From the NCBI RefSeq assembly GCF_900113005.1, contig NZ_FONW01000005.1:124001-188000 (forward strand): a stretch of 64,000 bases of DNA, read 5' to 3'. Below the pieces are notes generated by a model that ran no database searches, had not been told where the DNA came from, and saw only the letters and a list, made by a program, of their open reading frames with translations. The stretch comes from Sunxiuqinia elliptica. Its GTDB lineage: Bacteria > Bacteroidota > Bacteroidia > Bacteroidales > Prolixibacteraceae. This document shows, in pieces, positions 1 to 64,000 of the stretch. The first letter of the stretch is position 1. Each line of letters begins with the position of its first letter. Position numbers and translations under genes: made by a program.

Positions 1-918
1 AATTAGGAGGTGTAGCTGTGTTTGTTCCGATGCAACTGAGCTTTGAACAGTAATGTCTGTCCCGTCATTAATCTTCACAAGTATGGGGAATTGAATGGCA
101 AACCAGCCCACAACGATCATGGTTGTTTGAAAACCGGCGATAAGCCTTAAATAGTTTTTATTGTTCCGGTTGAGGTTGACCCATAAGAGAGGCAAAGCCA
201 GTGTTGCCAAAATAATACTGATCATACTTGGTGTTGAATGGTAGAACTCGTAAAACAAAGGATGCCCATCAATTTGAGCGGCAGCAAATACAAAAGCACC
301 AGCTAAAACGAGTGCCACGATGAGGTATTTACCCATCCGGGTGAACCGTTTTACGTGCACCGGGTCAGTGGTCTCTCCTAAAGTGAAAATATTGGCCAAA
401 AAGGCAAATAAAACTACCAGAAAGATACCCATGCTAAACGAGAATAAATTGAGCCAAGGGTGCAAATAGACCCTGAAAAAGCCCAAACTATAATCGGTCG
501 TAATTTCTCCCAGAATAATTCCTCCCATGGTTACTCCCAGAAAGAAGGTTGTAAACAGGCTGGAGTATCTAAAAATTGATGAGTAAATTGCTTTTGGGGT
601 TTCTTCATCAATGTCGTAATGACGAAAGGTGAAGGCCGAGCCTCGAAAAATAATCCCAATCAGAACCAGTAGAACCGGAATGTGTAAAGCTGTAAGCACC
701 GTTGAGTAAACAGTGGGGAACCCAACAAACAGGATCACGACCACCAAAATTAACCACACATGGTTAGCTTCCCAAACAGGTGCAATTGCGCGGGCAACAA
801 TGCCTGAGGCTTTTCCTCTCGAAATCAGTTCCAGAATTCCTCCGCCAAAATCAGCTCCACCAAGGAGCACATAGAGTAAAAGGCTAATGCCTAGTACGAT
901 TAGAATAATCTCAGTCAT
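1..918 (-). CDS. cydB: Cytochrome bd ubiquinol oxidase subunit II, partial (C-terminus off the left edge)
   Basis: Partner subunit of the cytochrome bd quinol:O2 oxidoreductase in the inner membrane, a high-affinity terminal oxidase. I translated 306 codons, open to the window edge. The N-terminus carries the family signature GADFGGG near residue 21, followed by regularly spaced hydrophobic helices; about 30-80 C-terminal residues are probably missing. The ATG overlaps the last codons of cydA (cydA stop at 911-913, cydB start at 918), so the two genes are translationally coupled. Identity is secure from the motif and the neighbour; the 3' end is unseen. Confidence 0.95.
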   Translation of the reverse strand, partial: MTEIILIVLGISLLLYVLLGGADFGGGILELISRGKASGIVARAIAPVWEANHVWLILVVVILFVGFPTVYSTVLTALHIPVLLVLIGIIFRGSAFTFRHYDIDEETPKAIYSSIFRYSSLFTTFFLGVTMGGIILGEITTDYSLGFFRVYLHPWLNLFSFSMGIFLVVLFAFLANIFTLGETTDPVHVKRFTRMGKYLIVALVLAGAFVFAAAQIDGHPLFYEFYHSTPSMISIILATLALPLLWVNLNRNNKNYLRLIAGFQTTMIVVGWFAIQFPILVKINDGTDITVQSSVASEQTQLHLLI

Positions 919-2221
919 TGGATTTGTATTTGTTTTGAAGCATTTTAATTTGACGGCTCAAAAGCCAGATAACAATAAAGCTAAGTAGCAAGTATACAGC
1001 CGTAATGGTGTAGAACGTGTATTGGATTCCCGGCATCGGAGTCAGTGAATCTTTGGTTTTCATGATGCCGTAGATAATCCAGGGTTGACGGCCAACTTCG
1101 GTAACCACCCATCCGGCCTGAATGGCAATAAAACCAAGCGGAGTAGCAACAATCAGCAGTTTTAACCACCAACGCTTTTCAAGCCAGTGTTTCCATTTGT
1201 AGGTTCCTGCCAGGAAGATCACACCCAACAAGGCCAAAAACATCCCAATTCCCACCATAATTTGGAAGGAATAGTGTGTGATTGGAACTGGAGGCCATTC
1301 TTCTTCCGGAAACTCTTCCAACCCTTTCACCTCGGCTTTGAAATCGCCATGAGCCAGGAAACTCAGGAATCCAGGGAGTTTGATGGCATACTTAACTTCC
1401 CGGTTTTCAACATCGGGGATCCCTCCAATAATCAGCGGAGCCGACTCTTGAGTTTCAAAATGTGCTTCAAAAGCAGCCAGCTTGGCGGGTTGGCGTTCTG
1501 CTACACTTTTAGCGGCATGGTCGCCACTTAGTGGTTGCAACAAGGCAGCTACCGAAGCAAAAGCCAAGGCAATGGTGATTGCTTTAGCATGAATCTCGAG
1601 TTTGTTTTTCAGGTAGAGGATGGCGTGTACACCGGCAACGGCAAATCCGGTAGCCGAAAAGGCCGCAATAACCATGTGGTGCGATTGTACAAACCAAGCC
1701 TTGTTGAACATTGCTGCAACGGGATCAATATTGATTGCTTGTCCGTCGACCCAATCAAATCCCGCAGGAGCATTCATCCAGGCATTTGCCGAAATAACAA
1801 AAATTCCGGACATAACTCCGGCAATTCCGACAACCATTCCAATGTAAAGGTGTAGTTTTTTATTGAGGCGATTCCAGCCATATAGCCACAGCCCTAAGGC
1901 AATTGCTTCTACAAAGAATGCTGATCCTTCGTAGGAGAAGGGCATTCCAAAAATGGGGCCTGCATGTTCCATAAATGTAGGCCACAACATTCCCAATTCG
2001 AATGAAAGCACCGTACCCGAAACGGCTCCAACCGCAAAAAAGATGGCCACACCTTTAGCCCAGGCTTTAGCCAGGTCAAGGTATACCGGTTTTTGGGTCT
2101 TCAACCATTTCCATTCGGCGACAAACATAAACCAGGGCATCACCATGCCAATACAGGCAAAAATGATGTGGAATCCCAGCGAAACGCCCATCTGTAGACG
2201 GGCAGCCATAAATTCATCCAT
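911..2221 (-). CDS. cydA: Cytochrome bd ubiquinol oxidase subunit I
   Basis: Haem-bearing catalytic subunit of the bd oxidase. Visible landmarks are His18 (haem b595 ligand position), Glu98 and Glu105 in helix 3, His181/His182 (haem b558 region), a QPAK quinol-loop motif near residue 244, Met322 (second haem b558 ligand position) and the invariant GRQPW at 377-381. At 436 residues it is shorter than the E. coli form, which fits the short-Q-loop class common in Bacteroidota. A second ATG lies at codon 5 and could also serve as start. It overlaps cydB by 8 bp. No cydX-like small gene was recognised nearby. Confidence 0.97.
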   Translation of the reverse strand: MDEFMAARLQMGVSLGFHIIFACIGMVMPWFMFVAEWKWLKTQKPVYLDLAKAWAKGVAIFFAVGAVSGTVLSFELGMLWPTFMEHAGPIFGMPFSYEGSAFFVEAIALGLWLYGWNRLNKKLHLYIGMVVGIAGVMSGIFVISANAWMNAPAGFDWVDGQAINIDPVAAMFNKAWFVQSHHMVIAAFSATGFAVAGVHAILYLKNKLEIHAKAITIALAFASVAALLQPLSGDHAAKSVAERQPAKLAAFEAHFETQESAPLIIGGIPDVENREVKYAIKLPGFLSFLAHGDFKAEVKGLEEFPEEEWPPVPITHYSFQIMVGIGMFLALLGVIFLAGTYKWKHWLEKRWWLKLLIVATPLGFIAIQAGWVVTEVGRQPWIIYGIMKTKDSLTPMPGIQYTFYTITAVYLLLSFIVIWLLSRQIKMLQNKYKSND

Positions 2222-2321
2222 GTTATTATCTTTTCTTTTTTAAACCAATATTACCTCATTCAACACCCAAAAAGGATTTCTGTTTGATGGTCGAAAAGAT
2301 AAAAGTGAGGCGACTTAACTA

Positions 2322-2900
2322 TCAGTGACTTGCAAGGGCTTCATGAACGCGATTTCGTAGCTCTGGAAGTACGGATTGGACGAACCACGGGTTTTTAGCT
2401 TGCCAGATATTATTTCGAGGAGAAGGGTGGGGCAGAACAAAGAAACGGGGTAGATAATGGTTGAAGTTTTGAACCGTTTCAGTGAGTGTTCTTTTGGTTT
2501 GCTTGCCGAGGTAATGGTTTTGAGCGTATTGACCGATCAGCACCATCAGCCGAACTTCGGGCATCTGATTCAGCAGCTTGGAATGCCAGAGCGGGGCACA
2601 TTCTTTTCGTGGCGGCAAGTCGCCTGATTTGCCTCTCCCCGGATAACAGAATCCCATAGGAATAAGCGCAATTTGGTCTGGATCGTAAAAGGTCGCTTTA
2701 TTGACTTGAAGCCAGTTTCTCAGGTTGTCACCGCTCTTGTCGCCCCAGGGAGTGCCACTTTGGTGGACTGACAGCCCGGGAGCTTGCCCGACCAAAACAA
2801 TTTTACTTTTTGAGCTGGCTGTTATCGTCGGTTTTGGACCTAATGGAAGATGAGCGGCACAAACCTGGCATTGGGTAATTTCTTTAAGGAGTTGTTCCAT
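2322..2900 (-). CDS. Uracil-DNA glycosylase superfamily protein
   Basis: About 192 residues. An N-terminal CxxC sits in the stretch starting ITQCQVC. The superfamily motif GQAPG lies near residue 39 and the C-terminal HPSPRN motif near 157, the two hallmarks of the UDG fold (loop 1 and loop 2). This predicts a base-excision or DNA-damage-binding role in the cytoplasm. The canonical Asp/Asn catalytic residue after GQAPG is not obvious, so substrate and activity are uncertain; it may belong to a non-canonical UDG-like clade. The ATG at 2900 is preferred over a TTG four codons upstream. It stands alone, between cydA and the dehydrogenase below. Confidence 0.8.
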   Translation of the reverse strand: MEQLLKEITQCQVCAAHLPLGPKPTITASSKSKIVLVGQAPGLSVHQSGTPWGDKSGDNLRNWLQVNKATFYDPDQIALIPMGFCYPGRGKSGDLPPRKECAPLWHSKLLNQMPEVRLMVLIGQYAQNHYLGKQTKRTLTETVQNFNHYLPRFFVLPHPSPRNNIWQAKNPWFVQSVLPELRNRVHEALASH

Positions 2901-2965
2901 AGCTGTCAGCAAAACTACGGTATCTTTTAAATAAAAACCAATTTTGTAATTGCAAGGTTTTCTAA

Positions 2966-4396
2966 TTAACTGAAAATGGATTTTTGCTCGTCCGGAGTAA
3001 TTCTCAAAAGACGATCGGGGCTATTGGTGAGTACGTAAAGTGCTCCGTCAGGCCCAAATTTTAAATCACGAATTCGTCCCATGCCCTTGATGATAATTTC
3101 CTGTTGTACAACCTTATTGCCTACAACATCCAGTAACCTGATTTCCTGGAAAGCCAGTGCTCCAACAAGTAGATCATTTTCCCACTTTGGAAACAGAGGA
3201 GATTGAATAAAGGTGGTCGGGCAAACAGCAATAGATGGTGTCCATTGAACGACGGGAGACTCCATGCCTTCCTGATAGGTTTTATCTGAAATAATTTCGC
3301 CACTGTAGTCGATCCCGAAAGTCACTACAGGCCAACCATAGTTGGCTCCTTTATGGAGAATGTTGAGTTCGTCTCCTCCCCGGGGACCATGGTCTGTTGA
3401 CCAAATTTCACCGGTTTTCGGATTGATGGTTAAGCCTTGCGTATTTCTGTTTCCCAAAGTATAGATTGCCGGTAAGGCTCCGGGTGTTGTGATAAATGGG
3501 TTGTCATCGGGAATGGAGCCATCCGGATTGATGCGAAAAACCTTTCCGGTTGGCTTGTTCAGCTTTTGCGAGTCCTTATCTCTTCCCATATCGCCGATAG
3601 TGAAGTAAAGAGAGCCTTCCTTATCAAAGATCAGCCGACAGCCCCATCGGTCACCATGAATTAAATGTAACGAGTCTGGCATTTGAAATAGAGTTTGTTC
3701 TTCTTGCCATTGATTCTCTGTAATTTTTCCCCGAACAATTTTGGTCATCCCAGGAGCATCTTTGTCGTCTACATTACCAAATGTTTCGCTGTAAGCCAGG
3801 TATACCCAGCGATTGGATTCGAAGTCAGGATCTAAGGCAATGTCCATGTAGCCTCCGGTAAAGCTGGCTGTGTGTGGCTTGGGTAAGCCAGTAATTGGTG
3901 TTTGATCAAGTTCGCCATTGACAAACCATTTGAGCGAACCGTGTTTCTCCGAAATCAGTGCACTGTCGGCATTTAAAAATTCGATGGCCCAGGGGGTTGC
4001 TAAATGATCAATAACAAGTTTCTCTACTTGCAGTCGGTAAGTTTTTGTTTTTACTTTTTCGGTACCCGTTTTTACTTCATGCGAATCGCGGTCTTGCTGA
4101 AAGGCAACAATGTATTTACTGATTGCTGTAATTTCCTTTTCGGTCAAGATTGTTTCCCAACCGATCATGGTTGAATTAGGGATGCCAAATTTAATTCTAC
4201 TTGTGATGTAAGCTTCTCCTGCTTCATTTTTCCACAGTGAGTTCAATAACTCGGAACCAGAGGTTGTTCCTTGCAGCTGCATGCCGTGGCAGCCAGCACA
4301 GTGCAAGGTGTAAAGTTCTTTTCCTTTGGGTTTTTGGCAGGAACTGAATAGTACCGTAAAGCCAATGGCTATGAATATGAGACGTAGAGCAATCAT
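2966..4396 (-). CDS. Cytochrome c / PQQ-type sugar dehydrogenase fusion lipoprotein
   Basis: A 476-residue exported lipoprotein: hydrophobic leader with lipobox ending at Cys20 (LFSSC). A mono-haem cytochrome c domain follows, with CAGCH near residue 33 and a distal Met region (MIGWE) near 98. From about residue 130 to the end comes a soluble aldose dehydrogenase-like beta-propeller of the GSDH/YliI family (ATPWAIEFL, GDRWGCRLIF, NRNTQGL, YGWPVV motifs). The expected role is PQQ-dependent oxidation of sugars or other alcohols in the periplasm, passing electrons to the fused haem. No PQQ synthesis genes are in the window, so the cofactor would be made elsewhere or scavenged. The substrate cannot be assigned. 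Confidence 0.85.
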   Translation of the reverse strand: MIALRLIFIAIGFTVLFSSCQKPKGKELYTLHCAGCHGMQLQGTTSGSELLNSLWKNEAGEAYITSRIKFGIPNSTMIGWETILTEKEITAISKYIVAFQQDRDSHEVKTGTEKVKTKTYRLQVEKLVIDHLATPWAIEFLNADSALISEKHGSLKWFVNGELDQTPITGLPKPHTASFTGGYMDIALDPDFESNRWVYLAYSETFGNVDDKDAPGMTKIVRGKITENQWQEEQTLFQMPDSLHLIHGDRWGCRLIFDKEGSLYFTIGDMGRDKDSQKLNKPTGKVFRINPDGSIPDDNPFITTPGALPAIYTLGNRNTQGLTINPKTGEIWSTDHGPRGGDELNILHKGANYGWPVVTFGIDYSGEIISDKTYQEGMESPVVQWTPSIAVCPTTFIQSPLFPKWENDLLVGALAFQEIRLLDVVGNKVVQQEIIIKGMGRIRDLKFGPDGALYVLTNSPDRLLRITPDEQKSIFS

Positions 4397-4623
4397 AGAA
4401 AGATTTTAAGGGTGTGCTTTTAGTTGATGATTAAGTCCTTTTATATCTTTCCGCGCTGAGTATCGTATTTAACAACTCTATTATAAAGATGTTTTTCAAT
4501 ATATGAAAAATAATTCAATTTTAGTTTTGTATATAATTGTTTTAATGGGTAATGGATTGATTTCTAGTTAATAATGTAGATGTGTTTTTTTAGAAGAAGA
4601 AATGTATTTGAGTATTGGCTCAT

Positions 4624-4651
4624 AAAAAAGCCCTTTCGGATTGAAAGGGCT
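4624..4651 (-). terminator. Rho-independent terminator after speA
   Basis: A 9-bp perfect stem (AGCCCTTTC / GAAAGGGCT) with a 5-nt loop, followed on the minus strand by six T residues, 28 nt past the speA stop codon. Confidence 0.9.
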
Positions 4652-4678
4652 CTTGAATTATGCGTAGGCATTTATTTT

Positions 4679-6571
4679 CTATTCTAAGTAAGTGTATCCG
4701 TATAGGCCTGATCGGTAGTTTGACAGAAACTCTTTTCCTTCAGCTGCCGAAATCTTACCCGATTTTACCGAGGAGGTTACCCAGGTTTCAACCGTTCTAA
4801 CCATTTTCTTAGGATTGTACTGAACGTAGTCCAATACTTCAGCCACTGTTTCTCCATCAATAATCTGATCAATGGAATATCCATTTTTGTCAACCGATAC
4901 ATGCACGGCATTGGTATCTCCAAACAGGTTGTGCAAATCACCAAGAATTTCCTGATAAGCACCAACTAGAAATACGCCAATGTAGTATGGCTCTTTAGCC
5001 TTTAGTTTGTGTACAGGTAGGTAGTACGACAAATTGCGGGTTGAAATGAAATTATCAATTTTACCATCTGAGTCGCAAGTTATGTCCTGCAAAGTTGCAG
5101 ATCGATCTGGCTTTTCATCAAGCCGGTGAAGCGGCATGATTGGGAAAATCTGATCGATCGCCCAAGAGTCAGGCAATGATTGGAACAGCGAAAAATTGCA
5201 GAAGTACTTATCTGCCAAAAGCTTTTCGAGTGAATGCAGTTCTTCGGGTACGTGACGGATTTTGCTGGTCATTTGGTGAATTTCACGAGCGATCGACCAA
5301 AACAGACGTTCAATTTGGGCGCGTGTTCTGAGGTCGAGCATACCCAGGCTAAAACGATCCAAGGCTTCTTCCCGGATTTGTTGAGCGTCGTGCCATATTT
5401 CTAACATCCTGGGCTGGTTGATCGAGTCCCAAAGATCGTACAGTTCTTTTACCAATTCGTGGTCGCCTTCTTTAGGTTCCTCTTCGTCATCCCACTCTGG
5501 GAGCGAAGCAGATTCCAAGACTTCAAACACCAATACCGAATGGTGGGCCGTTAAGGAGCGTCCCGATTCTGTAATAATGTTTGGATGAGGGATGTTGTTT
5601 TTATTGCTCACGTCAACCATGGTTGAAATGGCATCATTGACATACTCCTGAATGCTGTAGTTTACACTGCTCTCACGGTTTGCTGAACGAGTCCCGTCGT
5701 AATCAACTCCAAGTCCGCCACCGATGTCAACAAATTCGATGTTGAATCCTTGTAAGCGCATTTGGGCATAAAACTGCGATGCTTCGCGAAGTGCAATTTT
5801 AATGCGTCGGATTTTATTCACTTGGCTTCCGATGTGGAAATGAACCAATTTCAGACAGTCGTCCAATTCTTGACTTCTCAAGTATTCCATCGCTTCTAAA
5901 AGCTCGCTTGACGTTAAGCCAAACTTGCTAACGTCGCCTCCTGAATTTTCCCACTTGCCACTTCCTGAGCTAGCCAGTTTAATTCGAATACCAAGGTTGG
6001 GTTTGATTTTAAGCCGTTTGGCGATTCGGGCGATCAATTTCAGCTCGTTCATTTTTTCAATGACGATATAGATGCGCCTACCCATTTTCTGAGCGAGCAA
6101 AGCCAATTCAATATAGTCTTCGTCTTTGTACCCGTTGCAAATAATTAGTGAATCGTTATTGGTATTGGTTGCAATAACGGCATGCAATTCGGGCTTTGAT
6201 CCTGCCTCAAGGCCAATATTGAACTTTTTCCCGTGGCTGACAATTTCTTCAACAACGGGACGCATTTGGTTAACCTTAATGGGGTAAATGATAAAATTCT
6301 GCGCTTTGTAGTCGTATTCCTGAGCTGCCTGTTTAAAACAGTTCGACATCTTTTCTATCCGACTATCCAGAATATCCGGGAAACGAATCAGCATCGGTGC
6401 TGCTACATCCCTTAATTGAAGTTCTTCAATTAGTTCTTTCAGGTCAATTTGAGCTCCATCTTTTTGAGGAGTAACCACAACATTTCCCTTTTCATTTATT
6501 GAAAAGTAATTGATTCCCCAACCGTTGATGTTGTAAAGCTCTTCTGTATCTTCAATGCGCCATTTTCTCAT
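4679..6571 (-). CDS. speA: Biosynthetic arginine decarboxylase
   Basis: PLP-dependent fold-III decarboxylase converting arginine to agmatine, the first step of polyamine synthesis via agmatine. The 630-residue length is typical for SpeA. The PLP lysine sits in YPIKVNQ (Lys99). Other landmarks are the glycine-rich phosphate loop DIGGGLGVDYDGT near 285 and the C-terminal region containing HVSVDKNGY. It is monocistronic, with its own terminator; no agmatine deiminase or agmatinase gene is adjacent. The ATG at 6571 matches the usual N-terminus (MRKWRIED). Confidence 0.97.
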   Translation of the reverse strand: MRKWRIEDTEELYNINGWGINYFSINEKGNVVVTPQKDGAQIDLKELIEELQLRDVAAPMLIRFPDILDSRIEKMSNCFKQAAQEYDYKAQNFIIYPIKVNQMRPVVEEIVSHGKKFNIGLEAGSKPELHAVIATNTNNDSLIICNGYKDEDYIELALLAQKMGRRIYIVIEKMNELKLIARIAKRLKIKPNLGIRIKLASSGSGKWENSGGDVSKFGLTSSELLEAMEYLRSQELDDCLKLVHFHIGSQVNKIRRIKIALREASQFYAQMRLQGFNIEFVDIGGGLGVDYDGTRSANRESSVNYSIQEYVNDAISTMVDVSNKNNIPHPNIITESGRSLTAHHSVLVFEVLESASLPEWDDEEEPKEGDHELVKELYDLWDSINQPRMLEIWHDAQQIREEALDRFSLGMLDLRTRAQIERLFWSIAREIHQMTSKIRHVPEELHSLEKLLADKYFCNFSLFQSLPDSWAIDQIFPIMPLHRLDEKPDRSATLQDITCDSDGKIDNFISTRNLSYYLPVHKLKAKEPYYIGVFLVGAYQEILGDLHNLFGDTNAVHVSVDKNGYSIDQIIDGETVAEVLDYVQYNPKKMVRTVETWVTSSVKSGKISAAEGKEFLSNYRSGLYGYTYLE

Positions 6572-6687
6572 TGCTATTTATCCAAATTATTGTGTTTTAG
6601 TGTGACTTATTTTCGCTCCAAATATAATTGATCAATCAATACAAAAAGCAATATTAAAACACAAATGAAAACGAAGCAATTTTTTTG

Positions 6688-6724
6688 CAAAAAAGCTGCT
6701 ATTCTTTGTCGAATAACAGCTTTT
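6688..6724 (-). terminator. Terminator of the ars operon
   Basis: A 14-bp stem with one non-Watson-Crick pair (AAAAGCTGTTATTC / GAATAGCAGCTTTT on the minus strand) and a 6-nt loop, followed by a T-rich stretch. It lies between the acr3 stop and the speA start, so it ends the arsRC-acr3 transcript. Confidence 0.85.
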
Positions 6725-6750
6725 AAATCAATTTTATATGCTACGTTAAT

Positions 6751-7803
6751 TTAATTGGGAATGGGCTCTGGGAAGTAACTTTGTTTTAGTTTTTTAGCCA
6801 CATTTACCAAGGCAATTAGTACGGGGACTTCAACCAAAGGCCCAATAACAGCGGCAAATGCTTCTCCTGAGTTGATACCAAATACGGCGACCGCAACAGC
6901 AATGGCCAGCTCAAAATTGTTTGAGGCTGCTGTAAATGAAATGGCTGTTGTTTGCGGGTAGCTGGCACCTGATTTTTTACCCATAAAGAAGGAGATCAGG
7001 AACATTACCACAAAGTAGATGACTAGTGGAATGGCAATTCGCACGACGTCAAATGGGATTTTGACAATGTACTCACCTTTGAACGAGAACATGACGAAAA
7101 TGGTGAATAGCAAAGCAATAAGAGTAATGGGGCTTATTTTAGGTAAAAATTTGGATTGATACCAGTCTTCGCCTTTTAACCTCGTTAAGCTGAATCGGGT
7201 CAGGAATCCTGCAGCAAAAGGAATGCCCAGGTAAATTAGAACCGACTCGGCAATCTGTTGGATAGTAATGTTCACTTCAAAGCTTTGAAGTCCCAGTAAT
7301 TCAGGGAGAATTCCGAGGAAAACCCATGCATAGACAGAGAAAAATAAAATTTGAAAGATCGAATTAAAGGCGACCAATCCGGCAACGTACTCCCGGTTTC
7401 CTCCGGCCAAATCATTCCAAACAATGACCATGGCAATACAACGGGCAAGTCCGATCAGGATAACTCCCGCCATGTAGTGGGGATAATCCTGTAAGAATAG
7501 AATTGCCAATGCAAACATCAGCACTGGGCCAATCACCCAGTTCTGAACCAGCGAGAGTACAAGTAGTTTGGTGTTTTTAAAAACCAGCCCTAGTTTTTCG
7601 TAGCGAACTTTGGCGAGTGGGGGATACATCATCAGAATCAATCCGGCAGCCAGGGGGATATTGGTTGTTCCCACCTGAAAATGACTCCAAAAGTCACTTA
7701 TTCCTGGTTGAAGGTAGCCAATTAGAACGCCCATTGCCATTGCTGCTAAAATCCAGAAGGTGAGGTAGCGATCCAAGAAGGACAGTCGTTTTGAAGTTGC
7801 CAT
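6751..7803 (-). CDS. acr3: Arsenite efflux permease, ACR3 family
   Basis: A 350-residue inner-membrane protein with about ten hydrophobic helices that extrudes As(III) using the proton-motive force. The family's essential cysteine is visible as Cys122 in the GLARCIAMV motif, followed by the VWNDLAGG signature. It is the last gene of arsR-arsC-acr3, starting 3 bp after the arsC stop. It belongs to the ACR3 rather than the ArsB family, judged from the Cys motif and the N-terminal sequence. Confidence 0.95.
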
Positions 7804-7806
7804 TTG

Positions 7807-8223
7807 TTACTGTTGGAGTTGTTGATAGAATTGGAAGAAACGTTCCTTGATTTCGTCGCGGACACGGTGAAATTCACTCCAGATAAACTCGTCAGTTCCT
7901 TGGGCATGAGATGGATCATCAAAGCCAATATGGATGCGGTGTTTTACCTTGCCTGAAAAAGTTGGGCAACTTTCGTTGGCACCACCACAAACGGTAATCA
8001 CATAATCCCACTCATCGTTGAGGTATTGTTCAACCGAGTCGGAGGTATGATGACTGATGTCGATACCGGTTTCGCTCATTACTTGAACGGCTTTTTCATT
8101 TAATTTTCCCGATGCTTCGGTACCGGCGGAATAAACTTCTAGTTTGGGGTCAAACGATTGTAAGAACCCATGAGCCATCTGGCTGCGGCAGCTGTTGCCA
8201 GTGCAAAGAATTAAAATCTTCAT
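7807..8223 (-). CDS. arsC: Arsenate reductase, thioredoxin-coupled (low-Mr phosphatase fold)
   Basis: Reduces arsenate to arsenite in the cytoplasm for export by the downstream permease. The phosphatase-type P-loop CTGNSCR is at residues 7-13 (CX5R). The distal cysteine pair of the thioredoxin-dependent class is present as CGGANESC near residue 79. The 138-residue length is normal. I chose the ATG at 8223 rather than an in-frame start 12 codons upstream, because the P-loop family begins almost exactly here (MKILILC). Confidence 0.96.
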   Translation of the reverse strand: MKILILCTGNSCRSQMAHGFLQSFDPKLEVYSAGTEASGKLNEKAVQVMSETGIDISHHTSDSVEQYLNDEWDYVITVCGGANESCPTFSGKVKHRIHIGFDDPSHAQGTDEFIWSEFHRVRDEIKERFFQFYQQLQQ

Positions 8224-8282
8224 ATAATCTAATTTGGATATGTTTAAAATGAATCTCAATTGAGATGCTCACTAGGCATTAC

Positions 8283-8621
8283 CTAGCTTTTGCATGAAAA
8301 ACCTTCAGGCAGGCTGAGGCCTTTTAAAAATTGATCAATTACGAACTGCATTTCATCAATTCGAGATTTATTTAAGCAATAGTTGGTTTTTGATCCATCG
8401 ATTGTTCCACGAATTAGTCCCAACTCTTTAAGTTCTTTTAAATGCTGATTCACGGTCGTGCGGCTAAGTGGCAGTTCGTTTGATATATCGCCGGATATAC
8501 AAACTTTACTATTGGCCAGGTAATTTAAAATAGCTAGTCGGGCAGGATGTGATAAAGCTTTAAAGAAGAGTGCAGCTTCCTGAAGCTTTTCATCAAACAA
8601 TTCAACTTTTGCGTAAGTCAT
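8283..8621 (-). CDS. arsR: ArsR-family repressor
   Basis: A 112-residue winged-helix repressor heading the arsenic operon. The recognition helix region (SRTTVNQHLKELKELGLI) lies at 53-70. The classical metal-binding ELCVCDL box is not present: this stretch reads KVCISGDIS with a single Cys41, and the remaining cysteines are Cys82 and Cys110. As(III) binding must therefore use a different cysteine set, as in several other ArsR subtypes. It very likely binds the dyads just upstream and so represses its own operon. Confidence 0.93.
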   Translation of the reverse strand: MTYAKVELFDEKLQEAALFFKALSHPARLAILNYLANSKVCISGDISNELPLSRTTVNQHLKELKELGLIRGTIDGSKTNYCLNKSRIDEMQFVIDQFLKGLSLPEGFSCKS

Positions 8622-8637
8622 AATAGTTTATTTTTAT

Positions 8638-8683
8638 GACGCAAATATACGTCACAATATTTTTGGTTGACGTATATATACGT
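8638..8683 (-). promoter_or_regulatory. ars promoter with two ArsR operator dyads
   Basis: Two related inverted repeats sit 17-62 bp upstream of arsR. One is a perfect 14-bp palindrome ACGTATATATACGT at 8670-8683. The other is an imperfect GACGCAAATATACGTC at 8638-8653. Read on the minus strand, the second contains TATATTTG (8642-8649), a match to the Bacteroidota -7 box TAnnTTTG. A repressor bound there would block the polymerase. Assignment to ArsR is inference from position and symmetry. Confidence 0.75.
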
Positions 8684-9007
8684 TAATTATTTGTAAATAA
8701 TTTAGAGGTCGGGTCGTGAGTATTTCTGGAAGAGAAAGCGTATTTAAGTAAGAAACTATTTAAATTTTAAAGAACTGTTTGGTGAGACATAGGAGATTAA
8801 ATAGGAAAATTGCCTAGAGAGAGCCTGTTCATTGCTTTTGTGAAAATTGAAAAAGAGTTTAAATAATTATTTCCTGTTTCTTACCGTTGAGAAGAAACCG
8901 ATAATTCAAGAATATTAGTTGTATTTTTGAGCTTGAAGCTGGTGAATACAATGGGCTTCATTGATAGGTAAACGTACTTAGCGATATAACGATAAAAGAA
9001 AGAAAAA
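8684..9007. other. Intergenic region between the divergent arsR and GH125 genes
   Basis: AT-rich, with no ORF I can support. A TAnnTTTG box (TATTTTTG, 8922-8929, plus strand) lies 78 bp before the GH125 start and may be its -7 element; no convincing -33 box was found at normal spacing. Confidence 0.4.
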
Positions 9008-10438
9008 ATGACTACGAGAAGAGACTTCCTGAAGAAGGGAACACTGACGATGACAGGATTAGCGGTGGCTGGTTCTAGTGGGGTATGGGCTTCGACCGGA
9101 AAAGCCGACTATGTTTCGAACAGACCGGTATTGGCAAAGCGCAACTTCACGTCGAAAGCTGTTGAAGAAACAATTGCGACTGTAAAACCAAAATTGAAAG
9201 ATCCAAAGTTAGCTTGGATGTTCGAAAACTGTTTTCCAAATACTTTGGACACCACCGTTGAACATGAAATGAAGAACGGTCGTCCGGATACCTTTGTAAT
9301 CACCGGAGACATTCACGGAATGTGGTTGCGTGATTCAACAGCTCAGGTTTGGCCTTACTTGCCACTTGCTAATGAAGATAAAGCCTTGAGCACACTTTTA
9401 GCTGGTGTTGTCAATCGTCAAACACAGTGCATCTTGCTTGATCCTTATGCCAATGCTTTTAATAAAGAATTGGTGCCAGGTGATTGGATGAGCGATTTCA
9501 CCGACATGAAAAATGGTTTGCATGAGCGTAAGTGGGAAATTGACTCACTTTGTTATGCGGTTCGTTTGGCTTACCATTATTGGAAGACTACTGGCGATAC
9601 AGCTGTATTTGATGCTGATTGGCAAAAGGCAGCAGCTGCTATCGTTAAAACGTTTAAGGAACAACAACGCAAAGATGGCTTGGGACCTTACCGTTTTGAA
9701 CGCACCACTGCCCGCCAGTTGGATACTTTGTCCAATGGAGGATATGGCCGACCATTAAAACCAGTTGGATTGATCAATTCTTCTTTCCGCCCATCAGATG
9801 ATGCTTCGACTTTCGGATTTTTGATTCCTTCAAACTTATTTGCTGTTGTTTCATTGCGTCAAATGGCTGAAATCAGCAAAGAGGTGACCGGCGATAAAGG
9901 TTTTGCCAAAGAATGTAAGAAGTTGGCTGATGAAGTGGAAAAAGCAATTCAGGAATATGCCATTATTGAGCATCCTCGTCATGGTAAAGTTTATGCTTTT
10001 GAAGTAGATGGATTTGGTAATGCAACGTTTATGGATGATGCGAATGTGCCAAGCTTGCTGGCTTTGCCTTACCTGGGATGTGTCGATAAGAATGATCCGA
10101 TCTATCAGAATACTCGTGAACTGGTTTGGAGCGTGGACAACCCTTACTTCTTTAAAGGAAAAGTAGCAGAAGGTATTGGTGGGCCACACATTGGTTACGA
10201 TATGGTTTGGCCGATGAGTATCATCATGAAGGCCATGACCAGTTCGGATGATAAGGAAATTGCCTGGTGCATTAAAACACTGCGCGACACCGATGGGGGG
10301 ACTGGTTTTATGCATGAAAGTTTCCACAAGGATGATCCTGCAAACTTTACACGTAGTTGGTTTGCCTGGGCCAACACTTTGTTTGGAGAGTTGATTCTAA
10401 AACTGGTTAACGAAGGAAAAATAAACTTGTTGAGCTAG
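9008..10438 (+). CDS. GH125 exo-alpha-1,6-mannosidase, Tat-exported
   Basis: A metal-independent inverting alpha-mannosidase of family GH125 (formerly DUF1237), 476 residues. The N-terminus has a twin-arginine signal (RRDFLKKG at 4-11, hydrophobic core, probable cleavage near 29). The family core is clear: TGDIHGMWLRDSTAQ at 99-113, the RYHY/AYHYW region, FRPSDDAS, and a C-terminal GIGGPHIGYDMVWPMS. Family members trim alpha-1,6-linked mannose from N-glycans or mannans. The gene points away from the ars operon and converges on the SusCD array. That makes it the only glycoside hydrolase next to the array and a possible clue to its substrate, though it has its own terminator. Confidence 0.93.
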   Translation: MTTRRDFLKKGTLTMTGLAVAGSSGVWASTGKADYVSNRPVLAKRNFTSKAVEETIATVKPKLKDPKLAWMFENCFPNTLDTTVEHEMKNGRPDTFVITGDIHGMWLRDSTAQVWPYLPLANEDKALSTLLAGVVNRQTQCILLDPYANAFNKELVPGDWMSDFTDMKNGLHERKWEIDSLCYAVRLAYHYWKTTGDTAVFDADWQKAAAAIVKTFKEQQRKDGLGPYRFERTTARQLDTLSNGGYGRPLKPVGLINSSFRPSDDASTFGFLIPSNLFAVVSLRQMAEISKEVTGDKGFAKECKKLADEVEKAIQEYAIIEHPRHGKVYAFEVDGFGNATFMDDANVPSLLALPYLGCVDKNDPIYQNTRELVWSVDNPYFFKGKVAEGIGGPHIGYDMVWPMSIIMKAMTSSDDKEIAWCIKTLRDTDGGTGFMHESFHKDDPANFTRSWFAWANTLFGELILKLVNEGKINLLS

Positions 10439-10516
10439 ACCAATTGGCCAGGGATGGCCAGTTAAAATAGGAAACTGATTTTGGGTTCGATGACCTGACA
10501 GTTTTTTTAATGAATT

Positions 10517-10552
10517 AAAATCCGGGGAAGAAAGTCTTCTCCGGATTTTTTT
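10517..10552 (+). terminator. Terminator of the GH125 gene
   Basis: The stem AAATCCGG...CCGGATTT, extended inward by GAAG/CTTC, is followed by seven T residues, about 80 nt past the stop. Confidence 0.85.
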
Positions 10553-10575
10553 GTTGTTGTATGTTCTTGGGAAAT

Positions 10576-10610
10576 AAAAAAGGTTGCTTCCCGAAGGAAA
10601 CAACCTTTTT
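10576..10610 (-). terminator. Terminator after SusD1
   Basis: On the minus strand a 15-bp stem with one G-U type mismatch (AAAAAGGTTG / CAACCTTTTT, extended by TTCC/GGAA) and a TTCG tetraloop, followed by T residues. It ends the ROK1-SusC1-SusD1 cassette. Confidence 0.88.
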
Positions 10611-10635
10611 AAACTATCAGTAAAAAAAACGCTTG

Positions 10636-12543
10636 TTACTGTTTTTTAGCCCACCATAGTGGTGTAAGTACGGCATCTTCTCCACCTAAGAAGCTTACTG
10701 CTTGTTGGTAGCCTTCAGAGTTGCTGTTTTCCAAGCTTGAAGGATACTTCAAACGTTGAGGGAAGAACTTAACGCTATTGGTCATGTAATTTGAAGCGTT
10801 AAGATCAGGAAGTTCAGTCATTGGTAGATCAACTGCAGGATTCTCGAAGAAAGGCAGTCCTAAACGACGGTGATCATTCCATGCTTCCAGTGGCAACCAT
10901 GGCAATTGAGCAAGGTATTTTTGAGTGATGATTTTTGTTAACTCATCATTTTTTACTTGCCCGTTTTGGTAAATGGTATTGTTTGGATACTCGAAAGTAA
11001 CTATTCCAGCTTCGTCAGTGTAACCATCAACAAAGTTCATGGTGAAACCTCCGGTAGGTTCAGTTGTGTGCTCAAAGCTCACTGAAGTTCCTGCGCGGTT
11101 GTATGATTCAGAAGCAAGGTATTGATCAGCTAATCCAGAAAGACCCCAGTATTCGAAACTTGCTTTAACACCGTTTTCGTATGCTGTTTTTGCGTCAATT
11201 GGTGTATTCCAACCTCTAACAGCAGCTTCAGCAATCAGGAAGTTTGTTTCCCAGCTTGCAAAAAAGATGCGTTCTGATTCACTTCCTCTGAACTCTTGGC
11301 TTAAACGAGGATTCGTTCCCGTGTAGAAAGAAACCTGGTTCTTAGCTGATTTTTCACCCCAAGCACCTAGAGGAGCTGCGTTCCAAGTGTAAGTTGCATC
11401 AATTTCTTTTACAACTTCATCGTTATCATCTACCAAGTCACGAGTAACTGTTTTTGCATCTTCAGTCCATGAAGGGTAGAAACTGAAATTTGAGTTATCA
11501 AAGTCTCCAGGAATAATGAAAGCTTTGTAAGCACGTGGATCCATTACTTTATGAAGACCATCAAACCAGTATCCTGCTGATGGGTCATTAGTCATCGTTG
11601 TCAGGTGATCAGAGAATCTCAATCCCATGTAATCTGCAGGCTTAATTTGGTCGTGCATTTCAGCAGGAAGAAGATCTTCTGAGTTGATGCCACCTAGCCC
11701 AATGTAAAGGTTATTAAGCGTTGTCGATAACATTTGGCTGTTCCATTCTCTGCTCATTACACCAGTTAAGTTATCCCAACCTGGTTTTTCTGCAACTTTG
11801 AAGTTGTCTTCAGCGTCCAGAATCAATTGTTGAGATACGGCAGCTTCAAATTCCGCTTGAGCTTTTGCTGGATCAACTTCAGATAAACGCATTGCAAGAC
11901 GAAGTCTCAATGAGTTACCATACTTAATCCACTTAGCATAGTTGAATCCGTATGCTTGGTCGTATTTAGCAATTGATTCAGGCAGTGCTTCGTCGGTGTT
12001 GATTTTTGCTGTTGCATCTGTAAGTTCAGACAGCATGTGATAGTAAACCGTTTTAAGATCCGAGAATTCAGGGTTTTCGCCATTGAAAGCATCAATTGGC
12101 ATTGGACCGAAATTGTCAGCAAACTCGCTCATCAAGTACACTCTCCAAATTCTGGCAATATGCATCATATTTTCAGTATAAGGGAATGCTGTTCCTGCTT
12201 CAATTTTTGCTTCAGCCGTTGTAATGGCCAAGCTAGAAGCTTTTAACCAATCAGACAACGCATTGTAGTAATCGCCACTCCAGCCATCGCTGTATGAACC
12301 AAGAGCAAGCGATCCGTTTGTACGGTGTTGTCTTGATGCTGTTTTCCAGTAAAGAACGAAAGCTCTTTCGGCTACGTGTGGATTTTGCTGTGCTCCAATG
12401 ATAGAGCTGTTTATGATGTATTCAACTTGAACTTGATCAGCATTTGCTGCTTTGGGGTCAACGTTTACGTCGTCAAAGTCGGAGCAAGAAAAAAGTAACG
12501 TGCTGCCAAGTGCTAAAGTGAAAAGTTTTTTTAATGTTTTCAT
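10636..12543 (-). CDS. SusD/RagB-type outer-membrane lipoprotein (SusD1)
   Basis: A 635-residue surface glycan/nutrient-binding lipoprotein of the SusD-like 2 group. The lipobox LLFSC places the lipidated Cys at 20. The mature N-terminus continues DFDDVNVDPKAAN, the DxxNxxP-like start of this subgroup. Tetratricopeptide-type helices around 100-220 (YNALSDWLK, RIWRVYLMSEFADNFGPMP) are typical. It starts 11 bp after the stop of SusC1, with which it would form the lid-and-barrel transporter. The ligand cannot be read from the sequence. Confidence 0.92.
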   Translation of the reverse strand: MKTLKKLFTLALGSTLLFSCSDFDDVNVDPKAANADQVQVEYIINSSIIGAQQNPHVAERAFVLYWKTASRQHRTNGSLALGSYSDGWSGDYYNALSDWLKASSLAITTAEAKIEAGTAFPYTENMMHIARIWRVYLMSEFADNFGPMPIDAFNGENPEFSDLKTVYYHMLSELTDATAKINTDEALPESIAKYDQAYGFNYAKWIKYGNSLRLRLAMRLSEVDPAKAQAEFEAAVSQQLILDAEDNFKVAEKPGWDNLTGVMSREWNSQMLSTTLNNLYIGLGGINSEDLLPAEMHDQIKPADYMGLRFSDHLTTMTNDPSAGYWFDGLHKVMDPRAYKAFIIPGDFDNSNFSFYPSWTEDAKTVTRDLVDDNDEVVKEIDATYTWNAAPLGAWGEKSAKNQVSFYTGTNPRLSQEFRGSESERIFFASWETNFLIAEAAVRGWNTPIDAKTAYENGVKASFEYWGLSGLADQYLASESYNRAGTSVSFEHTTEPTGGFTMNFVDGYTDEAGIVTFEYPNNTIYQNGQVKNDELTKIITQKYLAQLPWLPLEAWNDHRRLGLPFFENPAVDLPMTELPDLNASNYMTNSVKFFPQRLKYPSSLENSNSEGYQQAVSFLGGEDAVLTPLWWAKKQ

Positions 12544-12554
12544 TTTATCTTATT

Positions 12555-15500
12555 TTAAAATCCCAAAGTGATATTGAATAAAAAGTTTCTTGATGTAGGA
12601 GGTGCAGTGTTTTCAAAACCAATTGCGTTTGTTCCTGTAGCAAACGTTGACTCAGGATCAACTCCGTTCATGTGACTTTTGATCATCAATACGTTGTTGC
12701 AAGAGAATCCTACGCTTGCACGTTGGAATACTGTTTTTGACAACAAAGATTTTGGAAGTGAATAATTCAACTGCAGCGTACGCAATCTGATGTTGGTTGC
12801 ATCATAAATGTTTGCTTCACCAATTCCCAAGTTTCCAGTTGTGCTGGTTACAGTTGTCCAGTATTGTTGAGCAGTGATGCTTTGGTCATTTGCAACAAAT
12901 CCGTTGCCACTAGCAATAACTCCATCCAATACCATATCTTCTCTTGAACCTCCAGGAGCAGTTACTAAAGCAGTACCTGAAGCTTGCATTGATTGGTTTG
13001 TTGCTGAGAACATTTCTCCACCAAAACGACCATCGATTAGGAAGCTAAAAGAGAATCCTTTGTATGAGAAGGTGTTTGTTAGTCCTACCAAAGCGTCAGG
13101 CTGTTGGCTACCGATTTTTTCTTTTTCAGTTGTTCCTTGAGGAAGTCCGTCTTCAGTTAATAACAGTTTGCCATAGTGAGGGCTGTCAACATCTTCAACA
13201 CGTAGGAACTTTGTTCCGTGAATTTCGCCATATTCTCCACCAACATTGGCTAGGATTTTTACATTATCAAAACCGCCTAATTCGTAGATTTTAATGTCGT
13301 TGTAAAGATCTTCAATCGTGTTTTTGTTGAAAGAGTAGTTCAACTGTACATCCCAAGTCAGGCCATCGTTAGCACTGTCAAGAATACGTCCGTTAACCAT
13401 CAACTCAACTCCGGTGTTTTGGATATCTCCAGCGTTGATTTTTTTGTTTTTGAATCCACTAAGCGGGTCCATTGGCAAGTTAATCAACTGACGTGTTGCA
13501 TTTGATTTGTACCAAGCGAAGTCAAATCCTAAACGGTTATTGAAGAAACGTCCGTCAATACCAACTTCGTATGATTTAATCAACTCGCTTTGTACACCTG
13601 GATCGTACTGAGTGTTGTTCAATCCTGCAGTTGTGTTCCCTAGTGGATCTTTGTCAACCCAGTAAGTGTTATATAACTGGTATGGAGGAAGGTCGTTACC
13701 TACTTCAGCATAGGATGTTCTGATTTTAGCGAATGTCAACCATTCTGGTAAGTAGCCACCATTTTTATTGATCATGTCAGTGATGATCCAGGAAGCGTTA
13801 ACAGAAGGGTAGAAGAATGAGCGGTTATCCGGGTGTAATGATGATGACCAGTCATTTCTGAATGTACCTTCTAAGAAAAGGTAACCATCGTAGTTCACTT
13901 GCAACAACCCGTAAACAGAGTTGATTTTTTTAGAAGAGAACGTTTCTTTGATTGAAGGCTTATCTTGTCCGTTGTTAAGAGCAAATAGGTTTGGAATTTC
14001 CAATTCGCCAGAGCTACCAGAAATGCCTGAAGACTCTTGCTCCATCAGGTTTCCACCAAGTGTAACCATACCTCCGAATTTACCGAAGACATTGTCTTTT
14101 TGTGCAGTTACCAAGGTTGAGTAGTTGATTTCGCGGTGCGAAGATTTACCTAAGCTGTAGCGACCAGTTGCACTGATAGGGCTTCCTGCGTGTAGTTTTG
14201 TTTCAGTGTTTGTTGAGTAGATGTCAGCTCCTGCTTTTACTTCAGCGTGAAGCCAATCGGTGAAGTTGTATTTCAATGAACCGTGGAAGATAAAACGATC
14301 ACGAACGTCTTCGTTTAAGTTGTATTTTTCTCCCCAGTATGGGTTCACCGAGTTACCACCACCGTACCATTGCATGTTGCCTAACTCATTTATTGGGTTT
14401 TGGAAATCTCTGATATCCAAAGAAACAGGCAACAAATACATTGTTCTAAAGCTGTTTGAAGAGTTATCTCCTCCAAGTGGTCTGTTATTCGCAGTAGAGC
14501 GAACATACTGAATTTTAGTATCCAACACCCAGTCGTCATTTTCTCCGAAAGTTGACATGGAGCGAGTCATCAAGTTGGTCCGGTTCAATTTCGCTCCTGG
14601 GATCATACTCTTATCAGAAGTTTGAGTCACAGATGTATAAAGTGATGTTTTATTGATCTGTTGTTGGAACGAAACGTTGTTGTTCAGGTTGATACCAGTA
14701 TCGAAGAAGTTGTCGATATTGTTAGCTGATGTTAATGGAGCAGTTGTGCCATCCCATTTTTCAACATCTTGACCTGCAATTGCTGGACCCCAGCTAGAAC
14801 CTTTACGGTTGTCGAAAGAACCTTCAGTACCCTGACCGAACGCTTTTTGCATGTCAGGAGTAATAAATGTAGATTGGAAACCTACAGATGAAGAAACGGT
14901 AATTCCTAGTCCGTCTCTTTTGCGACCAGTTTTGGTTGTAATCAAGATTACACCGTTTCCTGCACGAGAACCATATAGTGCAGCTGCAGATGCTCCTTTC
15001 AATACAGACATACTAGCAATGTCTTCAGGGTTAATGTCGCTAAGTCCGTTACCCATATCAGTTGAAGGGTTCCAGTAGTCGTTGTTTGAAGCTCCAGTGA
15101 AGTTGTCAATTGGTACTCCGTCAACTACGATTAGCGGTTGATTATCTCCGGTTAAAGAGCTATAACCCCTAAGAACAATTTTAGATGATCCTGCTGGTCC
15201 GTTACTTGAACGGATAACTTGTAGTCCGGTTACTTTACCTGTCAAAGAGTTAGTCAGGTTTACCTCTCTTGATTCCAATAGAGATTCACCTTTTAGTTCC
15301 TGCATGGCATATCCCAGGGTTTTTTGTTCCCTTTTGATACCTAAAGCAGTAACAACAACCTCATCCAGGCCTGTTGTTTCCGGATCAAGTACTACATTGT
15401 ATGTTTTTGCACCATCGGCAGTCATTTCATGAGTTTCCATACCGATGAAAGAGAATACAACGATTGAACCTTGAGGAACAGCGATGGAATAGTTGCCATC

Positions 15501-15689
15501 AAAGTCTGTAACGGTTCCGTTTGTTGTTCCTTGTTGAACAACAGATACACCTGGAAGTGGTGCGCCATCTTCAGAGCTGGTAATCGTACCGGAAATTTTC
15601 ACTTCCTGTGCCATTACGATACCTACTCCCATAAGAAGCACTGTTAGTGTAAACAGGCTCTTCATTAACCATTTTAATTTTCGATTCAT
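12555..15689 (-). CDS. SusC/RagA TonB-dependent transporter (SusC1)
   Basis: A 1044-residue outer-membrane barrel. Signal peptide to about residue 28 (ending VMAQ), a CarboxypepD_reg-like domain at about 30-115 (GAPLPGVSVV, GNYSIAVP), a TonB-plug domain at about 120-250 (LDEVVVTALGIKR, LRGYSSLTG, VLKGASAAALYGSRAGNGVILITTK), then a beta-barrel ending in an aromatic-terminated strand (NITLGF). There is no STN domain, so it should not signal to an anti-sigma factor. The first ~130 residues and the 5' leader are nearly the same as in SusC2, whereas the barrel differs. ROK1 ends 44 bp upstream. Confidence 0.96.
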   Translation of the reverse strand: MNRKLKWLMKSLFTLTVLLMGVGIVMAQEVKISGTITSSEDGAPLPGVSVVQQGTTNGTVTDFDGNYSIAVPQGSIVVFSFIGMETHEMTADGAKTYNVVLDPETTGLDEVVVTALGIKREQKTLGYAMQELKGESLLESREVNLTNSLTGKVTGLQVIRSSNGPAGSSKIVLRGYSSLTGDNQPLIVVDGVPIDNFTGASNNDYWNPSTDMGNGLSDINPEDIASMSVLKGASAAALYGSRAGNGVILITTKTGRKRDGLGITVSSSVGFQSTFITPDMQKAFGQGTEGSFDNRKGSSWGPAIAGQDVEKWDGTTAPLTSANNIDNFFDTGINLNNNVSFQQQINKTSLYTSVTQTSDKSMIPGAKLNRTNLMTRSMSTFGENDDWVLDTKIQYVRSTANNRPLGGDNSSNSFRTMYLLPVSLDIRDFQNPINELGNMQWYGGGNSVNPYWGEKYNLNEDVRDRFIFHGSLKYNFTDWLHAEVKAGADIYSTNTETKLHAGSPISATGRYSLGKSSHREINYSTLVTAQKDNVFGKFGGMVTLGGNLMEQESSGISGSSGELEIPNLFALNNGQDKPSIKETFSSKKINSVYGLLQVNYDGYLFLEGTFRNDWSSSLHPDNRSFFYPSVNASWIITDMINKNGGYLPEWLTFAKIRTSYAEVGNDLPPYQLYNTYWVDKDPLGNTTAGLNNTQYDPGVQSELIKSYEVGIDGRFFNNRLGFDFAWYKSNATRQLINLPMDPLSGFKNKKINAGDIQNTGVELMVNGRILDSANDGLTWDVQLNYSFNKNTIEDLYNDIKIYELGGFDNVKILANVGGEYGEIHGTKFLRVEDVDSPHYGKLLLTEDGLPQGTTEKEKIGSQQPDALVGLTNTFSYKGFSFSFLIDGRFGGEMFSATNQSMQASGTALVTAPGGSREDMVLDGVIASGNGFVANDQSITAQQYWTTVTSTTGNLGIGEANIYDATNIRLRTLQLNYSLPKSLLSKTVFQRASVGFSCNNVLMIKSHMNGVDPESTFATGTNAIGFENTAPPTSRNFLFNITLGF

Positions 15690-15733
15690 AGAGATGTCTT
15701 TTTTACATAGTTAATAAACGCGTAATTAATTAT

Positions 15734-16975
15734 TTAAAGAGAGTTTGTTTCTAATGATTTGTCCCGGAATATTCGCTGAAACACCATGACGGCAACTCCT
15801 TTGAGGCCTGAGTGTTCTCCCATTTCCGAAATTTCAATTCGGACATTGTTTTGAATATTTTCTAAGCAATACTGATTAATGGTTTGCTGAATAGGGACAA
15901 GTATATATTGTTGGGCTTGTGCTAGCGGACCGTTTAAAACAATGAGCTCAGGATTATAAAGCTGGATGAGGATTGAAAGCCCCCATCCGAGCTTTTTACT
16001 GAGTTCATTGAGTAGTAGTATCGATAATTCATCCCCTTTTTTAGCACAAGCAATAATTGCATCAACTGTGATTTGCGACGGATCTTCTTGAAACAGACTG
16101 GTTAACTGAGAAACGGCTCCTCTGTTAAGGTAATCGTGTGCCATTTCAATCAGTGCTCTGGCAGAAGCTATGGTTTGCAGGCATCCCTGTTTGCCGCATT
16201 CGCAAAGTTTTCCGCTTGGAGAAACTCGTATATGACTGAACTCTCCAGCACTTCCATTGGAGCCATGGTAAATTTGCCCATTTAAGATCATGGCCAATCC
16301 AAGTCCCCAGTTCCAGTTTAAAACCAAAGCGTTCTTTGTTTTTTGAGCTTTTCCAAAAACGAACTCTCCTAAAGCTTGCATTCGGGCATCATTTTCAATG
16401 ATAACCGGCATGTTTAAACGAGCGGACAGTCGTTCTTTAACATTTTGGAGCTTTGGGTCTTTTATAGTCTGGTTAATGCCATGCGTTGTATCAATCAAGC
16501 CTGGCATGCTTACGCCTGTTGCAATAACTTTATCGCTGGATATTCCAGCCTCTTTTAACAAGACTTGTAATACTTGTTGAGTTTTCTCTTCCAAGTTTGG
16601 ATCGTCAATATCTGTTGAAAATTCAATAATGGATGTAAGCTCTGAATTCAGACTATTGAAGATTAAAGCTTTTGCTTTGTAATGACCTATTTCTATTGCC
16701 ATGATGCAGAAAGCATCGTGCGCATGGCTATAAAGTATTGGGCGTCTTCCCCCTTTTGAGTCGCCAATTCCAGCCACCCGAACTGCTCCCTCTTCGATAA
16801 GCTCTTCAACGACAGAACGAGCAGTGGGTAAACTTACATGGGTTTTTGTGCAAAGAGAGGATGCCGAAAGCGGATACTCCTTATATAAGTACAGAAGTAT
16901 CTGCATGCGGAGCTTGTAGCGTTTTAGCTCGCTGATTGTCATTTTTTCAGTATCTTCCCTTTTCCGCAAAACCAT
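15734..16975 (-). CDS. ROK-family transcriptional regulator (ROK1)
   Basis: 413 residues: an N-terminal winged HTH at about 15-75 (SASSLCTKTHVSLPTARSVV) followed by a ROK sugar-kinase-like domain. The zinc site is present as a His in GEFSHIRV and the CECGKQGC cysteines near 248-255; the residue after GCL is Gln where kinases have Glu. The ATP-loop position reads IEIGHYKAK instead of DIGGTK. A non-catalytic sugar-sensing repressor of the NagC/Mlc/XylR type is therefore expected. It sits 44 bp in front of SusC1, probably in one transcript. It is one of four close paralogues in 17 kb. Confidence 0.92.
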   Translation of the reverse strand: MVLRKREDTEKMTISELKRYKLRMQILLYLYKEYPLSASSLCTKTHVSLPTARSVVEELIEEGAVRVAGIGDSKGGRRPILYSHAHDAFCIMAIEIGHYKAKALIFNSLNSELTSIIEFSTDIDDPNLEEKTQQVLQVLLKEAGISSDKVIATGVSMPGLIDTTHGINQTIKDPKLQNVKERLSARLNMPVIIENDARMQALGEFVFGKAQKTKNALVLNWNWGLGLAMILNGQIYHGSNGSAGEFSHIRVSPSGKLCECGKQGCLQTIASARALIEMAHDYLNRGAVSQLTSLFQEDPSQITVDAIIACAKKGDELSILLLNELSKKLGWGLSILIQLYNPELIVLNGPLAQAQQYILVPIQQTINQYCLENIQNNVRIEISEMGEHSGLKGVAVMVFQRIFRDKSLETNSL

Positions 16976-17036
16976 GCAATTCGTATTTAAAGTTAGAGTC
17001 TTTGTTAAAATAGTGTAATAAGACTATTAACTTTTG

Positions 17037-17096
17037 TAAAAAATTTCAAAACGAAAATATGGAAAGGGAATAATATTTTAAAGCAATTTAACATTT
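17037..17096 (-). promoter_or_regulatory. 60-bp block conserved upstream of ROK1 and ROK2 (ROK1 copy)
   Basis: Aligned without gaps to 24343-24402. On the minus strand both copies begin AAATGTTAAA, share CTTTAAAA at the same offset, and end with ATATTTTCGTTTTGAAAT plus a T run. A 15-16-bp middle stretch varies. TATTTTCG is one mismatch from the TAnnTTTG -7 box. The block ends 62 bp before the ROK1 ATG. A second shared decamer, GTCATTTTGC (plus strand, 17120-17129), lies just beyond. Promoter/operator is the likely role; no strong dyad is visible in it. Confidence 0.6.
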
Positions 17097-17654
17097 AAAA
17101 CAAAAAGATATAAGTTTTTGTCATTTTGCAATCTTTTTGATAGGGATGGGTGGACTTGAAGACAAAGGGTGTTCTTTTTGTGTTTTTTTTGCTTACTTAT
17201 TTTTCTCGGAGTTTTAAGTCTGAAAAGACTTTTTTTTGCTTTTAGCTAAGGTTGAAGGTCATTTTTTACACAGTAGTGAAGTTTTTTTAGCAAAAAATTA
17301 AGATTAGAGCTATTAAATATTCAAAATGCTGTGCCTTAATGTTATGTTTTTTAGGCTGTAGCTACTAAAAAATGTTTTCGTAAGTAAATCTGAAGAAAAT
17401 TAGGAAAGAAAGTCAACTTTTATAAAAAACAGAGTTGGCGATAAGAATAAAGACTGGGAGCCGCTTTTGGGAGGTTCAGAGAAAATCAAAATTAATTAGA
17501 ACTATCGCTGCATATGATAAGTTGTAATTCTCTGTAGGAAAGAGAGGGCAACAGATGTAGAAAATAGAATTGTTTCTATTTTTCCCTCTATGTTTTTCCC
17601 TCAGAATTCGATGTTGTAAAAAACTTTACCATCAGGTTGTTATTTATTGAAGAA
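17097..17654. other. Long AT-rich intergenic region upstream of ROK1
   Basis: About 560 bp with no supportable ORF. Apart from the conserved decamer at 17120-17129 it holds a 9-bp inverted repeat (CAAAAAGAT at 17101-17109 and ATCTTTTTG at 17131-17139). Nothing else was recognised. Confidence 0.4.
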
Positions 17655-17697
17655 ATAAAAAGAGGCTGTCCTTTTGGGACAGCCTCTTTAAAAAAAT
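17655..17697 (-). terminator. Terminator after SusD2
   Basis: A 13-bp perfect stem (AAAGAGGCTGTCC / GGACAGCCTCTTT) with a 5-nt loop. T residues follow on the minus strand and A residues precede, so it may work in both directions. It is 12 bp past the SusD2 stop. Confidence 0.92.
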
Positions 17698-17709
17698 AAT
17701 CAATTGTTC

Positions 17710-19563
17710 TTATTGTGGTCCTGCTCCGTATGTCGGATTTGATTTATCGAACCACAATCTTTCGCTATTTAATACCTCTGGATTGATCGTACCGGTGGTA
17801 AAGCCTTGCTCTTCCATTGCTTGCTTTTTGTTCTCGAAGTTTTTGTCATCCTCGGTCAGCGTGTTGATTGTAAAACGACGAGGAACGGTTAGCTCGCTAC
17901 CTGATGATAACAATTCATCCCATGGAAGAAGGTCACTTCCTTTTTTAGGAATACCAGAACGGCGTACAAGTGTCCACATGTCTCCTGGTGTATTGGCAAA
18001 GTTGATGTACTGTTGAATGTACACTTTCTCAAGACCATTTTCTCCCAGGTCATAAGCTGGCTGTTCCAATAAATGTTCAACCTCTCCATTCTTAAGTTTA
18101 GTTGATGCTTCTTCTGCTTTTGTTGGATCAAGATAAACAGGGTCTGTGTTGTAGTATGGCATTTGGTTGTTTTCTGCCAAGGCATCAGCGCGAAGGATTG
18201 AGAGTTCAACTCCTCTGTTAAAATAATCTTGAGCTGACTTAGGAAGGTTAGCTCCTAATAGCTTGAATTCGGCCAAATACAAATTGGTTTCAGCTGCACT
18301 ACCCAAAATTACATGCAATGGAGGATCGTTGTCTTTCAATTGGATTACACGTCCACCTGGTTTTGTTGGGTAAGTGTAGTCGTATGTTGTCCGAACCAGT
18401 TTTTCAGAGAAAAGAGAAGTTGCAGAATAAGTCTTTTCTTTATCATCTAAGCTGATTTTGTACAAGTTTCCTTGATCAAAATAAATGTTGTTGGCTGCAT
18501 CGAGAGTTGCATCGGGAGCTAAAGGAACACCGTGGTAGCGAACCCAAGGTTCTCCAGCACCCTTCCAACCTGCAAAATTGCCATCAGCATCGTATTCAAC
18601 GTATTCTTCTACGTATGGAGGTAGCGCTTTCTCTGCATCAATGAATGCTTGTACAACTTCTGCGTTGAATCCATTCTTTTCGAAAATAAAACGAACGCGT
18701 GGGTCTTGATTTTCTACCATGAAATCGACTAGGTTTTTGCTAGCATATCCAATCCAAAAACCGTTTCCTGTTCCGTGGTATTTTACACCACGATTGTATA
18801 CAAAATCGTCAGTAAGGTCATCCATGTAACCGGCAGGAGAAGTCGCAACTTCTTCTGCAATTTGGTTTGCTTTTGTTGGATTTACTCCTTGAAGGCGTAC
18901 TGCAATTTTTAGTTTCAGTAAGTTACAGTATTTTGCCCATTTTGAGTAGTCACCACCATAGATTACATCTTGATCTCCAAGAACAACCTGGTTTTCTGCA
19001 GTTGTTAGGATCTCAAGCGCAAGGTCCAATTCGTTTAACCAAGTATTGAATAATTCTTCTTGGGCATCAAATTTAGGAGTGATTAATGGCGGATTTGTGT
19101 ACGGTGCTAAGCCAGCCTCAGAGTAAACCATTGACCCAGTGAGGTCGGTAATAGTCATTGAAGGCTGAATCTGGATTGGATAAGTAATTGCAACCATGGC
19201 CTGGTGAAGAGCCTTGTTTTCTTCGCTCATTGCTTCAACTGAATAACGGATATCCTGCGTTTGAGGAAAAAGCTCTTTGTATGGATTTTGTGTGCCAAAG
19301 TCTCCCATTTCAACTAAGCCAGGACCATTACCTCCTTGTACTGTAGTTACCTGTGCCCATGGATAGATATATTGAAAGTTGGAGTAGAACCAGTTGGTAT
19401 AATCGTTTCCGTACATTTGCTCAACGGCTTTTGTGACGGAATATCTCAATTCTGGTGCTGATAAGTCTGATGGGTTTGAGTTTAGGTCTGCAAATTTCTC
19501 TTTGTCGCAGCCCCAAGTCATCAGAAAAATCAATGCGAATATGATATTGAATGTCTTTTTCAT
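17710..19563 (-). CDS. SusD/RagB-type outer-membrane lipoprotein (SusD2)
   Basis: About 617 residues. A short hydrophobic leader ends at a lipobox-like TWGC (Cys19 counted from the chosen ATG). The mature start, ADLNSNPSDLS, is the SusD-like 2 subgroup pattern. A helical repeat region near 165-245 includes NLLKLKIAVRLQGVNP. I chose the ATG at 19563, because the further in-frame start three codons upstream is a TTG. It begins 22 bp after the SusC2 stop, so it is the lid protein of that transporter. Confidence 0.9.
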   Translation of the reverse strand: MKKTFNIIFALIFLMTWGCDKEKFADLNSNPSDLSAPELRYSVTKAVEQMYGNDYTNWFYSNFQYIYPWAQVTTVQGGNGPGLVEMGDFGTQNPYKELFPQTQDIRYSVEAMSEENKALHQAMVAITYPIQIQPSMTITDLTGSMVYSEAGLAPYTNPPLITPKFDAQEELFNTWLNELDLALEILTTAENQVVLGDQDVIYGGDYSKWAKYCNLLKLKIAVRLQGVNPTKANQIAEEVATSPAGYMDDLTDDFVYNRGVKYHGTGNGFWIGYASKNLVDFMVENQDPRVRFIFEKNGFNAEVVQAFIDAEKALPPYVEEYVEYDADGNFAGWKGAGEPWVRYHGVPLAPDATLDAANNIYFDQGNLYKISLDDKEKTYSATSLFSEKLVRTTYDYTYPTKPGGRVIQLKDNDPPLHVILGSAAETNLYLAEFKLLGANLPKSAQDYFNRGVELSILRADALAENNQMPYYNTDPVYLDPTKAEEASTKLKNGEVEHLLEQPAYDLGENGLEKVYIQQYINFANTPGDMWTLVRRSGIPKKGSDLLPWDELLSSGSELTVPRRFTINTLTEDDKNFENKKQAMEEQGFTTGTINPEVLNSERLWFDKSNPTYGAGPQ

Positions 19564-19585
19564 TATTCTCAATTTTTTACGTTAA

Positions 19586-22500
19586 TTAAAAGTCAACAGA
19601 TAACGTCATCGTATATGTTGCCGTATTGGGGACGATTGAACGTTGCAGGAAGCTTCCACTACTTGTTGTTCCCCTGAAGCTTTCCGGGTTCATATTGTTA
19701 GGCATCGTATTATACAAGTACCCTAAGTTCCGGGCATTAAAAGCAACATAGATGTTTTGTGCCTTAATTTTTTGTGCAATAGATTTTGGCAAGTTATAAC
19801 CAATTGAGATATTTCTTAAAGCGATGTAGTTCAATTCGTCGTACCAAGAATCGTTAATCACACCTTGTCCCCAAGAGTTTGTGAAATAATGATAGAATCC
19901 TGCATGTGTTGGTTCAACATAACCGGCATCAAATGCTTCTTGATAGGTCATGCCGCCTACGTTTACTTTTTCTCCGCTAGGACTGGTAATCTCTTGTCCT
20001 TTTGCAAAAACCCCATCAGGAATAATACCATCAGTAAATGTTTGGCCTTTAGAGTCATCGTATTGAGACTCCCAGCTAACACCACCATATTCAGGATCTC
20101 TTCCGTATAATGATGTTTCTAGCCAACCATACGAAGTTCCGTAGCGGTTTGCGTAAGAAGCTACATGGCCTCCAAAACGAGCATCAAGTAATACCGAAAG
20201 AGTAACTCCTTTGTAATGGAACGTGTTATCCCAAGAGCCTTCAAAGTCTGGTGTGATTTTACCTACTTTTTGGGCTTCATTGCTACGTTCAAAGAATGCA
20301 CCTCTTCTGGAATCACTCCAGACCAATACATTCATTCCATTTCTAGGATCATTTGGATCTTCTGATTGATATTTCTTTGGAAGGATATCTGACATTAGTA
20401 CACCATATTCACCACCTTCGAAAGCCACGGAGCCTACACGAAAGTTTCCTCCATTCACGATTCCTCCGAGTACGCGGTAAGCTCCAAAGTCATCATGAAG
20501 ATCAGTTACTGTTGTGGTATTGTTCCAGTAATTGAATGTTGAAACCCACTCAAAATTGGTGGTTTTGATTGGGGTGACATTTACTTTCAGCTCAATCCCT
20601 TTGTTTTCTAGGGTTCCGACGTTGGTCAATAAGTTTTTGATTCCAGATTCTTCAGGAATTGGAACTTCTCCAATTTGGTTATTAATAACTTCGTTGTAGT
20701 AGGCAAAGTCTACCCCGAAACGGTTGCTGAAGAAACGAAGGTCAACACCAACTTCAAAAGAGTTTTTCTTTTCAGGTTTGATATTACGGTCAACAGACAA
20801 TGTGCTTTTAGCATTGTTATAAACGAAGCCTCCTGAGGCTAATTCATATTTACCTATTTTATATCCAGGGTTGATATAGTAAGGAGAAGTGTCATTACCA
20901 ACTTGTGCCCAAGAAACGCGCAGCTTACCGAAGGATAACCAGTTTGGGGTATCTAAGGTTTCGCTGAACAACCAAGATGAACTAACAGAAGGGTAGAAGT
21001 ATGAGTTGTTACCGGTTCCGTCTGTGTAAACTAGGGCTGAAGACCAGTCGTTACGCCCCGTAATGTCCAGGAAGAGTTGATCTCTCCATCCAAAGTTTGC
21101 TAAGAAGTACAGCGAGTTAATTTGCTTTGTTCCTTCAATTTTACCTTCAGATTTGAGTGTCTTTTTGGAGTTGCCAAGGAAGAATCTTCCAGGAACAATT
21201 AGTCCTCCATCAGTTTCAACTTTTGTATAGGACTTTTCTTGCTTCCACATTTCGCCACCAAACATGATGTTTGTGGAGATATCGTCAGTTAATTGGCGAT
21301 TGATACTGGCTACCAGTTTCCCTGTTTGGCTTACGTCTTTTATGTGATGTAGTTTGTAGTAGCCGCCTTCATTTGCATAGCCTCTACCTAATTCTTTTTT
21401 CTCTGCAGAAACGTTATAGGCATTCATGTTACCTTCAGCTTTGATTGACAGCCAATCGGTAATATTGGCAGTTAAGCTTACGATTGGTCTAACTACTTGC
21501 TCTTTGCGGGAATCTACATCCATGTTGTAGGCAAACCATGTTGAGTTGCCAGGGACGTATATGTTTGCATCGCTATAAGCAGACTGAGGAGTACCTCCAT
21601 GTGGCGCTTGGTAAACTTCTCTTTTGTTCCATTTTTCAGCATCATACCAGTTTACCCAATTGCCTCCAATGAAATTCTCAGCCAAGTTATTTCGTGGGTT
21701 TTTAGGGTTTGAGGTCGTAAAGGAGATTGATGCCTCAGCCTGTAACCAGTCTGATAGTTTATGAGTTCCGGCAAAGCGCAATGAATTACGAGTGAATTCA
21801 TTGGAAGGAAAAACCCCTGTTCTGTGATTGTAAGAATCAGATAGGTAGAATGTACTTTTATCGTTTCCTCCGCTTATCGCAACAGAAGTATTGCTGTTAA
21901 ATCCGGTTTCATAGGCTTTTAGCATGTGGTCTTTGATCGGGCTGTAGCTAGTTGTGCTTCCATCATAGTCAACGATATCACGTCCATCGAATTTTGGACC
22001 ATAGCCCATCCATTCCCAGTCAAAATTTTGCTTTGTTATAATGCCGTCCCCATTAGTATAGACTTGATTGCGGTCAAAACGGTAGTAGTTTCCTTTGGCA
22101 TCTTTGTTCCCATAATCAATATACCCGGGCATTGCACCAGGAGCATAAACATACTGGAAGTCCGGTTGACCAAAGGCATGATCAATACCTACAGATTGAG
22201 AAACTTTTACGCCCAATCCCTTTTGGCCTTGGCCATCCTTTGTTTTAATGACCACAGCACCATTGATCCCACGAGAACCATACAATGCTGTAGCAGCTGC
22301 TCCCTTCAATACAGAAACGGATTCATAATCGTCTGGGTTCAGGTTTTTTAATTGGTTTCCAAAGTCATTTGAGTTGCTTGACCAGTCTGCATGGGCGTTT
22401 GATACTTCATTATCAAGAATTACGCCATCTACGACAAAGATCGGTTGGTTGTTGTCCGAATTTAATACTGATACCCCGCGGATTTGGATTTTTGAATTAC

Positions 22501-22999
22501 CAAAAAGACCACCATCAGAAGCACCAATACTAACACCTGCAGACTTTCCTTGCAGGGCCTGAACTGTTCCGACAGTGTTGGCAGATGCAATTTCTTCACC
22601 TTTTACCTCAGTGAAAGCATAGCCAATCTTTTTTGTTTGCCGTTTGATACCAAGAGCAGTAACAACAACTTCGTCCAGACCTGTTGTTTCAGGGGTCATT
22701 TTTAAGTTGTATGTTTTTGATTCATCGGCATTGATTTCATGAGTTTCCATACCAATGAAAGAAAAAACAACGACTGATCCTTGAGATACTGTTACAACAT
22801 AGTTCCCGTCGAGATCGGTCACTGTTCCATTTGTTGTTCCTTGTTGAACAACAGATACACCTGGAAGGGGTGCACCATCTTCGGAGCTGGTAACATTACC
22901 GGAAATTTTCACTTCCTGTGCAATTACAAAACCAACTCCCATAAAAAGCACTGTTAGTGTAAACAGGCTCTTCATTAACCATTTTAATTTTCGATTCAT
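19586..22999 (-). CDS. SusC/RagA TonB-dependent transporter (SusC2)
   Basis: At 1137 residues it is the largest of the three array SusCs. Order of parts: signal peptide (ending VIAQ), CarboxypepD_reg-like domain, plug (LDEVVVTALGIKR, IQIRGVSVL, VLKGAAATALYGSRGINGAVVIKT), barrel, and C-terminal strand ending LSVDF. No STN domain. About the first 130 residues and the 30 bp before the ATG are almost the same as in SusC1, then similarity falls sharply. That is a mosaic pattern, so the barrel probably recognises a different ligand. ROK2 ends 44 bp upstream. Confidence 0.96.
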   Translation of the reverse strand: MNRKLKWLMKSLFTLTVLFMGVGFVIAQEVKISGNVTSSEDGAPLPGVSVVQQGTTNGTVTDLDGNYVVTVSQGSVVVFSFIGMETHEINADESKTYNLKMTPETTGLDEVVVTALGIKRQTKKIGYAFTEVKGEEIASANTVGTVQALQGKSAGVSIGASDGGLFGNSKIQIRGVSVLNSDNNQPIFVVDGVILDNEVSNAHADWSSNSNDFGNQLKNLNPDDYESVSVLKGAAATALYGSRGINGAVVIKTKDGQGQKGLGVKVSQSVGIDHAFGQPDFQYVYAPGAMPGYIDYGNKDAKGNYYRFDRNQVYTNGDGIITKQNFDWEWMGYGPKFDGRDIVDYDGSTTSYSPIKDHMLKAYETGFNSNTSVAISGGNDKSTFYLSDSYNHRTGVFPSNEFTRNSLRFAGTHKLSDWLQAEASISFTTSNPKNPRNNLAENFIGGNWVNWYDAEKWNKREVYQAPHGGTPQSAYSDANIYVPGNSTWFAYNMDVDSRKEQVVRPIVSLTANITDWLSIKAEGNMNAYNVSAEKKELGRGYANEGGYYKLHHIKDVSQTGKLVASINRQLTDDISTNIMFGGEMWKQEKSYTKVETDGGLIVPGRFFLGNSKKTLKSEGKIEGTKQINSLYFLANFGWRDQLFLDITGRNDWSSALVYTDGTGNNSYFYPSVSSSWLFSETLDTPNWLSFGKLRVSWAQVGNDTSPYYINPGYKIGKYELASGGFVYNNAKSTLSVDRNIKPEKKNSFEVGVDLRFFSNRFGVDFAYYNEVINNQIGEVPIPEESGIKNLLTNVGTLENKGIELKVNVTPIKTTNFEWVSTFNYWNNTTTVTDLHDDFGAYRVLGGIVNGGNFRVGSVAFEGGEYGVLMSDILPKKYQSEDPNDPRNGMNVLVWSDSRRGAFFERSNEAQKVGKITPDFEGSWDNTFHYKGVTLSVLLDARFGGHVASYANRYGTSYGWLETSLYGRDPEYGGVSWESQYDDSKGQTFTDGIIPDGVFAKGQEITSPSGEKVNVGGMTYQEAFDAGYVEPTHAGFYHYFTNSWGQGVINDSWYDELNYIALRNISIGYNLPKSIAQKIKAQNIYVAFNARNLGYLYNTMPNNMNPESFRGTTSSGSFLQRSIVPNTATYTMTLSVDF

Positions 23000-23043
23000 A
23001 GAGATGTTTTTTTTACATAGTTAATAAAAGAATAATTATATAA

Positions 23044-24285
23044 TTAAATAGAGTTTGTGTCTAATGATTTATCTCTGAATATTTGTTGAAATACCATAAC
23101 TGCGACTCCTTTGAGGCCTGACTTTTCCCCAAGTTCTGATATTTCTATTCTGACATTATTTTGAATGCTTTCCAGGCAATATTGATTGATCGTTTGTTGA
23201 ATGGGGAAAAGCACGTATTGCTGAGCTTGTGAAAGCGGGCCATTTAGGACAATGAGTTCAGGATTATAGAGTTGAATGAGGGTTGATAATCCCCAACCTA
23301 ATTTTTTGCTAAGCTCGTTAAGTAGCGAGATTGATAATTCATCTCCTTTTTTAGCACAAGTGATAATTGCATCAACAGTAAGCTGTGAGGGCGCATTTGC
23401 AACAAGAGTAGTTAGGTGCGAGATTGCTCCTGCTGCTAATCGTTCTTGAGCCATTTCAATTAGAGCTCGGGCAGAGGCTATTGTTTGTAGGCAGCCTTGC
23501 TTGCCACATTCACAGAGCTTGCCGTTCGGGACTACTCGGATATGGCTGAACTCTCCAGCACTTCCGTTCGAGCCATGATATATTTGACCATTGAGGATGA
23601 TTCCTAGTCCAAGTCCCCAATTCCAGTTTAATACCAATGTGTTTTTTGTATTTTGTGCTTTCCCAAAGACGCATTCACCCAAAGCTTGCATGCGTGCGTC
23701 ATTTTCAATAATGACTGGCATCTTTAATTGAGCGGATAATCTTGCTTTTATGTTTTGGTCTTGTGAATTTTTGATGGTTTTATTTATACCAGATTTGACG
23801 TCAATTATTCCAGGCATGCTAACTCCTGTCGCAATTATCTTCTCTCTGGAAATGCCAGTCTTTTTTATAAGCGTTTTGAGTGTTTCTTCTGTTTTTGTTT
23901 CCAGCTCTGTGTCATCAATGTTGGTCTTGAATTCAATTGTTGAAGAAAGCTCTGAATTGAGGCTATTGAATATTGATGCTTTTGCTTTGTAGTGCCCAAT
24001 TTCTATGGCTAAGATGTAGTAGGCGTGCTCAGTGTGCCCATATAAAATGGGGCGTCGACCTCCTTTAGACGCCCCGACTCCTACTATTTTTACGGTGCCT
24101 TCTTGTATTAATTCGTCCAAGACAGAGCGAACTGTAGGTAGACTAACATGGGTTTTTTTGCTTAGGGAAGATGCAGAAAGAAGAGTGTTCTTATACAGAT
24201 GAAGAAGTACTTGCATTCGGAGCTTATAGTGTTTAAGCTCACTTATTGTCATCCTTTCTGTGTTTTCCTTTTTTTGAAGAACCAT
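23044..24285 (-). CDS. ROK-family transcriptional regulator (ROK2)
   Basis: 413 residues, collinear with ROK1 over the full length. HTH at about 15-75 (SASSLSKKTHVSLPTVRSVLDEL), the ROK domain with degenerate ATP loop (IEIGHYKAK), the IENDARMQALGE motif, and the zinc site CECGKQGC. The N-terminal stretch before MTISELK (MVLQKKENTER) is conserved among the paralogues, which supports the first ATG over the internal one at codon 12. It leads the SusC2-SusD2 cassette and lies directly downstream of the orphan ROK3. Confidence 0.92.
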   Translation of the reverse strand: MVLQKKENTERMTISELKHYKLRMQVLLHLYKNTLLSASSLSKKTHVSLPTVRSVLDELIQEGTVKIVGVGASKGGRRPILYGHTEHAYYILAIEIGHYKAKASIFNSLNSELSSTIEFKTNIDDTELETKTEETLKTLIKKTGISREKIIATGVSMPGIIDVKSGINKTIKNSQDQNIKARLSAQLKMPVIIENDARMQALGECVFGKAQNTKNTLVLNWNWGLGLGIILNGQIYHGSNGSAGEFSHIRVVPNGKLCECGKQGCLQTIASARALIEMAQERLAAGAISHLTTLVANAPSQLTVDAIITCAKKGDELSISLLNELSKKLGWGLSTLIQLYNPELIVLNGPLSQAQQYVLFPIQQTINQYCLESIQNNVRIEISELGEKSGLKGVAVMVFQQIFRDKSLDTNSI

Positions 24286-24342
24286 ACTCTGGCTTGTTAG
24301 TGTTAGTTTTATAAATTGAAATTTTAAGATCGAATACTTTAT

Positions 24343-24402
24343 TAAAAAATTTCAAAACGAAAATATAGAATTCAAATAAAGTTTTAAAGTATTTTAACAT
24401 TT
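24343..24402 (-). promoter_or_regulatory. 60-bp block conserved upstream of ROK1 and ROK2 (ROK2 copy)
   Basis: Same length and gap-free alignment with 17037-17096; it ends 58 bp before the ROK2 ATG. The shared decamer GTCATTTTGC occurs again at 24435-24444. Because the middle of the block varies while both flanks are kept, the flanks look like functional contacts (promoter box and operator), although recent duplication alone could also explain them. Confidence 0.6.
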
Positions 24403-24444
24403 AAATTTAAAAATATATTTAAGATGGATTTAGAGTCATTTTGC

Positions 24445-24849
24445 TTTTTGGTTTAACTCTTTTGTAGAATAATGTTTTTTTATTTTCCTGGAGACTGTCT
24501 GTTTGGCTGAAGTCTTATTTCGTTGTTGTGGGAGGAATTATCCTTTAGAGGCACTATGGAAGCGTTTTTTCATAGATATGTGATGATTTGTTAGCATTAA
24601 TTTAATACTAAGAGACACTTTGTATTTTTTGTTCTATAAGGAAGGAGAGGTCTTTTCTTTGACTTTTTTGTAACGAGAAGGAGGGGAGAAGCGGCTTTAG
24701 CTAAAACGAAAGGGTGTTTTTGTGTTGGTGAGTTGAGCGCTAGTTGTGATGTAGATATGTATTTTCTGATAACGAAGGAGATAATACCTAGCGTTTCCAG
24801 TTATTTTATGATAGGGGAAGCCCTTTATTCGAAAAGTTTTTCTTGGTAG
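24445..24849. other. Intergenic region between ROK3 and ROK2
   Basis: About 400 AT-rich bases. I see no ORF, no recognisable terminator after ROK3, and no remnant of a SusC or SusD gene that would explain why ROK3 lacks partners. Confidence 0.4.
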
Positions 24850-26088
24850 TTATAGTGAGATATCTGTGGATTTGTCCCGAAAAATACGATGAAATACCAT
24901 GACTGCGACCCCCTTCAGACCAGATTGTTCTCCAATCTCAGAGATTTCGATTTTGACATTGTTTTGAATGTTTTCCAGGCAATATTGGTTTATGCTTTGC
25001 TGGATTGGAACCAACACATACTGTTGGGCTTCTGCCAAGGGACCATTAAGAACAATCAGCTCTGGATTGTAAAGTTGGATAAGGATTGATAGTCCCCAGC
25101 CAAACTTTTTGGAAACTTCATTAAGTAAGGAGATTGATAGTTCGTCTCCCTTTTTGGCGCAATTAATAATGTCCCTCACGGTTACTTCTTCTGGCTTTGT
25201 TGCAAATAGGCTGGTCAGTTGGGAGATTGCTCCTTCTTTTATTTGTTGTTGGGCCATATCAATCAGGGGGCGGGCAGAGGCTATTGTTTGTAAGCAACCT
25301 TGCTTGCCGCATTCGCATAGCTTGCCGTTGGGTATCATGCGGATGTGGCTAAATTCCCCGGCAGTTCCGCTTGACCCATGGTAAATTTGCCCGTTCAGGA
25401 TCATGCCGAGTCCTAATCCCCAGCTCCAATTGATCACAAGTGTATTTTTGGTTTTTTTTGCTTTTCCAAAGACAAATTCACCCAGAGCTTGCATGCGTGC
25501 GTCGTTCTCGATGATGACGGGCATTTGAAGTGCGGATACTAATCGTTTTTGTACGTTTTGCTGATTGGTATTTTTGATGGTTCTGTTCACTCCTTTTTTA
25601 CTGTCGATTAAGCCGGGCATGCTGATTCCTGTTGCAATGACTTTTTCTTTTGAGATGCCAGCTTCCTTGAGGAGTGTTTGAAAAACTTCGTTTGTTTTGT
25701 TTTCCAGGTTGGGATCATCAATATCTGTGGTGTATTCGATGATTGAGGTAAGTTCTTTGTTTAAGCTGTTGAGAATTACTGCTTTTGCTTTGTAGTGGCC
25801 TATTTCAATTGCCATAATGCAATAGGCGTTGTCGGCATGGCAATAGAGGATTGGCCGTCTTCCTCCTTGAGAGTCTCCAATTCCTGCAACTTGTACAACT
25901 CCCTCGTTGATTAATTCATCCAAAATGGAACGAACTGTTGGTAGGCTAACATGATTTTTTTTGCTGAGAGCAGAGGCCGATTGGGGGTGTTTCTTATAGA
26001 GATTAAGAAGAATTTGCATGCGTAGCTTGTAGCGCTTAAGTTCGCTAATTGCCATCTTTTCAGTATCTTCTTTTTTTAATTGAACCAT
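24850..26088 (-). CDS. ROK-family transcriptional regulator without adjacent SusC (ROK3)
   Basis: 412 residues from the ATG at 26088. An in-frame start 53 codons upstream would add a hydrophobic tail not shared by the paralogues and is rejected. The architecture matches ROK1: HTH (SASALSKKNHVSLPTVRSILDEL), degenerate ATP loop IEIGHYKAK, IENDARMQALGE, and zinc cysteines CECGKQGC. Unlike the other three it is not followed by susC; the next gene downstream is ROK2, 564 bp away. It could act in trans on the whole array, or be left over from a lost cassette. Confidence 0.9.
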   Translation of the reverse strand: MVQLKKEDTEKMAISELKRYKLRMQILLNLYKKHPQSASALSKKNHVSLPTVRSILDELINEGVVQVAGIGDSQGGRRPILYCHADNAYCIMAIEIGHYKAKAVILNSLNKELTSIIEYTTDIDDPNLENKTNEVFQTLLKEAGISKEKVIATGISMPGLIDSKKGVNRTIKNTNQQNVQKRLVSALQMPVIIENDARMQALGEFVFGKAKKTKNTLVINWSWGLGLGMILNGQIYHGSSGTAGEFSHIRMIPNGKLCECGKQGCLQTIASARPLIDMAQQQIKEGAISQLTSLFATKPEEVTVRDIINCAKKGDELSISLLNEVSKKFGWGLSILIQLYNPELIVLNGPLAEAQQYVLVPIQQSINQYCLENIQNNVKIEISEIGEQSGLKGVAVMVFHRIFRDKSTDISL

Positions 26089-26204
26089 GGGTTGAATGTT
26101 TAGGTTTAGAAATGGTTGATAACGAAGGTTGGTTAGGAAAAAGAAAGGAGCTAAGATATAAAAAGAGAATAAGATTTTTGCATGAAGAATTAGAAACTGT
26201 TTAA

Positions 26205-26220
26205 ATTTTATCGATAAAAT
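26205..26220. promoter_or_regulatory. 16-bp perfect palindrome upstream of ROK3
   Basis: ATTTTATCGATAAAAT, perfectly self-complementary, 117 bp before the ROK3 ATG and downstream of the SusD3 terminator. AT-rich dyads with TTTT/AAAA arms resemble the general form of ROK-repressor operators (NagC/Mlc type). Operator function is inference. Confidence 0.5.
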
Positions 26221-26299
26221 ATATTTAGAAGCCGTTTTGATGAGCAATAAAACTTAAGCAGTTTCTTGGAAGGAAGACTAAAATAATAAGTATGGTCGT

Positions 26300-26334
26300 A
26301 AAAAAAAGCCTTTCAGATTTTTTCCGAAAGGCTT
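26300..26334 (-). terminator. Terminator after SusD3
   Basis: A 9-bp stem (AAGCCTTTC / GAAAGGCTT) with an 11-nt loop and a T run on the minus strand, 28 bp past the SusD3 stop. Confidence 0.88.
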
Positions 26335-26362
26335 CTTGTTAGCTAGAGTTTATTTATTGAAC

Positions 26363-28063
26363 TTATTTGGCCCACCACAATTTGGTGTCTTGTGTGTTGG
26401 GGCCTTGAATGCCGATTGCAATATTAACATTGGCACCATTAGTGTTAATGGCTTGATTACCGTAGCGCATGCGCTGTGGGTAGTCGCCGTTGATATCTCC
26501 TGCTGCGAAAATATCAAAGTCGCTTACTCCTTGAGCAAGTTCTGTGGGGTAGCCTGTGTCGCGAACAATTGCCCAAGCTTCAAAGCCATCGGTGTAGGAA
26601 ACGATCCAGCGTTGGGTGGCAATTTTCTCAAGCATTTCGTCGGTAGAACCATTTAGTTGTGCCATATCTTCTTCTGCGAGGAAGGTTTCAATTGCACCGC
26701 TGTTTACATCCCAAAGCAGCATTGCTTGGCGAATTCCTTCTTGGTAATGGGCTTGAGCATCTCCACTTCCAAAACCTTTAACAATGGCTTCTGCTTGTAG
26801 AAAGTGGCCCTCCGCTGCAGTCATTGCAATTTCAGGGAACATGTCACCAGAACCTTTTCTTTGAATTACGATTTCAGCTGGAGTTGACCAGAATCCATAA
26901 GCAGAGTATGGATAGGTGTCGCCATTCAGACGAGTTGGTTGGCCGATGTAATAAAAGTTCTCGGCCATTTCAATTGTTACCACTTTTTTACCTTTGTCAT
27001 TGACGCCATCTGTGCGTGTGTATTCTGCTCCTGCTTCTTCCAGAACGGCAAGGACATAGTCAACTCGTTTGTCGAACAATGCAGCTTCTGGTCCGTCGGG
27101 CTCAACAAATTCGTTGGTGCCACCTGCTGCGGGTTTTGCATATTTCTCTAAACGAGGATCGTTGTTGTTTCGAAGGTTGTCTATAAGTGTTTTTCCGACA
27201 GTCCAATCAGAGCCTGTTCCGAAATTGTACCATACATCGCCATAAGCAGCACTGCTCCATTGTGATTGGATTTCATCTTTTTGTAATAGGCAGTTCTCAT
27301 CGCTAGCTTCCAAAAGAGGAGCTCCGAGAGCTTGTGTAATGGCAGATTGAGCAAAGTCCGCACCTGGGGCTCCGTAAGCCCGTAGTCCCATTCTTAGTTT
27401 TAAAGTGTTTGCTAGCTTCTTCCATTTTTGCAGGTCGCCATCAAAATAGAGGTCGTTATCGCCAACATCGTCTACGTTGGAGCCGGTCTTGGTTTCATCG
27501 CCAATGATTTGCATGGCTTCGTCCAATTCAGCTATTATTCCTTGGTAGATGACTGCTTGCTCATCGAATTTGGGGAGGGTGATATCTGGGTTTCCTGCTT
27601 CGGAGTAGGGAAGCATTCCGAAAACATCGGTATACATCTGGAAGTAGAGTCCTTTCATGACCAGTCCAATTGCATACATGTACTGGTTTTCAAATTCACC
27701 TCCCGTTTTCACCAGTTTCATGTAGTTGTCAAGGTTTCCGAGATAGCCAGCAAGCCATCCCCAAGAAGCATCTGTGTAACCACTATTGTAGGCATAGCCT
27801 AAGGCATCAGACCACCAGCTTCCGTTGAAGCCAAAGCAGAAATGTCCTGCGTAGCGGTCAGCGTGGATTAAGTGTGCCCTCCAGTATGGGAAACGGTCTG
27901 GAGCATACAGCCGAACCTGAGGGCCGGTAAGGAAGAATTTCGCGCTTACTTCGTCTTTGGTAAATGCATCCGGTTTGATATTCATTTCATCAAAATCCGA
28001 AGTACAGTTGCTCATGACGGTAACCATGAATAGTAAAATCAGTAATCTATATATTGCTTTCAT
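26363..28063 (-). CDS. SusD/RagB-type outer-membrane lipoprotein (SusD3)
   Basis: 566 residues, shorter than SusD1 and SusD2. The leader ends at lipobox MSNC (Cys20), then SDFDEMNIKPDAFT, the SusD-like 2 subgroup start. The central helical segment KLANTLKLRMGLRAYG (about 215-230) and the closing GPNTQDTKLWWAK resemble SusD1, which also ends in a WWAK motif. It starts 19 bp after SusC3. Confidence 0.92.
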   Translation of the reverse strand: MKAIYRLLILLFMVTVMSNCTSDFDEMNIKPDAFTKDEVSAKFFLTGPQVRLYAPDRFPYWRAHLIHADRYAGHFCFGFNGSWWSDALGYAYNSGYTDASWGWLAGYLGNLDNYMKLVKTGGEFENQYMYAIGLVMKGLYFQMYTDVFGMLPYSEAGNPDITLPKFDEQAVIYQGIIAELDEAMQIIGDETKTGSNVDDVGDNDLYFDGDLQKWKKLANTLKLRMGLRAYGAPGADFAQSAITQALGAPLLEASDENCLLQKDEIQSQWSSAAYGDVWYNFGTGSDWTVGKTLIDNLRNNNDPRLEKYAKPAAGGTNEFVEPDGPEAALFDKRVDYVLAVLEEAGAEYTRTDGVNDKGKKVVTIEMAENFYYIGQPTRLNGDTYPYSAYGFWSTPAEIVIQRKGSGDMFPEIAMTAAEGHFLQAEAIVKGFGSGDAQAHYQEGIRQAMLLWDVNSGAIETFLAEEDMAQLNGSTDEMLEKIATQRWIVSYTDGFEAWAIVRDTGYPTELAQGVSDFDIFAAGDINGDYPQRMRYGNQAINTNGANVNIAIGIQGPNTQDTKLWWAK

Positions 28064-28082
28064 TGTCTATTATTTTTTTGGG

Positions 28083-31000
28083 TTAAAATTTAATATTCAG
28101 ATTGACCCCAATACTTCGGTTGGTGGGTAGGTTATATGATAAGATACCCTGCCCATTGTTACCGGTACCCAAACTTGCTTCCGGGTCGACATGATCAATG
28201 TCTTTATAAATAAAGAAGAGGTTTCGACCAATTAATCCAACCGTGGCGCTTTGAATGAATGTGCCATCGAAAACAGATCTTGGAACTTTGTAGGATAATA
28301 CCATTTCCCGAAGTCTTACGTTGGTTTGGTCGAATACGTAGTTGGAGGCTATGCCTGAATAGGCACTCCAATAATCTTGTCCACTAATTTTGATGGTGTT
28401 TGCGGTGAATCCACTTTCTTCATCACCAATTACACCGTCAACAACAATTCCTTCTTCTCTGTACTGCAATGTTTTTGGAGTTACACCACTACCATCCAGA
28501 GCTGCTTCGGTTGCTGAGTAGATTTCTCCTCCAACGCGCGCGTCGATTAAGAAACGCAGGGAAAGGTTCTTATAGCTGAGGCTGTTGGTGAGACCACCAA
28601 TCCAGTCGGGCTGTGCATTTCCTAGCTTTTCTTTGTCGGCAGATGCTCGTGGTTTTCCTTCATCATTTAGCCAGATGTCTCCATTGCTGTTGCGTCGCCA
28701 AGTTGTCCCCCAGATATCCAGGAAGCCTCCGTTTACTGTTGCTTGAATGTTGAGGTTTCCAGAATTGGTTGTATTTAATACGTGGCTCTCTAAGCCTTCG
28801 ATTAAGTCTTTAAGTTTATTCTCATTTTTAGAGAAGTTGAACGATACATCCCATTTGAAGTTACTTGTCTGGACAGGAACACCGCCAACTAGAATCTCAA
28901 TACCGGTATTCTCCATTTCTCCAATGTTTTCTCTGAAGTTAGAATAGCCAGTAGCTGCCGGTACTGGTACATTGTATATTAAATCCTCTGTTTTGATGTT
29001 GTACCAAGAGATGTCGGTGTATAGACGATTGCTCAGCAAGCTAGCTTCCAATCCTACTTCAAACGATGTAATGTTCTCTGGTTTTAAGTCAGGATTGAAT
29101 TTAGTAGATGGCCTGGAGAGTTGTGTTCTTCCTAAATAGCCGTCTTGGGCAATGTTGAAGTAGTCGTAAAGCTGATAAACGCCAGTGTCGTTACCTACCT
29201 GAGCCCAGCTGGTTCTCAGTTTCATGATGTTGAAGACTGTGTTCTCTGGATCGAAGAAATGATCAGTCAAAATGGAAAAACTAACAGATGGATAAAAGTA
29301 TGATCTGTTGTCTTTGGATAGTGCTGATGACCAGTCGTTCCTTGCAGTCAGATCCAAGTAGACAAAGTCTTGGTAGGAGAGACTTGCTGAGGCATATAGC
29401 GAGTTTACTTCTTTTTCCTGTAAAGGAGTATTTGTTGGGCGAATTGTTCTTGCATTGTTCAGGAATACTCTTGTTGGAATTTTAAAGTCTTCCGCAAAAA
29501 TAGTCATCGCATCATACATACGGTAGGAATGGTTTCCTCCTGCTTGAGCGGCTAAGCTGAAATCTTGCGTGATGTCTTTGTCGAACATGAGTAAGAAGTC
29601 TGCATTGGTTTCAGCTGATCTGGATTGGCTGACATTCATCCTACCAGATGTGTAGAAGTGGTGTCCTGGTTTGCTAATGCTATTCCCTTTCACATTGGCT
29701 ACGTCGGTTCCAATTCTTATAAAAGCGGATAGCCAGTCTGTGAAATCATAGGATACCTTGGTGAAGCCAATGAAGCGCTCTCTCCTGTTAGTGTTTTCGT
29801 CATGGCGCAAAATCCAATATGGGTTTGCTCCCAGAATGCTATACGAGATTGAGTTTAACGATTCTTCTGGTTTTTGGAACGTTTCTAAGTCACGAATATC
29901 CACATTTCGCGGCATACCTAGAACATAGGCCAATACGCCTTCAGAGCCCTGTGAGACTCTGTTGGTCAAGTCCTGTATAAAGTAGGTGGCTTTTGCATCG
30001 ACTTTAAATTTGTCGGTCAGGTTGGCCGTTCCACGTAGGTTGAAACTGTGGCTATTGAGTTTTGAATTAGGTAATACCGATTCGGTGAAGTTATTGGTGT
30101 AGGAGAAGCGTACGCTAAAGTCTTTGCTTCCACCATCAAGAGCTACCGAATTGATGTATTTGCCTGCTGTTCTAAAGAAGTCTTCCACATTGGAGGATTG
30201 GGCTACATAGGGCCTTTCTTCTCCGGTGTAGTAAAGTTGGCTGCTTCCGTCCATTTTTGGGCCCCAAGAGCCAGCGCTCTGTTTGAGCTCGTCAACAGTT
30301 GCCGGGATGTTTCCCTGAGTTCCTTGACCGTATTCGTTTTGGTAGTCGGGCAGTTCCATTGGGTTGTCAAAGGTGATGTTTGAGTTAATGGAAACGCCGA
30401 GTCCTTGCCCTTTTTTTCCTGTTTTGGTTGTGATAAGCAATACACCATTACCGGCACGTGATCCATATAGTGCTGCTGCGTTCGGGCCTTTCAAAACAGA
30501 TATCGATGCAATGTCATCTGGATTGATGTCGGTGATACCACCGCCTGTTACGGTACTGGAATATACACTACCGCCACTGTTGGATCCTCTATCGTCAATT
30601 GGAACACCATCCACAACAATCAGTGGCTGGTTGTTTCCGGTGATAGAATTGTTACCGCGAATGACAACCCGTGATCCACTACCCGGGCCACCCGTTCCTT
30701 GGGTGATGACAACCCCTGCTACTTTTCCGGCAAGAGAGTTTAGGGCGTTGTGGTCTTTGACCAATGCAATTTCATCGCTTCCGACTTCGGTAACTGCATA
30801 TCCCAGGGCTTTCTTTTCCCTTGAGATACCAAGGGCTGTTACGACAACTTCATCCAGTCCGGTAGTTTCAGGATCCATGACAAGGTTGTAGGTTGCTGAA
30901 CTGGATACTGTTGTTCGATGAGTTTGCATACCAATAAAAGAGAATGCAACTTCTGATCCGGAAGGAACATTGAGTGTGTAAAAACCATCCAGGTTAGTGA

Positions 31001-31178
31001 TGGTTCCAGTAGTCGTTCCTTCAATAACAACAGAGACTCCGGGGAGCGGAGCTCCATCTTCTGAGCTGGTGACAGTTCCGGAAATTGTTACCGTTTGTGC
31101 GGCGATAAAGCCTGTTCCAGCTAAAAGTACTAAGAGTGTGAGTAAGTACTTCCCTAACCATTTTTTTCTTCGATTCAT
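28083..31178 (-). CDS. SusC/RagA TonB-dependent transporter (SusC3)
   Basis: 1031 residues. Signal peptide (ending FIAAQ), CarboxypepD_reg-like domain (SSEDGAPLPGVSVVIEG), plug (LDEVVVTALGISREKKALGYAV, VIRGNNSITGNNQPLIVVDG, VLKGPNAAALYGSRAGNGVLLITTK) and barrel ending LNIKF. No STN domain. It is the more distant of the three array SusCs in its N-terminal domain, yet clearly of the same lineage. ROK4 ends 46 bp upstream, and the spacer again contains a TTAATTATGTAAA-like leader. Confidence 0.96.
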   Translation of the reverse strand: MNRRKKWLGKYLLTLLVLLAGTGFIAAQTVTISGTVTSSEDGAPLPGVSVVIEGTTTGTITNLDGFYTLNVPSGSEVAFSFIGMQTHRTTVSSSATYNLVMDPETTGLDEVVVTALGISREKKALGYAVTEVGSDEIALVKDHNALNSLAGKVAGVVITQGTGGPGSGSRVVIRGNNSITGNNQPLIVVDGVPIDDRGSNSGGSVYSSTVTGGGITDINPDDIASISVLKGPNAAALYGSRAGNGVLLITTKTGKKGQGLGVSINSNITFDNPMELPDYQNEYGQGTQGNIPATVDELKQSAGSWGPKMDGSSQLYYTGEERPYVAQSSNVEDFFRTAGKYINSVALDGGSKDFSVRFSYTNNFTESVLPNSKLNSHSFNLRGTANLTDKFKVDAKATYFIQDLTNRVSQGSEGVLAYVLGMPRNVDIRDLETFQKPEESLNSISYSILGANPYWILRHDENTNRRERFIGFTKVSYDFTDWLSAFIRIGTDVANVKGNSISKPGHHFYTSGRMNVSQSRSAETNADFLLMFDKDITQDFSLAAQAGGNHSYRMYDAMTIFAEDFKIPTRVFLNNARTIRPTNTPLQEKEVNSLYASASLSYQDFVYLDLTARNDWSSALSKDNRSYFYPSVSFSILTDHFFDPENTVFNIMKLRTSWAQVGNDTGVYQLYDYFNIAQDGYLGRTQLSRPSTKFNPDLKPENITSFEVGLEASLLSNRLYTDISWYNIKTEDLIYNVPVPAATGYSNFRENIGEMENTGIEILVGGVPVQTSNFKWDVSFNFSKNENKLKDLIEGLESHVLNTTNSGNLNIQATVNGGFLDIWGTTWRRNSNGDIWLNDEGKPRASADKEKLGNAQPDWIGGLTNSLSYKNLSLRFLIDARVGGEIYSATEAALDGSGVTPKTLQYREEGIVVDGVIGDEESGFTANTIKISGQDYWSAYSGIASNYVFDQTNVRLREMVLSYKVPRSVFDGTFIQSATVGLIGRNLFFIYKDIDHVDPEASLGTGNNGQGILSYNLPTNRSIGVNLNIKF

Positions 31179-31224
31179 AGAGTTAAGTTTACATAATTAA
31201 TAAAAGATAAATATTAGGTAAATT

Positions 31225-32469
31225 TTAAGAGAGATAATACGGTCCAACTGACTTGTCGCTGAATATCTTCTGAAAAACCATGACGGCAACTCCCTTTAAT
31301 CCTGAGTGTTCTCCCATTTCCGAAATCTCAATTTTGACATTGTTTAGAATACTTTCCAAACAGTATTGATTAAGGGTTTGCTGTATTGGTACTAAAACAT
31401 ATTGCTGGGCTTTTGCCAGTGGTCCGTTGAGTACGATTAATTCGGGGTTATATAGCTGGATGAGGATGGAAAGTCCCCATGCCAGCTTTTTACTTAGTTC
31501 ATTTAGTAATGATATCGAGAGTTCGTCACCATTCTTCGCACACTGTATAATATTTTGAATGGTCAGTTTTGTCGGCTCGTTCTTAAATCTTTTAGTAAGT
31601 TGTGATACTGCTCCTTTTTTTATTTGCTCCCGAGTCATATTGAGTAGGGTTTGGGCAGAGGCAATGGTTTGTAAGCAGCCTTGTTTGCCGCACTCGCAAA
31701 GTTGTCCTTCAGGCAAAACTCGAATGTGGCTGAACTCGCCAGCACTTCCGCTGCTTCCCTGAAAAATTTGGCCGTTTAAAATAACGCCAAGCCCGAGTCC
31801 CCAGTGCCAGTTAAGTACCAAGGTGTTTTGTGTTTTCTGTGCCTTCCCGAAGACAAATTCTCCTAGTGCTTGCATGCGAGCATCGTTTTCAATGTATATC
31901 GGAATATCAAATTGTTGACTCAGGCGGTGTTTTATATTCTGTAGGGCTGGATTTTTGATGGTTCTGTTGATTCCGTTATCGGTATCGATTAACCCAGGCA
32001 TACTGACGCCGATAGCAATGATCTGGTTGCGATTTAAGTGAGATTCTTGTAGTAATGTTTTTAGTGCTTTTTCCGCTTGGAGTGGAAAGTCAGGATCATT
32101 AATTGTTGTGTCAAATTCGTATATCGAAGATATTGTCTTGTTGAGGCTGTTAAATATAGTTGCCTTTGCGTTATGGTGTCCAAGCTCGATGGAAAGAATG
32201 TGAAATGCATCTGAGGCGTGGCTGTATAGGGCAGGTCGTCTTCCTCCTTTCGATTCTCCAACTCCTGGAATGTAGACGATTCTCTCGTGGATTAGATCAT
32301 CCAGTACAGCTCGAATTGTGGGAAGACTGACATGTGTTTTTTTGCTTAAAGAAGATGCTGTTTGCGGATGCTTTTTGTATAAAAAAAGAAGTATCTGCAT
32401 TCGCAATTTATAGCGCCTTAGTTCACTGATCGCCATTCGCTCCGTATCCTCTGTCCTGCGTGTTACCAT
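31225..32469 (-). CDS. ROK-family transcriptional regulator (ROK4)
   Basis: 414 residues, the most divergent of the four ROK paralogues but collinear. HTH (TASSLSKKTHVSLPTIRAVLDDL), sugar-binding/degenerate ATP region (IELGHHNAKA), IENDARMQALGE, and zinc site CECGKQGC. It leads the outermost cassette (ROK4-SusC3-SusD3). The expected function is a repressor or activator of susCD responding to an internalised sugar or phosphosugar. Confidence 0.92.
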   Translation of the reverse strand: MVTRRTEDTERMAISELRRYKLRMQILLFLYKKHPQTASSLSKKTHVSLPTIRAVLDDLIHERIVYIPGVGESKGGRRPALYSHASDAFHILSIELGHHNAKATIFNSLNKTISSIYEFDTTINDPDFPLQAEKALKTLLQESHLNRNQIIAIGVSMPGLIDTDNGINRTIKNPALQNIKHRLSQQFDIPIYIENDARMQALGEFVFGKAQKTQNTLVLNWHWGLGLGVILNGQIFQGSSGSAGEFSHIRVLPEGQLCECGKQGCLQTIASAQTLLNMTREQIKKGAVSQLTKRFKNEPTKLTIQNIIQCAKNGDELSISLLNELSKKLAWGLSILIQLYNPELIVLNGPLAKAQQYVLVPIQQTLNQYCLESILNNVKIEISEMGEHSGLKGVAVMVFQKIFSDKSVGPYYLS

Positions 32470-32939
32470 ATAGCTTTCCTGTTACAAGCAATAATGCGCT
32501 GGAGGATTTTAGCAAGTAGTAGTCGTAATAGTAAAAGTTTTTCTTTTCTAAATACTTAAACGAAAATACTTTAAAAAGTTTTTAAATGATAGTTATCAAA
32601 AATGTTAAAAAACATACTCGTGAGTATCTTTTTAGACTGTATTGATGACTGTTTATGTCAATTTGATTTTTATATATTTGTTTTTCATTTTTATTGATTA
32701 TGTTTTTGTAAACTTGTAAAGGAAATGTGTGCTATAAAGCAATAGTCTTTGTTTGAATATCAACAAAAGGATAGCTTTTTGTTGATATTACGGTTTATGA
32801 AAAATGAAACATAAATGAATAAAAAGTTACATAAATAGGAGAAAATGCGCTTTAATTCACCTTTTTTTATTTGTTTTTTGTGCTTTTTTTAGAGGATTTA
32901 AAGAACAAAAAGTTTAGTTTATTACTTGTAAGCTTTCTT
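32470..32939. other. Intergenic region upstream of ROK4
   Basis: No ORF supported. Three elements stand out. The first is a TATTTTCGTTT box (minus strand, around 32557-32568), also found upstream of ROK1 and ROK2. The second is an inverted repeat ATACTC-GT-GAGTAT at 32614-32627. The third is a 13-bp perfect stem, AATATCAACAAAA / TTTTGTTGATATT, at 32756-32789. The hairpin has no T run after it, so it is at best a weak terminator for the VOC gene; the first two may belong to ROK4 control. Confidence 0.45.
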
Positions 32940-33329
32940 TTAGTCAGGTGAGTGTACGCACACATGATTTCCCTCCGTGTCTTCGAAAATTGCAAAGTAG
33001 CCAATCTCATCAGTTATTTTCGTTTTGGGTTGAATGATTTTACCATTCGCAGGCTCTATTCGATTAAGTACTTTGGTTAAGTCTTTGCCTCCATTCAGGT
33101 ATACTTTGGTGCCTAATGCACTAGGCGTGTAACCATGTCCCTGGACAATGGCTCCGCCAACACCTTTTGATTCGGGATCCATCGGAAAGAATCCCATTCG
33201 AAGTGACCCCATCATTTGCTCGTATAGTTCACAATTCAAAATTGAAGAATAAAAAGCTTTTGCCCGTTCAAAGTTTAAAACAGGAATTTCAGCCCAAACA
33301 ATCGCATCTTTAAGGTTTTCCATATTCAT
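32940..33329 (-). CDS. VOC-family (glyoxalase-fold) protein
   Basis: 129 residues with the two-half beta-alpha-beta-beta-beta pattern of the vicinal oxygen chelate superfamily: IVWAEIPVLNFERAKAFYSSIL at the start and YFAIFEDTEGNHVCVHS at the end. Members are metal-dependent lyases, isomerases or dioxygenases, or binding proteins; nothing here fixes the substrate. An alternative ATG lies at codon 3. It is divergent from surE and unlinked in function to the ROK array as far as can be seen. Confidence 0.82.
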   Translation of the reverse strand: MNMENLKDAIVWAEIPVLNFERAKAFYSSILNCELYEQMMGSLRMGFFPMDPESKGVGGAIVQGHGYTPSALGTKVYLNGGKDLTKVLNRIEPANGKIIQPKTKITDEIGYFAIFEDTEGNHVCVHSPD

Positions 33330-33424
33330 AAGTTTTTATTTTTAGTTTAACGAGGCTCGCAATCAGTAGGTTCCATTGGGGATAAAATAGCAGCGTTTTT
33401 TTTAGTCAATCGAGAGGAGAAGCT

Positions 33425-33432
33425 TATCTTTG
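33425..33432 (+). promoter_or_regulatory. Probable -7 box of the surE promoter
   Basis: TATCTTTG matches TAnnTTTG, with a TTTAG sequence about 20 bp upstream as a weak -33 box. It lies 131 bp before the chosen surE ATG. It overlaps the first codon of the longest possible surE frame, arguing that the longest frame is not the real one. Confidence 0.5.
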
Positions 33433-33563
33433 TGGTTCGCAAAAAGTTGTCCTGTTGTGAAATGAATAGGAGTTTTTATTCTTCAAATTCACAGCGGATA
33501 AGAATTAAAAAATCATCGATGCTTCTCTATCTGAGAAACAGGAAGGTAGAGTATGCAGACGAA

Positions 33564-34343
33564 ATGAATAGTTTTATGGAGATGAAAGAACGCCCATTGA
33601 TTTTTATCACGAATGATGATGGTATCGAAGCTAAAGGTTTAAAAGAGGTGGCCGAAGTTATGCGTCTTTTTGGCGATGTTGTTGTTGTGGCTCCGGAGAT
33701 GGCTATGTCTGGAATGTCGAGCGCGATCTCAGTGGAAAGGCCACTTCGAGCGACAAAGGTACACGAAGAAGAAGGTTACATTGCTTATAAGTGCAGTGGA
33801 ACTCCGGTTGATTGTGTGAAGCTTGGCTTTAATCATTTAGTTGAACGCTTGCCAGATTTTGTAATCTCAGGCATTAATCATGGTGCGAACTCTTCCATTA
33901 GCGTGGTGTATTCCGGAACAATGGGAGCAGCGATTGAAGGCTGCTTGCATGGGGTGCCTTCAATTGGCTTTTCGTTGTGCGATTATGCACCTGATGCCGA
34001 TTTTTCGAAAGCTAAAATGTGGGTTGCAAGAGTGTTTCAATCAGTTTTTGAAAAAAGTTTACCTCCATTTGTCTGTTTAAATGTGAATATTCCAAAAGGT
34101 AATATCGAAGGTATTGAAGTATGTCGGCAAGCTGCGGGAAAATGGGTTGAGGAGCTGGAAAAACGCACTGACCCTCATCAGCGTGAGTACTATTGGTTGG
34201 CCGGATATTTCAAGAATTTTGAACCGGATGTGGAAGGTACGGACATGCATGCCTTGGATAATCAAAAGGTATCCGTGGTGCCTGTTAATGTTGATATGAC
34301 TTGCAGAGAGACTTTTATGCAAATGAGAGATTGGCAATTCTAA
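33564..34343 (+). CDS. surE: 5'/3'-nucleotidase (stationary-phase survival protein)
   Basis: Metal-dependent nucleoside monophosphate phosphatase. The N-terminal ITNDDG motif supplies the metal-binding Asp pair, followed by the SGMSSAISV and SGINHGAN motifs of the family. From the ATG at 33564 it is 259 residues, the usual size. ATGs at 33576 and 33582 are also possible and begin closer to the conserved core. A longer GTG-initiated frame is rejected because it starts on the promoter. The stop codon overlaps the ATG of the next small membrane protein gene. Confidence 0.93.
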   Translation: MNSFMEMKERPLIFITNDDGIEAKGLKEVAEVMRLFGDVVVVAPEMAMSGMSSAISVERPLRATKVHEEEGYIAYKCSGTPVDCVKLGFNHLVERLPDFVISGINHGANSSISVVYSGTMGAAIEGCLHGVPSIGFSLCDYAPDADFSKAKMWVARVFQSVFEKSLPPFVCLNVNIPKGNIEGIEVCRQAAGKWVEELEKRTDPHQREYYWLAGYFKNFEPDVEGTDMHALDNQKVSVVPVNVDMTCRETFMQMRDWQF

Positions 34344-34645
34344 TGGGGCGTTCATCCAATCATATTAATCACCTGAAATATGGTTTTTGGCCGGGGCTCG
34401 TTTTTCCGCTAATCATGTTTGTATTGATGTACCTGGTGCGTTACAATGAGGTTGGTCTTGGAGATTACCTGAAGAACTTATGGCGTTTCCAGATTCTTAT
34501 AAAACTGATGTCGCTCTGTGTTTTGCCCAACTTGCTCTTGTTTTTGGTTTTCTTTCAGAAAAAATATGATTTGGCTGCCCGTGGTGTATTGATGGCTACT
34601 TTCATCTATGCCTTTTTAGTTATTATTTCGGTGGCTTTTCAATAG
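34343..34645 (+). CDS. Small membrane protein of unknown function
   Basis: 100 residues with three predicted membrane helices (about 12-30, 45-70 and 78-98). The ATG overlaps the surE stop (TAATG), so translation is coupled. I do not recognise a named family. Tight linkage to surE, and to lpxB a little further on, may hint at an envelope role, but that is weak. Confidence 0.7.
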   Translation: MGRSSNHINHLKYGFWPGLVFPLIMFVLMYLVRYNEVGLGDYLKNLWRFQILIKLMSLCVLPNLLLFLVFFQKKYDLAARGVLMATFIYAFLVIISVAFQ

Positions 34646-34666
34646 ACTAGAAGCCCTCTTCTTTTA

Positions 34667-35068
34667 TTATAGATCACAGATATTCCTGATAATCCAGAAT
34701 CCAATTATAATTGTAAGGATTAGAAAAATTGCTGTTGTTCCATAAAGTGATTTCCGAAATTGCAGAATCTTTGGTGAAGGATTCTTTTTTAGATCAAGAT
34801 AAATTCCCATTAAAATATAAGGAAGGGATATTATTAAAAGCGGATTCGATTTGAAAGATCGACCTATATTTAAATGTAATAAATGGTGAATTGCTCGCTG
34901 TGATCCACAGCCAGCACATTTATATCCAGTTATTAATTTAAAAGGACAGGAGGGAAAGTGATTTGTAGTTTCGGGATTATAGCTCCAATAGTTCAGAACG
35001 ATAAATCCTAATAGTAAACTAATGACGATCCATTTTATTTTAGCTTGCCAAGAATCCAGCTGCAACAC
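34667..35068 (-). CDS. DUF2752-type membrane protein
   Basis: About 133 residues: an N-terminal helix, then CPFKLITGYKCAGCGSQRAIHHLL (here split as CPF, a GYKCAGCG core and RAIHHLL), the cysteine signature of DUF2752, followed by two more helices. No ATG is available near the front; a GTG at 35068 or the following TTG must start it, overlapping the end of the CD225 gene by about 29 bp. The pair faces against surE and lpxB, so it looks inserted between them. Function unknown. Confidence 0.75.
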   Translation of the reverse strand: MLQLDSWQAKIKWIVISLLLGFIVLNYWSYNPETTNHFPSCPFKLITGYKCAGCGSQRAIHHLLHLNIGRSFKSNPLLIISLPYILMGIYLDLKKNPSPKILQFRKSLYGTTAIFLILTIIIGFWIIRNICDL

Positions 35069-35318
35069 CCAAGATCATTAATATGAAATAAATGGCAATT
35101 CCTGCGATTCCGATAAAGAATCCTATTTTTGTCCACTTTCCAGCTTCACTTGATGCTCGCTGGGCTCCTTCTACGTCTTTTGCATAAAAACGGGATTCAA
35201 CTTTAGCTGCGTTGACAATCCCTGCAATTCCAAATGGAAGGCAACAAAATAGGGTTACTAAAATTGATTCAACCAACCATGTTTTTGGCGGTCTTTGATT
35301 CATTGGTTGATTTTCCAT
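35040..35318 (-). CDS. CD225/dispanin-family small membrane protein
   Basis: 92 residues with two hydrophobic helices, one near 15-35 (LVTLFCCLPFGIAGIVNA) and one near 68-90. Between them is the family-typical segment ending in a run like AQRASSEAGKW. The CCLPFGIAGIVNA stretch is the CD225 hallmark. It is cotranscribed with the DUF2752 gene. Its bacterial role is unknown; such proteins may affect membrane curvature or fusion, which is family knowledge and not visible here. Confidence 0.85.
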   Translation of the reverse strand: MENQPMNQRPPKTWLVESILVTLFCCLPFGIAGIVNAAKVESRFYAKDVEGAQRASSEAGKWTKIGFFIGIAGIAIYFILMILGVAAGFLAS

Positions 35319-35508
35319 CTCTTATTTTTAGTATTAATTAATTCTGTGATCGAAAGTAGCACTTTTCTGTCAAACTAAAAATGGAAAAATATTTTATATG
35401 TATCTTTTTTATGAATGGTATACATATGGCTTTCCCGATTTTTGGAGCTACTTTTGTGGCTCTGTTTTGAGAAAAGAATTGAGGGATAGTGTTTTAATTT
35501 GCGAAACT

Positions 35509-36642
35509 ATGAAGTACTATTTTATTGCAGGCGAAGCTTCTGGTGACTTACATGCATCAAATTTGATTGAAGCATTGAAAAAGCAAGATGCAGAAGCAGA
35601 TGTTCGTGGCTTTGGCGGAGAGCTGATGGAAGCTGCGGGTATGAGCTTGGTAAAGCATTATCGGGAAATGGCTTTTATGGGATTTATTCCGGTACTTCTG
35701 AACTTGAGAACCATCAAGCGAAATTTTAAAACTTGCGAAGCTGACTTGTTGAGTTTCAAACCTGACGTGTTGGTGCTGGTTGATTATCCTGGTTTCAATT
35801 TAAGAATGGCTGAGTTTGCTCAAAAGCATGGCATTCGTGTTTACTACTATATCTCACCAAAAATCTGGGCCTGGAAGAAACATCGTATCAAGCAAATTAA
35901 AGCTCATGTCGACGAGATGTTTACGATCCTTCCGTTTGAAACTGACTTTTATAAGGAGTTAGGGTATTCGGTGAATTATGTTGGAAACCCCGTGCTGGAC
36001 GCGGTGGTTAAAAGACCGGCCAAGCCTGATTTTGACACATTTATTGCTGAAAATAACTTACCATCAAAACCGATTGTTGCCTTGTTGCCGGGAAGTCGAT
36101 TGCAGGAAATTAACTCCCTATTGCCCCGAATGCTTGAAGCTGCCTCTGCTTTTTCAGAGGATTATCAGTTGGTGATAACCGCTGCACCTAATGTGGAGCT
36201 TTCGGTCTACGAAAAGCTAACGGATGGTTATGCTGTGCGTTTAGTTGAAAATCAAACCTACGAGGTGTTGCAGCAAGCTAAAGTTGCTGTTCTGGCCTCA
36301 GGAACAGTCTCGCTGGAAGCCGGTATTTTGCGTTGTCCGCAAATTGTATGTTACCGGATGGCGGGGGGCGCTTTCTTTTTCTGGATTGGTCAGAACGTAT
36401 TGAATATTTCCTGGGTATCATTGGTGAATTTGATTTTGAAAAAGGAAGCAGTAAGAGAATTGCTGCAACATCGTTGTTCGGTGACCAATATCCGACAGGA
36501 GTTGGGAAGGCTTTTGAATGAGTCAACTTATCGTAAAAGACAGTTGAACGATTATGAGGAGTTGCATCGCCAGCTAGGCGAAGCAGGAGCCTCGGAGCGG
36601 GCTGCCGCCATGATCATTGAGAAATTGAACGAAAAAAAGTAA
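35509..36642 (+). CDS. lpxB: Lipid-A-disaccharide synthase
   Basis: Peripheral membrane GT19 glycosyltransferase that joins UDP-2,3-diacylglucosamine and lipid X. 377 residues from the ATG at 35509, where the family begins (KYYFIAGEASGDLHA). Landmarks are GEASGD at the start, DYPGFNLR near 90, the ISPKIWAWK motif near 115, and the LLPGSRLQEI nucleotide loop near 200. An upstream in-frame extension of 37 codons lacks homology and is rejected. It lies upstream of gldFG, 39 bp apart. Confidence 0.96.
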   Translation: MKYYFIAGEASGDLHASNLIEALKKQDAEADVRGFGGELMEAAGMSLVKHYREMAFMGFIPVLLNLRTIKRNFKTCEADLLSFKPDVLVLVDYPGFNLRMAEFAQKHGIRVYYYISPKIWAWKKHRIKQIKAHVDEMFTILPFETDFYKELGYSVNYVGNPVLDAVVKRPAKPDFDTFIAENNLPSKPIVALLPGSRLQEINSLLPRMLEAASAFSEDYQLVITAAPNVELSVYEKLTDGYAVRLVENQTYEVLQQAKVAVLASGTVSLEAGILRCPQIVCYRMAGGAFFFWIGQNVLNISWVSLVNLILKKEAVRELLQHRCSVTNIRQELGRLLNESTYRKRQLNDYEELHRQLGEAGASERAAAMIIEKLNEKK

Positions 36643-36681
36643 TCTTTTTCTATCTTCGTTTGAGCAAAAACGAAACCAAGC

Positions 36682-39096
36682 ATGTACAGTTTATTTCGCA
36701 AGGAAATCACCGTTTTTTTTGGATCGCTTACTGGCTATTTAATTGCCTTTGTTTTTTTAATTGCCAATGGCTTGTTCTTGTGGGTATTACCCGGAAATTA
36801 CAACCTGTTGGATAATGGTTATGCAAGCCTGGATAGCTACTTTGCTTTGGCTCCATGGATTTTTCTATTTCTGGTTCCGGCCTTGACAATGCGTTTGTTT
36901 GCAGAGGAACGTCGATTGGGAACACTGGAAATTTTGGTGACCCACCCACTGTCGTTATTGCAATTGGTGTGGGCTAAATACCTGGCGGGGCTTGTCTTGG
37001 TCTTGATCTGTCTGCTTCCAACTTTAATTTATTTTTACTCCATTTATTGGTTGGGTAACCCGATAGGTAATTGGGATGGAGGAGCTGCCTGGGGATCATT
37101 TATTGGTCTGTTTTGTTTGGCTGCGGCCTATGTCGCCATTGGTGTCTTGGCTTCAGCATTGACTGACAACCCGGTAGTTGCTTTTGTGGTTGGCTTATTG
37201 GGTTCTTTTCTGGCTTATCTGGGATTCGAATTTGCCGCTTCATTAAATTGGACTCCGGCAATTAATGAGTTGCTAATCAACTTGGGGATCAATGAACATT
37301 ACTTGTCGATGAGCAGGGGAGTGATCGATTCGCGCGATGTAATTTATTTTCTGGCTTTTACTTTTACCTTGTTGGTCCTGACGAGCTTAATGATTCAGTC
37401 AAGACTGAAAGCATTAAAAACGCAGCTTAAAAAAATAGCTTGGCTAGTTGGTGGATTGGCGGTTTTGCTTGTCGTTTCTTCAAACTGGTTTTTCCGAGTC
37501 GATTTAACTGCTGAAAAACGCTATACCTTGTCTCCGGTGTCCGAGCAAATTATCGGTCAGTTGGAAGCTCCTGTTAAGGTGGATGTTTTTCTGGAAGGTG
37601 AGTTGCCTCCGGGCTTTCGAAAGTTACAACAAGCAGTTGTTGAGAAACTTCAGGATTTGAATTCGTATGCCGATTTTCGGATCCGCTTTGAAAAGCTGGA
37701 TCCGTACGAACTGGTCAATACTTCGAAGGAGCAAGAAAAATTGTTTGATCGCCTGGTGAGTTTGGGCTTACGTCCGACTGATTTGCGCCTACAGCGTGAT
37801 GAGGGAACCGTAACCAAGCTGATTTTCCCGGGAGCAGTTATCAAATACAAAGATTACGATATAGGTATAAACTTTTTGAAAAATAACCCTTCGTTATCAG
37901 CTGAAGAGAACCTGAATCAATCGATTGAGACCCTGGAGTACGAGTTGATGCGTGCGTTTAAGCAATTGGTTGACGATAACCGTCCTGAGCTTGCTTTTCT
38001 GGGAGGACATGGAGAATTGGATGAGCCGGAAACCCGGGATATCCGCCAAACTTTATCCGAGAACTTTACAATTTCAGATTTGAGCGCAAGTGATCTTTTC
38101 CATCGAGATACTTTGCCTGATGTACTTGTTATTGCTGATCCTGTCCGGGCTTTTCCGGAGCCCGATAAGTTTTTGCTTGATCAATATCTGATGCGAGGGG
38201 GCAAACTGGTGTGGCTGCTTGATCCGGTTCAGGTAAGTTTGGATAGCCTGAGTAGGGGGGAGACAACTATTGCTTTTCCTCGTGATCTGAATTTGAATGA
38301 TCAGTTATTTCGCTATGGTGTTCGCATTAATACCAACTTGGTTCAGGATGTTGAATGCCTGATGATTCCTGTTAACACGGCACCAGTAGGAAGTGCCCCG
38401 AAATATACTCCGGCTCCTTGGTATTATTCGCCATTGCTAAGTCCGGCACAAGATCATGAACTGAGCCGCAACCTTAATCGGGTGAAAGCGGAGTTTGTGA
38501 GTTCCATTGATTTGGTTGGGAATGATGAGCAAGTCAGAAAGTCAGTTATTTTGCATACTTCGGCTTACTCCCGAAGTGTACAAACTCCCCTTGAGGTTAG
38601 CTTGCAAAGCATCAATAATCCACCTTCGCAAAGTTTGTTTAACGAACAAAAGCTAGCTGTTGGCGTGTTATTGGAAGGGCAGTTTCAGTCTGTTTTCAAA
38701 AACCGGGTACTCACTGATTTTAATGCGCAACGTATTCCAGTGGTGGAGCAGTCAAAAAATGCAAAAATGATTGTGCTGGCTGATGGAAGTTTAATCGCGA
38801 ACCAAGTGTCCCGAAGAAATGGGCAAATTCAAACCCTTCCTTTAGGCTACGATCGCTACTCGCAACAGACCTTTGGGAACCGGGATTTTCTGGTCAATGC
38901 CATCAATTATTTGTGCGATGAAGACGGATTGATGGCTTTACGGTCGCAAGCGTTCAAAATTCGCTTGCTGGATAAAGTGAAAATTAGGGAGCAGCGCTTC
39001 TTCTGGCAGTTAATAAATGTGGTTTTACCTTTGTTGGTAATTGCCTTGTTTGGGGTGATTTTCAATGTGATTCGAAGGTACCGTTATAGCCGTTAA
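36682..39096 (+). CDS. GldF-GldG fusion, gliding-motility-type ABC transporter subunit
   Basis: 804 residues joining two proteins that are separate in Flavobacterium. Residues 1-245 are the ABC-2 permease GldF, with six helices and the EERRLGTLEILVTHPLS motif. After a helix at about 250-270 comes GldG (ADLTAEKRYTLSPVS-like start at about 273, GGHGELDEPE near 443), ending with a C-terminal helix near 780. The GldA-type ATPase gene is not in the window. The fused form occurs in non-gliding Bacteroidota too, so this does not prove gliding. The exported substrate is unknown. Confidence 0.88.
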   Translation: MYSLFRKEITVFFGSLTGYLIAFVFLIANGLFLWVLPGNYNLLDNGYASLDSYFALAPWIFLFLVPALTMRLFAEERRLGTLEILVTHPLSLLQLVWAKYLAGLVLVLICLLPTLIYFYSIYWLGNPIGNWDGGAAWGSFIGLFCLAAAYVAIGVLASALTDNPVVAFVVGLLGSFLAYLGFEFAASLNWTPAINELLINLGINEHYLSMSRGVIDSRDVIYFLAFTFTLLVLTSLMIQSRLKALKTQLKKIAWLVGGLAVLLVVSSNWFFRVDLTAEKRYTLSPVSEQIIGQLEAPVKVDVFLEGELPPGFRKLQQAVVEKLQDLNSYADFRIRFEKLDPYELVNTSKEQEKLFDRLVSLGLRPTDLRLQRDEGTVTKLIFPGAVIKYKDYDIGINFLKNNPSLSAEENLNQSIETLEYELMRAFKQLVDDNRPELAFLGGHGELDEPETRDIRQTLSENFTISDLSASDLFHRDTLPDVLVIADPVRAFPEPDKFLLDQYLMRGGKLVWLLDPVQVSLDSLSRGETTIAFPRDLNLNDQLFRYGVRINTNLVQDVECLMIPVNTAPVGSAPKYTPAPWYYSPLLSPAQDHELSRNLNRVKAEFVSSIDLVGNDEQVRKSVILHTSAYSRSVQTPLEVSLQSINNPPSQSLFNEQKLAVGVLLEGQFQSVFKNRVLTDFNAQRIPVVEQSKNAKMIVLADGSLIANQVSRRNGQIQTLPLGYDRYSQQTFGNRDFLVNAINYLCDEDGLMALRSQAFKIRLLDKVKIREQRFFWQLINVVLPLLVIALFGVIFNVIRRYRYSR

Positions 39097-39226
39097 TTAC
39101 TTTGTATAAAAACTGCCAGGAAAGCATAGGTTTAAAAATGCAAAGTTTGTATATTCGTATGATTGTGCACCGAAATCGTTCGTTAAAAGCACGGGAAAAT
39201 AGGTCAAAAATTTAAAATAGATATCA

Positions 39227-40357
39227 ATGAAATTTGTTGTTTCCAGTACCGAATTACTGAGTCATCTGAATGCCATCAGTAAGGTGATTAGTTCAAAAAA
39301 TACATTACCCATCTTGGATAATTATTTATTTCAACTGGAAGATAATCGCTTGACGATTACTGCTTCGGACTTAGAGTCGACATTAATAACCAGCCTCGAA
39401 TTGGATAATACAGAAGGAAATGGTGATGTTGCAGTTCCGGCCAAGTTGCTGAATGATACCCTGAAAGAGTTTCCAGAGCAACCACTGACTTTTCAGATTA
39501 ATACTGAAACATCAGCTATTGATATTTATTCGGAGAACGGTAAATTCAGTATTGTTGGTCAAAATGGGGAAGATTTCCCAGAGCTTCCAGAATTGAAAGA
39601 AGAAGCAACTGCAACCATCGAAGTGAATCACGATGTACTGTTTAATGGAATTACCAAAACCTTATTCGCAACTGCTGACGATGAGTTGCGTCCGGTGATG
39701 AATGGTATTTTCATTGAATTGGGAACAGAGGATTTAACCTTTGTGGCTTCTGATGCACACAAATTGGTTCGTTACAAGCGTAGCGATGCCAAGGCAGAAG
39801 TGGAGTCGTCTTTTATTCTGCCTAAAAAACCAGCTGCTTTGCTGAAGAACTTGCTTCCAAAAGAAGAGTTTGATGTGAAGCTTCAGTTTGATGATAAAAA
39901 TGCCTTTTTTACCTTAAGCAACTACAAGTTGATTTGTCGTTTGGTAGAAGGTAATTATCCAAGTTACAACTCCGTAATTCCGACCAACAACTCCAATAAA
40001 ATGATTGTTGACCGTTTGGAATTGTACAATACAATTAGACGGGTATCTGTATTTGCCAACCAGGCAAGTAACCTGATAAAAATGCATATTGACGATAACC
40101 AATTGGTGGTTTCTGCTCAGGATGTCGATTTCTCAATTTCAGCTGTCGAGCGTTTGAAATGTCAATACGAAGGCGATGAAATTGAAATTGGCTTTAAATC
40201 TACTTTCCTACAGGAAATTTTGTCAAATCTTTCTTCAGGTGATGTGAAAGTGGAGCTTTCAGATCCAACGCGTGCCGGCTTATTGCTGCCTGCTGAAAAG
40301 GATTTTGAAGAAGAAGATGTGTTGATGCTACTCATGCCAATGATGATTAATGCGTAA
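39227..40357 (+). CDS. dnaN: DNA polymerase III beta subunit (sliding clamp)
   Basis: 376 residues, three repeated clamp domains of about 120 residues each; the N-terminus MKFVVSSTELL and the C-terminal LLMPMMINA correspond to the family ends (E. coli ...VMPMRL). It forms the ring-shaped processivity factor for the replicase. No dnaA or origin-like box cluster was seen beside it, so it is not in the classical dnaA-dnaN position. Its own terminator follows. Confidence 0.97.
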   Translation: MKFVVSSTELLSHLNAISKVISSKNTLPILDNYLFQLEDNRLTITASDLESTLITSLELDNTEGNGDVAVPAKLLNDTLKEFPEQPLTFQINTETSAIDIYSENGKFSIVGQNGEDFPELPELKEEATATIEVNHDVLFNGITKTLFATADDELRPVMNGIFIELGTEDLTFVASDAHKLVRYKRSDAKAEVESSFILPKKPAALLKNLLPKEEFDVKLQFDDKNAFFTLSNYKLICRLVEGNYPSYNSVIPTNNSNKMIVDRLELYNTIRRVSVFANQASNLIKMHIDDNQLVVSAQDVDFSISAVERLKCQYEGDEIEIGFKSTFLQEILSNLSSGDVKVELSDPTRAGLLLPAEKDFEEEDVLMLLMPMMINA

Positions 40358-40378
40358 ATTGTAACTGAATAACATGCT

Positions 40379-40413
40379 AAAACCTAACAAGATTTGTTTT
40401 GTTAGGTTTTTTT
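40379..40413 (+). terminator. Terminator of dnaN
   Basis: A 12-bp perfect stem (AAAACCTAACAA / TTGTTAGGTTTT) with an 8-nt loop and a T run, 21 bp after the stop. Confidence 0.93.
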
Positions 40414-40473
40414 GTTTTAGTTAATCTAAAAAATAGCTTGCAGCAACAGGTGTAAGCCAAAATGTAAAAAGAA

Positions 40474-41277
40474 ATGAACTTAAATTTAAAGAACCCACTG
40501 GTTTTTCTAGACCTTGAAACCACGGGGATCAATGTTGTAACCGATCGTATTGTCGAAATAGCATTATTAAAAATACACCCGGATGGAAGGGAAGAGGAAC
40601 GCGATTTACGAATCAATCCAGAGATGCCTATTCCAGAACAATCCAGCAAAATTCATGGTATCTATGATGATGATGTGAAAGATGCTCCAACCTTTAAGGA
40701 AGTGGCGAAGACCTTGGCTAACTTTCTGGAAGGTGCTGATTTAGCCGGGTTTAACTCAAATCGTTTTGACATTCCTCTGTTGGCCGAAGAGTTTCTTCGG
40801 GTCGGAGTAGATGTCGATTTTAAAAAGCGTAAGTTTATTGATGTTCAGGCTATTTTCCATAAAATGGAGAAAAGGACTTTGGCGGCTGCTTTCAAGTTTT
40901 ATTGCCATCAGGAGTTGGTGGATGCCCACAGTGCTATGGCAGATACCAAAGCCACCTATGATGTGCTGAAAGCTCAGTTAGATGTTTATGAGGAAACAGA
41001 GTATGAAGACAATAAAGGTATTAAAACTGTGCCTATTAAGAACGATGTTAATGCCTTGAGTGAATTTTCTTCTTACGATCGGAATGTTGATTTCGTTGGA
41101 AGAATTGTTTATGATGAGAATGGTGTCGAGGTCTTTAACTTTGGGAAAAACAAAGGTGTACCGGTCGAAAAAGTTTTACGTGAGCAGCCTGGTTATTTTG
41201 GCTGGATTATCAACAGCGAATTTCCGCTTTACACCAAGAAAGTACTGACAGCCATTAAGCTTCGGATGAAGGATTGA
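40474..41277 (+). CDS. DnaQ-like DEDDh 3'-5' exonuclease
   Basis: 267 residues. Exo I motif FLDLETTG (Asp13, Glu15), Exo II region GFNSNRFDIPLL near 98, and Exo III with HSAMADTKATYD near 150 (His and Asp of the DEDDh set). A C-terminal ~80-residue extension (FNFGKNKGVPVEKVL, GYFGWI) is typical of Bacteroidota exonucleases annotated as polymerase III epsilon-like. Proofreading or repair role; whether it is the replicase epsilon subunit is not decidable here. It lies directly after dnaN but behind its terminator. Confidence 0.9.
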   Translation: MNLNLKNPLVFLDLETTGINVVTDRIVEIALLKIHPDGREEERDLRINPEMPIPEQSSKIHGIYDDDVKDAPTFKEVAKTLANFLEGADLAGFNSNRFDIPLLAEEFLRVGVDVDFKKRKFIDVQAIFHKMEKRTLAAAFKFYCHQELVDAHSAMADTKATYDVLKAQLDVYEETEYEDNKGIKTVPIKNDVNALSEFSSYDRNVDFVGRIVYDENGVEVFNFGKNKGVPVEKVLREQPGYFGWIINSEFPLYTKKVLTAIKLRMKD

Positions 41278-41327
41278 TCCTGAAATCGCTGGCTTTAAGC
41301 AGATAACTTTAACAAAATACGAAGCCA

Positions 41328-41942
41328 ATGAAAATCATTTGTATCGGACGAAATTACAGTGAACATGTTCGGGAGTTGAACAATGAGATACCGGATGAAC
41401 CGGTTATTTTCATGAAACCAGACTCGGCCCTATTGCGGAACAACGACCCTTTCTACATTCCTGACTTTAGCGAGGATGTTCATTATGAGTGTGAGTTGAT
41501 TGTTCGCATTAACCGCTTGGGTAAAAACATTGAACCACGCTTTGCCAACCGCTATTTCGATGAAGTTGGCTTGGGTGTTGATTTTACTGCGCGTGATTTG
41601 CAAAATATGCTAAAGGACAAAGGTTTGCCTTGGGAGAAAGCAAAGGCGTTTGACCGGTCGGCTGTCATTTCTTCAAGCTTTGTTGCCAAAGAGGAATTAC
41701 CCGATTTAAACTCCATCAAATTTCAGCTAAAAAAGAATGGAGAGTTGGTACAACGTGGCGATTCGGCTTACATGCTTTTTGCCATTGATGAGTTGATTAG
41801 CCAGGTCTCGAAGTACTTTACTCTTAAAATTGGTGATCTGATTTATACCGGAACTCCGGCAGGAGTTGGGCCTGTGGCTATTGGCGATCGCTTGGAAGGC
41901 TTTTTGGAAGGTAAAAAGCTCTTCGATTTCGAAGTGAAATAA
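41328..41942 (+). CDS. Fumarylacetoacetate hydrolase-family protein
   Basis: 204 residues, the single-domain YcgM/FAHD1-like size. Starts KIICIGRNYSEH, with the metal site set by Glu residues in DVHYECELIVRI and an Asp in VDFTARDLQ, then the GTPAGVGP motif near 182. Members hydrolyse acylpyruvates or decarboxylate oxaloacetate. Substrate not assignable. It begins 50 bp after the exonuclease gene, probably cotranscribed. Confidence 0.92.
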   Translation: MKIICIGRNYSEHVRELNNEIPDEPVIFMKPDSALLRNNDPFYIPDFSEDVHYECELIVRINRLGKNIEPRFANRYFDEVGLGVDFTARDLQNMLKDKGLPWEKAKAFDRSAVISSSFVAKEELPDLNSIKFQLKKNGELVQRGDSAYMLFAIDELISQVSKYFTLKIGDLIYTGTPAGVGPVAIGDRLEGFLEGKKLFDFEVK

Positions 41943-41975
41943 TTCAGGAAAAAGGAAAAAAATTTACAATAGAAC

Positions 41976-42022
41976 AAGCCGAATTTTCAAGCCAAGCTAA
42001 CTGGTTTGAGAATTCGGCTTTT
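41976..42022 (+). terminator. Terminator after the FAH-family gene
   Basis: A 10-bp outer stem (AAGCCGAATT / AATTCGGCTT) extended by TCAA/TTGA with a larger loop, followed by a T-rich tail, 33 bp past the stop. Confidence 0.8.
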
Positions 42023-42075
42023 GTGTTTTCTGATTGGCAGGTTTCGAGCGAGCTCATCCTTACTATTGGTGCTGT

Positions 42076-42272
42076 CCTGCAATGGATCGAGGTTCCCTGC
42101 GTTAGTCCGAGGCGTTCTGCGTTGGTTTTTTGCTTTCCTGCGCCGCAGGATTCATTAATGCTATTGCAGGACGGTAATAAAGATCGCAGGGACTTGAAAA
42201 AATGAAGCAGGGCGGCAGCAATAGCTGCAGGAAAGGGGAAAGCTGTTGCAGGATAATAAAAGAAGTCGCAGG
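42076..42272. repeat. Phased pentamer array: CCTGC x4 then GCAGG x7 at 20/21-bp spacing
   Basis: CCTGC starts at 42076, 42096, 42116 (one mismatch, TCTGC) and 42137. GCAGG starts at 42145, 42166, 42186, 42207, 42227, 42248 and 42268, giving steps of 21, 20, 21, 20, 21, 20. The orientation flips at the perfect dyad TCCTGCG-C-CGCAGGA (42136-42150), and the arms are placed symmetrically around it. Sequence between the pentamers is not conserved, and the period is not a multiple of three, so it is not a coding repeat. It lies between the converging FAH and GH20 genes. Function unknown. Confidence 0.85.
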
Positions 42273-42284
42273 AGCCGGTAAATG

Positions 42285-42316
42285 AAAAAGGCTGCCCGTT
42301 TAAGACAGCCTTTTTC
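42285..42316 (-). terminator. Terminator of the GH20 gene
   Basis: On the minus strand a 10-bp stem (AAAAAGGCTG / CAGCCTTTTT) with a 10-nt loop, flanked by T residues, a few bases past the hexosaminidase stop. Confidence 0.82.
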
Positions 42317-42322
42317 GATAAA

Positions 42323-43867
42323 TTATTTGTTCCAGGGAACGAGTTTTGATCGGTAATAATTGATTCCCCAAGTATCGTATTGATTGCCATGAGCAGCTAG
42401 GCGAACTTTGTATTCATCCCAGCTTTTTCCTTCAGTTGGCGACCAGCCAATTTCAGCATATCCAGCTAAACGAGGGAATACCAGGTACTCCATATCGGCC
42501 CGATTGGTAACGGTTTCAGTCCACAGAGGAGCTTCAATTCCCAGAATATTATCGCGGCCAATTTCTTTTTCCAGTTTGACTGGATCCCAGTCGTAGCCAG
42601 TATCTACTTCTACATACCCAGCCCAGTGCAAACCTAGTGGCGACAAAGAGTCGTATTGCATGTCCAGGTAGGCTTTTTTAGCTGGTGACATAATCACTTT
42701 TACACCTTGCTGAACGGCGTTTTTAGCATTCTCAGCACTTGACCAGTATTGAGCAATACTACGCTTATCCAATTTAGCGAGCGTTACTTCATCCCAGCCA
42801 ATCATGGTTTTCCCGTGGGCATAAACGAGGTCTTGTACCCGTTCGATAAAAGGAATGTAGTCTTCTTTTTTGGTTACATGTGATTCATCTCCACCGATGT
42901 GGATGTAAGGGCCGGGAGTTAGTGATGCCAACTCTCCAATCACATCATCGATAAATGCATAGGTAATTTCCTTGTCGGTACAGAGGGTGCTAAAACCAAC
43001 TTCAGTTCCGGTATAAAGCTCCGTGGCTTTACCATCGCAGTTGAGTTCAGCATACGACGCCAGCGCTGCATTGGTATGGCCAGGCATATCAATTTCAGGA
43101 ATGATGGTAATGAAGCGCTCAGCAGCGTAGTTCACCAAATCAGTATATTGTTCCTGGGTGAAGAAACCACCTTCGCCACCGCCAACTTCGGTGCTTCCAC
43201 CAATTTCGGTCAGCTTTGGCCACGATTTAATTTCAATGCGCCAGCCTTGGTCATCAGTCAGGTGAAGGTGTAGAACGTTAAACTTGTAGTAAGCCATCAG
43301 GTCCATAAAGTGCTTCACATCTTCGGCTCCTAAAAAGTGACGGGCTACATCAAGCATGGTGCCACGGAATTCATATTCCGGGAAGTCGTGAATTGTTCCG
43401 GTTGGAATCATCCAATCAGCTTGTTGAACGCTACTACTTGCTATGGAAAGCGGTAACAGCTGACGAATCGTTTGAATTCCGCGGAAAGCTCCTTCTGCCT
43501 TGTTGACTTGAAGGGTTAGCAGTTTTTTGTCGATTTGTAATGCATAGCCTTCATTTCCTAATTCAGAATCATTGGTTGTGGTCAGGAAGATACCTTCAGA
43601 GGGGGCTTCGCTGACCGCTTCGACGGTCAATTGAAAGCCAGTGGCAGGAGTTAGCTTGTCTTGCAGGTATTGGGCTGTTGCTTCAAGGTTTGAGCCTGCC
43701 TGAACATAGATCTTGGTTTGCTCGGATAGTCGAAAAGCTTTCCCGGTAGCCGTAACGGATACTGGCTTGGGAATAACGTTGTTTTGGGTTAAATCGGTTG
43801 GCTCCTCGGGTGCGCAGGAAAGCAACCCAGAGATAATCGCCAAAAGGAGTAAAACGTTTTTGTTCAT
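42323..43867 (-). CDS. GH20 beta-N-acetylhexosaminidase, lipoprotein
   Basis: 514 residues. Leader with lipobox LLSC (Cys18), an N-terminal GH20b-like domain to about 150, then the TIM-barrel: HLTDDQGWRIEIKSWP near 202 and the catalytic Asp-Glu pair in HIGGDESH (Asp327, Glu328). Releases terminal GlcNAc or GalNAc by substrate-assisted catalysis, in the periplasm or at the cell surface. It stands alone and is not inside a SusCD cassette. Confidence 0.95.
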   Translation of the reverse strand: MNKNVLLLLAIISGLLSCAPEEPTDLTQNNVIPKPVSVTATGKAFRLSEQTKIYVQAGSNLEATAQYLQDKLTPATGFQLTVEAVSEAPSEGIFLTTTNDSELGNEGYALQIDKKLLTLQVNKAEGAFRGIQTIRQLLPLSIASSSVQQADWMIPTGTIHDFPEYEFRGTMLDVARHFLGAEDVKHFMDLMAYYKFNVLHLHLTDDQGWRIEIKSWPKLTEIGGSTEVGGGEGGFFTQEQYTDLVNYAAERFITIIPEIDMPGHTNAALASYAELNCDGKATELYTGTEVGFSTLCTDKEITYAFIDDVIGELASLTPGPYIHIGGDESHVTKKEDYIPFIERVQDLVYAHGKTMIGWDEVTLAKLDKRSIAQYWSSAENAKNAVQQGVKVIMSPAKKAYLDMQYDSLSPLGLHWAGYVEVDTGYDWDPVKLEKEIGRDNILGIEAPLWTETVTNRADMEYLVFPRLAGYAEIGWSPTEGKSWDEYKVRLAAHGNQYDTWGINYYRSKLVPWNK

Positions 43868-43982
43868 GGTTGAATTTTTCTATGATTTAGTTCAAAAATA
43901 ATTGGGACTAAGGTATAAAAAACATGGCTATTATTATAGCAAATAAAGAGCGCTGTTAAAACAAATTAGCTTAGTTAACTCT

Positions 43983-45344
43983 TTAAAATTGTTTGAGTTC
44001 AAGCTTTTTGAAATAGACCCGTGCTGCCTTCTTTACATGGCCTGAAAGCAGGATTGCACTAATCATTGTAGGGAACGCCATAAGGGCAAAGGCCAGGTCG
44101 AAAAAGCTAACGACCACTTTAAGCTGAGCAACTGCTCCAACAACCACAAGCACAACGACGGCATAATGATACCAATTTTGATAACGGGCGCCAGCGACAA
44201 AACTCAAACACTTACTGCCGTAATAGGGAAAGGCAAACATGGTTGACAGGGCAAAAAAGCTGACACAGATGGTTAACAAATAGCTGCCATAAGGAATGAC
44301 CTGCTCAAAGGCCTCGGCTGTGAGCGTAATTCCATCGGCTTCGCTATGCTTCCATACTCCCGTAATGATAATTGCCAGAGCCGTCATGGTACAAATGATG
44401 ATGGTGTCAATGATGGGGCCAAGCATGGCTACTAATCCTTCACGAATGGGCTCATTGGTTTTTGCAGCACCATGGGCCATTGGGGCTGTGCCAACTCCAG
44501 CTTCGTTGGAAAATGCTGCGCGCCGAACTCCGGTAATAATGATGGCTCCCAGCGAACCACCAAGAACTGCTTTGCCCGTAAAGGCGTCTTCAAAAATTAA
44601 AAGAAAGCTGGGGATGATCTGATCCGTGTTTGATAGAATAATGAATAAAATGGCAATGACATAAACAACCACCATCATAGGAACAACTCTACCCGTAACT
44701 TTCCCAATTCGTTTTACCCCACCTAAAATGACAAGGGCAACAATTGCTGCCAGGCACAGGCCAATTATGAGGTTGCTGGTAAAAGAGCTAGTAAGTCCGT
44801 TTTGTTCTAAGAAAATATCGCCAATGGCTTGGGTGAGTTGGTTAGCCTGAAACAATGGAAGTACTCCTAGCATGGCTGCAATTGAAAAGAAGAGAGCCAT
44901 GGGTTTCCACTTCTTGCCAAGTCCTTCAGTAATGACATACATGGGGCCTCCCTGGATTTCACCTGCACTGTCTTTTCCGCGATACATAACAGCAAGTGAG
45001 CAGGTGAAAAATTTGGTGGCTACACCAATTAAGGCAGAGACCCACATCCAAAATACCGCACCGGGGCCTCCGGTGGTGATAGCAATTGCCACTCCACTGA
45101 CATTCCCCATCCCAACTGTGCCGGCTAAGGCAGTTGCCAATGCCTGGAAGTGATGTAGCTGGCCGTCTTCTTCAGGATCATCATATTTCCCTCGTAAAAT
45201 CTGGATGGCATGTCCAATGTATTTGATTGGGGCTAGTCGCGAGAGAAAGAGGAAGTAAAGGCCTCCTCCCAATAATAGAATGAGTAGAGGGGCACCCCAA
45301 ATGAGATCAGATAAATTAATGATGATTTCGCCGAATTTTTCCAA
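43983..45344 (-). CDS. Alanine/glycine:cation symporter (AGCS family)
   Basis: 453 residues, about eleven membrane helices, taking up alanine or glycine with Na+ or H+. The family signature GGPMYVITEGLGKKW lies near 130, with the NEAGVGTAPMAHGAAKT stretch near 290. No ATG is available at the front; the frame opens just downstream of a TAG stop and the TTG at 45344 fits the family N-terminus (ILSDLIWGAPLLILLLGGG-like start). The start is therefore TTG, or the protein is slightly shorter than usual. Confidence 0.93.
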   Translation of the reverse strand: MEKFGEIIINLSDLIWGAPLLILLLGGGLYFLFLSRLAPIKYIGHAIQILRGKYDDPEEDGQLHHFQALATALAGTVGMGNVSGVAIAITTGGPGAVFWMWVSALIGVATKFFTCSLAVMYRGKDSAGEIQGGPMYVITEGLGKKWKPMALFFSIAAMLGVLPLFQANQLTQAIGDIFLEQNGLTSSFTSNLIIGLCLAAIVALVILGGVKRIGKVTGRVVPMMVVVYVIAILFIILSNTDQIIPSFLLIFEDAFTGKAVLGGSLGAIIITGVRRAAFSNEAGVGTAPMAHGAAKTNEPIREGLVAMLGPIIDTIIICTMTALAIIITGVWKHSEADGITLTAEAFEQVIPYGSYLLTICVSFFALSTMFAFPYYGSKCLSFVAGARYQNWYHYAVVVLVVVGAVAQLKVVVSFFDLAFALMAFPTMISAILLSGHVKKAARVYFKKLELKQF

Positions 45345-45442
45345 AGGCTATTTTTTTCTTATTCGCTAAAATACACTTTTAACTTTAGGAATATAAGCGA
45401 ATTGCAATTTTATTGAGGACATCCTGATACGACTTGGCGAAC

Positions 45443-46486
45443 TTAGAAATAACGATTGATGTGGACTTCGGGATGAAGTGTTTGATCTTTTTCGCATAAG
45501 TAACGGGCAAATTGATTGGCAAAATAGGGACCGAGCATAGTGCCCTTGGAGCCTAGCCCATTGAAAATTCCTACTTGGGGGAACTTGGGATGAAGCCCTA
45601 AAACCGGACGTCGGTCGTGTGTCGTTGGGCGAATTCCTGCCCGGTGATCCACCACCTCATACGAATCAGAGAAGAGCCTGTTGAGCTTTTCTGTGAGTTC
45701 AATTTTTGCTTGCTCGTTTGGCGTAGTCGTTAGATCATCCCAATCGTAGGTTGCCCCCAACCGGAAAAATTGATCTCCCTCGGGCATTAAAAACAGGGCT
45801 TTGTTGAGGATGAAGTTTTCATCGTAAGTGGTCGTTTTTATCCGGAGCACTTCTCCTTTGGTATGCTTAAACTGAAGGTTTTTGAAAAACGGATTTTGGG
45901 AAACGGCATGGCCTTCACAGAAAATGACTTTTTGGGCTTCCAAGTCTTGGTAACTGACTCGGTCTTCCTGTAGAATGAGTTTCTCCCAATCTACTTTTTC
46001 AAATCGAATCCGGTTTTGCTTTTGAAGCTGTTGCCTCATGCTCTCAATCAGTTGCTTGAGGTCAATACGTCCGCTTTGAGAAACTGTGCCAACTCCAAAC
46101 GGAGCATGAATGTATGGCGAACTGATTTGTTCGGGATTTTCAAGCAGGTAGTTCTGGAGCTTGTTTGAATTTACCTTTTTCCGCCAAAATTCATCTTCTC
46201 CTTTACCCAGTACTTTTTTGATTTGGAGTGGGTAAAACAAGCGAGTGCCGAATTTTTGCTCCAGCTCTGCATAGGTATTGAGCAATTGGGGGTAAAGTTC
46301 ATCAATGAGCCAGCTTTTGGTTAGTCGCCTAAAAACAACAGGATTAATAACTCCTGCTGCAACTTCAGAGGCTTTGGGCTGCTCCGGATTGTCCAGCACC
46401 ATGCACGACTTCCCTTGTTTGTTTAAGGCGTGTACAAGCAAGGTGCCAGCCAATCCTTGTCCGATAATCAGGTAATCAAATTTCAT
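45443..46486 (-). CDS. FAD-dependent oxidoreductase (DAO family)
   Basis: 347 residues from the ATG at 46486. Rossmann FAD motif DYLIIGQGLAGT at 4-15, the ASEVAAGVINPV segment, and a C-terminal HRAGIRPTTHDRRPVLG and NGLGSKGTMLGPYFA pattern typical of glycine oxidase/MnmC-like flavoproteins. The ATG nine codons upstream is rejected because the flavin fold starts directly at the chosen Met. Substrate unknown. It ends upstream of the AGCS gene; an amino-acid oxidase next to an amino-acid symporter is suggestive only. Confidence 0.88.
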   Translation of the reverse strand: MKFDYLIIGQGLAGTLLVHALNKQGKSCMVLDNPEQPKASEVAAGVINPVVFRRLTKSWLIDELYPQLLNTYAELEQKFGTRLFYPLQIKKVLGKGEDEFWRKKVNSNKLQNYLLENPEQISSPYIHAPFGVGTVSQSGRIDLKQLIESMRQQLQKQNRIRFEKVDWEKLILQEDRVSYQDLEAQKVIFCEGHAVSQNPFFKNLQFKHTKGEVLRIKTTTYDENFILNKALFLMPEGDQFFRLGATYDWDDLTTTPNEQAKIELTEKLNRLFSDSYEVVDHRAGIRPTTHDRRPVLGLHPKFPQVGIFNGLGSKGTMLGPYFANQFARYLCEKDQTLHPEVHINRYF

Positions 46487-46524
46487 TACCCATAAGGACA
46501 GCAAAAGCCCCAAAAAGTTCAGAC

Positions 46525-47358
46525 TTAAAGAGCCACTTCAACAAGTACTGGAAGATGGTCTGATGGATAGCGCTGTTCGTAAGAGTCGGTCAATACGCCA
46601 TACTTCATAACCTCAATTTTCCCTTTGATAAAGATGTAGTCAATTCGGTTCTTTAGCTCACTATTGAAATTGAATCCATTGTAGGTTCCCTCTGGCCCAT
46701 AGGGAGCTTGTGCTGAAACCTTTTTGCTGTCAGCTAGCTGAGTCTCAAGACGTGCAATTGGTGCCGATTCCGGAGTTAAATTGAAATCGCCCATCAAAAT
46801 AACCGGATTGTTACGGGTGTTGAGCGAATCGATTTTCTCAAGAATCAGTTGAGCAGAATTGATTCGAGCTTCATCGCCCACGTGGTCAAAATGGGTATTG
46901 AACACCCAAACTGATTTTCGCTTGTCGTAATCTTCGAGTAGGGCATAAGTGCATATGCGCTTGCAAGCTGCATCCCATCCCATACTGGGGACGTTTGGTG
47001 TTTCAGATAGCCAGAACCAACCATGATCTTTTAACTGATATTTTCGACTGTTGTAAAAAATTGGAGAATACTCTCCTCTGGCTTTGCCGTCTTCCCGGCC
47101 AACGCCGATCTGATCAAAGCCTGGTAGTTGCAAGGAAATGTCGGTGACTTGTTCGTACAAGGCTTCCTGTAGCCCAATGATATCGGCTTCATGAAAACGT
47201 AGCAGGTCAGTCACTTGTATTTTTCGTTTGGACCAAGCATTTTCTCCATCTCCTTCGTTGGCGTAACGAATATTGTAAGTTATGACGTTAGCGGTTTGAG
47301 CCTGAATTGTTTGGCTGATAGTTAGAAGGATCATGACAAAAAAGATAGTAATTTTCAT
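46525..47358 (-). CDS. Secreted endonuclease/exonuclease/phosphatase-family protein
   Basis: 277 residues. Signal peptide ending TIQAQ near 21. The EEP fold: NVITYNIRY at 24-32, GLQEALYEQV near 62 (metal Glu), VFNTHFDHVG near 152, MGDFNLTPES near 190, and YPSDHLPVLVEV at the end (catalytic His). Acts outside the cytoplasm as a phosphodiesterase or nuclease. Often annotated next to carbohydrate genes in Bacteroidota, but the substrate cannot be fixed here. Confidence 0.92.
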   Translation of the reverse strand: MKITIFFVMILLTISQTIQAQTANVITYNIRYANEGDGENAWSKRKIQVTDLLRFHEADIIGLQEALYEQVTDISLQLPGFDQIGVGREDGKARGEYSPIFYNSRKYQLKDHGWFWLSETPNVPSMGWDAACKRICTYALLEDYDKRKSVWVFNTHFDHVGDEARINSAQLILEKIDSLNTRNNPVILMGDFNLTPESAPIARLETQLADSKKVSAQAPYGPEGTYNGFNFNSELKNRIDYIFIKGKIEVMKYGVLTDSYEQRYPSDHLPVLVEVAL

Positions 47359-47458
47359 CCGTTTAATTTGTTTATGAGGTATGATATGAAACTTGCATGT
47401 TAATTTTTCATAGAACTAGTGGATTAAACATGTCTACTTCATTTGTTTATAAGCTGTT

Positions 47459-48412
47459 TTAGTTTGCGCAATAGTTAAAACCCGGATAGTCGCAATTATG
47501 TTCTCCGGGAATAATCGTATGGATTTGATCCCGGGAATTGTTCAGCACAAATTTGTGGCAGAAGGTCAACATTTCCTCCACTTGGTCAAACATGGGAGAC
47601 CCTGCAACGCTATGATTTCCTCCGCACACGGTATACAGCCAGTAGGGTTTTCCAAGTTGTTGCAATTTATCAGCAATGGTTTTAGACCCATGGAGCATGA
47701 GGTAGCCTTCCCGGTCTTCGCTACAGTAGTGATGTGGTGCAGAAGCGTAAGGAACCAAGTTGTCGCAAGTTCCATGAAAGAACATCGACGGAATTGCTGA
47801 ATCAGCATAAATTTGAGTGGTATCAGCCATTGCTCCAGCCATTGAAATAACGCCTGCATAAGAAACAGGTCCAGACTCCAATCCGTAGCAATAGGGAGGC
47901 TGATAAGCAGCGGGAAGCACGGTCTCTGCTCCAGCACTACTTCCTGCCAAGATGATTTGATGTGGGTTTATTCCTAGGTTCTCCCAGTTGGTGATTAGGA
48001 AATAGGTAGCATCTTGCAGGTCTTCAACTGCCGCGGCTATGGCTTCCAGTTTTTCGTTGGTTGGACAATCACATCCAAAGCCTGTTTTCGTGCCTTTACG
48101 AAGCAGGCGGTAAGTGATTGACACGGCAACGTAACCTCGTTGGGCAAATTTTTTGCAAAAGGTGGCAGTGCCTTCATTGTTTCTTATTCCTCCTGAAAAT
48201 CCGCCGCCATGAACATACACCAATACAGGACGCTCAGTCTCATTGTCGAAAGCCGGACTGTAAACGTCCAGTTCCAGGTTTTGTCCGTCTTTTTGAATGT
48301 AAGTGTAGGTTTCAACATTTACGCTGTCTGTTATTTCTTCCAGGTAGCGTTCTTGTGCAAATCCTGTATGGAGAATAAAAAAGATGCAGAAAGTAGAAAG
48401 TAAAATCTTCAT
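47459..48412 (-). CDS. Secreted alpha/beta-hydrolase (carboxylesterase-like)
   Basis: 317 residues with a signal peptide ending TGFAQ near 19. Oxyanion-hole motif VYVHGGGFSGG near 65, nucleophile elbow AGSSAGAET near 158, and a late His in CGGNHSVAG near 263 complete a Ser-Asp-His triad. Several cysteines (FGCDCPTNEK, EHNCDYPGFNYC) suggest disulphides in the periplasm. Probable acyl-ester hydrolase; no substrate evidence. Confidence 0.88.
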   Translation of the reverse strand: MKILLSTFCIFFILHTGFAQERYLEEITDSVNVETYTYIQKDGQNLELDVYSPAFDNETERPVLVYVHGGGFSGGIRNNEGTATFCKKFAQRGYVAVSITYRLLRKGTKTGFGCDCPTNEKLEAIAAAVEDLQDATYFLITNWENLGINPHQIILAGSSAGAETVLPAAYQPPYCYGLESGPVSYAGVISMAGAMADTTQIYADSAIPSMFFHGTCDNLVPYASAPHHYCSEDREGYLMLHGSKTIADKLQQLGKPYWLYTVCGGNHSVAGSPMFDQVEEMLTFCHKFVLNNSRDQIHTIIPGEHNCDYPGFNYCAN

Positions 48413-48790
48413 GGGTTATCAATATTTAAGTAACAACCAATTGGCAGAATGAAATTAAATTGACTAGGCTAAAATAACTTACGTAGTTCGCTAATGCAAC
48501 TTTTTCACGCATGATGGTTGTCACGGTTGTTGGTTTATTGTTTCTCTTTTTAGGTGAAAGAGGTTGCTAAATTAGATAAAAAATGAATCGACAACAATTA
48601 ATGTGGCCCTTGCATTTTAGATGTTTAAAAATTAGAGCTGCAGGCTGAAAGCAAATAGCTTGGAGTGCAGGAAACTTAGTTTGAATGATAAGTTGACAAC
48701 TGGTTAATTGACATTAGCTTTTTGTGAGCTTTTACGGCGACGCCTTATCGGTTCGTAATGAAGTTGTCAGGTGGCTCGGTAGCTAAGCTG
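48413..48790. other. Intergenic region between hydF and the esterase gene
   Basis: About 380 bp with no ORF I can support and no clear terminator after hydF. It contains two GCAGG pentamers (48640, 48667) but without the spacing seen at 42.1 kb. Confidence 0.4.
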
Positions 48791-50023
48791 TTATTTTATT
48801 GCTTGCAGTTCTTTGTATACTTCCAGAGCAGCGGGAAATGGCTGTAAGGCCCTTTCAAAGATGCCTAAGGAGTATGCAATGGTTAGGCCATAATTGGTGA
48901 GAGGAACACCTACTTGGCGGGCTTTTATCAAGCGCGACAGCATTTCTCTTCGATTCCACATGCAGGCTCCGCAATGAATAATGAGTTTATAGTCGGCGAC
49001 ATTTGCTGGAAAATCGCGTCCTCGTGCATGATCAAACTGTAGTTGTCCGCCAACGTATTGGGTTAGCCAACGTGGAATTTTAACCGTGCCAATGTCTTCG
49101 CCAATGGGATGATGCGAACAAGCCTCGGCAATTAAAACCCGGTCACCTGCCTTTAGTTGGTCAATGGCCATCGCTCCCCGAACCATCTCGGTCAAATCGC
49201 CTTGATGACGGGCAAAAAGGATCGAGAAACTTGTCAGGGGAATATCTGGAGGAGTATCTGCGGCTACTTTTAAAAAAGCCTGACTGTCGGTGACCACCAA
49301 CTTGGGAGGTTTATTGAACCTGGAAAGTGCTTCTCGAAGTTCACGTTCTTTTACCACCATGCAAAAAGAGTCGCCATCCAACAAATCGCGGATACTTTGT
49401 ACCTGTGGTAAAATCAACCGGCCTTTGGGGGCTTCCTTATCAATCGGAACAACCAGAATCGCTGCTTCTCCGGGGCCAACCAAATCAGCCACAATACTTG
49501 GGCGATTGATAAAATCGTCGGGAGCACTTTTTAATATGGTTTGACGCAGCTTGGAAATACCTTGGTTGGTAACAACAGAGGTTTCAACTACAGGTAGTTG
49601 AGAAACGGAAAAGCTGTTCAGCATGCAAGACTTTGCTGTTTGTAAGTCGGCTTTATTAAGTACAATGATAACAGGAACTTCTCGTTCTTGAAGTTGTTGT
49701 AAAATCTGCTCTTCAAATTCACCCCACTCCTGGCTACTTGAAACAATAACTCCCAAATCGGTTCGATCAAAAACACCTACCGTTTTTTGGATACGTTTTT
49801 CTCCCAAAGCCCCAACATCATCAATCCCGGCTGTATCGATAAAAAGAACAGGCCCTAAGGGGAGTAGTTCCATCGGTTTTTCAACGGGGTCAGTGGTTGT
49901 TCCTGCTATTTCCGAAACAATGGAAACTTCTTGCTGCGTAAGTGCATTGAGCAGAGAGGATTTACCAACATTGCGTCGGCCGAAAAGACCAATGTGTAGC
50001 CGAAAAGATTTTGGGGTTTTCAT
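48791..50023 (-). CDS. hydF: [FeFe]-hydrogenase H-cluster maturation GTPase
   Basis: 410-residue scaffold on which the 2Fe subcluster is assembled before transfer to HydA. G1 P-loop GRRNVGKSS at 15-23, G2/G3 in [11 protein letters not shown] and DTAGIDD, NKAD near 123. The C-terminal cluster site has the family pattern CSHHP (about 300) followed some 50 residues later by HCGAC. All residues needed for the [4Fe-4S] site (CxH...HCxxC) are present, so the protein should be functional. Confidence 0.97.
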
Positions 50024-50171
50024 CCGTTTGTATTTTGTTCGAAAAATACGAATGATCGCTTATCTCTCCAATGATTTTTGGAATTATTGCGAATGGCTTT
50101 GGGGAGGCTTGAAGAGTTCTGGGCGATAATGAATGGATTGATTTTGAGGGAAGGCTAAACCGAAAGGGCAT

Positions 50172-50196
50172 AAAAAAAGCCGGAATAACCGGCTTT
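50172..50196 (-). terminator. Terminator of the Lys/Cys-rich small protein gene
   Basis: An 8-bp perfect stem AAAGCCGG / CCGGCTTT with a 5-nt loop and seven T residues on the minus strand, 20 bp after the stop. It separates this gene from hydF. Confidence 0.9.
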
Positions 50197-50215
50197 GCTT
50201 TTATTAATCGATGAA

Positions 50216-50434
50216 TTACTTTTTGTCGTCACAAGATTTTTTCTTGCTGCAACATTCTTTTTTGCTCTTTTCGCAAGCTTCTTTCTTGTCAGCTTTTTTG
50301 GTTTGTTTTTTGTCTTTCTCGTCTTTATTTGCTGTACTTACTTGTTCTGTTTTTGTTTCATTAACTTGAACTGCATAAGTAGCAGAAACTCCAAACGCGA
50401 AAACAATAGCCAACATTAAAACCAACTTTTTCAT
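50216..50434 (-). CDS. Small secreted Lys/Cys-rich protein of unknown function
   Basis: 72 residues: a clear signal peptide (KKLVLMLAIVFAFGVSA, cleavage about residue 21), then a highly charged tail of about 50 residues dominated by Lys, Glu and Asp, with four to five cysteines near the end in the pattern AC-x6-CC-x5-C. No family recognised. Reality is supported by the signal sequence and by its own terminator. It lies between aspA and hydF in the hydrogenase-maturation group; a metal-binding or thiol role is a guess from composition. Confidence 0.7.
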   Translation of the reverse strand: MKKLVLMLAIVFAFGVSATYAVQVNETKTEQVSTANKDEKDKKQTKKADKKEACEKSKKECCSKKKSCDDKK

Positions 50435-50542
50435 AATTTTCTATTTTTAAGTTTATAACGAGAGCAATTTATCAAGAATAAGTCTAAATTAAAATAGCCT
50501 TAACATTTATTTAGAAATATTTCGATTTGTCGATTTGATAAG

Positions 50543-51943
50543 CTAAAAGCCTAGCTTATTAACTCTTTCGGGACTGATTAAAGTATCAAATTCATCTGGA
50601 CTGAGCAGCTTCTCTTTAAGAATAAGCTCGCGAATTGTTTGGTTTCTGGCCGTTGCTCGTTGCGTTATTTGTGAACATTTCTCGTAGCCTAATTCTGCTA
50701 CCAAGGCTGTAATTACTGCCGTTGAATTAAGTACATGTTGTCGACATTTTTCTGGATTTGCAGTTAACCCGTGGATGCATTTTGAACTGAAAATACTTGT
50801 TGCTCGCTGCAAGAGTTGAATACTTTCCAAAAGCTTGTCGGCAATAAGCGGCATCAGATGGTTTAACTCGAGGTTGCCGGAAGCTGCTGCCTGGGCTATT
50901 ATCTGGTCATTGCCCATCACTTGAGTGGAAGCTTGTATCACAGCCTCAGGGATGACCGGATTTACTTTACCAGGCATCATGCTTGATCCTGCTTGTTGGA
51001 CAGGGAGATTGATTTCTCCAAATCCAGCATCAGGACCGCTACTCATCAATCGTAAGTCATTGGCTATTTTGATGAGTGTGCCGGCACAGGCTTTTAAAAT
51101 ACCAGAGACTTCAATAAAAACATCGGTATTTTGAGTGTTTTCCATCAAGTTTTCAGCCCGGGCCAGTGAGGTATTGGTTAGTTCGCGCAAACGGTCTGTT
51201 ACCTGAAAAATGAACTGGCGAGGAGCGCCCAGTCCACTTCCAATAGCTGTTCCTCCGAGGTTTACAACACGCAGGCGTTCTTCGCACTTGTATATGCGCC
51301 AGCGGTCACGGTTTAAGGCTTCAGCATAGGTTGCCATTTCTCGTCCTAGAGTTGTTAAAACCGCATCTTGTAACTGGGTTCTGCCAATTTTGACGATATT
51401 GGAAAAAGCTTTCTCCTTTTGTTGAAAAGCTTCTTGCAACTCAAGCACCCATTGCTCCAAATGGTGGAGCTGAACGATAGCCGCCAGTTTTAGAGCAGTG
51501 GGGTAGGTATCGTTAGTGGATTGGTGGCGATTGATGTCGTTTAAAGGAGAGATAAGCTGATAACTCCCAAGTGGTTTTCCCAGTAGTTGAAGTGCCCGGT
51601 TGGCGATAACCTCATTAACATTCATATTGGTTGAGGTGCCCGCTCCTCCCTGTAGGGCATCAACCAAAACGGCATCCATTAAAAGTCCGCTGGCCATTTC
51701 ATGACAAGCTTGTTCGATGGCATCAGCTTTTTGTGCGTCCGGGAAGTAAGCCAATTTACGGTTGATTTGTGCGCAGGCCAACTTGACCCAGCCATACGCT
51801 TTCACAAGTTCCGGGTTGACTTTCCGGCAGGCAATCGGAAAGTTTTCCAATGCACGAAGCGTATGGATGCCATACAAGGCATCTGCTGGCAGCTCTCTGG
51901 AGCCTATTTGGTCGGTTTCAACTCGGGTTTTGGCTTTATCCAT
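50543..51943 (-). CDS. aspA: Aspartate ammonia-lyase
   Basis: 466 residues from the ATG at 51943; the family N-terminus (RELPADALYGIHT) begins 15 residues in, so an upstream GTG is rejected. The superfamily signature GSSMMPGKVNP lies near 319-329, with TSTNMNVNEV and STNDTYPTA earlier. It converts aspartate to fumarate and ammonium. It sits 35 bp after hydG, between hydG and hydF. The link may be ammonium supply for the bridging amine of the H-cluster, which is inference. A fumarase assignment is less likely given the aspartase-type N-terminus. Confidence 0.9.
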   Translation of the reverse strand: MDKAKTRVETDQIGSRELPADALYGIHTLRALENFPIACRKVNPELVKAYGWVKLACAQINRKLAYFPDAQKADAIEQACHEMASGLLMDAVLVDALQGGAGTSTNMNVNEVIANRALQLLGKPLGSYQLISPLNDINRHQSTNDTYPTALKLAAIVQLHHLEQWVLELQEAFQQKEKAFSNIVKIGRTQLQDAVLTTLGREMATYAEALNRDRWRIYKCEERLRVVNLGGTAIGSGLGAPRQFIFQVTDRLRELTNTSLARAENLMENTQNTDVFIEVSGILKACAGTLIKIANDLRLMSSGPDAGFGEINLPVQQAGSSMMPGKVNPVIPEAVIQASTQVMGNDQIIAQAAASGNLELNHLMPLIADKLLESIQLLQRATSIFSSKCIHGLTANPEKCRQHVLNSTAVITALVAELGYEKCSQITQRATARNQTIRELILKEKLLSPDEFDTLISPERVNKLGF

Positions 51944-51978
51944 GCTGTTGTTGGAATGGTTGAGGCTTCGAATCACTC

Positions 51979-53376
51979 TTAACAGAAAACATCACTTTGC
52001 CCATTGTTTACACGGTCAACCAGTTTTCGAGCTCGATCAGCTGGTACTCCTTGCATGCCGGCAATGGTTTGTTCTACCAGTTGCTTGCCAATTTCAAATG
52101 TTTTAGGCGTGGCATAGTTGTTCAGGTATTCCATAAAACTAGAGAGGGCATTGGGGCCACAGTGTGCTTTTATTGCTCCAGGCTTGGCTAGATCCATAAA
52201 ATCCTGGCCGGTGCGTCCCAGTCGGTAGCAGCCGGTGCAGAACGAAGGAATGTAGCCCATTTCTGCGACATCACGAATTACTTCATCCAAAGGACGATGG
52301 TCTCCCAGACTGAATTGTCCGGAAACTTCATCTTCAACTTCTTCTTCATATCCTCCCGGATTGGTTCGGCTGCCAGCTGATATTTGGGAAACGCCCAAGG
52401 CAAATGTTTCCCGACGCATCTTGGCGGTTTCCCGAGTCGACATGATAATGCCTGTGTATGGAACGGCCAAGCGTAGAATAGCTACAATCTTGCGGAACTC
52501 CAGGTCGCTAACCGGGAACGGAGGATGAGATGCCATGTCAGATCCGGTGGCTGGTTCCATGCGTGGAACGCTTATGGTATGTGGGCCAACGCCAAAAACA
52601 CGTTCCAGTTCAGCACTGTGTTGCATCAAGGCTAGTAACTCAAATCGATAATCATTCAAGCCAAACAGAACGCCGATTCCGACATCATCAATGCCGGCTT
52701 CCATAGCTCGATGTATGGAGGAGAGCCGCCAATCGTAGTTCATTTTTTTACCACCAATGTGCACCTTTTTATAGGTCTCGCGATGGTAAGTTTCCTGAAA
52801 AATCTGGTAAGTGCCAATTTTCTCAGCTTTCAATAATTTAAATTCTTCGGTTGTCAGTGGTGCAACATTGACATTGACCCGGCGAATTTCTGCATCGTTA
52901 AGCTTGGCTGCATATACCGATTGGATGGAATCTAAAACATATTGAAATCCTTGACGCGGATAGGACTCGCCAGCAACTAGCAGAACGCGTTTATGCCCCT
53001 GTTTGATTAATGCTTCTGTTTCGTGAATAATTTCATCTTGAGTTAGCGAACGGCGAACAATCGCTTTGTTTTTGGCCCGAAAAGCACAGTAGGTACATTC
53101 ATTGGCACACAGGTTTGAAATGTAAAGTGGTGCAAAGAGTACCAGGCGTTTCCCATAAATGGTGTCTTTGATCTGGTTGGCTGTTTGAAACAGTTGTTCA
53201 AGCTGAGCATGATCATTGATGCCAGTAAGTACAGCTACTTCCTGCAGGTTCAGCCCTTTCATCTCAGCAGCTTTGCTTAAAACATCCTGTACTTGCTGGT
53301 TGTCCGGATGAGTGTGTTTTTCGAGGATATCCTGTATTTCTTGTTCTCGAATGAATGATTGAGTTGCTGTTTCCAT
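51979..53376 (-). CDS. hydG: [FeFe]-hydrogenase H-cluster radical SAM maturase HydG
   Basis: 465 residues. Radical SAM motif CANECTYC gives Cys90, Cys94 and Cys97 (CX3CX2C). The C-terminal auxiliary cluster is also present: CTGC near 399 plus a Cys about 22 residues later (AHCGPN). HydG is a tyrosine lyase producing the CO and CN- ligands of the diiron site. The C-terminal cluster distinguishes it from ThiH. Its gene starts 4 bp after the small TM1266-type gene. Confidence 0.96.
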   Translation of the reverse strand: METATQSFIREQEIQDILEKHTHPDNQQVQDVLSKAAEMKGLNLQEVAVLTGINDHAQLEQLFQTANQIKDTIYGKRLVLFAPLYISNLCANECTYCAFRAKNKAIVRRSLTQDEIIHETEALIKQGHKRVLLVAGESYPRQGFQYVLDSIQSVYAAKLNDAEIRRVNVNVAPLTTEEFKLLKAEKIGTYQIFQETYHRETYKKVHIGGKKMNYDWRLSSIHRAMEAGIDDVGIGVLFGLNDYRFELLALMQHSAELERVFGVGPHTISVPRMEPATGSDMASHPPFPVSDLEFRKIVAILRLAVPYTGIIMSTRETAKMRRETFALGVSQISAGSRTNPGGYEEEVEDEVSGQFSLGDHRPLDEVIRDVAEMGYIPSFCTGCYRLGRTGQDFMDLAKPGAIKAHCGPNALSSFMEYLNNYATPKTFEIGKQLVEQTIAGMQGVPADRARKLVDRVNNGQSDVFC

Positions 53377-53380
53377 GGTT

Positions 53381-53635
53381 TTATTTTTTAGCTAGTCCTG
53401 ATTTTACTTGAACTCCCTGAATAGCTCCGAGTCGCCCGGTTAGTTTTCCCAGTTCATCCGTAGTGGTATCTACCACCAAGGTAATCACCGAAGTTGATCC
53501 TTTGACTCTAGGGATGCCGGTTCTTGCCAGGATATGGTCGGCATGTTCGCTTAGTAGTTCGTTTACAGCCGCAGAACATTGGTCGCGGTCTTCGATGATA
53601 ATTCCAATAAAGCCCAAGCGCTTTTCAGCATTCAT
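53381..53635 (-). CDS. TM1266-type iron-only hydrogenase system regulator
   Basis: 84 residues, one ferredoxin-like ACT/NikR-C-type domain (RLGFIGIIIEDRD at the start, TSVITLVVDTTTDELGKLTGRLGAIQGV at the end). Proteins of this size in hyd gene groups are annotated as putative regulators; no DNA-binding domain is present, so a ligand-sensing partner role is more likely. First gene of the hyd group, 4 bp before hydG. Confidence 0.85.
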   Translation of the reverse strand: MNAEKRLGFIGIIIEDRDQCSAAVNELLSEHADHILARTGIPRVKGSTSVITLVVDTTTDELGKLTGRLGAIQGVQVKSGLAKK

Positions 53636-53985
53636 GATTTTTGGTTTGCGCGGGAACGCAGGAAAGAAAAGTCATTGCACATTCAGCAAACACGAAAAAG
53701 AAAGGCATGCGTCCTGTAACGTACTTAAATTTGATGTTCTTCCCTTGAAGTCAGTCCATTGACCTTCCCGCAGGTTTTGAATCAAAAGTACAATAGTTTC
53801 TTCAAAAGAAACATGGTTATTGCTCAGGTTCTGAAAATTTTAAAATTCATAATTCTTGCTTCTTTTCCCATAAGTATGTATTGAGCATTAAGGCTTGAGA
53901 AGAGGCTTATTTTCAATCGACATGATAAATCTTTTTCTGTTGTATCCCGATTTGATTAAATTGGCGGGGCTAAAAAAAGCAGCTT
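53636..53985. other. Divergent intergenic region between the hyd group and the ECF sigma gene
   Basis: 350 bp without a supported ORF. On the minus strand TACTTTTG (53783-53790) fits the TAnnTTTG -7 box and could serve the hyd genes with a 148-nt leader. No box was found for the sigma gene with the same certainty. Confidence 0.4.
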
Positions 53986-54525
53986 ATGTCTGACTTTGAT
54001 TCAATTTTTCGAAATTATCATCAAGTATTGGTTGTCTATGCATACAAGTTTGTGTTAGATGAAGAGGCCGCATTGGATGTTGTGCAGGATGTTTTTACTC
54101 ATGTTTGGGAAAAACAGAAGTTTGATTTTGAAGAAGAACATTTGAAAGCTTATTTGTTTAATGCGACACGAAATACTTGTTTGAATTTCTTGAAACATCA
54201 AAAAGTAAGGCAAACGCATGATGAATTTGTCAAACTGAAATCATTGGAAGTCCAGCATTATGCAAGCGGAGAAAAGTCGTTGATCGAAAAGGAAAGTCTT
54301 GATAAAATTCACCGAGCTATTGCAGCTTTACCTGCCAAATATCGGGAAGTGATTGAGTTAAGTCGATTTGAAGGGTTGAAAAACAAGGAGATTGCAGAAC
54401 AACTCCAAATTCCACTTCGCACGGTTGAAACCCAGCTTTTTAGGGGGCTGTCGTTATTGAGAGAACATTTGACAAAACAAGAATTTAAAATTCTACTTTC
54501 CATCTTCTCCCTCAATAGAAAATAA
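53986..54525 (+). CDS. ECF RNA polymerase sigma factor (FecI-like)
   Basis: 179 residues. Region 2 at about 10-80 (VLDEEAALDVVQDVFTHVWEK) and region 4 at about 115-170 (LPAKYREVIELSRFEGLKNKEIAEQL), without region 3. With the FecR gene 78 bp downstream and an STN-bearing SusC, it forms the standard trans-envelope signalling set of Bacteroidota polysaccharide loci. Its likely target is the susC4 promoter. Confidence 0.94.
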   Translation: MSDFDSIFRNYHQVLVVYAYKFVLDEEAALDVVQDVFTHVWEKQKFDFEEEHLKAYLFNATRNTCLNFLKHQKVRQTHDEFVKLKSLEVQHYASGEKSLIEKESLDKIHRAIAALPAKYREVIELSRFEGLKNKEIAEQLQIPLRTVETQLFRGLSLLREHLTKQEFKILLSIFSLNRK

Positions 54526-54603
54526 AAAAACTGATTTTTTTTGACGTAGTTTTCGGTTTTTGGTTGTGTTATAGTAAAGGCCTCAAGAAAAAGGCATAAG
54601 ACT

Positions 54604-55590
54604 ATGACTGAAATAAGCAAACATGATGAATTAATTGCCCGCTATTTGAATGGTAATTTTTCGAATGACGATGAAGTCCTTTTATTACAGTGGGTTAATG
54701 CGGATCCAAAGAATAAGAAACAGTTTTTGGAACTGAAAGACACTTGGGATGCAGGGTTTAAAACGAAAGCTAATACCAATGACGAGCTTTTGAAATTTTA
54801 CAAAGGGCAAGTTCGTTCTCAATCAAACCGCAAAGTTAGAACTTGGGTGTATGCTGTTTCCGCAGCGGCTATTTTAGTTATTGGCTTGCTACTTGGGGGA
54901 CTTTTACCTTCTGGATTACCTTCAAAAGGCATTCAACAGTTGGAATCATTTTATGTTCCGGCAGGTTCTCGTTCCGAATTAACGTTGGCTGATGGTACCA
55001 AAGTGAAGCTGAACTCGGACAGCCGTTTAGATATTAGCCCTGACTTTTTAAGTAAGAATCGGGTCGTCCGTTTAGTTGGGGAAGCTTATTTCGAAGTTAA
55101 GTCAGATAAAAAACACCCCTTTACGATAGAAACCCCAAAGTTTGATGTTCTCGTTACCGGAACCAAATTCAATATAAGTAGTTATGCGGATGACAGCCAG
55201 ATTAGCACAGCGCTATACGAAGGAAGCGTGCAGTTGTCAACCATAAACAAGCAAGTAGTTCATTTGACTCCAGGCGAAAAGGTCAGTTTTGATCAGAAAA
55301 CGATGGAGCCAATTCGTGAAAAAGTTCGAATTGATGCTGATTTGGCTTGGGTGAATGGGGAGTTTATGTTTGAAGAGATCCCATTTTCAGATTTAATTAA
55401 GCGCTTGGAACGCTGGTATGATGTAAGTCTGATCTATCAATCCAGTGAGCTGGACTCGATGGTCTACTCCGGAAGTTTTAGAAATCAGGAGACGATTTGG
55501 CAAGTTCTGGATGCGTTAAAAATTACTTCACCCATTGATTATCAAAAGTTGGGAGTACGAAAATTTGAATTAAAATACCAGCCTATGTAA
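54604..55590 (+). CDS. FecR-family anti-sigma factor
   Basis: 328 residues. Cytoplasmic N-terminal part that holds the sigma factor, one membrane helix at about 80-102 (VYAVSAAAILVIGLLLGG), a periplasmic FecR domain at about 115-215 (PAGSRSELTLADGTKVKLNS), and a C-terminal DUF4974 domain (FEEIPFSDLIKRLERWYDV). Transduces the SusC STN signal to the ECF sigma factor. Confidence 0.95.
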   Translation: MTEISKHDELIARYLNGNFSNDDEVLLLQWVNADPKNKKQFLELKDTWDAGFKTKANTNDELLKFYKGQVRSQSNRKVRTWVYAVSAAAILVIGLLLGGLLPSGLPSKGIQQLESFYVPAGSRSELTLADGTKVKLNSDSRLDISPDFLSKNRVVRLVGEAYFEVKSDKKHPFTIETPKFDVLVTGTKFNISSYADDSQISTALYEGSVQLSTINKQVVHLTPGEKVSFDQKTMEPIREKVRIDADLAWVNGEFMFEEIPFSDLIKRLERWYDVSLIYQSSELDSMVYSGSFRNQETIWQVLDALKITSPIDYQKLGVRKFELKYQPM

Positions 55591-55597
55591 AAAAGGT

Positions 55598-55628
55598 AAG
55601 GCTGAATGTCGCCACAACATCCAGCCTT
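55598..55628 (+). other. Hairpin between the anti-sigma and susC4 genes
   Basis: A 12-bp stem with one mismatch (AAGGCTGaATGT / ACATcCAGCCTT) and a 7-nt loop. It is followed by A residues, not T, so it is not a normal terminator. It may separate the regulator transcript from the susCD transcript or act as a processing site. Confidence 0.55.
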
Positions 55629-55669
55629 AAAAACAATCAAATTAATAATTGTCTAAACATTTCAAATTT

Positions 55670-58600
55670 ATGAAAAAAAAGCGAACCAGGAGAGAGTATG
55701 GTCTGCGGGATGACTTTCTCAAAATTTATCGAATTATGAAACTAACCTGTTTGTTTTTATTGGCGGTGTTTATGCAGGTGTCTGCAGCAACCTATGCTCA
55801 AAAAACAAAACTCAGTGTGTCCGGGCAAAATATGTCTATAGAGCAAGTCTTGGGCCAAATTGAAGATCAGTCAGAGTTTTCCTTTTTCTACAATAATCGG
55901 GAAGTTGATTTAAGTAAGGAAGTAACGCTCGATGTCAGAAATAAGCCTGTTGATGAGATTATGAATTACCTGATGGATCAAACAGGCTTAAGTTACACTG
56001 TCAATAACAAGTTAATTATTATTCATAAACAGAAGGATAATCGTTTTCGAGAGATTGTTGGGCAGAAACGCAGGATCACCGGAAAAGTGACGGACGCTAG
56101 TGGTCAACCGCTTCCGGGTGTAACTGTACTTATAAAAGGGACTACCCAGGGAACAATTACGGACTATGATGGAAACTATACGATTGATGGTGTTCCTGCA
56201 GAAGGGGTTTTAGTTTTTTCTTTTGTGGGGATGAGAACGGAAGAAATTCTGGTTGCGAAAAATACGCTAATCAATGTAACCATGGAAGAGGATGCCATTG
56301 GTATAGAAGAGGTGGTGGCAGTTGGATATGGTGTAATTAAGAAAAGTGATTTAACGGGAGCTGTTTCAGCCATAAAAGAGGACGATTTTAACGCTGGAGT
56401 TAACGGTTCAATGGAGCAATTGGTGGCAGGAAAAGTAGCAGGAGTCCAAATTTCTCAATATAGTGCGGAACCAGGTGGTGGAATTTCAGTACGTATTCGT
56501 GGTGTGTCTTCTGTAAATGCAGGCAATGATCCGCTTTACGTTATCGATGGCTTACCGGTTGATAATAGCGGTATGTTTTCTGGAGGAGGAGCTGCGAATA
56601 TTGGAAAGAATCAAGCAAGAAATCCATTAAACTCTCTTAATCCCAACGATATTGCATCAATAGAAATACTTAAAGATGCGAGCGCTACTGCAATCTATGG
56701 GGCAAGAGGCTCAAACGGAGTAATCCTTATCACGACAAAAAGAGGAAAACAAGGGAAAACAACTGTCAGTTATAACACCAACCTTGGAGTACAGTCAGTT
56801 AAAGATAGGTATGATTTGCTGACCTCTCAGGAATATATGCAAGTTATTAACGAACTCTCAGTGGCCGAGGGTAAAGGAACAGTTTTTTCGCCGTCAGACG
56901 TGGCAAGTATTGAAGGAACAGATTGGCAAGATCAAATATTCAGGACAGCTCTTATTCAAGAGCATAATCTTTCAGCAACAGCAGGTGATGATAATACAAC
57001 CTTCTTTGCTTCCTTAAATTATTTTAATCAGGAAGGCGTAATTAAAAATACAGGTATTGAGAAGTACATTGGTCGAGTCAATTTAGAGCATAAGATTGGT
57101 GAGAGGGCCAAAATTGGGATTAATTTAAATACCAGTTTAATTAATGACAATAATAGCATTGATAATAGCGGCGATAATGAAGGGGGAGGACCGCTTTATG
57201 CAGCCCTGCTGTATGATCCAACTGAACCTGTTTACGATGAAAATGGAGAGTTAACGATCTCTTCTAACCTAACAGTACAAAATCCGGTTAGGTTAATCAA
57301 AGGTATTTCTAGCAAAAGTGTTACCAATAGAACATTTGGGACAGCTTATGTTGAGTATAATGTTGCTAATAATTTACAAGCCAAATTAAATTTTGGGACT
57401 GATCGCGCTACTTCCAGAAGAGATATCTATAATTCCAGGCTGACTTTCCATGGTTCAGGGGCGGGTGGTCTAGCAAATATTGCAACACTAGAGCGTTCAA
57501 ATGTTCTTCTCGAATATACGATGACCTATAATAAGTCAGTAGGACAGAATAATAACCTTACTGTACTTGGAGGTACTACTTATCAAAGCTTCTCTTCAAG
57601 GCATTTTGTTGGCGATATCAGCGGATTCCCGGCAGATGATTTGCTTACCAATAATTTTTCGTTGGGTAATACTGATAATGACATGTTATACAGCGGTCGA
57701 AGTGAAAATAAATTGCTGTCTTATCTCGCCAGAGTGAATTATTCAATCGATAATAAATACTTGCTTACAGCGTCGTTCCGTGCAGATGGCTCTTCTCGAT
57801 TTGGGAAGAATAACCAATACGGTTATTTCCCATCTTTTGCCGGAGCATGGAAGCTGTCAGAAGAAGATTTTATTTCTGATTTATTTTACAATTTAAAATT
57901 AAGAGCAAGTTGGGGACAGATTGGGAACGAATCAATTGGTAATTACGAGTTTCTAACAACTTTAAGTCCAGGTGATAGTTACGCAGTGGTTAACAACTCA
58001 ATTGTTCGAGGCATAGAACCTTCACGTGTGGCCAATCCTGATTTGAAATGGGAAACAACCGAACAAACAGATATAGGATTAGATGTGGCTTTCTTAGACG
58101 GTAGAATTAGTTTTACTGGTGACTACTTTATTAAGTACACGAAAGACATGTTATATAACCTACCCATGCCACAATCCACCGGTTTTGGATCCCGCAGAGC
58201 AAACATCGGAAAAATGAAAAACACAGGAATCGAATTTCTTCTAAATACGATTAATATAAAGACAAATCGATTGGAATGGAGTTCTTCGTTAAACTTCACC
58301 AGTGTTAAGAATCGGGTAGAAAGCCTCGGTGGATTGAATGATGTAGTTGGCAGGTATTCAATTATCAGGGAAGGCGAGCCTCTAAATGCTTATTATGGGT
58401 ATCAGGTTCTTGGGCTTTTTCAAGAAGGAGATGATATAGCAGGATCAGCTCAACCAGATGCACTTCCAGGTCACCCCAAATTTGAAGATGTCAACGATGA
58501 TAAGAAAATTGATACGAAAGATTTACAAATTATTGGAAAACCTTATGCCGATTTTATTTTTGGATTACAGAACACCATCTCCTATGATCGTTTTCAATTC

Positions 58601-59044
58601 GACATATTTATTCAGGGACAATATGGTGCTGATTTGATTAATCAGAACCTGGTTGAAAGTTTATACCCTAAAAACTTTAGAAGAAATAGGATTACAACAA
58701 CTGCATTGGATCGATGGACCCCGGAAAATACTAATGCGAAATGGCCTTCAGGAGTATTTCCCGACGACTACGGCGGTAATCGAACAACAAACTCGCTTAC
58801 GGTACAAGATGCTTCCTTTATTCGTCTTAAAAATGTGCAACTCAGCTATGATATTCCGGTTTCCCGAATCAAGTTTATGAGTTCTGCCAAAGTTTTCATA
58901 ACTGGACAAAACTTACTTACAATTTCGAATTACATTGGCTCTGATCCAGAGGCAAATGCGAATGGAGGAGGAAGTACCCGAATTGATATCAGTGGTTATC
59001 CGCCAGCTCAGACATGGTCTTTCGGAGCCAGATTTAGTTTTTAA
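55670..59044 (+). CDS. SusC/RagA TonB-dependent transporter with STN domain (SusC4)
   Basis: 1124 residues from the ATG at 55670 (an upstream TTG seven codons earlier is less likely). A basic N-terminal stretch precedes the signal peptide core at about 23-42; the STN signalling domain is at about 45-97 (SFFYNNREVDLSKEVTLDV), CarboxypepD_reg-like at about 118-200, the plug at about 205-330 (VLKDAS-type ILKDASATAIYGARGSNGV), then the barrel ending ARFSF. The STN domain pairs with the FecR upstream, in contrast to the three STN-free SusCs of the 10-32 kb array. Confidence 0.96.
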   Translation: MKKKRTRREYGLRDDFLKIYRIMKLTCLFLLAVFMQVSAATYAQKTKLSVSGQNMSIEQVLGQIEDQSEFSFFYNNREVDLSKEVTLDVRNKPVDEIMNYLMDQTGLSYTVNNKLIIIHKQKDNRFREIVGQKRRITGKVTDASGQPLPGVTVLIKGTTQGTITDYDGNYTIDGVPAEGVLVFSFVGMRTEEILVAKNTLINVTMEEDAIGIEEVVAVGYGVIKKSDLTGAVSAIKEDDFNAGVNGSMEQLVAGKVAGVQISQYSAEPGGGISVRIRGVSSVNAGNDPLYVIDGLPVDNSGMFSGGGAANIGKNQARNPLNSLNPNDIASIEILKDASATAIYGARGSNGVILITTKRGKQGKTTVSYNTNLGVQSVKDRYDLLTSQEYMQVINELSVAEGKGTVFSPSDVASIEGTDWQDQIFRTALIQEHNLSATAGDDNTTFFASLNYFNQEGVIKNTGIEKYIGRVNLEHKIGERAKIGINLNTSLINDNNSIDNSGDNEGGGPLYAALLYDPTEPVYDENGELTISSNLTVQNPVRLIKGISSKSVTNRTFGTAYVEYNVANNLQAKLNFGTDRATSRRDIYNSRLTFHGSGAGGLANIATLERSNVLLEYTMTYNKSVGQNNNLTVLGGTTYQSFSSRHFVGDISGFPADDLLTNNFSLGNTDNDMLYSGRSENKLLSYLARVNYSIDNKYLLTASFRADGSSRFGKNNQYGYFPSFAGAWKLSEEDFISDLFYNLKLRASWGQIGNESIGNYEFLTTLSPGDSYAVVNNSIVRGIEPSRVANPDLKWETTEQTDIGLDVAFLDGRISFTGDYFIKYTKDMLYNLPMPQSTGFGSRRANIGKMKNTGIEFLLNTINIKTNRLEWSSSLNFTSVKNRVESLGGLNDVVGRYSIIREGEPLNAYYGYQVLGLFQEGDDIAGSAQPDALPGHPKFEDVNDDKKIDTKDLQIIGKPYADFIFGLQNTISYDRFQFDIFIQGQYGADLINQNLVESLYPKNFRRNRITTTALDRWTPENTNAKWPSGVFPDDYGGNRTTNSLTVQDASFIRLKNVQLSYDIPVSRIKFMSSAKVFITGQNLLTISNYIGSDPEANANGGGSTRIDISGYPPAQTWSFGARFSF

Positions 59045-59073
59045 AATTTAACACGCGAAAATAAACATAAGAA

Positions 59074-60510
59074 ATGAAAAAATACATATTGAAGATAATA
59101 CTCGTGGTCGTTGTATTTATGCACACCACCAGTTGTACTGATTTATTGGATGCTAATGTTTATTCCGAATTAGATCCTCAATCAAATAGCGAGGAAATTA
59201 TAATGTCAACCTTGTACAATGCATATTCCAGTGCACAATTACGTTACTATTCCGGAGGACTTACAAGATTTTATGTATCTGCAATGTGTTCAGGCGAAAA
59301 CTGGAACGAGGGAGGGGCGATAGCCGCACGTCTTAATCCGTTACGGTCCTTTACCTGGGCAAGTAACCATCATGACCTGGGTACAAGCTGGAACGCCTGT
59401 TATCAGGGAATTAGAGATGCAAATACGCTTTTGGAAAATGTGGGAGAGGAAACGGATCCATTTAAAAAATTGGTGAGAGCCGAAGCTACATTTATAAGAG
59501 GATGGTGTTATGTTGTACTTTACGATCTGTTTGGCCCGGTACCTCTACGAACATCCACTCTCGACAATCCGGAGCTTGCAAAGGCAACGGATGATGAAAT
59601 GAAAATGCAAATCGAGAAAGATATGCTACAGGCTATTCAGTCACTCCCCGACGAGCCTGTTGAATATGGTAGAGCCAGTAAAGGTGCAGCAATGGGGATT
59701 TTGTGTAAATTCTATTTGAATACTAAGCAGTGGCAAAAAGTGGTTGAATTGTCTCAAGCAATTATAGATATGGGTAAATATGACTTATTGCAAAATTATA
59801 AGGATGTTTTCGCCATAGCCAATGAAGGGAATAAAGAATTGCTTTGGGCTTTAGCACGCACGGCATCGGGTGCTTCCGGAAATTCAGGAGGAGGTACTTA
59901 TCTGCAAGCAATTACTTTTCCCACTGATTACCCTCTCGCTTCTAACCAATCAGTGTATGCTGCAAAAACATACTTCTATGATGATTTTTTGGATTCTTTT
60001 GAAGAAGGAGATGAGCGTGCAGAATTATTTGTCAGAGATTATATCAATACTTCAGGAAATCACATTCAATTGTACGGGAATGATAAATCACTGACATTAA
60101 AATATGAATTTGACCCGGATGCTGTTGGCCCTGCAAATGGCAATGATATGCCAGCAGTAAGATATTCAGATATTCTATTAAGTCGTGCAGAAGCATTGAA
60201 TGAATTAAATGGTCCAACTCAGGAATCAGTTGATTTAATTAATGAGGTACGTATTAGAGCTGGTGTATCGGTAAGAACATTGGCCGATTTCCCTTCTAAA
60301 GAAGCTATGCGCAGTGCCCTTTTAAAAGAGAGAGAATGGGAATTCTATGCCGAGGCAAAAGGTCGGCAGGACCAAATTCGTCAGGGCGTATTTATATCTC
60401 GCGCGCAGGAAAGAGGAATAACAGTAGCCAAAGCTCACCATGTATTGTTTCCTATTCCTTTGTCAGAGATGAATGCAAATTCAAATATCGAACAAAATCC
60501 AGGCTACTAA
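59074..60510 (+). CDS. SusD/RagB-family lipoprotein (SusD4)
   Basis: 478 residues, classic SusD/RagB group rather than the SusD-like 2 group of the other array. Lipobox TTSC (Cys21), TPR-like helical region at about 95-240 (CYQGIRDANTLLENV, RAEATFIRGWCYVVLYDLFGPVP), and the typical C-terminal RYSDILLSRAEALNELNG and RQDQIRQG segments. Starts 29 bp after SusC4. Confidence 0.95.
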   Translation: MKKYILKIILVVVVFMHTTSCTDLLDANVYSELDPQSNSEEIIMSTLYNAYSSAQLRYYSGGLTRFYVSAMCSGENWNEGGAIAARLNPLRSFTWASNHHDLGTSWNACYQGIRDANTLLENVGEETDPFKKLVRAEATFIRGWCYVVLYDLFGPVPLRTSTLDNPELAKATDDEMKMQIEKDMLQAIQSLPDEPVEYGRASKGAAMGILCKFYLNTKQWQKVVELSQAIIDMGKYDLLQNYKDVFAIANEGNKELLWALARTASGASGNSGGGTYLQAITFPTDYPLASNQSVYAAKTYFYDDFLDSFEEGDERAELFVRDYINTSGNHIQLYGNDKSLTLKYEFDPDAVGPANGNDMPAVRYSDILLSRAEALNELNGPTQESVDLINEVRIRAGVSVRTLADFPSKEAMRSALLKEREWEFYAEAKGRQDQIRQGVFISRAQERGITVAKAHHVLFPIPLSEMNANSNIEQNPGY

Positions 60511-60528
60511 TGTATTGAGCAACTAATT

Positions 60529-60566
60529 TTCATGTTAGGCAGATTATTTAACCTGCCTAACATGAA
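60529..60566 (+). other. Strong hairpin between susD4 and the sulfatase gene
   Basis: A 14-bp perfect stem (TTCATGTTAGGCAG / CTGCCTAACATGAA) with a 10-nt loop, 18 bp past the SusD4 stop. No T run follows on the plus strand. Likely an mRNA 3'-end stabiliser or partial stop that sets susCD expression above the enzymes downstream. Confidence 0.65.
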
Positions 60567-60617
60567 GATACTTCACCCATTAGGGGAATGATAAGTTGTA
60601 TGAAAATATTCAAATAG

Positions 60618-62069
60618 ATGAAAATATTTAATAGCCATCTGTCCTTGGTGCCTTTTATGTTGCTCTCAAGTTGTCAACATCAAAAGAATGACAATGACAC
60701 GTATTTACCTCCTAATATCGTAGTGATATTAGCTGATGACATGGGATATGGCGACCTGTCTTCGTATGGAGCGACCGGATTTTTTACTCCCAACCTGGAT
60801 AAATTAGCGATGGAGGGTATTCGCTTTACCAATTTTTATGTATCTCAGCCTGTTTGTAGTGCATCAAGGGCCTCGCTGTTAACGGGATGCTATTCAAATC
60901 GGATTGGAATTAAATATGCACTTGGTCCTGGATCTAAGATTGGACTCAACCCGGAAGAAGAAACAATTGCCGAAATATTAAGAGAAAGAGGATACAAGTC
61001 CATGGCAATTGGAAAGTGGCATTTGGGTGACGATGTGAGTTTCTTGCCTATGCAGCAAGGTTTTGATGATTACCTTGGATTGCCATATTCTAATGATATG
61101 TGGCCCGTAGGGTATGATGGGAAGCCAAAAGAAAAATCCAAACACCCGGAGTTGCCATTGATTCGGGGCAATGAATCTGTAAAAAAAATCAGAACGCTGG
61201 ATGAGCAGGCTGAGTTAACAAGCCTTTATACCAAAGAAGCAGTAACGTTTATTGAAAAGAATAAAAAGCATCCTTTTTTTCTCTACCTAGCTCATTCGAT
61301 GCCTCATGTGCCACTGGCAGTTTCGTCGAAGTTTAAGGGTAAGACAAAACAAGGGGTATACGGTGATGTTGTAATGGAGCTTGACTGGTCGGTGGGGGAA
61401 ATAATCAAAACACTGGAGAAGCTTGGAATACGAGAAAATACCTTAGTTATTTTTACCTCAGACAATGGCCCTTGGCTTAGTTACGGAAATCATGCAGGTT
61501 CTGCCGGAGGGCTTCGTGAAGGAAAGTTAACGAGTTTCGAAGGTGGAGTGCGTGTGCCATGTATAATGAGCTGGACAAGAGAAATTCCTAAAGGAATCTT
61601 AAGTAATAAACTTGCTTCAACGATCGATATTCTACCGACACTTGCTCGTATTACAGGTGCCTCGCTTCCCAAAAAGAAGATTGATGGGATAGATATTTCT
61701 GCGATAATGAAAGGAGATGTCGATGCCACCCCAAGAAGAGTTCTGTATCATTACTTTGCTGACAATCAATTAGAAGCTATTCGAATGGATGATTGGAAAC
61801 TGATATTTCCACATAACTACAAATCTTATGAGAATACGGAACAAGGAAATAATGGTTATCCGGGCATATACAACAGCTTAACAACTGCCCGAAAACTGTT
61901 TAACTTGGATAACGACCCGGGAGAACGCTATGATGTAAGTGGTTTGTATCCGGAAGTTATAGACGAGATTGAACGCATTGCACAAGAAGCAAGAGAAGAT
62001 TTAGGGGACTCTCGAACCGGAGATGTAGGCAAAAACAGGAGAGAGCCAGGTCGTTTAAGTCCTAAATAA
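60618..62069 (+). CDS. Sulfatase (S1 family, Cys-type), lipoprotein
   Basis: 483 residues with a lipoprotein leader (lipobox SSC, Cys19). Metal-binding Asp40-Asp41 in ILADDMGYGD, and the catalytic formylglycine site CSASR with Cys80, which needs a maturase (anSME) not in this window. Further motifs are GKWHLGD near 132 and FTSDNGPWLSYGNHAGSAGG near 285. It removes sulfate esters from a carbohydrate before or during uptake by SusC4/SusD4. The exact sulfate position cannot be told. Confidence 0.93.
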   Translation: MKIFNSHLSLVPFMLLSSCQHQKNDNDTYLPPNIVVILADDMGYGDLSSYGATGFFTPNLDKLAMEGIRFTNFYVSQPVCSASRASLLTGCYSNRIGIKYALGPGSKIGLNPEEETIAEILRERGYKSMAIGKWHLGDDVSFLPMQQGFDDYLGLPYSNDMWPVGYDGKPKEKSKHPELPLIRGNESVKKIRTLDEQAELTSLYTKEAVTFIEKNKKHPFFLYLAHSMPHVPLAVSSKFKGKTKQGVYGDVVMELDWSVGEIIKTLEKLGIRENTLVIFTSDNGPWLSYGNHAGSAGGLREGKLTSFEGGVRVPCIMSWTREIPKGILSNKLASTIDILPTLARITGASLPKKKIDGIDISAIMKGDVDATPRRVLYHYFADNQLEAIRMDDWKLIFPHNYKSYENTEQGNNGYPGIYNSLTTARKLFNLDNDPGERYDVSGLYPEVIDEIERIAQEAREDLGDSRTGDVGKNRREPGRLSPK

Positions 62070-62152
62070 GCTAGTGTTTTGGTATGGTAATAGTTAGTAA
62101 AAAGTCGATGGTGATTGAAATGGATGAGGCGTGTTTTACGATAGAATCATGA

Positions 62153-62515
62153 GTGGCTGAAAAGCCAACCGACCGTATGATTGATGGCCGAGATATTCGT
62201 TCGTTATTGATGCCTTCGGGAAATTACCCCGAGATTGAAGATTTTAGGTTTTTGTATTCTTATTTCAATAATCAGCCATCAGCCATTCGGGCAAAGGAGT
62301 GGAAGTTACATGTCAGAATCGGTTCGCAAACGAAGAATAATTATGGGTACGAAGCTTCACGCGAAACCCCGTTGTTATTTCAGGTTGAGAAAGATTTGGG
62401 AGAGCGAATTGATTTGGCTGATCAGGAATCCGAAAAAGTATCCGAACTCCTTTTAGAATTAGAATAGATGGAGCGAGAACTTGAAGATGAAGGATCATTC
62501 TGGGGAAAGGAATAG
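62153..62515 (+). pseudogene. C-terminal remnant of a second sulfatase
   Basis: About 105 readable residues resemble only the last quarter of an S1 sulfatase: RMIDGRDIRSLLMP, then AIRAKEWKLHVRIGS and a closing LFQVEKDLGERIDLADQ. A stop (TGA at 62150) cuts the frame at the front and another (TAG at 62465) near the end, after which 15 more family-like codons continue to 62515. The catalytic N-terminal part is absent. This is a decayed gene, probably a tandem copy of a neighbouring sulfatase rather than of the intact one directly upstream, to which it is only modestly similar. Confidence 0.75.
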
Positions 62516-62815
62516 GAATTGTTATGAACTTTTGTTTTTAATGTGATAGTGTTACCCATTAAAATTACACATCTAAGAAAATAGGAATTATCTATACTTT
62601 TAACTAATTTTTCGGAATCAATCAAAATAAAAAATTAAGGAACTTTCGATTCAGAAGAGAGTCGAAAATCTGCGGTCGTAGAGCATGTTCTGGATGCTTC
62701 CCGAATTGACAATTAACATGACCTAAAATAACTAATTTAATTCTTAAGTAAACAATAATTGGGATATCCTGAAGCATTGGTCTTGCCTCATGGATATCTT
62801 GTTAAAAAGATCAAA

Positions 62816-64000
62816 ATGAAAAGATTACTTTCAGTAATTTGCTTGCTGGTCGTATTTAATGTGACAATGGCAAAAGAATATGAGCTTTCTTCTCCGAATG
62901 GAAGAATTAGCCTTAAAGTGAATGTTGACGAAAATTGCACTTATTCTGTTTTTTTAGGAGATCAGCAGATAATCACCGCTTCTCCAATCGCTCTTGAATT
63001 AGCCAACGGAGATGTTTGGGGGAAGGATGCCCGTGTCAGAAGAGCTAAAGTAACATCACATTCCAATGAGTTGACTCCCGTTGTTCAGCGGAAATATGCT
63101 AAAATTCAGGATGTTTACAACCAGCTTACCTTATCGTTTAAAGGTTATTCTTTGGAATTCAGAGCTTATGACGAAGGAGCGGCTTACCGTTGGGTTTCCG
63201 CATTAAAAGGCGAATACAAAGTGAAGTCGGAGCAGGCCAGCTTTGTCTTTCCTGCCGATCATACCACTTGGTTTCCTGAAGAAGAAAGTCTATTTTCTCA
63301 CCAGGAAAGGGAGTACCTGAAAGTAAATTTATCTGCGGTTGGCTCTGACAGATTCTGTTCAACGGGTATGCTGGTGGATTGCGACAATGGAGTGAAAACT
63401 TACATTTCAGAGTCAAACCTGATGGATTATCCAGGGATGTTTCTTCAAGGGGACGATCAAAATCAGAATGCCTTGGTCGGAAAATTTGCCGGTGTTGTTT
63501 TGGAAGAAAAACAGCTAAGCGATCGTGATGTAAAACCAACAAAATATGCCGACTACATTGCAGTATGCAATGGACCAAGGAGTTTCCCCTGGAGGGCTTT
63601 GCTTATAAGTGAGAATGATGAAGAACTTGTGCAATCCGAGCTGATTTATAAGTTGGCGCCTGAGTTGAAAATTCAAAATACCGAATGGATTAAGCCTGGA
63701 AAAGTTGCCTGGGACTGGTGGAATGCGAATAACATTTATGGCGTTGATTTTAAGTCGGGCGTAAACAACGATACGTACAAGTATTACATTGATTTTGCCT
63801 CGAAAAACAACCTGGAATATATTATATTGGATGAAGGTTGGTATCACCTGGAGAATATTATGGATGTTGTTGATGAGATTGATATCCAGGAATTAGTTGA
63901 CTATGGAAAAGAGCGCAATGTGGGAGTAATCCTTTGGGTCGTATGGAAAGCGTTGGATGATCAATTGGAGAAAGCTCTTGACCAGTTTGAGGCTTGGGGA
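62816..64000 (+). CDS. GH97 alpha-glycosidase, partial (C-terminus off the right edge)
   Basis: 395 codons, open to the edge (full length is usually about 640-700). A signal peptide (KRLLSVICLLVVFNVTMA) is followed by the N-terminal GH97 beta-sandwich (YELSSPNGRISLKV, AYDEGAAYRWV, DHTTWFPEEESLF). The catalytic barrel begins at about 295 with GKVAWDWWNANNIYGVDF and reaches ILDEGWYHL and VGVILWVVWKAL. Family members are alpha-glucosidases (inverting, SusB-like) or alpha-galactosidases (retaining). The WVVWKA motif is compatible with the retaining branch, but the deciding residues lie past the edge. Nothing is seen in the 300 bp upstream. Confidence 0.9.
   Translation, partial: MKRLLSVICLLVVFNVTMAKEYELSSPNGRISLKVNVDENCTYSVFLGDQQIITASPIALELANGDVWGKDARVRRAKVTSHSNELTPVVQRKYAKIQDVYNQLTLSFKGYSLEFRAYDEGAAYRWVSALKGEYKVKSEQASFVFPADHTTWFPEEESLFSHQEREYLKVNLSAVGSDRFCSTGMLVDCDNGVKTYISESNLMDYPGMFLQGDDQNQNALVGKFAGVVLEEKQLSDRDVKPTKYADYIAVCNGPRSFPWRALLISENDEELVQSELIYKLAPELKIQNTEWIKPGKVAWDWWNANNIYGVDFKSGVNNDTYKYYIDFASKNNLEYIILDEGWYHLENIMDVVDEIDIQELVDYGKERNVGVILWVVWKALDDQLEKALDQFEAWG

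Follow-up and report, generated by a model that had tools for sequence, protein, structure and literature searches.

The array described here lies in a window of 64,000 nucleotides (the whole stretch of Sunxiuqinia elliptica DNA that was analysed, to which plain coordinates refer), between an FAA-hydrolase family gene and a glycoside hydrolase family 20 (GH20) gene that both point at it. From left to right, the features of the site are:

41328–41942, plus strand: FAA-hydrolase family gene, left neighbour, pointing at the array (PF01557, 7.2e-48)
41976–42020, plus strand: terminator-like hairpin with T run, 3′ of the FAA-hydrolase gene and towards the array (terminator scan)
42076–42141, minus strand: left arm of four words reading outward, with GCAGG at 42137, 42096 and 42076, GCAGA, a one-mismatch form, at 42116, and outward steps of 21, 20 and 20
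42137–42149, no strand: centre CCTGC-GCC-GCAGG, the meeting point of the arms (sequence reading)
42145–42272, plus strand: right arm of seven GCAGG (sequence reading)
42285–42315, no strand: AAAAAGGCTG...CAGCCTTTTT, an inverted repeat around an 11-base loop, lying on the GH20 side of the array and ahead of that gene (by eye; beyond the terminator scan's loop limit of 8)
42323–43867, minus strand: GH20 gene, right neighbour, pointing at the array (PF00728, 3.8e-94)

The seven GCAGG words of the right arm start at 42145, 42166, 42186, 42207, 42227, 42248 and 42268, with steps of 21, 20, 21, 20, 21 and 20 bp. On the same strand the left side reads CCTGC at 42076, 42096 and 42137, and TCTGC, with one mismatch, at 42116, which brings the array to eleven five-letter words over 42076–42272. 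An earlier note on this DNA had described the exact step series, an opposite-sense arm of four words with one of them mismatched, and the meeting of both arms at a central dyad, and re-reading of the sequence confirmed all of these, the arms facing each other across CCTGC-GCC-GCAGG. The inverted repeat at 42285–42315 is probably the terminator of the GH20 gene. Terminator-like sites in 41800–42500 numbered 2, versus 0.9 expected in shuffles. A probably spurious ORF of 148 codons crosses the array in antisense (window 41944–42390, minus strand).

The window array is real and not a product of chance. Three GCAGG at 20/21-bp steps gave 5 matches in the window versus 0.00 expected (100 shuffles), and in the own genome (G000) the pattern gave 15 matches in three places, on contigs C10, C13 (the window) and C15, with no match when read backwards. 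With the chance rate computed in this way, as had been suggested, the array stands above the base-composition expectation. The bare pattern loses specificity across the 61 relatives, where 20 genomes matched, low-complexity repeats matched too, and the backward control matched in some.

When the centre plus three words was searched in a genome collection (84,980 species per its description), 104 stretches were returned, most of which belong to other phyla and are frequently GC-rich or made of tandem repeats; these were set aside by hand. The two-armed arrays with unlike spacers are from Bacteroidota, namely Draconibacterium, Sunxiuqinia, Mariniphaga, Maribellus, Mangrovibacterium, Marinilabilia, Ancylomarina and Aquimarina. 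The CCTGC-NNN-GCAGG centre recurs in these other two-armed arrays, where it is visible in the loci, the search pattern itself having demanded it. A two-armed GCAGG array of near-identical 21-bp units in a Desulfovibrio MAG (L066) may be unrelated, possibly a coding repeat. Neighbours were examined at 28 array loci picked by hand from the matches in the own genome, the relatives and the collection, L018 and L131 being one place. The window array is not unique: without a gene of its own, it belongs to an array family with many members in Bacteroidota. Since the arrays occupy many unrelated loci, the nearby dnaN, from which a replication-related role had been considered, looks irrelevant.

At the window site, 25 of 30 loci were readable, the own one included. 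Between the same two genes, one genome of the same genus (G006) carries an array built alike, with two arms and ACAGG as its word; in another (G003) the array is absent. In G001 the contig stops shortly past an apparent transposase gene (by eye); no such array was seen in the remaining readable loci, where the next gene was identified in few. Presence in G000 and G006, absence in G003 and the ACAGG word of G006 together indicate that arrays come and go and that the word can change across the units together.

Words are kept better than spacers between relatives. In three Draconibacterium genomes with an array at an orthologous place (same two flanking gene families), identity was 0.99 for words versus 0.54 for spacers over 34 index-matched unit pairs, which are not mutually independent. 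The spacers, earlier described as free, do vary between units but are not wholly free, as unit position 6 is A or G only (207 distinct units) and an AT-rich tract lies about half a period past the word in 32 of 38 arrays. Relative to the gene, this tract is A-rich in 23 of the 38 arrays, T-rich in 7 and neither in 8; since both strand senses occur, DNA fits better than RNA. Fifteen two-armed GCAGG arrays give 30 arms; counting outward from the centre, 25 of these open with a step of 21 bp and 27 have 20 bp as their second step. The step pattern is thus tied to the dyad, a geometry that drift would hardly produce. Among 255 steps in the 34 strongest arrays, 175 are 21 bp and 66 are 20 bp. In four arrays (L144, L146, L159, L187) two unlike half units combine into a super-period of 41 or 42 bp, and the consensus of 20-bp and 21-bp GCAGG units differs at positions 7 and 8, both hinting at a two-subunit repeat.

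A protein of about 240–247 residues is encoded ahead of the array at 8 of the 28 hand-picked loci, the array lying a few to ~130 bp past the stop codon; a later scan added a ninth gene-linked array (L039) and a gene remnant at L018. The source of L039, with both the family gene and a GCAGG array, is a MAG labelled Rickettsiales, reflecting either horizontal transfer or mis-binning. In the own genome the GCAGG-linked gene is intact (match at C10:845886–846623) and its own GCAGG array follows 6 bp after the stop codon. The protein matched no Pfam family above cut-off. Its AlphaFold model (8 sequences) is all helical with a mean pLDDT of 88.6 and a lower C-terminal tail (about 79, then 59), and had no match at E≤0.001 among PDB folds or in a viral fold library. 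Such arrays or proteins were nowhere described in the literature covered, a body that left out preprints and was sparse in subscription papers. On the basis of sequence and model, the array-linked proteins would constitute a previously undescribed all-alpha family. The family is multi-copy, with 6 matches in the own genome, and was detected in 12 of the 61 relatives (E≤1e-5) and, within the order, in 16 of 393 genomes (E≤1e-20); among 296 genomes drawn from the phylum only the own genome matched at E≤1e-8. A plasmid or phage origin was rejected, the L099 protein, the C10 protein's relative in Draconibacterium orientale, having no match in plasmids or phages, as was a defence origin, three family proteins having none in PADLOC.

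Linkage was scored as a periodic word array within 400 bp of the gene end, at a cut-off score of 21. Of the 73 family gene ends, from 72 loci, 50 had an array downstream and the other 23 showed none; nine of the 73 genes had come in through the array pattern, and without these the count is 41 of 64. Among controls, none of the 39 window stretches scored above 18 and none of the 20 shuffles above 15; of 66 upstream sides, 3 reached 21 or more. Words differ between paralogues of the own genome, where the gene on C10 has GCAGG, that on C12 TGGAA, that on C6 CGTTGG and that on C11 ATTGGC; the C15 gene has a short TTCTGC-type array by eye, and none was found for C19. Words recurring between genomes are GCAGG, ACAGG and TGGAA. 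For TGGAA, the one other word searched, no dispersed array was found in the own genome beyond its own gene, save one seemingly unrelated match.

Gene-less GCAGG arrays were recorded in 13 genomes (the own genome, G718–G724 and G726–G730, with G729 judged by matching G014 contigs, and L070 and L102 outside the search). An intact GCAGG-linked gene is present in 6 of the 13 and an ACAGG-type gene in 2 (G719, G726), the remaining 5 having no linked gene, the remnant of one, or genes linked to other words only. As only 6 of the 13 hold an intact GCAGG-linked gene, gene-less arrays may be relics or may be read by something else. Draconibacterium mangrovi (L049) has a gene-less GCAGG array, and the closest linked gene in its genome (L267) has ACAGG words.

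The residues that vary with the word lie in the C-terminal tail. Among 14 proteins, column 235 alone of 247 separates all three word classes, with H or K accompanying GCAGG (K in L077), N accompanying ACAGG (5/5) and R accompanying YGGAAAG (4/4), and R at 231 occurs only in the YGGAAAG (TGGAA-type) class; for the separation of G from A words alone, 21 of 252 relabelings do as well. Residues 231 and 235 are one helical turn apart in the modelled C-terminal helix. Later-read tails fit N235 for ACAGG (L267, L268, L279) and R231 for the TGGAA type (L278) in 4 of 4 cases, a guess formed from the earlier tails when the words of the four test genes had already been found, and recorded as a forecast only afterwards. 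The L268 array is degenerate (score 18, below cut-off), with ACAGG exceeding GCAGG by 6 to 1. The code does not hold for GCAGG proteins whose tails are short or of another kind (L039, L074, L104, L105, L230); N at 235 is also found with other words (L141, L231), and no single residue was found to mark the ten GCAGG proteins cleanly when long- and short-tailed ones are pooled.

The body of the protein does not follow the word. A tree of residues 1–226 scatters all three words (5, 5 and 4 changes for 5, 5 and 4 rows); many of its forks are weak, with 5 of 16 inner branches starred, and the well-supported branches alone force 3, 4 and 3 changes. Sister proteins can have different words, as in L055/L139 (81% identical, GCAGG versus CTGGAA) and L099/L267 (88% identical, GCAGG versus ACAGG). 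In the long-tailed subfamily, identity over the last 21 residues is 10–33% in six different-word pairs versus 38–81% in four same-word pairs; in other subfamilies it is less clear, 38% and 44% in two different-word pairs versus 44–75% in three same-word pairs. Tail-less pairs gave no tail-word signal, and the tail-less L155 and L158, 86% identical and with the same last window, have words judged different by eye. Because the tail adjoins the array, a joint swap could mimic the code in some pairs. Identity falls around tail and array in L055/L139 and L141/L150, and recombination of tail plus array may explain some word switches; in L267 and L279, both with ACAGG, the tail/array region is no more alike than the body. 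Since residue 235 follows the word and the body tree does not, reading of the word on DNA by the protein is the most likely interpretation, at rather better than even odds.

Conserved words, centre-fixed spacing and a C-terminal helix that changes with the word are best fitted by a protein-binding array. A cooperative array on one face of the helix had been among the roles first proposed; it is now the best fit, although its binding and cooperative parts stay conjectural. With a probability of roughly 0.6, the window array would be a DNA-level binding platform for a predicted all-alpha protein encoded elsewhere in the genome, on C10. According to this model, the C-terminal helix (residues 229–246) would enter the major groove at the word, with 231 and 235 as candidate contacts. 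The words would lie two helical turns apart on one face, with the AT-rich tract about one turn from each, and protein units would sit side by side in two arms leading outward from the central dyad. The complex might loop or bridge the chromosome, or tune the expression of its own gene, and the window array would be a gene-less site acted on in trans by the C10-encoded protein.

The best surviving alternative, itself improbable, is a passive interspersed repeat (MITE- or BIME-like) that spreads and grows by duplication, perhaps helped by REP-associated tyrosine transposases (RAYT), and has no binding partner. The coming and going of the array at the window site (G000 and G006 versus G003) and the near-copied units of some arrays (L102, L104) speak for it, as do RAYT-like genes near 6 of 86 family loci (some places counted twice) and 2 of 20 PQLLE loci versus 0 of 30 controls. 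This RAYT excess, however, is not significant (8/106 versus 0/48, p=0.058) and no such gene lies near the 18 gene-less array loci, and a passive repeat would leave unexplained why words are so much better kept than spacers and why whole-array word switches track a protein residue. As a partner of the array, RAYT is recurrent but weak. Two RAYT-like genes on the far side of gene-linked arrays (L001:815–1438 on the own C10, and L105:1862–2455) match NF047646 at 1.9e-15 and 4.2e-14, both below cut-off.

REP/REPIN elements are described, in the available part of the source, as 20–40-bp hairpins with a GTAG or CGTC tag (PMC3733652), and the parts available of two reports show them, with RAYTs, to resemble the present arrays in being short interspersed extragenic DNA linked to a gene (PMC3733652, PMC2817692). 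The present units differ in consisting of GCAGG plus a variable spacer, with no GTAG/CGTC hairpin and no covarying hairpin, and the array-linked protein is no transposase by any library searched. BrickBuilt, a minisatellite MITE of Porphyromonas gingivalis, consists of contiguous 23-nt units with terminal inverted repeats, according to the accessible text of its report (PMC4596501). By that text it is likewise from Bacteroidota, intergenic, periodic and in several copies per genome, whereas its units have no spacers and no linked protein family is described there (PMC4596501). Units of this type are not those seen here, where the word is kept, spacers differ and units are 20/21 bp.

Somewhat less probable again is that a different, unlinked DNA-binding protein reads the words and the linked protein is a bystander or accessory. 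The 7 of 13 gene-less-array genomes in which no intact GCAGG-linked gene was found would then be accounted for, but both the gene linkage and the word-following residue would have to be coincidence. Least probable is that the array acts as RNA, with word pairs forming a ladder in a non-coding transcript or a 3′ UTR: of the two strands proposed for folding, the plus strand folds at z = −4.1, and the first inverted pair resembles the gene's own terminator in several family genes (by eye), but the minus strand reaches only z = −2.0, index-matched units of the two arms show no significant likeness outside the words (p=0.076, 17 arrays), pairing covariation within units is not strong (highest z 2.4, spacer mini-hairpins suggested by eye being unsupported), both gene-relative orientations occur, the window array lies past a terminator-like site, and no Rfam family matched in the window (gathering score, 4227 families), so that a structured transcript, also raised earlier, is not well supported.

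If the window array is a protein-binding platform, its nearest counterparts are found among replication and partition systems. Plasmid iterons with their Rep initiators, and ParR-parC centromeres, have direct repeats beside the gene of their binder, spaced by about two helical turns in iterons or else grouped in phased clusters, with private specificities. The present arrays are alike in having helically phased direct repeats (20–21-bp steps) beside a gene, that of a putative binder, at the 50 gene ends counted above. Unlike Rep and ParB/ParR, the linked protein falls in no known initiator or centromere-binding family by the Pfam and PDB fold searches. Unlike iteron/Rep and ParR-parC, there are several chromosomal paralogues per genome with different words, the array is mostly 3′ of the gene, and gene-less copies exist.

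The TAACTGA heptamer is reported, in the part of the source available, as direct repeats common to several phyla, with regulators of other families proposed (PMC4679880). It resembles the present words in being short, repeated and intergenic, and present in some Bacteroidetes too; it differs in being one heptamer across phyla, with no linked gene family described in that part of the report (PMC4679880). The arrays do not resemble CRISPR repeats, since the shared word is ~5 bp in units of ~20–22 bp, not a long near-exact repeat with unique spacers.

The PQLLE family of NCBIfam (NF052641) is a sequence relative of the array-linked proteins (best 4.3e-12), but those scanned reach 46.2 bits at best versus the 80-bit cut-off. 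Arrays of ~21/42 bp were found upstream of 6 of 18 PQLLE relatives and downstream of 0 of 18 (score at least 21; L182 and L190 being GC-rich, with a putative reading frame), whereas the arrays of the array-linked family are downstream of the gene. Three other genes of the own genome pass the NF052641 cut-off. A PQLLE gene over cut-off lies at G000:C13:115019–115648, ~8.4 kb left of the window start, with weak upstream 21/42-bp periodicity (score 15, below cut-off). Four PQLLE-like proteins (L186, L187, L192, L199) have an apparent C-terminal fibronectin type III domain (by eye), and 3 of the 4 have strong upstream 21- or 42-bp periodicity.

As for the role of a protein-binding array, we suggest with reservation, as a possibility on the unlikely side, a paralogue-specific (orthogonal) nucleoprotein complex formed at the 3′ end of its own gene and on a few distant arrays. 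At about even odds, the family would be an undescribed Bacteroidota superfamily of all-alpha DNA-reading proteins with a residue-235 code, holding several mutually orthogonal protein-word pairs per genome and distant arrays, that of the window among them, which together form address-specific nucleoprotein hubs. If true, orthogonal protein-DNA pairs whose residue-to-base code can be read would exist as a natural set, made by a family that has no match in Pfam or among solved folds. The block switching of words without change of the protein body would then let the evolution of DNA specificity be watched, and a class of phased intergenic arrays in Bacteroidota would be explained, giving a testable function to unnamed genes.
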